Program-made: the position numbers and the translations under genes
The notes under the pieces: generated by a model
The model's input: only the letters and a program-made list of their open reading frames with translations
Told to the model about the DNA's origin: nothing
Databases searched by the model: none
In this document: one piece after another, positions 1-37,990 of the stretch
Layout: each line of letters starts with the position of its first letter
Position numbering within the stretch: the first letter of the stretch is position 1
Source of the DNA: Pseudomonadota bacterium
Lineage (GTDB): Bacteria; Bdellovibrionota; Bacteriovoracia; Bacteriovoracales; Bacteriovoracaceae
DNA: 37,990 nucleotides
Assembly (NCBI GenBank): GCA_027487685.1
Contig: JAIYDC010000006.1
Coordinates: 1 to 37,990 of the forward strand
Direction: 5' to 3'

Positions 1-22
1 CATTCACGTCAACCTGTAGCAT
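1..22 (-). CDS. 5' end of an unidentified gene running off the left edge
   Basis: The minus strand shows an AAGGAG ribosome binding site (about 30-35) seven bases before an ATG at 22-20, followed by codons for MLQVDVN up to the window edge. Spacing and strength of the Shine-Dalgarno sequence support a true start, but seven residues are too few to name the product. Confidence 0.5.
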
Positions 23-459
23 GGTCTATCTCCTTGAAAATTAGTTGTAGCAAACCAATTCTATGGAGAGGGCCGTGCTTAGGCCAAATCAGAATTTACA
101 CAAGATTTCTTACACCACCCATGGTGTTGAGGATTAAAAAAATGGCCCGTCAGAGTGGTGGATCTCGCAACCGCTTGCACAAGCTTAGTTGTATGAGACA
201 ACTCACTCCTGAACCATTAAGCTCAAAAAGCGCTTGTAAATTCAGAACCCTACAGGCTTGATGTGCCAAATTGAAACGTCCAGTAGTTTTACTAACCTTT
301 AAGCCCAAATCTCTTCTTCGTAGCAGGTAGCTTATAATCAACAACAGTTTCAATATTCTCAAATCTCTCAAATACTACTTTAAAGATTTCATTTGTCCCT
401 GATTCGAAATGAAATTTCAAGAATTTTACTGTCAAAAGAAATCATGATAAACGAGAGGA
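23..459. other. AT-rich intergenic region
   Basis: This stretch separates a minus-strand gene start at 22 from a plus-strand start at 460, so it should hold divergent promoters. The short ORFs here have no recognisable protein features and I do not call them. I see no convincing sigma-70 promoter, tRNA or terminator. A short imperfect palindrome of the form GAAAT-GA-AATTTC lies near 406-418. Confidence 0.5.
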
Positions 460-834
460 ATGATAATCAATCAGACACACAAAGCATCTTGCCATTGCAA
501 AGCTGTCTCATTCGAACTCTATTTACCTAACGGCCTTGAGAATCCTAGAAGGTGCGACTGCTCCATGTGCAGAATGCGCGGAGCGAGTGTTGCCTCCGTC
601 TCCTTAGAAAACTTAACGATCCTACAAGGTCAAGACAAGCTCACTCTTTACCAGTTCAACACAATGACCGCCAAACACTACTTCTGTTCAGTTTGTGGCA
701 TCTATACCCACCATCAAAGAAGATCAAACCCAACTCAATTCGGATTCAACATTGCATGCTTAGAAGGCGTAAATCCATTCGAGTTAATAGATGTGCCTAT
801 TATGGATGGAATCAATCATCCCGCTGATCGCTAA
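460..834 (+). CDS. GFA-family (glutathione-dependent formaldehyde-activating enzyme-like) zinc protein
   Basis: A 124-residue protein with the layout of the GFA / Mss4-like fold (Pfam GFA family): CHC at residues 11-13, a CDCxxC cluster at 32-37 and a late CxxCG at 76-80. These cysteines are the expected zinc ligands, and the length is typical of single-domain members. Family members are annotated as glutathione-dependent formaldehyde-activating enzymes, but most are of unknown substrate, so only the fold is safe. The start is the first in-frame ATG after a stop; a purine-rich GAGAGGA abuts it too closely to be an ideal ribosome binding site. It converges on the GNAT gene. Confidence 0.85.
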   Translation: MIINQTHKASCHCKAVSFELYLPNGLENPRRCDCSMCRMRGASVASVSLENLTILQGQDKLTLYQFNTMTAKHYFCSVCGIYTHHQRRSNPTQFGFNIACLEGVNPFELIDVPIMDGINHPADR

Positions 835-872
835 GATTCAGAACGGAGTTTTTTAAGACAGAATTCAGAGAA

Positions 873-888
873 TGGCGCACCCGAGAGG
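873..888 (-). repeat. Sequence resembling a tRNA 3' end (possible att remnant)
   Basis: Read on the minus strand this is CCTCTCGGGTGCGCCA, which matches the 3' end of the tRNA-Arg at 2165-2241 at 13 of 16 positions, the last eight (GTGCGCCA) exactly. On the plus strand the identical core is AATGGCGCAC at 871-880 and 2163-2172. The rest of a tRNA cannot be folded here. It lies in the gap between two convergent genes. It may be an attachment-site remnant or a decayed tRNA; the short length makes chance possible. Confidence 0.4.
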
Positions 889-919
889 TGGACTCCGCAA
901 CTGCCCTAGCGACGAAATG

Positions 920-1477
920 CTAAGATAAAATCTTTGCGATATAGTACTCATCTACATAATTACCATCAATGAAAGCTGCTTTTTCTCTCAGACCTTCGAT
1001 TTTAAAACCATGTCTTTGATAAAGCCGAACTCCATTCTCGTTGACGGCACGCACTTCAGCCTCAATTCGCAAAACGCCTTCTTTCTTAGCGTGCTCTATC
1101 ATTAACTCAAGCATCTTTGATCCCAGACCTTCAGTCCAGTAATCCTTAGCGACGGCCATCCCAAAGGTGGCTATATGCTTGACCCAAGGATGATTCTCAA
1201 TTCTTTGAAAAAACCGAAGGCTTCCAAAAAGCTGATCATTGAAAAACACGCCCATTGTTAAATTCACTGGATGCTTTAAGAATCCCTCACACTGGAAGGC
1301 AAGTTGATCACTTGTCATGTCAGGCATAGTTTCATACTTAAGCGTGTGAGTTGTTTCTCGTGCAATTCTTTTTGCGAACTGCTGAATGACTTCTTGGTCA
1401 CCTGGTGCGAACGACCTGATCACCACTTTTTGATGACTCTTTTTGAGGGTGAATTCTTCCGCCAGCAACTTGGCCAT
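920..1477 (-). CDS. GNAT-family N-acetyltransferase
   Basis: A 185-residue protein spanning one GNAT domain. The acetyl-CoA-binding motif A is visible near residues 107-122 (VAKDYWTEGLGSKML, a W-x-E-G-x-G-S form), followed by NENGVRLYQRHGFKIEG at 146-162, the usual beta5/helix4/beta6 segment where an Asn and a Tyr contact CoA. The overall pattern is like Rim-type or small-molecule acetyltransferases; the acceptor is unknown. It begins seven bases after the nucleotidyltransferase stop, so it is probably cotranscribed with it. A GGAG lies somewhat far (about 12 bases) from the ATG. Confidence 0.85.
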   Translation of the reverse strand: MAKLLAEEFTLKKSHQKVVIRSFAPGDQEVIQQFAKRIARETTHTLKYETMPDMTSDQLAFQCEGFLKHPVNLTMGVFFNDQLFGSLRFFQRIENHPWVKHIATFGMAVAKDYWTEGLGSKMLELMIEHAKKEGVLRIEAEVRAVNENGVRLYQRHGFKIEGLREKAAFIDGNYVDEYYIAKILS

Positions 1478-1484
1478 GCTAGGA

Positions 1485-1964
1485 CTACTCCGTTTTCTTT
1501 CGAATAATTTCCAGTTCTGTGGCCACCAATAAGTCTTTCGGTCGTTTTAAGGTCTGCTTACACTTAATAAGATCATCCAAAGATATAATTTTGCATCTAT
1601 TCCCAAAGATGGAGATTTCTATTGCTGACTTACTGACTTCAGAGAAGTCGCCTACTCCTACTACGTTGGAGATGAGATCAAGAACACCTGCATCCGTCGA
1701 AAGATACAAATTATTAATCCCGTTCAAGCTATCGGGAATTTCCATGAAAGACTTTTTGGGATTCATCATTCGATGCTTCGGATTAAGGTCTTTCAGTATA
1801 TTCCTTAGGCTTTCTATATTCTCAGGGGTTAGGACAGCGCATACGTCCATGTCGTGTGTGACATAGGTCGATCCATAGGCCGAAGCTGCCAATCCACCAA
1901 TAAGGACAAAATCAAACCCATTTTCAGTCAGTTTACTTATGAGAATTTTGAAATCGGTTTTCAT
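1485..1964 (-). CDS. Nucleotidyltransferase-fold protein (MNT/AbiEii-like)
   Basis: A 159-residue protein with the minimal nucleotidyltransferase signature: GG at residues 23-24, then a helix, then D38-x-D40 as metal ligands (VTHDMDV). The C-terminal part (KIISLDDLIKCKQTLKRPKD) resembles the second half of stand-alone nucleotidyltransferases such as the DUF6036/AbiEii groups. Many of these act as toxins or antitoxins that modify tRNA or proteins; others are uncharacterised. The gene overlaps the preceding small ORF by 32 bases, indicating translational coupling, and is followed at seven bases by the GNAT gene. Whether it is catalytically active is inference. Confidence 0.8.
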   Translation of the reverse strand: MKTDFKILISKLTENGFDFVLIGGLAASAYGSTYVTHDMDVCAVLTPENIESLRNILKDLNPKHRMMNPKKSFMEIPDSLNGINNLYLSTDAGVLDLISNVVGVGDFSEVSKSAIEISIFGNRCKIISLDDLIKCKQTLKRPKDLLVATELEIIRKKTE

Positions 1965-2121
1965 TAGCTTCCTTCAGTGAAGTTCGCATCTCTTCTATCA
2001 AACTCACGGCATTTTGAAGTTGCTCAATACGTTCTTCGACGGACAATTCAAGATTCAGCTCAATAAGACTGATTTGCTCAGGAGTTAATTTACTTATAGT
2101 AGAGGTAGGCATTTCTTTCAT
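1933..2121 (-). CDS. Small helical protein coupled to the nucleotidyltransferase
   Basis: A 62-residue acidic, helix-rich protein ([19 protein letters not shown], then a helix with [11 protein letters not shown]). I chose the ATG at 2121 because a GAGG lies eight bases upstream; an in-frame ATG at 2151 adds ten residues but lacks a ribosome binding site. The open frame continues upstream through the tRNA-Arg gene, and that portion is not protein. Small acidic proteins of this kind often precede stand-alone nucleotidyltransferases and may act as the partner or neutraliser. The 32-base overlap with the next start supports a shared function. No characterised family is recognised. Confidence 0.6.
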
Positions 2122-2164
2122 GAAAGGATCCTCATACTCGAGAATCTCCATTTGGCCGGTAAAA

Positions 2165-2241
2165 TGGCGCACTCGACTGGAGTCGAACCAGTGACCCCTT
2201 CCTTCGGAGGGAAGTACTCTATCCAACTGAGCTACGAGTGC
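2165..2241 (-). tRNA. tRNA-Arg (anticodon CCG)
   Basis: On the minus strand the acceptor arm GCACTCG pairs with CGAGTGC, followed by G and an encoded CCA at 2165-2168. The anticodon stem CTTCC/GGAAG encloses a seven-base loop CTCCGAA with anticodon CCG, which reads CGG arginine codons. The T arm ACTGG-TTCGACT-CCAGT is intact. Total length is 77 nt. A TATCAT hexamer at 2250-2255 lies just upstream and may be the -10 element, without an obvious -35. No terminator separates it from the small ORF starting at 2121. Confidence 0.97.
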
Positions 2242-2298
2242 GTCCGGCCATGATAGCAGAACACACCGCAACATTGCCACCACTTTTCCAGGCGATGA

Positions 2299-3594
2299 CT
2301 ACCGAAATTGCGCAGAAACTTTCTGGAGTCCCATCTGAATGCGAGAGTAAAAGTTGGCCGCCCCATCCCCGTTAGTCTCTACGGCGATGAATTCAACCTG
2401 GGGATACAGATTAGAAATTTTATTCTGCACTCCATCAGAAACTCCGGAAGAACTCAAGCATGTGAAGGGCTTGACACTCACGATCAAGTCCGCGAGGCGA
2501 TTCTTGGCAATATGAATGTGGTGAGCGACCTCCATGTGGTCTTCTCCCCCGTCGACATGTAGATCGAAGTGCTCCTTCGCCAGCGTGGCGAGTTGCCCGT
2601 GATCAGAAACGTGGAGTCTCTCCCCCAAAAGCATCCCGATACCCAGGAAGAAATATTTGATGAGTTTTTCCAGGACCAAAAGCTTCACCTCTGTTCCGGA
2701 CCAGAGGAACCGCGAGCGCTTTTGCGAAGCCATCCATCGGGCACGCCAGATCTGGTGAAGGAGCCAGTCTGTGAGTGTCTCATTGGAGACAACCCCTCCC
2801 TCTTTCTCAATAAAGCGAAAGAGGTGGTAGTTGCCTTCTCCGTCGGTGGTCTTCGCCCAAAACTCACCCATAATGTGAACAACTGGGCGCTTTTCACGCC
2901 GAAGCTTCATGCTGTTCAGAACTTTGCGTGCCCGCAACATTCCCTGGACCCAACGGCCCTGACCGATCCCTTCTTGTACCAGTGCCCTCGCCTCTTTGAG
3001 CAGAGTATCCACAGATCCAGGGGTCTCTTCGAAGGGTCTGCGCTTTATATTAATGGTGTTGAGAGCGTCTCCTACCATGATGGCGAAGAAAAACCGCAGG
3101 AGATCGGTGTTTGTGAGCTTGAGTCCATCCATCAGGACGTCCTGAATATCCCCTGAGCGCGTGAAGAGGAGAACGCGAAAGCCTTCAAAACCTGAATCCC
3201 TGAGTGCTTTCCGATACTCGGTTGCGTACATGCCCATCCGGCAGGGGCCGCAGCCACCGGCCGTTACAAATGCATATTCTTTAACAATCCTTTCGGTCGG
3301 TATCCCCTCCACATCCCGCAGCTCTACCAAATGCTTCACGAGGTTTCCCACGGTGAAGTAGGTCGGATTGCACTGACCGCGATTACCGAACTCACGACCG
3401 AGCTGGAGTGCCTGGTTGTCCGGTTCCTCCATGATTTCGAACTTAAGCCCCGCAAGTCCCACCACGGTTTTCACTAGATGCAAGATGTGCAGCGGGAGTC
3501 CGGAGGTCAGGAGGGTGACGTTACCGCGGTCTGCGAGTCGGAAGTCGCGGGGATTGGCGTCGGTCCAATGGGAAGCTCGAGGGGTTGCTTGCAT
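2299..3594 (-). CDS. 2-hydroxyacyl-CoA dehydratase-type protein, COG3581-like subunit
   Basis: A 431-residue protein corresponding to the C-terminal portion (COG3581-like) of the roughly 1400-residue CoA-activase/dehydratase proteins found in many bacteria. Conserved cysteine motifs are GQCNPTYFT, the hallmark TAGGCGPCRMGMYATEY and VKPFTCLSSSG, likely iron-sulfur ligands as in HgdB-type dehydratase subunits. The ATG at 3594 has an AAAGGAAAG ribosome binding site about six bases upstream, inside the previous gene, which it overlaps by 88 bases in the -1 frame. It presumably forms a complex with the preceding activase. The substrate is unknown. The first 25 or so residues look non-conserved. 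Confidence 0.85.
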   Translation of the reverse strand: MQATPRASHWTDANPRDFRLADRGNVTLLTSGLPLHILHLVKTVVGLAGLKFEIMEEPDNQALQLGREFGNRGQCNPTYFTVGNLVKHLVELRDVEGIPTERIVKEYAFVTAGGCGPCRMGMYATEYRKALRDSGFEGFRVLLFTRSGDIQDVLMDGLKLTNTDLLRFFFAIMVGDALNTINIKRRPFEETPGSVDTLLKEARALVQEGIGQGRWVQGMLRARKVLNSMKLRREKRPVVHIMGEFWAKTTDGEGNYHLFRFIEKEGGVVSNETLTDWLLHQIWRARWMASQKRSRFLWSGTEVKLLVLEKLIKYFFLGIGMLLGERLHVSDHGQLATLAKEHFDLHVDGGEDHMEVAHHIHIAKNRLADLIVSVKPFTCLSSSGVSDGVQNKISNLYPQVEFIAVETNGDGAANFYSRIQMGLQKVSAQFR

Positions 3595-6500
3595 GGGTCG
3601 CTTTCCTTTCTCATGCGTTCAATACGTTTATTAAGGTTATAGGCAAAGGTCTTGAGCCGGATCTTAAAGCTCTCCGTCGGGGAGGTTTGATCCAGGTCAT
3701 GAAGGGTTAAATAGGCCGTCCTCGAGGCGCCCGTGATGGAATCGATGATCCCGTATGTAGGAGCATCGTGGCCGCACTTGAAGCTCGAGATGTCGATCAC
3801 GGCAACGTGAGGGTTCCGGGCAGCAAACTTCGCGGCCCACACTTTCTGAGCGGAATTCACGGAGAAATTCTCAGGCCAGACGTCGTTAATGTCCAAAGGA
3901 TTTCCATCGAAGTAGCGTGACAGCCACGCTTTATCCTTTGGCACACTGGTCATCGTTATCACTGGGAAACCAAGGCCCTGGACCTCGTCGAGGATCTGAT
4001 GATTAAGGCCCGGATCCAGATGGTAAGGGCGGCCAATAAAGAGAATCACCACATTTTTTTCGCGCTCGGCTCTCTCAATGAGCTCCTTGCCCTGGGCCTC
4101 AAGGCCTAAGCGGAATTCAACGAGACGTTGAAGGCCTTGATCGACGGCGAAATCATTTTCTCGAGAACTAAGTCCTAGGCGCATCCCCCATGTCTCCAAG
4201 AGCTGCTTCTTTAAGTACTTAATGTCCTGGAAATCCAGCGCCTGCTCGACGTAGGTGACCGAGCGCTCAGAGAAGTAATCTTTCTCCGCGGTAAACGACG
4301 CCTTCATGACCTGAGGAGTTCCCTGGACCACCGGGCAAGAGGTAGAGCCCATGACATTCTCGAGGTAGTTCGGGATGTTCGTGATCGCAGGAAAGTAGAG
4401 GTAATCCATCTTCTCATTAAACAAGAGCTGATGGATGTGGGCCTGGGCCACCTTGGCCGGGAAGCACGGATCAATGGAGCCGTACTTCATGCCATCTTTG
4501 CCCATTTGCTCGTTTGTTTCGGAACTCCAGATGAGATTTTCTTTCCGGATCCCCAGAGAAAGGAAGTAGGAGTTGAAGAAGGGTCCCATCACCCACATAT
4601 TCAGCACCCGTGGAAGGGCGATGCGGGTATGAGAGCGGTCCAATGTCTTGCGCCTAAATCGCTCGAGAGGCCCTGGTTGATAAGCGAGTGGAGTAAAGTC
4701 GAGGCTAAAAAGTTCTTTCGCCTCAGTCCGAACGAGGTTCGGATTATTCTGCTTTTTCTCCCGGTTCTTTTGCATCAGAAGTTTCAGGGCCGCTTTATCT
4801 TCCACTGTCCCCTTCTCGCAGGAGAAGCCCGAGATGTATCGAACGGCATTTCCTTTCGGAGTCATCGTATCCACAAAGGTTCGGGCACAGTTGTTGGGGC
4901 AGAAATTACAACGGGTCGCCTCGTCGGAGCGCGTCGTGTAACGGAGATTCAGGCTGTCATCGAGCCCCACAAAGGTCGATTGACCGCGAAGGCTTACGAG
5001 CTCACGGGCCTCTAAGGCCGCGCCGATGGCACCCGCTTCACCCGGATGTGGGTGAACAAAGACTTCGGCGTTCCGGACGCGCTTTTTAATGTAGTCCACC
5101 TGGGCCTTAAGCGCCGCCTGGTTATACTGGGTACCTCCCTGAAGAACAAAGCGCCGACCGAATTGCTCAAGGCGTGGGATCTGAACCACGTACTGCCAGA
5201 TGTTCTTCGGCAACACCTGGGCCAAACCGGCCATGATCTCTTCTTTCGAGAAGCCCTGCTTCTGGAAGTTCACTCGGTCAGTATCAAGAAAGACGCCGCA
5301 GCCATAAGAGAAGGTTGGTGCCATCTCGGCGCGGAAGGCGACTTCGGCGTACTCGCTTACAGGATGGCCAAACTGCTCGGCCATCCCCTGAAGGATCATA
5401 CCATTCCCGGCGCTGCACTGATTAGAGAGCTTGAAATTAGCAAGCTCCTTGGCGCGCAAGAAGAGGACCTTGATGTCCTGGCCTCCGATGTCGCAGATCA
5501 CGTCCACGTCGCCGAAGTAGTGTTGCGAACTCTTCATGTGGGCGACGGTTTCGATCACGTTCACATCTGCAGAGAAAACCTTCTCGAAGATGTTGGCGGC
5601 ATAGCCCGTGACACCGAAGCCCAAGATTTCGAGTTCTGCAGTATTGGCATAATGATCATTAATTTTTTGGATGAGGATTTTAAAATCCTCAAACGGGTTC
5701 CCCTTCGAGAGGGTGTAGACCTTAAGGAGCAACTCACCGTCTTCGCCAATGAGGGCACACTTCGTTGACGTCGAGCCGCCGTCGACGCCGAGGTAGGCAC
5801 GAACTCGCGCACCAGGACGGTAGGTAGGCGGAGTGAACGGTTTAATGGTGTAGTCATGCTTGAAGCTTTGAAGTTCTTCCGGCGAGGTCCAAAGTGAATC
5901 TCCGGCAATCGCCTGAAGCTCTTCTTTGCGCCCTCCAGAGATAAAGGCACGCAGCTCGTCGAGACCTTTATAAATCTCTCGCTGGTAACTCGTAACTCCG
6001 AAATAGCAGCAACCGAGGGCAGCGTAGTAAAGCGAATTCTCCGGCACATAAATCTTCTCGTCGATGTTCCCGTCGAGGAGCTCAGTGAATCCGCGTTCGG
6101 CCCAGATCTCCCGGACCCGGTGCTTCCAGCACGAAACGAGAAACGGTAAGTAGGTATTAGGTCCACCCAAGAGGATGATCTCGTCTTGAAGGGTATTCCC
6201 ACGGGTCAGCACCGAGAGGTTCTGGTTGACGATGGCGTCAGCGAGGGAGTTCATGATGTCTTCCTTCGGAATGGAAGACTTGATCAGGTTCACGATGTCG
6301 GTCTCAGCGAACACACCGCACTTGGCGGCCACATGATGGAGTTTTCCCGGGTCGAAAGTGATCCGGGCGAGCTCTTCCGGGGCCATGCCAACCTTGAGCA
6401 TGCACTTATCGATCGTGGCTCCGGTACCTGAGGCGCACTTATCGTTCATATAGGTGAGTGCGCGTTTCTCGCCGTTTTCTTTTTCCTTAAAGATGATAAC

Positions 6501-6848
6501 CTTCGCGTCCTGGCCTCCGAGTTCGATGACGCTTCGGGCGCGGGGATGGAGTTTCTCCACCGCCAATGCCACAGCATTTACTTCCTGGACAAAGCGAGCA
6601 CCCAAGCGCGGGGCCAAAGGCTGGGCGCCAGAGCCGGTCATGAAGAGAGAGACATCGAGGGTTAAGAACTCTGGAAAGCGCTCGGTGAGGGTCACGAGCA
6701 GGTCATGTACACATTGAGCTTGGCGGGTATGGTGCCGCTCGTAGCTTGAATAGAGGATCTCAAGCTCCGGGGACAGCACGGTGACTTTAACAGTGGTGGA
6801 ACCAACGTCGATGCCGACTAAAAGGTGACGTAGCTCAGTTTTTTTCAT
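3507..6848 (-). CDS. Acyl-CoA dehydratase activase with two BadF/HgdC-type ATPase domains plus DUF2229/COG3580 region
   Basis: A 1113-residue protein. Two ASKHA ATPase modules are seen: module 1 with GIDVGSTTVK (12-21), ELGGQDAKVI (109-118), C138 and C177; module 2 with GVDGGSTSTK (354-363), DIGGQDIKV (453-461), C478 and C517. The paired cysteines are the ligands that bridge a [4Fe-4S] cluster between subunits in HgdC-type activators. A C647-x2-C650-x3-C654 motif opens the DUF2229 region, followed by an HgdB-like part (GRPYHLDPGLNH, FKCGHDAPTYG). Such proteins use ATP to inject low-potential electrons into a partner dehydratase or reductase. I start at the ATG at 6848, since an upstream ATG at 6893 adds 15 residues without family support or a ribosome binding site. 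Confidence 0.9.
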   Translation of the reverse strand: MKKTELRHLLVGIDVGSTTVKVTVLSPELEILYSSYERHHTRQAQCVHDLLVTLTERFPEFLTLDVSLFMTGSGAQPLAPRLGARFVQEVNAVALAVEKLHPRARSVIELGGQDAKVIIFKEKENGEKRALTYMNDKCASGTGATIDKCMLKVGMAPEELARITFDPGKLHHVAAKCGVFAETDIVNLIKSSIPKEDIMNSLADAIVNQNLSVLTRGNTLQDEIILLGGPNTYLPFLVSCWKHRVREIWAERGFTELLDGNIDEKIYVPENSLYYAALGCCYFGVTSYQREIYKGLDELRAFISGGRKEELQAIAGDSLWTSPEELQSFKHDYTIKPFTPPTYRPGARVRAYLGVDGGSTSTKCALIGEDGELLLKVYTLSKGNPFEDFKILIQKINDHYANTAELEILGFGVTGYAANIFEKVFSADVNVIETVAHMKSSQHYFGDVDVICDIGGQDIKVLFLRAKELANFKLSNQCSAGNGMILQGMAEQFGHPVSEYAEVAFRAEMAPTFSYGCGVFLDTDRVNFQKQGFSKEEIMAGLAQVLPKNIWQYVVQIPRLEQFGRRFVLQGGTQYNQAALKAQVDYIKKRVRNAEVFVHPHPGEAGAIGAALEARELVSLRGQSTFVGLDDSLNLRYTTRSDEATRCNFCPNNCARTFVDTMTPKGNAVRYISGFSCEKGTVEDKAALKLLMQKNREKKQNNPNLVRTEAKELFSLDFTPLAYQPGPLERFRRKTLDRSHTRIALPRVLNMWVMGPFFNSYFLSLGIRKENLIWSSETNEQMGKDGMKYGSIDPCFPAKVAQAHIHQLLFNEKMDYLYFPAITNIPNYLENVMGSTSCPVVQGTPQVMKASFTAEKDYFSERSVTYVEQALDFQDIKYLKKQLLETWGMRLGLSSRENDFAVDQGLQRLVEFRLGLEAQGKELIERAEREKNVVILFIGRPYHLDPGLNHQILDEVQGLGFPVITMTSVPKDKAWLSRYFDGNPLDINDVWPENFSVNSAQKVWAAKFAARNPHVAVIDISSFKCGHDAPTYGIIDSITGASRTAYLTLHDLDQTSPTESFKIRLKTFAYNLNKRIERMRKESDPCKQPLELPIGPTPIPATSDSQTAVTSPS

Positions 6849-7205
6849 CTTTCTCAGTAGACCACGGTAATAGGAAAACCTCCAAGAAATCATTTAATCC
6901 AGATCAAATAACCTAGAAAGATTGATGCCGTAGGGCCATCATTACTTCACAGACTGACCAAACCAATTTGTTTTTTTTCTCGCAGAGTTTAATCAAATAC
7001 TGAATAAATGCCTGCAAGTGTTTTCGAAGAATTTAGGAAGTTGAAACAGGATATTTTTTATAGAAAAGGAGGACTAAGCAGGAGGTCCAAACAAGTAAAA
7101 ATTACATCGATCTGCTTCTCCTAAAGAGGTAGCCCAAACCATCTTGACTCTATGCGCAAACCGTATTAGGTTTCCGTTCATCTTTACGAGTTGAAAGGAG
7201 TTAGT
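6849..7205. other. Divergent intergenic region between the activase and a secreted protein
   Basis: About 350 bases without a gene. It must hold promoters for both flanking genes. A TTGACT at 7144-7149 is a plausible -35 for the plus-strand gene, but no good -10 follows at proper spacing. Two GGAGG-containing near-repeats (GGAGGAC at 7068-7074 and GGAGGTC at 7081-7087) sit in the middle. I find no RNA gene. Confidence 0.5.
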
Positions 7206-8231
7206 ATGAAGTTGGGAAAAAAAGCAATCCTGGCGGCCCTCCCCTTAGTTCTGCCAACTTTTGCCCAGGCCAATTATACGTTGAGCTGCAAGGGAAGCTT
7301 CGAGAGAACTCGGAGCCAAGTGAAGGTGTCTGCTGGCCCCGAGTTCGATGCCTCATATTCCCGTATTCAGAGGTTAAGGAAAACATCTGGCGAGCGCCTC
7401 AAGGCTGAGTTAGCTGCTGTTGAAAATGCGACAAAAATTCTTGAAGATCAGAGGGAAGACCAAGAAAGGTACCAGTACGATCGGCAAAGTGATGCTATCA
7501 TCACAAAATTTATTCGTGAGCTGCGGGAGGGTAAAAGATTCGTAAGTCAGATCGTTTCAGAGGAAACGACAGTGACCGAAAACTTCGATGCTTCAGCATC
7601 ACTTCCAACAACCCCCCAGTCGTCAGAAATTGAAAAAGAGATCGAAGCCTCTTTTGCCTCATCCAAAGGATTTCCTGAGATTAAGATTACGGGATATATA
7701 CGAGGATATCATGATGAAAATATATCAGTGCTTTTACCTCACTATACCCGTGTAGCCGGATTTAGTTTTCACGTAAACTCACAATCCCAAGACATTTGGC
7801 CAGGCCAAAATTTGATCTATCCTCAAATGTTCATCTATCATACGACAGTTGGTTCTCTGGTTTCATCGTATGGTATGGATGATCGTTTTTTAGCTCACAG
7901 AAAGTCTCGTCAGTGCACCAGCTCAGATTATGCTGCCGACCTACCCTGGTATGAGGGGGACTCTGGTCGTCTGTTGCGCATCGAAGATCGGCAAGAAGGC
8001 ATTTGTAGAAAAGCTTTTTTCGATACAACAACTTTACCGGAAATTGATTTCGATGGCTTACCCCGCTATATCAGAATACGTGCTGGTGAGAAATACTCGG
8101 TGGCCGATGATCTGAAACGTATGGCCACACAGTATGATTTAAGGGATCAGTACATATTGGATTCTAACAGCGGCATTTTTACCTCTGTAAAAACAAGCTT
8201 GAAGCCCAACTGCATGCTCAGAGTTAACTAA
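7206..8231 (+). CDS. Secreted protein of unknown function
   Basis: A 341-residue protein. The N-terminus (KLGKK, then a hydrophobic run ending in TFAQA) is a type I signal peptide with likely cleavage after residue 22, so the product is periplasmic or secreted. The mature part begins NYTLSC and has a charged helical stretch around residues 50-100, then a mixed region with a few cysteines. I recognise no domain. The ATG at 7206 is preceded by AAGGAG at six bases, which decides the start over an in-frame TTG at 7191. It is followed by a large hairpin at 8246-8302, suggesting a single-gene transcript. Confidence 0.8.
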   Translation: MKLGKKAILAALPLVLPTFAQANYTLSCKGSFERTRSQVKVSAGPEFDASYSRIQRLRKTSGERLKAELAAVENATKILEDQREDQERYQYDRQSDAIITKFIRELREGKRFVSQIVSEETTVTENFDASASLPTTPQSSEIEKEIEASFASSKGFPEIKITGYIRGYHDENISVLLPHYTRVAGFSFHVNSQSQDIWPGQNLIYPQMFIYHTTVGSLVSSYGMDDRFLAHRKSRQCTSSDYAADLPWYEGDSGRLLRIEDRQEGICRKAFFDTTTLPEIDFDGLPRYIRIRAGEKYSVADDLKRMATQYDLRDQYILDSNSGIFTSVKTSLKPNCMLRVN

Positions 8232-8245
8232 CTAAACTCTTAATG

Positions 8246-8302
8246 TTATCAACTTCAAGCAGGGCATTCACCCCATTTTATGTGGGGTGTTGCCTTGATA
8301 AC
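8246..8302 (+). terminator. Long stem-loop after the secreted protein gene
   Basis: Outer arms GTTATCAA (8246-8253) and TTGATAAC (8295-8302) are perfect complements. Inside them GGGCATTCACCCC pairs with GGGGTGTTGCC around an AT-rich loop. The nested stem is strong, but no clear U-tract follows, so it may be a terminator of limited efficiency, an mRNA 3'-end stabiliser or a protein site. Confidence 0.5.
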
Positions 8303-8361
8303 ACCCGTGTTGATTTTACACTTCGATCCAGGGACACCCGAGTCAGGAGTTACAATCGATT

Positions 8362-8988
8362 GTGGAATCAAAATTAATGTTTAAAAACTTAACAATAACG
8401 GAGTTGGGCAAGCTTTTTCTTGTCCTGGTCACCTACGCCCTTCTCTACTACCTGAATAACTACTACCAGTTCTTCGGTGTCTATCAGGTTCCCCGGTTGG
8501 AGCTGGATAGGGCAATAAGCTTCTCCCCCTACTGGATTTACGTCTACCTTCTGGCGTACCTCATGCCCGTATTCCTATTCTTTTACCTGCGCAAGAAAGG
8601 TCTTCACCTGCGCTACCTAAGTGCATTTTTCGTTCTGACGATTCTCACCAATGTCGTTTTCTTTTTTTTTCCGACCATGATCGATCGGATAACACCCGTC
8701 CTAGACCAGACGGACTCGATCACGCAGCTCGCGTTCCACCTTCTGTTTCGTATCGATCAACCGTTCAATTGCCTGCCGAGCACTCACGTCAGCACCTCAT
8801 TCGTTGCAGCTCTTATACTGCGAAAGGAGAGAGCGCAGTTCGTTCCGTTCTTGCTACTCGCCTTGGCCATCAGCTATTCATCTCTGGCCATTGGCCAGCA
8901 CTACTTGATCGATGCCGCGGGCGGCGTGATCGTGGCGTTGGTCAGTGTCTCACTTGTCGAAAGAACATTTCTTGGAAGAAGTTCATGA
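8362..8988 (+). CDS. PAP2-superfamily membrane phosphatase
   Basis: A 208-residue integral membrane protein with about six hydrophobic segments. The acid-phosphatase motifs are present in the inositolphosphotransferase-like (PAP2_3) form: CLPSTHVS at residues 137-144 and SLAIGQHYLIDAAGG at 174-188, giving catalytic histidines H142 and H180 and supporting D184. The upstream KxxxxxxRP motif is degenerate, as common in this branch. Likely substrates are lipid phosphates or diphosphates such as phosphatidate or undecaprenyl diphosphate, but this is not decided. The start is GTG with a GGAG 13 bases upstream; an ATG at 8377 is the alternative. Confidence 0.85.
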   Translation: MESKLMFKNLTITELGKLFLVLVTYALLYYLNNYYQFFGVYQVPRLELDRAISFSPYWIYVYLLAYLMPVFLFFYLRKKGLHLRYLSAFFVLTILTNVVFFFFPTMIDRITPVLDQTDSITQLAFHLLFRIDQPFNCLPSTHVSTSFVAALILRKERAQFVPFLLLALAISYSSLAIGQHYLIDAAGGVIVALVSVSLVERTFLGRSS

Positions 8989-9166
8989 TCCGAAAAGAAT
9001 AATGCGCTTACGGAAACAGTAATTCCTAAAGAACGGGCCATTTTCGCCTTTGACAATCTCTTAAATTCAACACCTTGGCCATCAAACCTTAATATCTTTC
9101 ATCTCGAATCAAGATATACCGAAAAGATATATGTCAAAGACCGTTCCATCGAAACGAGGACTCGTG

Positions 9167-12100
9167 ATGAAAGCTCTGATTTTACTACTGCCACTACTGG
9201 CCCTAGCGAGCTGTACGCAAAAAAATGTGACTCAGGCGAAGCTTACGGTGACCTCACAGGCTATCATCGGAGGATCAAACTCTCCACTCACTGCGGGAGG
9301 CCTCGCAGTCTGGGGACAGGGACCTGATGGACAGTCCTTTGGCCGAGTCCTTGTTGGTAGCGATCAGGTAAGCCTGCCGCTTACGAATGGTAACTGGACC
9401 TTCTTCGCTATGAGCTGGGAGAACGCTACGGGTAAACTCAGCGGTAATTCTCGCTGTGGACTGACCAATGCATCGCTGACGGGATCTGCCGTCGTTCTTA
9501 ACCTTTCTTTGACTCAAGAGGCTTGTGCTCTTACGGTTTTCGGCAACGGAGTACTGAGCACCAATATCCCCGATCTTCAACTCGAATGGTGTGGGTCCTC
9601 TCCAAACCTGGTTGAAAATTCAGGCCACAAGTGCTCAGACGATGATGCGGATACAGCTCGCAAGGCCGCTAAAGGCTACGGCACTTCTTATAGAGTGCGA
9701 ATTCGTTCTTTTGACCGGCGTCCTGGCGGCATCAGCTTTCTGCCGGAGGTCATCGAAAGCAGCTGCCAAGGCGGTGACAGTAGCACAACCGACAAGGCAA
9801 GAAGTCTTGCAAACACGTTGGCCCAGGCACGTTTGCCGGCCGGTGATGGAGTCAAGACACCCTTTCACATTACGGTTGATGTTTTCGTTGGAAGCACGGA
9901 TTGTGACGTCTCGGGAACGCTTGGCATTGTGAGAGGTTCGGTTCCCGTTGAACTCCCTCATGGCCTAAAGACGATTCAGCCTCGAACGAAGTATGTCGTC
10001 GATACCTCCATGGCACCGGCGAAACATAAGCTTTACGTGGAAGTCAATGAGGGGGATATCTGTAACTCTCGGATGTCGAGCACGGACGCCCTTCCCTTTG
10101 CTGCAGGCCTTGGGAGTGAGACGAGGCCCTACCTCATCTGTTCAGCGCCGCAGCTCCAGGCCATAGTAGGGAACGCTAATTTTCTTTCCGAACACTTTAA
10201 GCTTTTAAGAGACATTGATCTTAATCCAGTCACAAAAGGTATCGCTACCGGCGGAGTTCCAGCCTGGTATGACTGCATCGGGCTGGGAGGGAACTTCATC
10301 CCGATCGGTTACACATGTTCGTCTTCCACTCTCGGAACAGCTTCGCCCTTCTTAGGTACTTTCGACGGAAACATGAAGGCCATACGCGGGCTTCGTATGC
10401 GGTTGGAAGACAGGCTTTACGTCGGGCTGTTTGGAAGAATTACCACAGGCGAAGTGCGAAACCTGACTCTTGATCGTCCTGAGATCAGTGGTCATCGATA
10501 CGTCGGTGCAGTGGCCGGCGAAGTTATTGGGAACTCTACCAAAACCTTCCGTAGTATAATGGTGATTTCTCCTGGTATCGAGGGGCGAGAGCTCGGTGCA
10601 GCTCCCTCAATAAAAGTTGGTGGTGCCTTTGGCTCCTTCTCAAATGCGAACCTCAACCTTGTTTCTGTAAGACTCATGAAGGTTTATGGAGAAGGGGACA
10701 GGACAGGAGGCATCGCCGGTTCTATAAATGCTGGGAACTTAACTTCAGTCTTTGCCAGCGGAGTAGTCAATGGCTCCGACGTCTATACCGGCGGAATAAG
10801 CGGAGAGATCTCTAGCTCAAATCTGTCACAAGTCCGTTTCGAAGGATACGTGTCTGGGTCAACAAGGGTTGGAGGTCTGGCAGGGACTCTACAGAGCAGC
10901 TCTATCACAGGAAGCTATGCCCACGCTGGCGTCAATTCATACAACCCCGGTCCCTCCATCTATGCGGGCGGACTGGCTGGTGATGCATCAGGAACAACTG
11001 GTACACATCGAGTTATGCAGTCATTCTTTGCTGGTCGTATTTTTCACCGCTGTTCGACCTTAGATTCTACCTGCAAGCTCGGTGAGATATCCGGTGGTGC
11101 AACGGGATTGGCGTCGGGAGATTTTAATACGAGTTACTTTACCGGCAACGGCCTAAGCGGTTTAGGCCCCCTCGCCCTCTCAGGTAATATCTCTATGACA
11201 CAGGCATACGATGGCACTTTTTTTTCGTCGGCCAATCTACCAGGTTTTAGTTATATTGCTGGAGATCTTCCTCGGATCACCCAGGAAGTAGGCACGATTG
11301 GTCTCCCAACCCATCCGTGTCGCCTAGACGGTGCAATGAATCCGATTGCTACCCAGATTACCTCTGGTCGCGGAAGTTCAGCGAACCCCATTTTGATCTG
11401 TAATCCACAACAGCTCCAGGATATGGGGATCACAGCAAATCTCGCCCGTCACTACCGGCTCGCAAGTTACGTGATAGGCGTTGATGTCCCAGCTCGCTGG
11501 GGAACATTCTCAGGAAGCCTCGATGGCGATGGCCAAGGGATCATAGGGATGAAGATATCCGGCGCAGCAACTGGAGCAACAGCCGATGCTGCATGGTTCA
11601 CAGATATAACGGGGACTATGCGAAATCTCTCATTTTTCGGAGGAGGAACTATCAGCGCGACAGGCTCTGGAACCGGATCCACCGCCTTTCTCGCAACATC
11701 TCTTTCTGGCTCGCTGGATAAAATCAACTTCGTCGATGTCCTATGGAGGTCTGATAAATCCGGGGGCATGATTGCCCAAATGATAAATGGAGGTATCACC
11801 AATTCGAAATTCTCTTACCGGATGGAAGTGCTCGGCGGCGCCAATCAAGGCGGCCTTGCCTTCACAAACTCCGGACTCATAGAGTCCGTTGAGAATAGAG
11901 GGGAGATCCAGGCGATGTCCGGTCAAAGACTCTATTCAACTGGTGGTCTCGTCTCTGAGAACTTCGGGACTATTCGGCGAATCGAGAATGAAGTTCGGAT
12001 GACGGATAACATGAATACCACGGGAGTATTTAGTGCAATCTTAGTTTCGACTAACAACGGAACAATAGAAGACATCGCTCAGGAATGGGCCCAATTCCGT

Positions 12101-12778
12101 GGAACATCTATAGGCGCCTCAGGTCTCGTACACTTCAATAATGGTACGATTAGCAGAGTCTTCTCGCAGGCGCAGGTTCGATTAAGCGGTGGCGACCCTC
12201 GGCCTGATATCACTCCCACAGTACTATCAACATCAGGAACTACCAGCGATATAATCTACACTTCTCAGGCGACAATTGAAAACCCAAGTGGAATGGGACT
12301 AGGTATCCCTGCATTTACCGCAACAACTTGTACCTTAGAGAAACCATTCTTTAAGCCCTCGAACACGGCTCCCTGGGATGTTCAGGCAACGCCAGGTTCT
12401 TTTGGTATTCTAGTTGATGATAAGGATTTCTACAGAATCACTAGCGCAGTTAATGGAGGATCAGAAGATCAATTTACGATTACTACCGGAGAAGGTTGTA
12501 CCCCTCTAGTTGGCGTGAACGAGAGATCTCTGGTCTACGCTCCAGTATCGGCAGAGGGTACTTTGGTAACACAAGCAAGCCTGAACAACTTCTCGACCTT
12601 CTCAAGCTGGAACAGTTCATCAATTTGGGTCGCAAATATGACTCCGGGTTCGGCCGATGAATCAAAAGTCCTTAGCATTTACCTCGCCCACCTCACAGGT
12701 AAGCCTTTACCATTTGCTCCACCAGTCTGGGAGTTCGAACCCGGAGAAGGCTTACGCCTCTTCAATCTCGACGATTAA
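9167..12778 (+). CDS. Very large GLUG-like repeat lipoprotein
   Basis: A 1203-residue lipoprotein with a typical lipobox (LLALASC, acylated Cys near residue 15). Two long segments each open with a similar element, LICSAPQLQ near 335 and LICNPQQLQ near 744, followed by a helix-turn 'HFKLLRDIDL'/'HYRLASYVIG' as in GLUG-motif surface proteins. Between them are short Gly-rich units such as YVGAVAGEV, RTGGIAGSI, YTGGISGEI, RVGGLAGTL and YAGGLAGDA, which suggest a beta-solenoid. Homologous architectures occur in surface adhesins. The ATG at 9167 has GAGGA about seven bases upstream; an ATG at 9131 lacks one and would disturb the signal peptide. It leads a run of exported proteins. Confidence 0.85.
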   Translation: MKALILLLPLLALASCTQKNVTQAKLTVTSQAIIGGSNSPLTAGGLAVWGQGPDGQSFGRVLVGSDQVSLPLTNGNWTFFAMSWENATGKLSGNSRCGLTNASLTGSAVVLNLSLTQEACALTVFGNGVLSTNIPDLQLEWCGSSPNLVENSGHKCSDDDADTARKAAKGYGTSYRVRIRSFDRRPGGISFLPEVIESSCQGGDSSTTDKARSLANTLAQARLPAGDGVKTPFHITVDVFVGSTDCDVSGTLGIVRGSVPVELPHGLKTIQPRTKYVVDTSMAPAKHKLYVEVNEGDICNSRMSSTDALPFAAGLGSETRPYLICSAPQLQAIVGNANFLSEHFKLLRDIDLNPVTKGIATGGVPAWYDCIGLGGNFIPIGYTCSSSTLGTASPFLGTFDGNMKAIRGLRMRLEDRLYVGLFGRITTGEVRNLTLDRPEISGHRYVGAVAGEVIGNSTKTFRSIMVISPGIEGRELGAAPSIKVGGAFGSFSNANLNLVSVRLMKVYGEGDRTGGIAGSINAGNLTSVFASGVVNGSDVYTGGISGEISSSNLSQVRFEGYVSGSTRVGGLAGTLQSSSITGSYAHAGVNSYNPGPSIYAGGLAGDASGTTGTHRVMQSFFAGRIFHRCSTLDSTCKLGEISGGATGLASGDFNTSYFTGNGLSGLGPLALSGNISMTQAYDGTFFSSANLPGFSYIAGDLPRITQEVGTIGLPTHPCRLDGAMNPIATQITSGRGSSANPILICNPQQLQDMGITANLARHYRLASYVIGVDVPARWGTFSGSLDGDGQGIIGMKISGAATGATADAAWFTDITGTMRNLSFFGGGTISATGSGTGSTAFLATSLSGSLDKINFVDVLWRSDKSGGMIAQMINGGITNSKFSYRMEVLGGANQGGLAFTNSGLIESVENRGEIQAMSGQRLYSTGGLVSENFGTIRRIENEVRMTDNMNTTGVFSAILVSTNNGTIEDIAQEWAQFRGTSIGASGLVHFNNGTISRVFSQAQVRLSGGDPRPDITPTVLSTSGTTSDIIYTSQATIENPSGMGLGIPAFTATTCTLEKPFFKPSNTAPWDVQATPGSFGILVDDKDFYRITSAVNGGSEDQFTITTGEGCTPLVGVNERSLVYAPVSAEGTLVTQASLNNFSTFSSWNSSSIWVANMTPGSADESKVLSIYLAHLTGKPLPFAPPVWEFEPGEGLRLFNLDD

Positions 12779-12869
12779 GAACCTTGAATCTTACGAATTA
12801 TGACCTTTCCCTTAAAGATCGAGGACGCTCCTTCCGAAACGGTACTTAACCAAAACACTCGGAAAACCC

Positions 12870-13433
12870 TTGTCCCAGACCTTCTTTGCCCTCATGATCC
12901 TTCTCCTCATCACCGCCTGCCAAGTGCAGGACGATGGCGCCATGGTCACTCTTGGTAACGGTGCTGCTCCAGATGCAAGAATCCCAACACCCACTCCAGC
13001 GGCTACTACGACCATGAACTCAGAACTCTTCAACCAAGGCTTCGAGCTTCTCTCCAACATGTTCGTTAACTTCCAGGGCTGCACCTTTACTGCCCCTGGA
13101 GCATCGACCGAGAATGTCTGCCTCATAAGCATCGACATCTCCCCACCACCGGTTTATGCCCCCTGCCCGTACACCTACGGTGGCTCAGATTACTTTCCCG
13201 ACAATAATCTATGTGAAGACACCAGCGACGACCTCTCCTGCGCCGCCGAGGCGGTCATCCGTGAAAATGGATTCATGACCCTAAGGAATGCCCGGGGAAC
13301 GGGTAACGACTGCCAAACTTTCAACGGTGATTATTATTATGATGTCACGGAGTGTGGTACGACGCCTGGCCAGCAGCTCTGGAAGTGCGGCGATCCAGAG
13401 ACTCCACGGGACCTTATCTGGCAGCAATACTAA
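12870..13433 (+). CDS. Cysteine-rich lipoprotein of unknown function
   Basis: A 187-residue protein with a lipoprotein signal (SQTFFALMILLLITAC; lipid Cys 17), a Thr/Pro/Ala linker at 38-48 and a C-terminal region with eight cysteines (71, 84, 99, 115, 124, 148, 162, 173), enough for four disulfides in the periplasm or outside. The start is TTG: the only in-frame ATG (12894) would leave too short a signal peptide, and the frame is closed upstream at 12813. The ribosome binding site is weak (GGAA). It is 15 bases ahead of the YiiX-type gene, so the two are probably cotranscribed. No known domain is recognised. Confidence 0.7.
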   Translation: MSQTFFALMILLLITACQVQDDGAMVTLGNGAAPDARIPTPTPAATTTMNSELFNQGFELLSNMFVNFQGCTFTAPGASTENVCLISIDISPPPVYAPCPYTYGGSDYFPDNNLCEDTSDDLSCAAEAVIRENGFMTLRNARGTGNDCQTFNGDYYYDVTECGTTPGQQLWKCGDPETPRDLIWQQY

Positions 13434-13448
13434 GTTCACAAGGAACCC

Positions 13449-14927
13449 ATGAAAATTGCATTTCATTTCGTCGTGATTAGTCTTCTTGCTTCCTGTAACC
13501 AAAGCGCAAGAAAACCAGCGAACTTTGCTCTCACTACAGGCGCCTCAGATGACCTCCTCCGGATGAGCGAGCAGGTACTCGAGGACGTCGAGAGCCAGGC
13601 CTTCACTGATCAAACCTGCCGCTCCTATCTCACGAGACTTGAATCCCAGCTAGACCAAATCGACGTCCGCCAATTCCGGCGCAGCTCCTTGGTCGCCAAC
13701 GGGGCCAAGATCGCCGATGTCAGCTGGAAGATCCGAACCACTCTTCACGGAAAACTTGCGACCCTACCCTCTGACTGCGCACTCCAGCTTCAGGCCAACT
13801 TCCGACAACTGCGCTTCATCGAAGACTACGTCCAGGAACTGGCGACTGATGTCACTCACCTTGCACCTTCCGAAATCGCCTTCGACCAGCAACCTGTTCC
13901 GCTCAAAGATACGCCGCCCTTCTACGTGGGCCGCCTGGCAATCCCGGGCGCCGTTTTTGAAGACGGTGACGTCTTCGTGACCCGTGGGGTAAGCTTCCTC
14001 TCAAGCATGATCGCTCGCATGGGTATACGCCCCTCCCAGTTCTCCCACATTGTTTTCTTGCATGAAAACCCAATTACCAAAAAGATAGAGACCATCGAGT
14101 CCTACGTCGGTGCCGGAGTCCAATTCTATGAAATAGATTTTGCGCTTAAAAATGAGAACGCCCGGATCCTCTGGCTTCGAAGTAAGGATCGCGCCCTGGC
14201 GAAGAGGGCATCAACGATGATCGGCTCCCTCGTGCGCGAGCGCATCTCTAAGGGTCAGACGATCCGCTACGACTATGAACTTGATTTCGACGACCCCACC
14301 ACGATGTCCTGCGCGGAAGTCTCCCAGGTAGCTTTCAAGCTCGGAAGCAATGGGGAGATAAAGATCCCCCTCTACCCGAATGAAATCGCTGGTGCCACTC
14401 CCCTTGTATCCCGGCTGCGTATTCCTCCAGGCCCGACCTTTGAACCCGGAGACCTCGAGCTTGACCCGCGCTTTGAAATCGTGGGCGAATTTCAGGACCT
14501 GAGGCTCACGCGGGATTCACGTCAGAAAGATACCATCATGTCTGAGCTCTTCCGCTGGATGGATCAAGAGGGTTACATCCTCCACGAAACTCTTAACTCT
14601 CGCCTGGCCCGGGGCCCGATCCACAAGATCCGGAAAACTCCCCTCTGGCCCTTGGTGCAAAAAATGCTCAAGCTCTCAGACTTCTCAAAAGAGATCCCGT
14701 CGAACATGCTCGGGGCCGTAACACTTATTAACGAGATCAGCGGAGTTCTTCTAGAGGAGCTCAAAAAGCAGGACCTCGCTTTCGAGCAGGAGCACGGAAT
14801 GCCCATGCCTCCCGTGGTGATGGCAAGGGCCCTCGAAGAGTGGCGCAAAAAAGACCTCGCTCTTTACCAGAACCGGGCAACCCGAAGCGAGTCAAAAATC
14901 CATAAGGTTCTGAGACCACGCTCTTGA
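13449..14927 (+). CDS. YiiX/permuted-papain (NlpC/P60-like) lipoprotein
   Basis: A 492-residue lipoprotein (lipobox LLASC, Cys 16). The central part matches the circularly permuted NlpC/P60-type papain fold of YiiX/YaeF: GDVFVTRG near 173-180, an SSMIARMG helix, catalytic-type histidine in QFSHIVFL (H200), then SCAEVSQVAF with the candidate nucleophile C288. Members act on amide, peptide or acyl bonds, in some cases peptidoglycan- or lipid-linked. The N-terminal 150 residues and the C-terminal helical part are specific to this group. AAGGAA lies four bases before the ATG. A related gene is at 18069-19586, so this is one of two paralogs. Confidence 0.85.
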   Translation: MKIAFHFVVISLLASCNQSARKPANFALTTGASDDLLRMSEQVLEDVESQAFTDQTCRSYLTRLESQLDQIDVRQFRRSSLVANGAKIADVSWKIRTTLHGKLATLPSDCALQLQANFRQLRFIEDYVQELATDVTHLAPSEIAFDQQPVPLKDTPPFYVGRLAIPGAVFEDGDVFVTRGVSFLSSMIARMGIRPSQFSHIVFLHENPITKKIETIESYVGAGVQFYEIDFALKNENARILWLRSKDRALAKRASTMIGSLVRERISKGQTIRYDYELDFDDPTTMSCAEVSQVAFKLGSNGEIKIPLYPNEIAGATPLVSRLRIPPGPTFEPGDLELDPRFEIVGEFQDLRLTRDSRQKDTIMSELFRWMDQEGYILHETLNSRLARGPIHKIRKTPLWPLVQKMLKLSDFSKEIPSNMLGAVTLINEISGVLLEELKKQDLAFEQEHGMPMPPVVMARALEEWRKKDLALYQNRATRSESKIHKVLRPRS

Positions 14928-15128
14928 GACCAATGTAGAGGACCTCTGCAATTCTTAAGCAATTATGGAAGACCTTTTCATTCTTAAAAAAGCCCTGATG
15001 TTCATAGCTTAGAGCTCTCCCCCGGTATAATCTTGCCCGGTTTTGCACCAAAAAAGTCTGTGTGAGGATCACCTCGTAGCAACAATCGAAGAACCTTTGA
15101 TGGGTTCTTGAAAAACCAAGGATGGTAG

Positions 15129-15899
15129 ATGAAAAGACTGACACCACTCATACTGCTCTTGCCGCTAATGGCCGTGTCGTGTAACAAATCAGAGGACGGT
15201 TCTCCAGAGGGATCGTCTGATTCGACCGCGGTGAATGTCGAAGCTCCTGCACCAGCAACTCACCCAACGGACATGCCAGCGCCAAATCCGACCCCACCAC
15301 CTACTCCCCCTCCAGGCCCCAACGGCGGAACCGTACCGGACCCAACAGCTGAAATCGACCAGCCCACGCCTGCACCGGTCTCCACACTTCCGGCCATGGC
15401 ACTCTCTTTTCAAAGTAACATTAAATACCTGAGTGGCTTTGAGGACGCGGACGTAACCAAGTACAACCGCGCGGTGGAGATACTCAAGAAAGTCGTTGCA
15501 ACAGAGGCCTTTAGGAGTGCCGTTCTTAATCATACGTATAATGGCGCCAAGACTTATGTTCAGAACAACGGCCTCACGAACGCTCAGATCTATCAGACTA
15601 TTCTCGATGCTGCCGAAAAACTCACACCTGCGAAGAATAACACGATCGATGTTGGGGTAAAGCTCTACTATGAAAACAGCTCCATCGTCGGTTATACAAG
15701 TCCCTCGATCTCTTATATCAATGTGAACACTAAGTTTTTTGACTCCTACGTCGTAAACTCTGTGGCGGCGAACCTCTTTCACGAATGGCTGCACAAGGTG
15801 GGCTACGGCCACGATTCTGCGGCCACAGCACGGAGGCCCTATTCCGTCCCCTATGCTGTCGGTTACATGATCGGAAAGATTGGTCAGAAATTTTTATAA
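15129..15899 (+). CDS. Lipoprotein with an HExxHxxGxxH zinc-protease motif
   Basis: A 256-residue lipoprotein (lipobox MAVSC, Cys 18) with a Pro/Thr/Ala-rich tether at 38-86, then a globular domain ending in HEWLHKVGYGH at residues 218-228. This is a full HExxHxxGxxH zinc-binding motif with catalytic Glu 219, as in metzincin-type peptidases. A metzincin Met-turn is not obvious; the tail after the motif is only about 28 residues, so the domain may be a minimal or divergent zincin. The AAGGA before the ATG is well placed. It is ten bases upstream of the next small secreted gene, implying an operon. The substrate is unknown; attachment to a membrane by lipid plus flexible linker is inferred. Confidence 0.8.
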   Translation: MKRLTPLILLLPLMAVSCNKSEDGSPEGSSDSTAVNVEAPAPATHPTDMPAPNPTPPPTPPPGPNGGTVPDPTAEIDQPTPAPVSTLPAMALSFQSNIKYLSGFEDADVTKYNRAVEILKKVVATEAFRSAVLNHTYNGAKTYVQNNGLTNAQIYQTILDAAEKLTPAKNNTIDVGVKLYYENSSIVGYTSPSISYINVNTKFFDSYVVNSVAANLFHEWLHKVGYGHDSAATARRPYSVPYAVGYMIGKIGQKFL

Positions 15900-15909
15900 G
15901 GAGCGCCCC

Positions 15910-16170
15910 ATGAAAATGTTTATCATCGTCCTCATTCTTATCTCTTCAATCCCGGGGTATGCCACGATCGAGTACGAGGGAGAACCGTCTCAACCGTCGA
16001 ACGCTGAAGTCACAAGGAACCGAGCATGCTTCGAAGAGCTCTCCAAGGAGAACTGTCCAGATCCGGCCGACGACGTCCGGCAGTTCCGCTCTTGCCTCCA
16101 TAACGTATTCCCGACCCTCACGCCGAGCTGCCAAAAACTCATGTCCGAGCTGTACACCAAGAAGGACTAG
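15910..16170 (+). CDS. Small secreted cysteine-rich-repeat protein
   Basis: An 86-residue protein with a signal peptide (MKMFIIVLILISSIPGYA) and four cysteines (40, 49, 62, 74) spaced as in the small bacterial 'cysteine rich repeat' proteins, whose pattern is C-x8-C...SCL...LTPSC. The ATG at 15910 has AAGGAG seven bases upstream; an in-frame GTG at 15880 would spoil the signal peptide. It is cotranscribed with the protease-motif lipoprotein and converges with recQ, with one base between the stop codons. The function is unknown; a partner or inhibitor of its neighbour is possible but only inferred. Confidence 0.75.
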   Translation: MKMFIIVLILISSIPGYATIEYEGEPSQPSNAEVTRNRACFEELSKENCPDPADDVRQFRSCLHNVFPTLTPSCQKLMSELYTKKD

Positions 16171-16171
16171 A

Positions 16172-17974
16172 TCAAGGGGCGTGGGTACGGATCGTTTGAA
16201 GAAACTGTTCGCCGTAGGTCTCAAGCTTACTCTGCCCGACCCCATGTACATCTAGAAATTCTGATGCCGAGGTCGGGACGAGTTCGCACATGCTGAGTAA
16301 ACTCTTGTCACTAAATACGACATACGGCGGAACACCCCGGTCCCGGGCGATTCGAGTACGGAGGTCTTTTAAGGCCGAGAAGAGAGGTGCCAGTGCTAAG
16401 GACTCCCCACCTGAGAACTCCTTCCTGCGCTTCTTCGAGGCACCAAACTCCTGCTTCCGGAGGCGAAGCACGGTTTCACCGCGCAGGATTTCTCCGGCCT
16501 TCGGAGTCAAACAAAGGTTCCGGTACTCCCAGGACTTGATCGCCACGTAATTCGCGTTTAAGAGCTGGCGAAGAACACCGTCCCAGTGCTCCTTAGGCTT
16601 CTCTTTTCCGATGCCATAAACCGAGAGCTGGTCATGGTTCTTTTCCGTGATCCGGGCACTCTTGGATCCCCGAAGCACATCGATCACATACGCTGACCCA
16701 TAGGTCTGCTGGGTTCTAAAGATCGTAGAAAGAATCATCTGCGCGTCCTTGGTGGCATCCCAGAGGATCGGCGGATCAAGGCAGGTGTCGCAGTAGTCGC
16801 ACTTTGAAGAGCTCTCCTCACCGAAATAGTCCAGGAGGAAGCTGCGACGGCACTCAGCGGTCTCGCACAGGGCCAGCATCCGGTCGAGCTTCTGCCGCGC
16901 GATGATCTTATAGCTTTCGTCGGCCTCACTGGTTTCGATCATCTGCGAGAGCTTGACTACGTCCTGGAGACCATAGACCATCCATGCCGTAGATGCTTTG
17001 CCATCACGGCCGGCCCGGCCAGTTTCCTGATAGTAGCCCTCGATACTTTTGGGAAGATCGAGATGCGCGACAAAACGCACGTCAGGACGATCAATCCCCA
17101 TGCCAAAGGCCACCGTAGCCACCACAATGATCCGGTCATCTTCATTAAAACGTTTTTGATTCTTCGTCCGAACATCGGACCCAAGGCCTGCGTGGTATGG
17201 AACGGCCGGATGCCCGGCCTTCCGGAGGGCCTGTGCTACCCGCTCCACTTTATCGCGGGAAAGGCAGTAGACGATACCCGTGTCTTCGGGATGAAACTCG
17301 CGGATGAATTGATCGAGCTGCCGAAGTTCGTCGGTACGGTCCGCAACAAGGTACTTGATATTTGGCCGGTCAAAGGAAGAGACAAAGACGTTAGGTGCCT
17401 CCAGACGCAGCTGGTGGGCGATATCCGCACGAGTCTTAGCGTCGGCAGTCGCCGTCAAAGCGATTACCGGAACACCTGGGAAGCGGAGCTTGAGCTCACC
17501 AAGTCGGGTGTAGTCTTTCCGAAACTCATGTCCCCATTGGGACACACAGTGGGCCTCGTCGATGGCAATGAGACAGACCTTCACCGTAGAAAAGAATTCG
17601 GTCAGATGAGGAGCGAGGATTCCTTCCGGCGAAACATAAACGAGCTTCACTTTTCCGTCGCGAATCTTTACCTTTGCACGCCTAGTCTCATCTGGCGTGA
17701 GTGAGGAGTTGAGAAAGAGCGCTTTGACTCCTGTCTCTTTCAGATTCATCACCTGATCCTGCATAAGCGAGATCAGAGGTGAAATGATTAAAGTGATGCC
17801 ATCGAGGTAAAGCGCAGGGATCTGATAACATAGGGACTTCCCCCCACCGGTCGGCATTATTCCAAGCGTGTCTTTTCCATCCAGAACGGAGTCAATTATT
17901 TTTAATTGAAGAAGCCGGAAGCTCGAGTAGCCGAAGGTATCTTTGAGGATATGATTTAAATCGTCGCTGCGCAT
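16172..17974 (-). CDS. recQ: ATP-dependent DNA helicase RecQ
   Basis: A 600-residue 3'-5' DNA helicase of usual length. Walker A is GGGKS at 43-47, the DEAH box is at 139-142, followed by motif III ALTATA, motif V GMGIDRPDV and motif VI QETGRAGRDG. The zinc-binding RQC part shows CRRSFLLDYFGE...CDYCDTC, and an HRDC domain closes the protein (SASEFLDVHGVGQSKLETYG). It unwinds recombination and stalled-fork intermediates. The start ATG at 17974 fits the family N-terminus, but no Shine-Dalgarno sequence is visible. Confidence 0.97.
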   Translation of the reverse strand: MRSDDLNHILKDTFGYSSFRLLQLKIIDSVLDGKDTLGIMPTGGGKSLCYQIPALYLDGITLIISPLISLMQDQVMNLKETGVKALFLNSSLTPDETRRAKVKIRDGKVKLVYVSPEGILAPHLTEFFSTVKVCLIAIDEAHCVSQWGHEFRKDYTRLGELKLRFPGVPVIALTATADAKTRADIAHQLRLEAPNVFVSSFDRPNIKYLVADRTDELRQLDQFIREFHPEDTGIVYCLSRDKVERVAQALRKAGHPAVPYHAGLGSDVRTKNQKRFNEDDRIIVVATVAFGMGIDRPDVRFVAHLDLPKSIEGYYQETGRAGRDGKASTAWMVYGLQDVVKLSQMIETSEADESYKIIARQKLDRMLALCETAECRRSFLLDYFGEESSSKCDYCDTCLDPPILWDATKDAQMILSTIFRTQQTYGSAYVIDVLRGSKSARITEKNHDQLSVYGIGKEKPKEHWDGVLRQLLNANYVAIKSWEYRNLCLTPKAGEILRGETVLRLRKQEFGASKKRRKEFSGGESLALAPLFSALKDLRTRIARDRGVPPYVVFSDKSLLSMCELVPTSASEFLDVHGVGQSKLETYGEQFLQTIRTHAP

Positions 17975-18068
17975 AGGGGGAGGATACCAAAACGCTGCAC
18001 CTTTGGTCAGGTAAAATCGGCCTTTGGGACTTGAAAATCAGTTATGGAATCCAGATCCCACTATCGCC

Positions 18069-19586
18069 TTATTGAGGGTTACAGGCATCCCGGTAGGACA
18101 TCCGGAAGGAGTTATGAAACTCCACCGGCACTGGGATGAAGTCCGGTTCGTGCTGTTTCTGAATATTAAGCCTATGAGCTTCGCAGTCCTTGCGGCGAAA
18201 CTCTTCATTTACACCTAGAAGGTCCTTAAAAGTCATGGAGTGACCCTGCCGCTTGAAGTAAGCTTCTTCGGTCGCGAAGAGATGCTTTTCAAGTGATTCC
18301 GAGAGTGACTGGAAAAGGAAAACCGTCTCAAGAGTACTAGGTGGCATGTGCTTTTGTAATTTGTCTCGAGCGAAACCCAATTGACGAGCGGCCCAAGCTG
18401 CGCGGGCCTTGACCTTAGCCGAAGGACTGAACTTAAACTTATAACCCTTGGTTTCAATCCAGCTATAAATGCTAGTGAGAATCGAGTCTTGCATTCGAAC
18501 GCGGCGAAGTCTTGGAATTAACCTAAACTCAGCAACGACCTCAAAGCGATGATCGAGTTCGATATCCGCCGGAGCAAAAGTCTGGCGCGCGGTCACACCA
18601 AGGCCCTTGATGAAGTCGGTGTCGGAGAGCCGGGCGATGGAGGTTAAATAGAGTGGTACCTTATATTCGTCGTTACTTGCGAGCTTGTAGGCATAACGGA
18701 CGACCTCGGAACAGAAAATCTGCGAATGATCGTCAGGCTCCATTCCGAAGTCATAAGGTATCACCTCACCGCGAGCGAGTTTCTCAGAAGCGTAATCGTA
18801 AAACCGTCTGGCCGCTCGGAGTGCCAGCGCCTCGTCCGGATTTCGGAAAAGCACGATGCGCGCCTCCTTCTCTTTCATATACGTTTCGAGGGGTGTTATG
18901 ATGACTCCACTCTCAATCAGGGCCTCAATGACATGAAGCTTTCCGAGCGAATCCTTTCCAACCAGCGCCATATGCGAGAACTGTGCATCCTCGTCCCCGA
19001 TCCGAGCAATCATAGCACTGACAGAACTTTGCCCCCTCACAAGGAGAACGTCGCCGGCCTTAAAGTCAACCTTGTCGAACTTAGGATTTAGGAGGGTATG
19101 GAGATGGCCACCGCCGAAATTTTCCGCGGGGACAGCCTCTGCATTCGGCGAGTTAAAAAAGATCCATTCCGCAAGAGAATCCTCTGCAAAGCGTGCATAC
19201 CTTATGGCACGACGAATAGCTCCAAGGCAATCCGTTGAGAGTTCTGTCGGATACCGCCGCACAAATTCTCGCAGTCCCAGGCGCAGCTCAAACAATCCTT
19301 TAAGGGATGCTTCCTGGTGAGTCTCAAGGTGGCTCTTCTCCGTCTGGTTCTTCGGGAAGTAAAAACCCGAGGGCCTTTCATAAACATTCGAAGTATAACC
19401 TGCAATGAAGGCAACACAACTCCCGGGGTTCAGTTCCGAGGAACGGATGCTCTCATTGATAGCAGGGATCTCATCCACGAACTCGTAAATACTTTGAGGC
19501 CCACGGCCGACAAGGTGTTGATGATTTTTTGTCTGAGCACAGGCGGCGAGAAAAAGTAGCACCCCGAGAAAGTAGCATGTTTTCAT
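18069..19586 (-). CDS. Second YiiX/permuted-papain lipoprotein (paralog)
   Basis: A 505-residue lipoprotein (lipobox FLAAC, Cys 16) of the same layout as the gene at 13449-14927: AGDVLLVRG at 177-185, SAMIARIG, H205 in QFSHMALVG, and C292 in FCSEVVRYAY as the candidate nucleophile. Shared features beyond the core, such as FxPxDxELDxRFEVVxEF and the C-terminal FxR/KKDxxxxxLN segment, show that the two are close paralogs rather than merely the same fold. The ATG at 19586 has GGAGGA six bases upstream. It is on the opposite strand from its paralog, with recQ between. Confidence 0.87.
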   Translation of the reverse strand: MKTCYFLGVLLFLAACAQTKNHQHLVGRGPQSIYEFVDEIPAINESIRSSELNPGSCVAFIAGYTSNVYERPSGFYFPKNQTEKSHLETHQEASLKGLFELRLGLREFVRRYPTELSTDCLGAIRRAIRYARFAEDSLAEWIFFNSPNAEAVPAENFGGGHLHTLLNPKFDKVDFKAGDVLLVRGQSSVSAMIARIGDEDAQFSHMALVGKDSLGKLHVIEALIESGVIITPLETYMKEKEARIVLFRNPDEALALRAARRFYDYASEKLARGEVIPYDFGMEPDDHSQIFCSEVVRYAYKLASNDEYKVPLYLTSIARLSDTDFIKGLGVTARQTFAPADIELDHRFEVVAEFRLIPRLRRVRMQDSILTSIYSWIETKGYKFKFSPSAKVKARAAWAARQLGFARDKLQKHMPPSTLETVFLFQSLSESLEKHLFATEEAYFKRQGHSMTFKDLLGVNEEFRRKDCEAHRLNIQKQHEPDFIPVPVEFHNSFRMSYRDACNPQ

Positions 19587-19669
19587 GGAAGATCCTCCAA
19601 TTACAATATCGGTGATCCAGTAAAATTTATAAGCCGCAAGAGAAGAAGACCTGATCACTCAGATACAAC

Positions 19670-19699
19670 AAAAAGGAAGAGGGATAGGACCCCTCTTCC
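19670..19699 (-). terminator. Rho-independent terminator of the LysM operon
   Basis: Perfect nine-base arms GGAAGAGGG (19675-19683) and CCCTCTTCC (19691-19699) with a seven-base loop, followed on the minus strand by TTTTTG. It lies 26 bases after the LysM gene stop. Confidence 0.9.
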
Positions 19700-19724
19700 G
19701 AACTAGATTAAAGGGTAAGTTTCA

Positions 19725-22025
19725 TCACTCGAGTCGCTCTTCTACCGGGGCCGCTTCCTTCTTCTCGACATTGAGAAGTTCATCCACTTCTTCAACGTCG
19801 AACTCGGTGAGGCCATAAGGATTGTCTTTTGAGTTCAGGTCCTCATCCACGTAGCGCTTGCCAAGATTCTCTTCGATATCATCTAGAGACTCCTGGTCGG
19901 AATCTCCACGACTCTTCTCAATCTCGTTGAGATTCTCCTGCTCTAAGAGCTTATCTTCATCGAGCTTAGCATCGTTGAGGATCTTCTCCGCCTGCTCGAT
20001 CTCGTTTTCAAGACGCTCCAGAGATTTGAGGTCCTTCTCAGAGTCCTTGATCACGGATTTCTCCCGCTCCTGCCGCTCAAGCTCAGCGAGTTCGTCTTCC
20101 GTTAGTTGGATTTTATCCGCTTGGTTCAAAAGGTCATCGTTTAAGTTCTCAAGGTTCAGCTCAACGTCAAGTTCCTCAAGCGCCTTGCCGCCAGTAAGGT
20201 CTTTGTCACCTTTTTCCAAAGCACGCCTGGACTTCTCTTCCCGAAGCTTAGACTCCTTGGTCTTGGTGATCGCGATGTCTCCAGGATAGAAGTCTTTCAC
20301 TGAACCACTGACTAGGGCCGTGGCAAAATTATCGGTAAGAGTGATGACCGTGACTTCCCCAAGCTTGTAGGTGGGCTGATCCGTTATGTTAGTCCCCAAG
20401 GAGCGGTCTTTAAATCCGTAGATTTCAAACACGTTCCCCATTTCAACCCCATCGGCCCGGCCACGGTCCAGGTAAACAACGTCCCCATAAGCTAGAACCG
20501 ATTGCTGAGGCTGGAAGCTCGCAAGAATTCCGGCCTCAATAAGGCGGCTGTTAAAGGTTCGAGTGATCCGTTCGATCTTCGGTGTGTAGGCAGTGATCCG
20601 ATCTCCGCGCTGAGGAGTTCCGGCAACTTCTATGAACTCAACTTCCCATTTGTCGCTGATCTTACGTATGAGCTTTATGTGGCCAACGATGGAGTACTTA
20701 TACCCTTCTCGATCCGAGTTCGCTTGGGTAATTTTCCCACCAGAGGAGTAGATAGAAAACTTATCCCCGGGAAGAACATTCATCGACTCGTCAAACTTCA
20801 CATAGGCGTGGTCAAGAGTGACAAAGAATATGTTCTCATCCGGACCGTTAACAATAGAACCAAAGTCCTGCACCAGGTTCGTGGAAATGAAGGTACTCAG
20901 GTAGAAGCCCTGCTTGAATGAGTAAAAGATTTTGGAATTCTTATCAAAGCCGGACTCGTCATAGTTCTTGGGAAGAATAATGTCGAAATCTGTCTTAGGT
21001 GGTTCGTAGTTTTCATACTCGCGGTTAAGCGCCTGCTCGCTCGCCTTCGTCAGGTCATCCATCGTTTCCTCGGATGCATACTGAAAATAGACGCCTTGCT
21101 TTTCGAGGTTATTCTTCTCGGAGAGCCACGACGGAGTCGTATCTTCCCCGAAGTTAGCAAGGTCACTCGGATTATTGTTACCAACGGATCCCGGCGAGGC
21201 ATTGAGCTCCTCATCGGAGAAGGTCCCGAGTTTTACCTCTGGCGCCTGTGAGCCGCTTCCGGTGGTAAAGGAGAGCACCATGCCGGGTTCGATAAAGTGT
21301 GGATTCGTGATAAACGAGTTCAAAGACCAGATTTTCGGATAGTAGTAGCCGGATCCAAAAAGACGTTTAGAGATTTTAAAAAGCCAGTCATCTTTGACGA
21401 CATTATAGGTCTCGACCTTGGCGGCCGTAGCAACTTCATTCCACTCGGGATCTGTGATCTGGCCCTGGATATTTTGCGCCAGCCCCAGAAGTTCACGCTC
21501 CTCGCGACCGACATCAAAAACCTCGGGCTCCTTCTCTTTCTTCTCTGTTCCCGTGGTCGTTATTGGGGTCGATTCTTCAGTCCCTTCGGCTGTTGTGGTC
21601 GTCGTCGTTGGTTCAAATTGTCCATCATCACCGAGGTCTGCCTTGATACTATCAAGATCATCGCCCGTCTTCTCAACGCCACCAGTGACGGTGGTTTCTG
21701 GAGAGGTGTCCGCTGGCAGAGCTTCAATGGAGTTTGCCGGGTCGAGTTCGGCTTTCTCCACTTGAGGATTCACGGCCTCTGTTTCTGCCATAGGAGTCTC
21801 ATCCACCGGCAGATCCGGAGTCGTTCCTCCCTCTAAGGCTTCGAGATCTACTGTATCACCAGAGATGCCCTCGGCCGGAGGAACGGTCTCGCTCACTTCT
21901 TTGACCGCTGGTGCCTGATCCTCAAGCAGCGTCTGGAGATCCGAATCATTCAACTCTTCCTGCGCCATTACCGCATGGGTCAGGAGTAAGGTTAGAAAGA
22001 TGAGGTTCTTACTGTCCTTTCTCAC
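19725..22025 (-). CDS. Large LysM-domain envelope protein with coiled-coil C-terminus
   Basis: A 766-residue exported protein: signal peptide ending near HAVMA at 16-21, an acidic low-complexity Pro/Thr/Glu-rich region (30-170) with a Thr run, one LysM domain (about 205-253, TYNVVKDDWLFKISKRLFG...PHFIEPGMVLSF), a central mixed domain (about 300-590), and an acidic, highly helical coiled coil from about 600 on. LysM binds peptidoglycan glycan chains, so it probably anchors an envelope complex. The GTG start shares its first base with the TAG stop of the preceding lipoprotein gene (TAGTG), with AAGGA seven bases upstream, so the two are translationally coupled. Confidence 0.85.
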   Translation of the reverse strand: MRKDSKNLIFLTLLLTHAVMAQEELNDSDLQTLLEDQAPAVKEVSETVPPAEGISGDTVDLEALEGGTTPDLPVDETPMAETEAVNPQVEKAELDPANSIEALPADTSPETTVTGGVEKTGDDLDSIKADLGDDGQFEPTTTTTTAEGTEESTPITTTGTEKKEKEPEVFDVGREERELLGLAQNIQGQITDPEWNEVATAAKVETYNVVKDDWLFKISKRLFGSGYYYPKIWSLNSFITNPHFIEPGMVLSFTTGSGSQAPEVKLGTFSDEELNASPGSVGNNNPSDLANFGEDTTPSWLSEKNNLEKQGVYFQYASEETMDDLTKASEQALNREYENYEPPKTDFDIILPKNYDESGFDKNSKIFYSFKQGFYLSTFISTNLVQDFGSIVNGPDENIFFVTLDHAYVKFDESMNVLPGDKFSIYSSGGKITQANSDREGYKYSIVGHIKLIRKISDKWEVEFIEVAGTPQRGDRITAYTPKIERITRTFNSRLIEAGILASFQPQQSVLAYGDVVYLDRGRADGVEMGNVFEIYGFKDRSLGTNITDQPTYKLGEVTVITLTDNFATALVSGSVKDFYPGDIAITKTKESKLREEKSRRALEKGDKDLTGGKALEELDVELNLENLNDDLLNQADKIQLTEDELAELERQEREKSVIKDSEKDLKSLERLENEIEQAEKILNDAKLDEDKLLEQENLNEIEKSRGDSDQESLDDIEENLGKRYVDEDLNSKDNPYGLTEFDVEEVDELLNVEKKEAAPVEERLE

Positions 22026-22726
22026 TACATTCCTTGTCCAGAGCCGAATACATCGTTAAGGATCGACGCATACTGGTCTCGCTTGTTCTGCAGCCCGAGC
22101 TTTTCGGAGGTAACGACTGCCCCACGGAGCGCATCGAGGACCACGCCCGAGTGCGAGTGCTTCTTAATAATGTCTTCGAACACCTGCAATGCCAGATCGT
22201 ACTGACCTCGCGCTAAAAGAAGTTCGCCTACCTGGAATTTCGAACGGACCTTGACGGGGGCCACTGCTTCAACTTCGAGTTGCTGAAAGATCTTTGTCGC
22301 CTCTCCCGGATTAGAATTCTTCATCGCTAGTCCGCGGCGGTAAAGACCGACCTGTCCCTCTACATCGCCTGAAACACTTGCACCTGTCGTTGTGGCGCTA
22401 TCTTTAGCAGCAGTCCCTTCCGGAAAGAGATTAACTGTCTCCGTGTCAGCACTCGATGAGGTTTGGGCAAGATTATCACTCTGACTGCGCTGGAGTTCAT
22501 CGACGAGTGAGCCCGCAGAGTTATGCGGTTTTTCCTTGAGCTGTTCGTATTTTTTTGAGAGCTCTTCGTACTTCACTAACAACTGGTCGTATTGCTCACG
22601 GGAAACAGGACGAGAGCGGGAGGCTTCCTTGCCTTCATCTTTGACCAGCGATCGCTCAAGATCGCGATACCACGAGCAGGAGGTCATAACGAGCAACGCG
22701 GCCAGCGGTATCAAAGTCGATTTCAA
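22025..22726 (-). CDS. Coiled-coil/TPR lipoprotein coupled to the LysM protein
   Basis: A 233-residue lipoprotein (lipobox VMTSC, Cys 17). It has a helical coiled coil at about 43-75, a Ser/Thr/Ala linker, and TPR-like helical pairs at about 125-215 (GLYRRGLAMKNSNPGEATKIF, FQVGELLLARGQYDLALQVFEDII), a layout like the YbgF/CpoB proteins. The start is TTG at 22726, with GGAGG five bases upstream; no ATG fits the signal peptide. The stop overlaps the GTG start of the LysM gene by one base, so the two products are likely made in fixed ratio and may interact. Confidence 0.85.
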   Translation of the reverse strand: MKSTLIPLAALLVMTSCSWYRDLERSLVKDEGKEASRSRPVSREQYDQLLVKYEELSKKYEQLKEKPHNSAGSLVDELQRSQSDNLAQTSSSADTETVNLFPEGTAAKDSATTTGASVSGDVEGQVGLYRRGLAMKNSNPGEATKIFQQLEVEAVAPVKVRSKFQVGELLLARGQYDLALQVFEDIIKKHSHSGVVLDALRGAVVTSEKLGLQNKRDQYASILNDVFGSGQGM

Positions 22727-22812
22727 AGCGTCCTCCGTGACATAACTTCTTAAATTTTTTGACTTTCCTTATCTTATATCTTAATTCCAAATGGATCTTA
22801 GTCAAGGAATCT

Positions 22813-23082
22813 ATGTCGCCCACCTATCATCAGAGTAAACAGCTCTACTACACCCGCTTACGCGTTCCTAAGGACGAGGCTTACTTTGTCTATTTTACCT
22901 TTGAGGCGAACGAAGGCGTTTGCTTCTACTCGACGGTTGAAGAATCTCTTCGCGGAGCTTACCGTGACATCGACGTTCGGACGCCTATCGAGGGGACCGA
23001 GATTCTGAAGGGACTCATAAAAAGACTCCAGACGGAACTCCGTCTGGATGTCTTAACGGAAGAAGTGCTTAAAGACTCTTGA
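22813..23082 (+). CDS. Small conserved protein resembling DUF4911
   Basis: An 89-residue cytoplasmic protein. The segment LYYTRLRVPKDEAYFVYFTFEANEG...STVE matches what I recall of DUF4911 proteins (delta-type and related bacteria), which have a hydrophobic-strand/helix/'EG' core and are of unknown function. The ATG at 22813 has AAGGA five bases upstream; an in-frame ATG at 22759 has none. Its 3' end overlaps the convergent peroxiredoxin gene by 14 bases and contains the hairpin listed separately. Confidence 0.65.
   Translation: MSPTYHQSKQLYYTRLRVPKDEAYFVYFTFEANEGVCFYSTVEESLRGAYRDIDVRTPIEGTEILKGLIKRLQTELRLDVLTEEVLKDS
23019..23047 (-). terminator. Candidate terminator of the gloB-bcp operon, inside the convergent gene
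   Basis: A near-perfect palindrome with nine-base arms CCAGACGGA and TCCGTCTGG (23028-23047), then four bases and a T5 run on the minus strand. It sits 21 bases after the bcp stop but within the last codons of the plus-strand gene. Confidence 0.55.
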
Positions 23083-23809
23083 AGAAGTTCAAAACATCAC
23101 TGTGATGCGTCTTCGTATCAACCTTTTGCATAACGTGGACGATTTTTCCTTCTTTGTTAATCAAGAAGCTTTGACGAAGGATACCGTCGAACTCACGGCC
23201 CATGAATTTCTTCAGGCCCCAGGCCCCGTATGCCTTGATTACCGACTTCTCCGGATCAGAGAGGAGAGTGAAATTTAGCTTTTCCTTTTCCTCAAACTTC
23301 TTGAGTGACTTGACCGGATCGGCACTGATGCCGAGGACAACAATGTCTGCATCACTGAGGATCGTTTCAGAGTTGCGGATTTCGCAGGCCTGAACCGTGC
23401 AGCCTGGAGTCATGGCCTTGGGGTAGAAATACACCACAACATTTTTACCACGGAAATCCACCAGAGATACTTCCTTTCCGTTTTGATCATGGAGCGTAAA
23501 CTCCGGTGCCATGTCGCCAGGGCTCAACGCCGGCGCCTGAACGGTAGGGTCGGATGGCTTCATAGGAGCGACCTTGGAAGTTTCAACTTTCTTGCTCACA
23601 TTTTTGGCCGGTGCTTTTTTCGTGGCTTTCTTGGCCGGTGCTTTCTTAGTCACTTTCTTAGCCGGTGCTTTCTTGGTCACTTTCTTAGCTGGTGCTTTCT
23701 TGGTCACTTTCTTCGCTGGTGCTTTCTTCGTCACTTTCTTCGCTGGTGCTTTCTTCGTCACTTTCTTCGCTGGTGCTTTCTTCGTCACTTTTTTTGTCTT
23801 CTTCGCCAT
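23069..23809 (-). CDS. bcp: Peroxiredoxin (BCP/PrxQ type) with an N-terminal histone-H1-like tail
   Basis: A 246-residue protein. Residues 1-80 are almost only Lys, Ala, Pro, Thr and Val, in seven nine-residue units of the type KKAPAKKVT, like the tails of bacterial H1-like proteins. Residues 95-246 form a complete thioredoxin-fold peroxiredoxin: FYPKAMTPGCTVQACE holds the peroxidatic C137 and, five residues on, the resolving C142 expected of BCP enzymes, which reduce hydrogen and organic peroxides using thioredoxin. The ATG at 23809 has AAAAGGA nine bases upstream; an in-frame TTG at 23830 is less likely. It follows gloB by 14 bases and is probably cotranscribed with it. Nucleic-acid binding by the tail is inference. 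Confidence 0.93.
   Translation of the reverse strand: MAKKTKKVTKKAPAKKVTKKAPAKKVTKKAPAKKVTKKAPAKKVTKKAPAKKVTKKAPAKKATKKAPAKNVSKKVETSKVAPMKPSDPTVQAPALSPGDMAPEFTLHDQNGKEVSLVDFRGKNVVVYFYPKAMTPGCTVQACEIRNSETILSDADIVVLGISADPVKSLKKFEEKEKLNFTLLSDPEKSVIKAYGAWGLKKFMGREFDGILRQSFLINKEGKIVHVMQKVDTKTHHSDVLNFFKSL
23594..23782 (-). repeat. Tandem 27-bp coding repeat (seven copies) in bcp
   Basis: Seven in-frame units of 27 bases encode KKAPAKKVT-type nonapeptides; the five nearest the start encode identical peptides and the last two vary. There are no spacers. Such an array can expand or contract by recombination without breaking the frame. Confidence 0.9.
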
Positions 23810-23823
23810 AAAATTTATTCCTT

Positions 23824-24583
23824 TTACCAATTGTCCCTGAGGTTACGTAATCTTTTAAACAATTCTCGCTCCAGTTGATCCGCTTCGGAAAGATCTTCTT
23901 CCTCCAGCAGGAGGTTTTTTCTAAGCTCGAGGGAGTTAAGCCGGAGAAAGGGGTTCACCTGAAGCTCATCACCCAAAGTCGTAGGGGCCTGGTCCTCAGG
24001 CCTCAATCCGCGAAGCTCCCGAAGGCGATCCGATATCCTGCCATTCTCTGGTTCGATTGTAACTGCGAACTCAAGGTTGCGCCGGCGGTAATCATGCCCT
24101 GGATAAAGAACGGTTTCCGGCGGTAACCGCCGGAGCATCTCGGTGGTGGAATAAAGAAGTTCCACGTCACCGCCCCCCCCGGCAGTTTCCGACTCCAGAG
24201 TTGCAGAGCGTGTCACCGGAGAAAAGAGCGTGAGGCTCCCCTTTGATCTTCCAGACGAAGGCCTGATGATCTAAAGTGTGGCCGGGCGTATCGAGGGCCT
24301 CAAGAGTATATTCTTCGCTGAGACGAAGAGCATCCGAGTTTTTAAGTCTTCGAACAGGGACGTCGAAAGCTTGGCCCAATGGAGTATTACCTTGGACATG
24401 GTCCCAATGCTGATGCGTGTTTAAGATTCCTTTCAAGACGAGGCCATTTTTTTTGATATACTCTACCAATGGACTGGCCTCAAAAGGATCAATCGCCCAA
24501 GCCTCTCCAGACTCACTTTCAGAGATGAGGTAGCTGTAGTTACGAAGCGGGTTTTCTGCGAAAAACGTTTTAACGAGGATCAA
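23824..24583 (-). pseudogene. gloB: Hydroxyacylglutathione hydrolase (glyoxalase II), frameshifted at a G8 tract
   Basis: Two ORFs together make one glyoxalase II of normal length, about 252 residues. The first (24583-24167) has THQHWDH, the metallo-beta-lactamase zinc motif, and FSGDTLCNSGVGNC; the second continues with GGGDVELLYS, YPGHDY and the C-terminal PTTLGDELQVNPFLR. They are joined at a run of eight G (plus-strand C, 24173-24180). With seven G the frame reads CRGGGDVELL, the family-typical 'GVGNC..GD' form; with eight it stops at once. This may be a sequencing error, phase variation, slippage or a true lesion. It would hydrolyse S-lactoylglutathione or a related thioester. The start is TTG at 24583. 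Confidence 0.88.
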
Positions 24584-24584
24584 A

Positions 24585-25859
24585 ATGGAGCACCTTTTTT
24601 CTTATTATACACAAGTGATCTTTCTCTCTTTTATCATCATCAACCACCTGTTTGAAGTTTATCTTTCTCGTCGGCAGGTGACGGCTTTAGAGCGGCACCG
24701 CACCGAAGTCCCTCAGGAATTCGCAAGTAACATCTCGCTTGCAGACCACCAAAGGGCCATTGCCTATGCCACGGCGAAGCTTCGCCTCGGACAATGGAAA
24801 CTCTTTTGGGAGGCCGGACTCCTCCTGTACTGGTTTCCGCTGAGGGGAGCTGAAAAGCTCTACGTCGCGCTGCCTTTCGTCGACCTACATAAGGAAGTGG
24901 CCTTCCTGATCGCCTTCACAGCCGTGCAGATGCTAATCAATCTCCCTTGGGCCATTTATGGAACTTTTGTTCTTGAGGAGCGCTTCGGATTTAACCGCTT
25001 GACGCCCCGCCTGTTCATCATTGACCGGCTCAAGGGCCTCGCCTTGGGAGCACTCTTTGGCATCCCACTGCTTTACACACTGTTTTACATTTTCGTGACC
25101 ACTGGCCCCTGGTGGTGGGTGGTGGCCTTCCTTGTCCTCACAGGGTTCCAGCTCTTTTTGGTTTGGCTCTATCCGACAGTCATTGCTCCGCTCTTTAACA
25201 AATTCACACCACTTGAGGGAGAAGAGCTCAAAGACAAAATTGAAGCGCTGGTTCAGCGCGCCGGCTTCAATGCCCGCGAGGTTTTTGTTATGGACGCTTC
25301 TAGAAGAAGTTCCCACGGAAATGCTTATTTCACCGGGTTTGGAAAAACTAAAAGGGTGGTTTTTTTTGATACGCTTCTGAGAGACCTGAAAGTTGGCGAA
25401 GTCCTAGCAATCCTCGCCCATGAACTCGGTCACATGAAGCTACGCCACATTCCTAAGTCCCTCATCACCTCGCTGATGCTTTCCTTCCTAGGATTCTGGC
25501 TCATGGGGACTCTAGCGCAACAAAACTGGTTCTATGCAGGCCATTTCATCCGCGCCGTCTCACCCGGAGTTCTTTTCTTACTCTTCTCCCAGGCCCTATC
25601 AGTCTATACGTTCTGGCCTACACCCCTGGGAGCATGGATTTCTCGCCGCCGAGAATTCGAGGCGGATGCTTTTGCGGCCAAAGAAGCACGACCCGAAGAT
25701 CTTATTTCTGGACTTCTGAAGCTCTACCGCGAGAACGCTAGCCCCGTAGTCACTGACCGACTCTACTCTCATTTCTACCACTCGCATCCGCCCGCCTTGG
25801 AACGCATCCGGCGGCTCGAGTTATTCATCAAAGGAGAGACCCGTAAGGGACTGCCGTAG
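24585..25859 (+). CDS. M48-family membrane metallopeptidase (Ste24/CAAX-protease type)
   Basis: A 424-residue membrane protein with about six to seven hydrophobic segments. The zinc motif HELGH is at 279-283 in ILAHELGHMKLRH, and the third ligand is the first Glu of EFEAD at 357-361. The N-terminal part (residues 1-195) matches the Ste24-type membrane domain. Bacterial members cleave membrane or misfolded proteins, with BepA/HtpX as relatives. The ATG is preceded by GAGGA at about five bases. The start codon lies one base from the divergent gloB TTG. The 3' end overlaps the alpha/beta hydrolase gene by 39 bases tail to tail. Confidence 0.93.
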   Translation: MEHLFSYYTQVIFLSFIIINHLFEVYLSRRQVTALERHRTEVPQEFASNISLADHQRAIAYATAKLRLGQWKLFWEAGLLLYWFPLRGAEKLYVALPFVDLHKEVAFLIAFTAVQMLINLPWAIYGTFVLEERFGFNRLTPRLFIIDRLKGLALGALFGIPLLYTLFYIFVTTGPWWWVVAFLVLTGFQLFLVWLYPTVIAPLFNKFTPLEGEELKDKIEALVQRAGFNAREVFVMDASRRSSHGNAYFTGFGKTKRVVFFDTLLRDLKVGEVLAILAHELGHMKLRHIPKSLITSLMLSFLGFWLMGTLAQQNWFYAGHFIRAVSPGVLFLLFSQALSVYTFWPTPLGAWISRRREFEADAFAAKEARPEDLISGLLKLYRENASPVVTDRLYSHFYHSHPPALERIRRLELFIKGETRKGLP

Positions 25860-26675
25860 AAAGTTCAGATAGGGCCTTCGGTATTTTTCGATTTCATTGT
25901 GAAGTTCGTGATAGCCCCCCACTATGATCTTAAGCTGGGCCGACTTCTCAACCTTCGTAAAGTAGTTGATTGCAAGCTGCGCGTGAACAAGGCCATCCCC
26001 TGTTCCAACAGAAACGAAGAGCGGGCAATCCGCCCGTAAAGGCCGGGAGAAAACCTCGCGCCCCATCCGGAGGACTTCAAAGAACAACTTGGAGTGAATC
26101 GCTAGTTGATTATACTCATCCTTCACATAGCTCTCGTAGACCCGTCCATCATGAGAGAGCCGCTTTAAATCAAGGACCCCTTTGAGCGCGAGCGTTGGAC
26201 ACTTCTTGAGCCCGTCAAAAAGAAGGGCCGGCGCGAGACTAAAGGCTTGGCCTAGAATACCCGGACCAGCGACCGCGGGAGAACTCAGGAAGACCTTCTC
26301 GGGGTAGAAGTCACCAGGCGCCCTACTTTGCAAGTACCCGGCAGTGATCAGGCCGCCCATGGAGTGACCGAAGAGGGTGTAAGCGGTCATGCTGAAATCC
26401 TTACGGAGGTAGTCAATGACGGTCTGAAGGTCCTTCATGAAGTCACCGAAATCCTCAACCCAGGCGCGCTTCCCACCGCTTCGCCCGTGGCCACGAAGGT
26501 CGTAGATAGCTATGTTGAAGTTCGCTGAAAAGAGCTTCAGGATGTACTCGTGGCGGAGAAGGTGCTCTCCGAGACCGTGCGTTACAATTAACCACTTCGA
26601 GCTACCTGTTTCCCGGACCAAGCACTTCAGGATGGTGCCATCGAAGGAAATAATGTCACGGTATTCATTATTCAT
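25821..26675 (-). CDS. Alpha/beta hydrolase, monoacylglycerol-lipase-like
   Basis: A 284-residue soluble hydrolase. The nucleophile elbow is GHSMGG with S105, the oxyanion region is HGLGEH at 33-38, D227 lies in GTGDGLVH and H256 in GGYHELHNE, completing the triad. The YDLRGHGRSGG at 58-68 and the HGLGEH motif are typical of the lysophospholipase/monoacylglycerol lipase branch (PldB-like). It probably hydrolyses lipid esters; the exact substrate is unknown. It lacks a signal peptide. It converges with the M48 gene with a 39-base overlap and is divergent from the small CxxC protein with 22 bases between starts. Confidence 0.9.
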   Translation of the reverse strand: MNNEYRDIISFDGTILKCLVRETGSSKWLIVTHGLGEHLLRHEYILKLFSANFNIAIYDLRGHGRSGGKRAWVEDFGDFMKDLQTVIDYLRKDFSMTAYTLFGHSMGGLITAGYLQSRAPGDFYPEKVFLSSPAVAGPGILGQAFSLAPALLFDGLKKCPTLALKGVLDLKRLSHDGRVYESYVKDEYNQLAIHSKLFFEVLRMGREVFSRPLRADCPLFVSVGTGDGLVHAQLAINYFTKVEKSAQLKIIVGGYHELHNEIEKYRRPYLNFLRQSLTGLSFDE

Positions 26676-26685
26676 AAAAATCCTT

Positions 26686-26691
26686 TATACT
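26686..26691 (+). promoter_or_regulatory. Candidate -10 element (TATACT) for a leaderless transcript
   Basis: TATACT sits six bases before the ATG at 26698, so transcription would begin at about the A of the start codon. A weak TTCATT lies 16 bases upstream. No Shine-Dalgarno sequence is present between them. Confidence 0.4.
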
Positions 26692-26697
26692 TAACCT

Positions 26698-27075
26698 ATG
26701 TATTGTCCGATTTGCTTCCAGAACACTATGAAAGTTCGCTCCTCAGGAGTGATCAAGCTGTCGTTTAACGGTAAATCCCGGAACACCTCGCTCTTTACCT
26801 ATAATCTCCAAAAAGAATCGCAGGAGCAACTGGATGCGAAGCTTCGGGAGAAAATTGTGGATTTCCTGAGTTTCTACTCGGAGTTTATGAACAAACCGCC
26901 GATCAAAAACTTTGAGTGCTATTCATCTGATTTTCAGTGTACCAGTGGCTGCAAGATCGACATTAACTCCAAGCTTAGCCTTGTGAACGTTGTCTACCCG
27001 GCAGCTATCATCAAGCAGATTCTCATTGAGGAAGGCAAGAAATTCGGAATCGCCATCGAGCTCAATCTCCCATAA
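26698..27075 (+). CDS. Unknown protein with CxxC and Cx6Cx3C motifs
   Basis: A 125-residue cytoplasmic protein opening with MYCPIC, so C3 and C6 form an N-terminal CxxC; further cysteines are C74, C81 and C85. Together they could bind one zinc ion. The middle (43-62) is helical, and the end (LSLVNVVYPAAIIKQILIEEGKK) is strand-helix. No family is recognised. There is no ribosome binding site, and a -10-like TATACT directly precedes the start, so translation may be leaderless. It is divergent from the hydrolase gene. Confidence 0.65.
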   Translation: MYCPICFQNTMKVRSSGVIKLSFNGKSRNTSLFTYNLQKESQEQLDAKLREKIVDFLSFYSEFMNKPPIKNFECYSSDFQCTSGCKIDINSKLSLVNVVYPAAIIKQILIEEGKKFGIAIELNLP

Positions 27076-27260
27076 ACTGCCCTCTTAAAATGGTGGTGGC
27101 AGATGAGTTACCTCATTTCAATTCAGAAACATAACTCTGCCAAATGACATCTGTTCCCTGGACTCGAAGACGAAGTCGGGAGTCCCCTCAATCAGGCTTC
27201 TTAAGTTAGTAGAAACTATGAACTTTTTCTCAATCCAGCACCACTAAACGAGGGCAGTTC

Positions 27261-28316
27261 CTAAACACCACGAGGGGTCGCAACCTTGACTTCGAATTCC
27301 ACAAACCCTTTGAGCTTGAAAGACTCTGGAACCTTGCCTGCGTGAATCACAGCGTCGAGCTTGATGGCGTTCCCCTTCCGAGCGATCGGAACCAGATTGA
27401 CATCTGGTACTCGGAGTTCAAGGCAAGAATCAGGGGTACAAGCATCGATGAAAGTGACCTGAAGATCTTCAAGTTCCTTTGCAATCTCTCCCATGATGGT
27501 CTTAAAAGCCTCTTCAATCACAGGGTCCTTTTGAAGTTCGATCAGAAGCGATTCATCCAGCATAAGAATACGTCGGAAGAATCCTTTGAGCTTTGGATGA
27601 TCCAGAAAAAAGTGCTTCGTTCGCTGCGCAAGCTTTGTCTCTATGATGTAGATCTGCCCGAAATCCTTCAGCACAGTATCTTTATTCCTGTCAGAGCGGC
27701 CGTAGCGAAGGAGGGTTACATTCTTCGCTTTTTCCGTATCAACGACAGTACCTTGAAAGCTACCTGAGAAGACCTCCATCAGCTCCCGCATTTCACGTCG
27801 GTCATAGTCTTTGGTCGTCAATGTGGGCACGTATGTTTCGGGATTCTCCAGGCTCACGGTTTGGAAGCGGACGGCGAGTTTTTCGAGGAAGTCGAAAGTC
27901 ACGTTACCGCGGCCCATGAAATAGTTCGTAAACCAGTCGCGAAAACGTCTCCCTTGCTCCTGTGGTTTCATGTAAAAAAAGAAGCGTCGCAGGCGCACGG
28001 ACTGAAGCTCTGTCGGAAGCTCTGGGATAGGCTGAGTGTAGGAGAGCTGAAGCTTTCCCATGTTCGTGTTAGCAGCGAAAACATCTCCAACGAACTTCAG
28101 AATACCACCGGCGATGGGACCTATTCCCGGGAGCGGGGTTTGGTAGGCAAGTGAGCTGTCTGAAAGCGGAAAAGTGAGGTTTCGGATGACGTACTTACCG
28201 TCACCATAGGCGTTGGCCAGGCTCTCAGAGCTGACGTGGTTCTTGATCTTACTCTCCTGCCCGCATCCCGTGGATAATACGACAAGGAGAGCGATGGACA
28301 AGAACTGCTTTACCAC
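27261..28316 (-). CDS. Lipoprotein of unknown function
   Basis: A 351-residue lipoprotein with lipobox LSTGC (Cys 18). The start is the GTG at 28316, set by GGAGG four bases upstream; upstream in-frame ATGs would place the lipobox over 40 residues in. The mature part alternates strands and helices with a charged middle (residues 90-230) and ends in a beta-rich segment (KLDAVIHAGK...FKLKGFVEFEVKVATP), possibly a lipid- or protein-binding fold, but no family is recognised. It is divergent from the outer-membrane protein gene, sharing a 165-base promoter region. Confidence 0.8.
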   Translation of the reverse strand: MVKQFLSIALLVVLSTGCGQESKIKNHVSSESLANAYGDGKYVIRNLTFPLSDSSLAYQTPLPGIGPIAGGILKFVGDVFAANTNMGKLQLSYTQPIPELPTELQSVRLRRFFFYMKPQEQGRRFRDWFTNYFMGRGNVTFDFLEKLAVRFQTVSLENPETYVPTLTTKDYDRREMRELMEVFSGSFQGTVVDTEKAKNVTLLRYGRSDRNKDTVLKDFGQIYIIETKLAQRTKHFFLDHPKLKGFFRRILMLDESLLIELQKDPVIEEAFKTIMGEIAKELEDLQVTFIDACTPDSCLELRVPDVNLVPIARKGNAIKLDAVIHAGKVPESFKLKGFVEFEVKVATPRGV

Positions 28317-28348
28317 ATAACCTCCTAAGTCTCTGAAAAACCAAAAAG

Positions 28349-28376
28349 TTGCACAAGTATAACCCTTGCCTATATT
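28349..28376 (+). promoter_or_regulatory. Candidate sigma-70 promoter for the outer-membrane protein gene
   Basis: TTGCAC at 28349-28354, a 16-base spacer and TATATT at 28371-28376 give a leader of about 97 bases. On the opposite strand TATACT (28361-28356) could serve the divergent lipoprotein gene, so the two promoters would overlap. Confidence 0.5.
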
Positions 28377-28480
28377 CCTAACAGGCATCTGCACTAAATT
28401 ACATACCTCCCTGTAGAAACTTCATTCGCTCAGAGACCTGACGTAAACTCCACAAAACGGCGATACAGGAATCATTTGCT

Positions 28481-29686
28481 ATGAAATTGCTCCTAACCTA
28501 CTTGATGATGAGTGCCTGCCTGGCCGTCTATGCAGATGTCTGGAAGGTTCTCCCGGCGGGTGTACGGATCGTAGGTTACAGAAATGTGACAACGTCGAAG
28601 ATCACTAAGAATTTTAACCAATCGGGCCAGGAATCGAGCCTGGGTGCCAGTTTCCGGGTCGACGCCTCTACCTTCAATGAGATGACAGGGAACCTGATAG
28701 CTCCTAATCTGGACCCACAGGCCTATGGCCGACTTGTGGTCGGCGAATACAAGGTGGACGCGGACGCCCAAGTGACCGTTCACGGTACTGGCTTCGGTTA
28801 TGGCATCACTGATACGATCATGTTCTACGGCCAGGTCAGCTACTATCAAGCAAATGTCCGTGCCCGCATCAAACGGACTGCAGGCAATAGCTACGAGGAA
28901 GTCGCTCGCCTCTTGGAGCAGAACGGAGGCACACAAAACACCATTTACGCGGAAAACCTACGCCAGATGGTTGACGCTAACGAAAACACAATTCAGTCAG
29001 TGATCACAAATTATTATGCCTATAAACCGATCGGCGACTGGGCCGGTCGCGGCTACGGAGATACTGAAGTCGGGTTCATGACCAAGCTAATCGATAAGGG
29101 ATACACCGGCCTTATGTTCTATCCAGGGGCCAATCTGCCGACTGGCCGCCAGGACAACCCCGATATTCTGCAGGACATTGGTTTTGGGGACGGCCAATTT
29201 GACCTCTTCGGAGAACTGGCCACGGGTTACAACGTCAATGACCACCTGAGCTTTGGAACCTTCCTGCGTTACACCTACCAGGCGCCTACGTCTCGGACGC
29301 TTCGAATTCCGGTAGAGAAGGATTTTCAGCTCTCTTCAGAGAAGGGTCAATTTGATGTTAAGTATGGCGACAGAATCAACTGGATCTTAAGCTCGACGAT
29401 AGCACTGAACGACTGGATCTCAGTTACACCAATGTACCGTTATATGCACCAAATGAAGGCCCTTTATTCTTCCAGGTATGGTGCGGCCAACGAGATCCTA
29501 TCCTACAATTCAGATCGTACAGAGCACCAGGCCCAGCTCACGACGACGCTCTCCTCGATTACGCCATTTCTGAAGAAGGAATTCATTCTTCCGGCCCAAG
29601 TGAATGTCAACGTGGTGAAGACACTTTCCGGCAAGAACGTGCCAGCCGCGGATCGGTTTGAAGTAGAGTTCCGGATGCTGTTCTAG
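28481..29686 (+). CDS. Outer-membrane beta-barrel protein
   Basis: A 401-residue protein with a signal peptide (MKLLLTYLMMSACLAVYA, likely cleaved before DVWK) and many alternating amphipathic strands rich in Tyr, Phe and Gly, e.g. TGLMFYPGANLPTGR, DLFGELATGYN and LSFGTFLRYTYQ. The last residue is Phe, preceded by EVEFRML, the C-terminal strand signature recognised by the BAM complex. It resembles transport-type or 'phenol-degradation meta' barrels in general layout; the substrate is unknown. AGGAA precedes the ATG. Its stop overlaps the convergent response regulator stop by four bases. Confidence 0.82.
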   Translation: MKLLLTYLMMSACLAVYADVWKVLPAGVRIVGYRNVTTSKITKNFNQSGQESSLGASFRVDASTFNEMTGNLIAPNLDPQAYGRLVVGEYKVDADAQVTVHGTGFGYGITDTIMFYGQVSYYQANVRARIKRTAGNSYEEVARLLEQNGGTQNTIYAENLRQMVDANENTIQSVITNYYAYKPIGDWAGRGYGDTEVGFMTKLIDKGYTGLMFYPGANLPTGRQDNPDILQDIGFGDGQFDLFGELATGYNVNDHLSFGTFLRYTYQAPTSRTLRIPVEKDFQLSSEKGQFDVKYGDRINWILSSTIALNDWISVTPMYRYMHQMKALYSSRYGAANEILSYNSDRTEHQAQLTTTLSSITPFLKKEFILPAQVNVNVVKTLSGKNVPAADRFEVEFRMLF

Positions 29687-30345
29687 ACTACGATCTTGTA
29701 ACCAGTTCCCCATACGGTCTCAATCACGATATGAATCTTTGCCATCTTTTTTCGAAGCGAAAAGATGTGAACGTCGATGTTCCGTGACGTCATCTCCATA
29801 TCCTTGTCGAACTGATTGATCAGCTCATCCCGGGTTGCAGCGACGGCTTCGTTTTTATAAAGGTGATGAAAAATAATGAATTCTCTGGATGTGAGGTTCA
29901 CAGTCACTCCGTCTTTCATGACCGCATGTGCTTCCGGAATCAGCTTCACGCCCACATTCATGAGGTTATCCTGAAGGGAGCTCACCTTAGCGTGGGCGTT
30001 CCCGACGCGAGCGAGAAGTTCATCAAAATTAAACGGCTTTGTGATGTAATCGTCAGCGCCGCTTTGCAGACCCTCGATGATTTGATCTGTATGATTGTAG
30101 GCAGAGATCATAAAGATTGGAGAAATCTTATCCTTTAAGCGGATGGTACGGATGATATCAATACCTTTTATACCCGGCAGGTTCCAGTCAACTAAGTAAA
30201 GGCAGTTTTGAAGTCGTGGGCTGGCCGAAAAAAACTCCTCGGCAGAGGTGTAGGGATAAACCGTAAACTGATTTCGTTCAAGGAGGTACTGGAGAGAATC
30301 CAATATCTCTTTTTCGTCTTCAATGATTACGATCGTCTTTTTCAT
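29683..30345 (-). CDS. OmpR/PhoB-family response regulator
   Basis: A 220-residue transcription factor. The receiver domain (1-118) has acidic E9/D10, phospho-acceptor D53 (LVDWNLPG), S81 at the Thr/Ser switch position and K103 (TKPF). The C-terminal winged helix (about 125-220) ends with VETVWGTGYKIVV, the usual OmpR-type DNA-binding hairpin. No histidine kinase is nearby, so it is an orphan in this window. The start is ATG 30345; an in-frame start at 30399 would extend it outside the conserved domain. The ribosome binding site is weak. It converges tail to tail with the porin-like gene, but regulation of that gene is only a guess. Confidence 0.95.
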   Translation of the reverse strand: MKKTIVIIEDEKEILDSLQYLLERNQFTVYPYTSAEEFFSASPRLQNCLYLVDWNLPGIKGIDIIRTIRLKDKISPIFMISAYNHTDQIIEGLQSGADDYITKPFNFDELLARVGNAHAKVSSLQDNLMNVGVKLIPEAHAVMKDGVTVNLTSREFIIFHHLYKNEAVAATRDELINQFDKDMEMTSRNIDVHIFSLRKKMAKIHIVIETVWGTGYKIVV

Positions 30346-30657
30346 GAATACCCGTTGTTTTATTCGCCACTCAAAAGATGAGACAGGAAGACTGATCATT
30401 TTAAGGATTCATAATCTCGCCTTATTATTTTATGACCTAATAATGATTAAAACCAGTGATTGCCAGCACGAATCATAAGATTTCGAGCGCTTCGCTTTAA
30501 GGAGAACTTAAAAAATAAACATCTTTTTAACAAGTATAGTTGTTGGCCATACTAATCACTTGAAGATGACCTTCGCAGCCAAGACTCTTTAGGCTTCAGG
30601 GCCATCGAAAGTCATTTAATGTCACTTAGATTGTGTAGAGAGAAGAGGCCTGACAAA
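30346..30657. other. Intergenic region between the response regulator and tRNA-Val
   Basis: About 310 AT-rich bases. The response regulator promoter should lie in the left half. A small inverted repeat TTATTA...TAATAA is at about 30421-30444. I see no convincing gene, terminator or RNA. Confidence 0.45.
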
Positions 30658-30733
30658 TGGTGGGCGTTGAGGGGATCGAACCCCCGACATCTACCTTGTA
30701 AGGGTAGCGCTCTCCCAGCTGAGCTAAACGCCC
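30658..30733 (-). tRNA. tRNA-Val (anticodon UAC)
   Basis: The minus strand folds with acceptor GGGCGTT/AACGCCC followed by A and encoded CCA. The anticodon stem CTACC/GGTAG holds loop CTTACAA with anticodon TAC, which reads GUA/GUG valine codons. The T arm GGGGGTTCGATCCCC is standard. Length is 76 nt. It stands alone with its own promoter upstream. Confidence 0.97.
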
Positions 30734-30753
30734 ACGTGTCAAATTGAGAGACC

Positions 30754-30782
30754 ATTTTAGGTAGTCAGGGTACCAATGTCAA
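30754..30782 (-). promoter_or_regulatory. Near-consensus sigma-70 promoter of tRNA-Val
   Basis: On the minus strand TTGACA (30782-30777, six of six), a 17-base spacer and TAAAAT (30759-30754, five of six) lie 20 bases before the tRNA 5' end. This is the best promoter in the window. Confidence 0.9.
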
Positions 30783-30977
30783 CGGGATTTTCATTCAGAA
30801 TGGGGAGCCTAGTTCGTCTTATTTTGCTCTTACAGCATTAGGCCGGAGAGGCTCAATGACTGATCCCAGCTTTTAGGATGCCTTTGAGTGAAGAGTTTTG
30901 CGCACGGCGACAGGTTCTTGCTATCCAATACTTTCAAACAAGAAACACTAGCTGGTGACAAACTGACACTGCCTATT

Positions 30978-31202
30978 CTATAGAACAATCAAATCCACTA
31001 GGAGATTCTTGTGAACTTGATAATGAGACAGATAATGACTTTCCCACTTTTTACTTGGAAGAAATTTTCTATACGTTTTCAAATTCCTAAGTTTGACTTC
31101 GATAAGGTAGAGCAGGCCAACCGTTTTAGAGATGAGGCCAATGAGAGAAGATTGAGAATTTATCCATTCGTTCAGTAAATCTAATGCTTCTTCTTTATCC
31201 AT
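30978..31202 (-). CDS. Short ORF of uncertain status after the DUF885 gene
   Basis: A 74-residue ORF starting 22 bases inside the end of the DUF885 gene. Its first 18 residues (MDKEEALDLLNEWINSQS) look like the N-terminus I remember from HD-domain hydrolases, but no HD motif follows and the rest is Leu/Lys-rich without pattern. The ribosome binding site is poor (GTGAAG). It may be a coupled small protein or a fragment of a decayed gene. Confidence 0.35.
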   Translation of the reverse strand: MDKEEALDLLNEWINSQSSLIGLISKTVGLLYLIEVKLRNLKTYRKFLPSKKWESHYLSHYQVHKNLLVDLIVL

Positions 31203-32980
31203 TGCTTCACTTTATCTTCTAAGATCCACAGGGGTAATGCGCCATCTCTTAAAACAATGTCGTGAAATTCTCTGATGTCGAATTTCTCGCCCATCGCATT
31301 CTTTGCTAATTCTCTAAGAGACAGTATTTTCAACATCCCCACTTTGTAAGTCGTCGCTTGGGCCGGCATGATAAAATAGCGCTCAATTTCCTTAACTGTT
31401 TCAAGTTCAGCACTAGGAGTGTTATCCCTCATATACTTGATGGCCCGTTCACGGTCCCATCTCTTAGCATGAATCCCCGTATCTACTACCATTCTAGCGG
31501 CCCTCCAAATCTCCATGGAAAGGCGGCCAAAGTCAGAATATGGGTCTTCGTAAAGTCCAATCTCTTTTGGCAGTAATTCTGAGTAAAGTCCCCATCCTTC
31601 AGTGTAGGCAGTAAAGCCACTCGTTCTTCTGAACTTAGGCAATTCTTCTAGGTCCCTGGCGATCGCAATCTGCATATGGTGGCCCGGTATGGCCTCATGA
31701 TAGGCAAGGGCCTCAAGCTTGTACGTTGGATTGTCGGCCATCTTGTAAAGATTAACATAGTAAATACCAGGCCGGTTCCCCTCCAAAGATGGGCCATTAT
31801 AAAAAGCGGTCCCCGCACTCTTTTCCCTGAAGGCTTCCACTGGCTTCACTAAAAGATCCGCTTTGGGGAAGGTCTTAAATAACTTAGGAGACTGGGCCTT
31901 AATTCCAGTCAGCACCTTATCTACATGGGCAAGATAAGCTTCTCTTCCACTGTCCGTATCTGGATAATGGTAAGATGGGCCCCGCATGTGTTCAAAAAAT
32001 TGATTGAGATTTCCTCTGAAACCAACCTGCTTCATAATCACGCGCATCTCATCCTGAATGCGTTTGACTTCGGACAGTCCAATAGCATGAATTTCATTGG
32101 CCTCAATCTCAGTGGTGTTAACAGACTTGAGACGAAACTCATAGAAGCTAGTGCCTCTAGGTAAAGACCATGCGCCTTGGTTGAGTTTATGTTTCTTCGC
32201 GAGTTTTTGGATGTATGATATGAGCTCTTGGTAAGCGGGTAAAACAAATTTCTTCAGCGCAGCCTGGGCCTCCCCCAACAGCTCTTGTTTTTTCTTGTCT
32301 GAAATTTTTAACCGATTCACTTTTTGATTAAAATCTTCGTACAACGGGCTACTCTTTTCTCCCGGTTGAAATGGTTTACCGCTTATGATGTTCTTGGCAT
32401 CCGCTATCACCTTATCAAAAACAAAGTGTGGGGGCACGATGCCTAAGCTCTCTTGTTTTTGGACAAACTTTAAGCGCTCAGAAAAGACCCGATGGATTTC
32501 CTTTAAGCGGGAAACATAAGCATAGGCATCGCTCTCAGACTCAACTTGATGCATGTTGATTAAAAATGAGGGTGTTTCTGACTGATATCCAAACATCTGG
32601 TTAAGGGGAAAGGAGTGGTACTGCCATTGGTAGGATTCAATCTGCATTTCAAGTTGATATTTAAATATTCGGTAACTGGTCTGCGCATCTTCGTTTAAGG
32701 ACTCAAACTTAAACTCCTTAAGTTCCTTAAGAGTCTGGATATTAATTTCGTGCTCTTCCTGGCCATATGCCTCGGTTTCATTGTCCAAAAGACCATAGTT
32801 AGTCTTTCTTCCTAAATAGGTCTGCCAAGTAGGGTACCGCTCCACCTGGGCTTCAAAAACCTTATCAAAGAACCTATTGAGTTTGGTACTCTCCTGGAGA
32901 ATCGCATCTTCTGATTGGGATCGATGAGTGCAAGCGGTAAAAAAGGAAAAGAACACCCAAAGAACAATAGCCTTATTTTT
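31181..32980 (-). CDS. DUF885-family lipoprotein, putative zinc hydrolase
   Basis: A 599-residue lipoprotein (lipobox FFTAC, Cys 18). The family signature is YHEAIPGHHMQ at about 427-437, with EGWGLYSE at about 461-468; the histidines and glutamates are arranged as in zincin-type peptidases (HExxxxHH...E). DUF885 proteins are about 600 residues and are usually periplasmic or lipid-anchored; a few are linked to peptidase activity, most are uncharacterised. The ATG at 32980 is chosen because it gives a proper lipoprotein signal; an upstream ATG at 33043 adds 21 polar residues. It may be transcribed with the short ORF at 30978-31202. Confidence 0.88.
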   Translation of the reverse strand, partial: KNKAIVLWVFFSFFTACTHRSQSEDAILQESTKLNRFFDKVFEAQVERYPTWQTYLGRKTNYGLLDNETEAYGQEEHEINIQTLKELKEFKFESLNEDAQTSYRIFKYQLEMQIESYQWQYHSFPLNQMFGYQSETPSFLINMHQVESESDAYAYVSRLKEIHRVFSERLKFVQKQESLGIVPPHFVFDKVIADAKNIISGKPFQPGEKSSPLYEDFNQKVNRLKISDKKKQELLGEAQAALKKFVLPAYQELISYIQKLAKKHKLNQGAWSLPRGTSFYEFRLKSVNTTEIEANEIHAIGLSEVKRIQDEMRVIMKQVGFRGNLNQFFEHMRGPSYHYPDTDSGREAYLAHVDKVLTGIKAQSPKLFKTFPKADLLVKPVEAFREKSAGTAFYNGPSLEGNRPGIYYVNLYKMADNPTYKLEALAYHEAIPGHHMQIAIARDLEELPKFRRTSGFTAYTEGWGLYSELLPKEIGLYEDPYSDFGRLSMEIWRAARMVVDTGIHAKRWDRERAIKYMRDNTPSAELETVKEIERYFIMPAQATTYKVGMLKILSLRELAKNAMGEKFDIREFHDIVLRDGALPLWILEDKVKQWIKKKH

Positions 32981-33181
32981 CATCACGCTGATATCACTTT
33001 GAAAAAAATTATTACAAGAGAATGCCGTACCTGAAAGATTCATGCAAGATCCAAACGATGCGCAAAATGAGAGGATTCTTGGGCTTCTAGGACTTGAGGG
33101 CGCGAAAAAGAAGAGAAGAAGCTAAAACAAAAGTGATTAAAAAAGTGGAATGCGATCACAAAAATGGACCTTCAACAGGTC

Positions 33182-33217
33182 AAAAAAAATGCCCCCGATT
33201 AAGTATCGAGGGCATTT
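33182..33217 (-). terminator. Rho-independent terminator of lon
   Basis: On the minus strand AATGCCC-T-CGAT pairs with ATCG-G-GGGCATT around a five-base loop, followed by eight T. It lies about 30 bases after the lon stop. Confidence 0.92.
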
Positions 33218-33245
33218 CCATTTAGCGGCATTTGTTAAAAAGATT

Positions 33246-35660
33246 CTACTGGTTGGCGACTTCCGGCAAATTCGCATCTCCATCGAGGACCTTGAGGGCC
33301 CGCACTTTCATAAATTCTTCCGGCTTCGTGAGGTTCAAAGCGACGCGAAGTACCTCTTCGGCATCCGTCACAGGTCTGATCTCCATCCCATCCTTAATCT
33401 CATCAGGAATCTTAACGATGTCTTTCTCGTTCTTCTTCGGTATGATCACGGTAGTAATCCCGGCCTGCTTAGCCGCGAGGATTTTTTCCTTAAGACCGCC
33501 GATCGGAAGCACCCGCCCTCGAAGGGAGATCTCTCCGGTCATCGCAACATCCTGGCGAACCGGAATGTTAGCGATCGCTGAGGTAAGCGCCGTCGCCATG
33601 GTGATACCGGCGGATGGACCGTCCTTTGGGGTCGCCCCATCTGGAACGTGGATGTGGATGTCATTCTTAGAGTACCACTCGTGGTCAACACCCAAGCGAC
33701 TCGAGATGGAACGAACGTAAGAGAGGGCCGCGGAGGCGGACTCGCGCATAACGTCCTTGAGATTTCCAGTGACCTGAATCTTTCCATTCCCTGGAACAGT
33801 CACGACTTCTATATGAAGAAGCTCCCCTCCAACGGATGTCCAAGCAAGACCGTTCACGAGGCCAATCTGAGGCTTCTCTTCGATTCCAGTGCGGTCGTAC
33901 TTGATCGGGCCCAGGTATTTTTCGAGATTTTTCTCTGTGACCGTAAATTTGCGTCCTTCTTTGATGTCTTCAGTCACGACCTCAGTCGCCGTCTTACGTG
34001 CTATGGTGTTCATAAGACGCTCAAGCTCGCGAACTCCGGCCTCTTTCGTGTGACCCCGGACAATCTGCGCGAAGACTTTGTCCGTAAGAGTTACAGGGTA
34101 ATTCTTAAGCCCGTGAGACTCCCACGCTTTAGGCAAGAGGTACTTCTTAGCGATCTGCATTTTCTCGTCCGGCGTGTAACCGGCGATATGAATGATCTCC
34201 ATTCGGTCACGGAGTGGGCCAGGAATAGCGCTGAGGTCGTTAGCGGTCATGATAAACATGACCCGAGATAGGTCGTATTCGCATTCGATATAATGATCAC
34301 CGAAATTCTTGTTCTGACCAGGATCGAGAACCTCAAGCATCGCTGAGGCAGGGTCTCCTCTGAAGTCAGAAGACATCTTATCGATCTCATCGAGGAGAAT
34401 GACCGGATTGGAAGTGCCGGCCTTTTTCAGAGCGTGGATAATCTTACCAGGCATGGCACCTACGTAGGTTCGGCGATGACCTCGGATTTCGGCTTCGTCC
34501 CGAACTCCGCCTAATGAGATCCGGACAAATTTCCGCCCCAGAGACTCGGCCAGGGACTTAGCGATTGAGGTTTTACCAACTCCAGGAGGGCCTGCCAGGC
34601 AGAGTAAAGTTCCCCGGGTGTCATCTTTCACGAGGGCGCGGACGGCGAGGTACTCAATGATTCGTTCTTTCACATCGTTCAGACCATAGTGGTCATTGTC
34701 GAGAATCTCTTTAGCTTTCATGACAGAATTGTCATCTTGAGTATACTCATCCCAAGGAAGAGAGATCATCCAGTCGACGTAGTTGCGGACCACGGCGGCT
34801 TCGGCGGACATCGGCGACATAGACTTCAGTTTTCGAAGTTCCTTCATCGCCTTCTCGCGGGCCTCTTCCGGCATTTTCTTCGACTTGAGCTTCTCCTCCA
34901 TGTCGGCGACATCGGACTTTTCATCCTTATTACCAAGTTCTTTTTGAATCGCGTTCATCTGCTCGTTGAGGTAATACTCTTTCTGGGATTTTTCCATCTG
35001 AGTCTTCACGCGGGAGCGGATGCGCTTTTCGACGTTTATTATTTCGATCTCACCCTGCATCTTCTCGAGGAGAAGCTGAAGACGAGAGTCGACATTCACG
35101 GCGTTAAGAATGTCCTGCTTTTCTGGGATCTTCATCGTCAGATGAGCCACGATGATATCGGCCAGGCGGGAAGGATCAGTGATCGAAGAGATACTCATCA
35201 GGAGCTCAGGCGGGATACGCTTGTTGAGCTTCACGTACTGCTCGAAGATCGACTTCACTGAGCGCATTGAGGCTTCAACCTCAACGTCACTATCGACGAC
35301 ATCGGCGCACTTGTCGACGTCAGCGTAGTAGCCGTCGTTTTCGCAGCGGAAGGTCCGGATCTTCGCTCGGTACTTACCTTCAATAAGCACCTTGACGGTA
35401 TTATCCGGGAGCCGAAGCATCTGGATAATGCTAACTACGGTTCCGATGTCATAAACGTCCTCGCGCTCCGGATTCAGGACGCTCGCGTCCTTTTGCGTGA
35501 CGAGGAAAAGTTCGTTCCCGTTCTTGGCGGCCTTCTCAAGGGCGGAGATGGACTTCTCACGACCCACGAAGAGAGGAACAACCATGTGAGGAAAGATAAT
35601 GACATCTCTTAGTGGAAGGAGTGGGAAGTTATTAATAGCTTCGGACTTCTTATCGGACAT
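33246..35660 (-). CDS. lon: Lon ATP-dependent protease
   Basis: An 804-residue LonA protease. It has the N-terminal LON substrate-binding domain (about 11-210), a coiled segment, an AAA+ module with Walker A GPPGVGKT at 357-364 (K363) and Walker B ILLDEID near 421-427, and the catalytic dyad S683 (PKDGPSAG) and K726 (GGLKEK). It degrades misfolded and regulatory proteins in the cytoplasm. The ATG at 35660 is chosen because a perfect AGGAGG lies five bases upstream; an in-frame ATG at 35702 would add 14 residues. It is separated from clpX by a strong terminator, so it is its own transcript, with its own terminator downstream. Confidence 0.97.
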   Translation of the reverse strand: MSDKKSEAINNFPLLPLRDVIIFPHMVVPLFVGREKSISALEKAAKNGNELFLVTQKDASVLNPEREDVYDIGTVVSIIQMLRLPDNTVKVLIEGKYRAKIRTFRCENDGYYADVDKCADVVDSDVEVEASMRSVKSIFEQYVKLNKRIPPELLMSISSITDPSRLADIIVAHLTMKIPEKQDILNAVNVDSRLQLLLEKMQGEIEIINVEKRIRSRVKTQMEKSQKEYYLNEQMNAIQKELGNKDEKSDVADMEEKLKSKKMPEEAREKAMKELRKLKSMSPMSAEAAVVRNYVDWMISLPWDEYTQDDNSVMKAKEILDNDHYGLNDVKERIIEYLAVRALVKDDTRGTLLCLAGPPGVGKTSIAKSLAESLGRKFVRISLGGVRDEAEIRGHRRTYVGAMPGKIIHALKKAGTSNPVILLDEIDKMSSDFRGDPASAMLEVLDPGQNKNFGDHYIECEYDLSRVMFIMTANDLSAIPGPLRDRMEIIHIAGYTPDEKMQIAKKYLLPKAWESHGLKNYPVTLTDKVFAQIVRGHTKEAGVRELERLMNTIARKTATEVVTEDIKEGRKFTVTEKNLEKYLGPIKYDRTGIEEKPQIGLVNGLAWTSVGGELLHIEVVTVPGNGKIQVTGNLKDVMRESASAALSYVRSISSRLGVDHEWYSKNDIHIHVPDGATPKDGPSAGITMATALTSAIANIPVRQDVAMTGEISLRGRVLPIGGLKEKILAAKQAGITTVIIPKKNEKDIVKIPDEIKDGMEIRPVTDAEEVLRVALNLTKPEEFMKVRALKVLDGDANLPEVANQ

Positions 35661-35689
35661 AGCACCTCCTGCGCCTTTCTGTCTCAAGT

Positions 35690-35709
35690 GAATCTCATTC
35701 ATGAGGTTC
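35690..35709. promoter_or_regulatory. Twenty-base imperfect palindrome in the lon leader
   Basis: On the minus strand the arms are GAAcCTCAT and ATGAGaTTC around GA, with one mismatched pair in each arm set. It lies 30 bases before the lon start and just downstream of a GATAAT at 35726-35721 that may be the -10. It could be an operator or a short leader hairpin. Confidence 0.5.
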
Positions 35710-35720
35710 TCTCTAAAAAT

Positions 35721-35726
35721 ATTATC
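35721..35726 (-). promoter_or_regulatory. Candidate -10 element of lon
   Basis: GATAAT on the minus strand, about 60 bases before the lon ATG, between the clpX terminator and the palindrome. No good -35 is visible, so an activator or alternative sigma factor may be used, or another start. Confidence 0.4.
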
Positions 35727-35751
35727 CCACGAAATCCAAAATCGAATACAC

Positions 35752-35783
35752 AAAAAAAAAGGCCGGGAGTTTTTTTCCCGGCC
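35752..35783 (-). terminator. Rho-independent terminator of clpP-clpX
   Basis: On the minus strand GGCCGGG (35783-35777) and CCCGGCC (35767-35761) form a GC-rich stem around an A-rich loop, followed by nine T. It is 49 bases after the clpX stop. Confidence 0.96.
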
Positions 35784-35831
35784 CGACTGACATTAATGAT
35801 TACTCTTAGTTAGAACTTGTTTACAAAAAAA

Positions 35832-37148
35832 TTACGACGCGTTCTCAATCTTCTTAGATCCCTTGGCCTGAGTCTTAGCCTCAATCCGCTTTTTCCGGTC
35901 ACCTTCTTCCAGAATCGGCTTCCCCTGACCCGTAATCGCTTCCTTAGTGATGATACACTTGGCCACCTTCTCATTGGCCGGAAGATCGTACATCACGTCA
36001 AGCATGACCTGCTCGAGAATGGCCCGTAGGCCCCGAGCACCGGTCTTTCGCGCCAGCGCAGTGCGGGCGACTTCTAGGATTGCGTCGTCAGTAAATTCCA
36101 GATCGATACCGTCAAAGTCAAAGAGCTTTTGATACTGCTTAACGATGGCGTTCTTAGGCTGAGTCAGAATTGAAACCAAAGCACTCTCATCGAGTTCTTC
36201 GAGCATCGCCGTTACCGGCAAACGGCCAATAAACTCAGGGATCAGACCAAAACGCACAAGATCTTGTGGCTCTATCGCACCGAGAGTCTCAAGGTGTGTC
36301 TTCTCTTTTTTCTCCATATTGTTTGAAGTAAGGCCTACAGCTTTCGACTTCGTCATACGCTTTTCGATAATCTTTTCTAGGCCGACAAAAGCGCCGGCGC
36401 AAATGAAGAGAATGTTCCGCGTATCAACCTGGATGTACTCCTGCTGAGGGTGCTTACGACCGCCCTTTGGAGGGACATTGGCGACAGATCCTTCAACCAG
36501 TTTTAAGAGCGCTTGCTGAACACCCTCGCCGGAAACGTCACGGGTGATAGAAGGATTTTCAGACTTTCTTGCAATCTTATCGATCTCATCAACGTACACG
36601 ATTCCGCGCTGGGCGCGCTCGACATCAAAGTCACAATTCTGGAGGAGCGAAAGAATGACGTTTTCAACGTCCTCCCCCACGTAGCCGGCCTCAGTCAGTG
36701 TCGTCGCATCAGCGATCGCGAAAGGAACATTAAGGAACTTCGCCAACGACTGCGCGATGAGGGTCTTCCCCGAACCAGTCGGTCCTGCCAGAAGAATGTT
36801 GGACTTCGCGAGTTCAACGTCGTCACCGTCTCGCGAGTTGGCCTTGTAAGAAATCCGCTTGTAGTGGTTATGAACCGCCACAGAGATGATTTTCTTTGCC
36901 CGGTCCTGCCCTATGACGTAGTGGTCAAGGTGCGCCTTGATCTCGTGAGGCTTTGGAACATTATCAGTCGCGGATTTCGCGACGGTCTTGACCGAATCCT
37001 CAAAGATGATGTCGTTACAAAGCTCAATGCACTCGTCACAGATGTACACGCCTGGGCCCGCGATGAGCTTCTTGACTTCCTTCTGGGACTTGCCGCAGAA
37101 GTTACAGTTCAAACTGCCGTAGGATCCGCCTGCTTTCTCTTTACTCAT
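35832..37148 (-). CDS. clpX: ClpX, ATPase subunit of the ClpXP protease
   Basis: A 438-residue AAA+ unfoldase. The N-terminal zinc domain has C15, C18, C37 and C40, and the Walker A motif GPTGSGKT is at 122-129. Other marks are VDEIDKIA (Walker B), a KGGRKHPQQ-containing loop and an IPEFIGRLP segment (sensor/arginine finger region) typical of ClpX. It recognises tagged substrates, unfolds them and feeds them into ClpP. It follows clpP by 26 bases, so the pair is an operon. AAGG is five or so bases ahead of the ATG. The C-terminus is Lys-rich, slightly longer than usual. Confidence 0.98.
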
Positions 37149-37174
37149 ATTCGCCTTTTCTATCGCTTAACGAT

Positions 37175-37795
37175 TTAAGCTTTCTTCGTTTTACCTTTAG
37201 GGACGATGATATTGTCGATGAGCCCGAACTCTTTCGCTCTCGTAGGGTCGAGGTAGTTGTCGCGGTCACACGCCTTCTCTACCTCTTCGTACGTACGGCC
37301 CGTGTGCTTGACATAAATATTATTAAGCTGCTTTTTAAGATCAAGAATCTCCCTGGCCTGAATCTCGATATCAGTTGCTTGGCCACGAGCTCCGCCGAGG
37401 GGCTGGTGAATCATGATTCGCGAATGGGGAAGCGAGTAACGGTGACCGGCCTCACCGGCCTGGAGGAGCAGCGACCCCATGGATGCTGCCAAGCCCACAC
37501 AGTAGGTATAAACCGGGCAGGTCACATGCTGCATAATGTCATAAATCCCTAGGCCTGAATAAACAGATCCCCCCGGAGAATTGATATAAAAATGGATCGG
37601 TGCCTCTGGATCAGATTGCTCGAGGAAGAGCATCTGTGCCACCAGCAGATTTGCCACGGTGTCGTTGACGTCAGTTCCTAGGAAAATGATACGGTCCAGG
37701 AGGAGGCGCGAGTAGATGTCATACTGACGTTCTCCTCGGGCGGTTTGCTCAATAACGATCGGGTTCGGGATATACCCCATTTTAGGCGATTCCAT
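37175..37795 (-). CDS. clpP: ClpP, proteolytic subunit of the ClpXP protease
   Basis: A 206-residue serine protease. The catalytic triad S105 (GLAASMGS), H130 (MIHQP) and D179 has the same spacing as in E. coli Clp[12 protein letters not shown] (71-81) is the oxyanion and substrate loop. The short N-terminus ([18 protein letters not shown]) fits a brief propeptide or direct axial loop. AAAAGGA lies six bases before the ATG. It is first in an operon with clpX. The usual upstream tig gene is not seen in the 195 bases left in the window. Confidence 0.98.
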
Positions 37796-37880
37796 TTACA
37801 TCCTTTTGTCCGAAATAGCTGATATTTTTGTTCAGGCTTATCGGAAAATTCTTAACTATCTTGGGATTCCATTTAACTCG

Positions 37881-37898
37881 AAAAAAAAAAAAAAAAAA
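37881..37898. repeat. Run of 18 A (T18 on the coding strand) upstream of clpP
   Basis: An uninterrupted 18-base homopolymer 86 bases before the clpP ATG. It may be an UP-type element, the U-tract of an upstream terminator, or a slippage-prone tract. No hairpin directly abuts it on the minus strand. Confidence 0.7.
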
Positions 37899-37938
37899 GA
37901 TGGGCACAGATGACCAAAGTACAAGGTAAAGGAACAGT

Positions 37939-37968
37939 TAGTCTTGAAATATTTGACACTTAAGACTA
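37939..37968. repeat. Inverted repeat upstream of clpP
   Basis: Arms TAGTCTT (37939-37945) and AAGACTA (37962-37968) are perfect complements with a 16-base loop, followed on the plus strand by GATTTTT. It may be a weak terminator from either side or an operator. Confidence 0.35.
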
Positions 37969-37990
37969 GATTTTTCAAATCCACTTTTCA

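Follow-up and report, generated by a model that had tools for sequence, protein, structure and literature searches.

An N-terminal histone-H1-like tail on a BCP/PrxQ peroxiredoxin recurs in Bdellovibrionota and may hold the enzyme on the nucleoid

The window considered here, the whole stretch of 37,990 nucleotides that was analysed, corresponds to contig 93 in an assembly of 3.79 Mb from a probably Bacteriovorax-like bacterium and carries a peroxiredoxin gene, bcp, as the second gene of a gloB-bcp pair on the minus strand. The features of the locus are as follows.

23824..24583, minus strand: gloB-like (hydroxyacylglutathione hydrolase) frame directly 5' of bcp, in two frames here and intact in relatives
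23819..23825, minus strand: Shine-Dalgarno-like AAAAGGA, 5' of the ATG at 23809
23069..23809, minus strand: bcp/prxQ gene for a 246-aa, N-terminally tailed BCP/PrxQ peroxiredoxin, with the stop codon at 23069-23071
23531..23809, minus strand: N-terminal tail (residues 1-93), rich in Lys/Ala/Pro/Val/Thr, net charge about +32, predicted to be disordered
23594..23782, minus strand: seven 27-bp (nonapeptide) repeats, residues 10-72
23072..23530, minus strand: BCP/PrxQ catalytic domain (residues 94-246), with C137 peroxidatic and C142 resolving
23027..23048, minus strand: terminator-like stem-loop and T-rich run just 3' of bcp, from a consensus scan only

The bcp frame (23809-23069, minus strand) translates to 246 amino acids and a stop, and with a gap of 14 bp between them gloB and bcp are probably co-transcribed. 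Translation from before the repeat, on which the initial annotation depended, is supported by the AAAAGGA site and the ATG at 23809 and by an AAAGGA-type site 5' of a MAKK-type start in most of the 26 genus members. The only methionine that follows the repeats (M83) shows no conservation within the genus; together with the ribosome-binding site, the shared start and the purifying selection described below, this rules out a start after the repeat. Within the tail, tandem repeat analysis (TRF) reported a 27-bp unit in 7.6 copies with 91% match, which scored highest of all arrays in the window, and residues 10-72 read as five KKAPAKKVT units followed by KKAPAKKAT and KKAPAKNVS, exactly seven in all. 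The earlier description of an 80-residue tail of seven nonapeptides was therefore right in the number of repeats and not in the length, as the segment before the domain spans about 93-97 residues and the repeats account for 63 of these.

The catalytic half of the protein is a complete BCP-type peroxiredoxin, as had been proposed. Pfam AhpC-TSA matches the domain (1.8e-36), and the NCBIfam equivalog PRK09437.1 (thioredoxin-dependent thiol peroxidase) scores 212.2 bits against a cut-off of 140. The P-x3-T-x2-C motif is present (YPKAMTPGCTVQAC) with the peroxidatic cysteine at C137 and the resolving C142 five residues on; across 45 sequences the former is invariant and the latter is kept in at least 90%. 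AlphaFold2 predicts the peroxiredoxin domain confidently (10-residue blocks from residue 101 onward all with pLDDT >90), and the best PDB matches to the model are BCP/PrxQ chains, among them the yeast nuclear thiol peroxidase 2a4v; against ACKA-BCP (9a4d chain B) the TMt is 0.92 with 41% identity. Membership in BCP/PrxQ is thus firm, with thioredoxin-dependent peroxidase activity as the predicted function, and the domain alone is approximately neutral (charge +1). In one Bdellovibrionota family (f6), many PrxQ sequences, tailed and untailed alike (e.g., L121, L172-L201), have no cysteine five residues past the peroxidatic one (GCTLEG...), so these enzymes may be 1-Cys or may use another resolving cysteine.

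Residues 1-93 contain 35 Lys, no Arg, one Asp and one Glu, giving a charge of about +32 at pH 7 and a pI of 11 for the tail, and AlphaFold2 predicts no secondary structure there (pLDDT about 50-57). Across the 25 tails of the genus, which range from 35 to 110 aa, the composition averages 37.6% Lys, 16% Ala, 14% Val, 11% Thr, 6% Pro and 1.4% Asp+Glu, with net charges of +10 to +41 and hardly any Trp, Tyr or Phe. Averaged over pairs of genus members, identity in aligned columns is 53% for the tails vs. 73% for the domains, yet tail composition stays constant. By eye, neither a signal peptide on the tailed BCP nor a hydrophobic or amphipathic pattern in the tail was seen. A Lys/Ala/Pro-rich, disordered and strongly basic tail is what bacterial histone-H1-like proteins carry; the curated H1-like model NF038053 reached 19 bits (E 0.0014) against its cut-off of 80, and the likeness is, on the sequence data, one of composition only, outside the curated family.

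The repeat codons of bcp differ from those of the nearest relative (G006) by 16 synonymous and 2 non-synonymous changes (pS 0.42, pN 0.016), and the corresponding values for the domain are pS 0.76 and pN 0.055. Comparing the repeat units within bcp with one another gave pS 0.45 and pN 0.045; aligning a repeat unit by unit is somewhat arbitrary, but the direction of the contrast is plain. Nearly all changes in the repeats are synonymous and the reading frame is preserved; the tail peptide is kept, and on this sequence evidence it is judged to be translated and under purifying selection.

The extension was found in 25 of the 26 genus members, which rules out an assembly artefact confined to one contig; the exception (G014) has only MAKKETAAL... 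before the domain. Searching related genomes for N-terminally extended BCP proteins, as had been suggested, returned them both in nearly all of the genus and in ten families of the phylum. In the genus the locus order is syntenic (gloB, bcp, a TPR lipoprotein gene and a LysM protein gene, with an M48 protease gene upstream). A sister genus with the same synteny has a bcp that begins directly at the domain (MSSLPKVGNLAP, L283), so that the tailed and untailed genes are orthologues at one place. Most sister genera likewise carry an orthologue without a tail at the gloB-bcp locus; within the family, genera g1 and g5 are tailed and the other genera examined are not.

Across the phylum, PrxQ proteins with a K-rich N-terminal tail occur in 10 of the 17 Bdellovibrionota families examined (f1, f6, f7, f8, f9, f11, f12, f18, f25 and f27), counts that are not prevalences because genomes containing long open frames were given priority in sampling. 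In family f6 the tail is present in most genera outside g80, often without exact repeats, and g80 lacks it. On a tree of PrxQ domains from 148 genomes, with a tail called by composition wherever 30 residues contained at least 8 Lys and a net charge of at least +8, tail presence requires at least 15 changes vs. 44-53 in the ten listed label shuffles; the tree was built quickly, many of its forks are weak, and gain is indistinguishable from loss on it. As judged from these sequences, the tail is heritable within clades, yet it has been repeatedly gained or lost. Among motif-filtered orthologous loci and eight loci read by eye, Lys-rich tails occurred only in Bacteriovorax-like MAGs, and no plasmid record matched at least 80% of the query; a distribution wider than the phylum is possible.

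Within the genome, a degenerate DNA search, which misses tails of other wording, returned 9 sites for KKAPAKK and 33 for KK[AV]xKK, against 0 and 1 for the reversed-pattern controls. Apart from those in bcp, most of the sites belong to a protein that is H1-like, one with a SWIB domain, one made of a basic and an acidic half, one that is RRM-like (at its C-terminus), Lon (in an insert) and one that is small and basic. Few proteins of this genome therefore bear such tails, and those that do tend to be nucleic-acid proteins. Neither of the two AhpC-type peroxiredoxins encoded in the genome is tailed, ruling out the tail as a trait of all its peroxiredoxins.

The individual sites in this genome (G000) can be described further. 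The SWIB/MDM2-domain protein (PF02201, 8e-29; L135, G000:C13 near 16656) has an N-terminal KKAPAKK-type tail and a domain of chromatin type, and the protein at L136 (G000:C37 near 15865), which has no Pfam match, joins a basic, H1-like N-terminal half to a C-terminal half that is strongly acidic. The Lon protease (L250, G000:C73 near 26278) carries in its C-terminal part a Lys-rich insert (KKVAKKVTKK with Pro/Ala), and a protein that by eye looks like an RNA-binding protein of RRM type (L276, G000:C138 near 5377) ends in the KK-rich KKTAKKTAKKVTKKS. The short H1-like protein beginning MAKKAAKKATKKVAKK was found at L137 (G000:C75 start) and L269-L274 (G000:C100 near 4436), and is probably one gene at an assembly break because the sequence is identical at two contig ends.

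Several known systems resemble parts of this protein. The N-terminal extension of the yeast nuclear peroxiredoxin Dot5/nTpx is basic and without such repeats. The PrxQ-type domain of Dot5/nTpx (PDB 2a4v) matches the bcp product in both sequence and fold, and this eukaryotic enzyme reaches the DNA compartment by nuclear import, unlike the tailed bacterial BCP. Dot5 is nuclear and works with Tsa1 against gross chromosomal rearrangements (PMC2688748). Escherichia coli BCP, Xanthomonas PrxQ and Sulfolobus Bcp1 share the domain, the Cp-X4-Cr cysteines and the fold, and are without the 93-residue polycationic tail seen here. Both binding and protection of DNA in vitro have been reported for BCPs (PMC8945050), and the BCP of Coxiella burnetii is reported to bind DNA and counter oxidative stress (Hicks et al. 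2010, ref. 129 in PMC8945050); to an enzyme of this type a tail would add a dedicated binding element. On the side of the tail, the H1-like Lys/Ala/Pro (KPAA) tails of Pseudomonas AlgP and PhaF bind DNA and are thought to attach their cargo, polyphosphate or PHA granules, to the nucleoid (PMC9239181); those repeats are C-terminal and on granule-associated proteins, whereas here the tail is on a peroxide-destroying enzyme. Lysine repeats also stabilise Streptomyces TopA on DNA (PMC7398561), so that actinobacterial topoisomerase I is an enzyme held on DNA by H1-like repeats as proposed here, although DNA is already its substrate and its repeats are C-terminal. The suggestion that the tail is of a nucleic-acid-binding kind agrees with these tails in composition. 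The statement that the fusion had not been described was borne out to the extent that neither the combination of an H1-like tail with BCP/PrxQ nor a PAKKA-type tail returned a description in the literature searched; its two halves, as DNA-binding BCPs and nuclear PrxQ (Dot5) and as H1-like tails (PhaF, AlgP, TopA), are known separately.

Combined, these results make it somewhat probable that the bcp product is a cytosolic, thioredoxin-dependent, atypical 2-Cys BCP/PrxQ which is tethered electrostatically to the nucleoid by its disordered polycationic tail and reduces peroxides beside the DNA. The tail would bind DNA through its charge and thereby place an otherwise standard peroxidase on the nucleoid, where peroxides would be reduced next to the DNA and less DNA damage would follow. 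Recognition of a sequence by the tail would be unnecessary because its length and order vary and its charge is kept. Against this reading, G014, most other genera of the family and genus g80 of f6 are without the tail, so that tethering is dispensable. From a tail that is made and kept basic we infer the remaining steps, namely DNA binding by the tail, a chromosomal seat for the enzyme and lowered DNA damage. Of the initial proposal of an antioxidant shield tethered to the nucleoid, RNA or polyphosphate, the fusion stands as real, translated, selected and recurrent, with a fitting tail composition; attachment of the enzyme to the chromosome, or else to RNA or polyphosphate, is probable.

Polyphosphate, as granules or soluble chains, is a credible rival since the genome encodes ppk (PP_kinase 1.8e-52), and the tail would then bring the peroxidase to a stress-induced polymer instead of DNA itself. 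E. coli Lon is a protease that binds both polyphosphate and DNA, and the Lon of this genome has the Lys-rich insert. AlgP, with its H1-like tail, sits on polyphosphate granules that are themselves within the nucleoid, and its tail is required for their positioning (PMC9239181). The SWIB and RRM-like tail-bearers of the genome point instead to nucleic acids, and we regard a polyphosphate target as unlikely. Association with RNA or ribosomes, which would put the peroxidase near translation or mRNA, is conceivable since polycations discriminate only weakly and bind RNA as well as DNA, and the genome's RRM-like RNA-binding protein ends in a comparable KK-rich tail; the KPAA-type tails studied have been reported on DNA or polyphosphate, however, and the H1-like and SWIB proteins point to chromatin, leaving RNA an improbable target.

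It is similarly improbable that the tail is low-complexity sequence kept up by repeat slippage, with no specific target and at most an effect on solubility or stability. Repeats of 27 bp are prone to slippage, tail length differs widely between species, and the tail is missing from one genus member and from most sister genera. Slippage does not, however, account for a pN/pS of about 0.04 in the tail, for the near absence of Asp and Glu when AAR to GAR is a single transition, for retention in all but one of the genus members, or for the tail's reappearance on PrxQ in ten families, in many cases with no exact repeats. Binding to anionic membrane or cell-envelope surfaces, or service outside the cell during predation, is very improbable: polycations do bind anionic lipids and the named relatives belong by taxonomy to a group generally known as predatory, but the protein has neither a visible signal peptide nor a hydrophobic or amphipathic pattern.

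Returning to the nucleoid tether, a broader reading, which we put forward tentatively as somewhat less likely than not, is that Bdellovibrionota have repeatedly fitted PrxQ with H1-like tails as a dedicated chromatin-bound antioxidant, a counterpart of the yeast nuclear peroxiredoxin, and that presence or absence at one locus reflects a differing need for local DNA protection. Because hydrogen peroxide diffuses fast and freely, the gain from an antioxidant enzyme beside the DNA is debatable. The same-locus orthologous peroxiredoxins with and without a DNA-type tail, plus the tail-less genus member, are matched pairs in nature, and comparing tailed with untailed orthologues would offer a direct test of local scavenging as DNA protection in bacteria.

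Additional observations were made on either side of bcp. The gloB-like frame is split in two beside a run of eight G (24173-24180, minus strand) and is one intact frame in relatives, so the split is either a homopolymer sequencing error or a real frameshift. Downstream, a small protein of up to 107 aa (22759-23082, plus strand), without a match in Pfam or NCBIfam, is convergent with bcp, overlaps its 3' end by about 14 bases and is kept at the same position in relatives (e.g., L278, L280).
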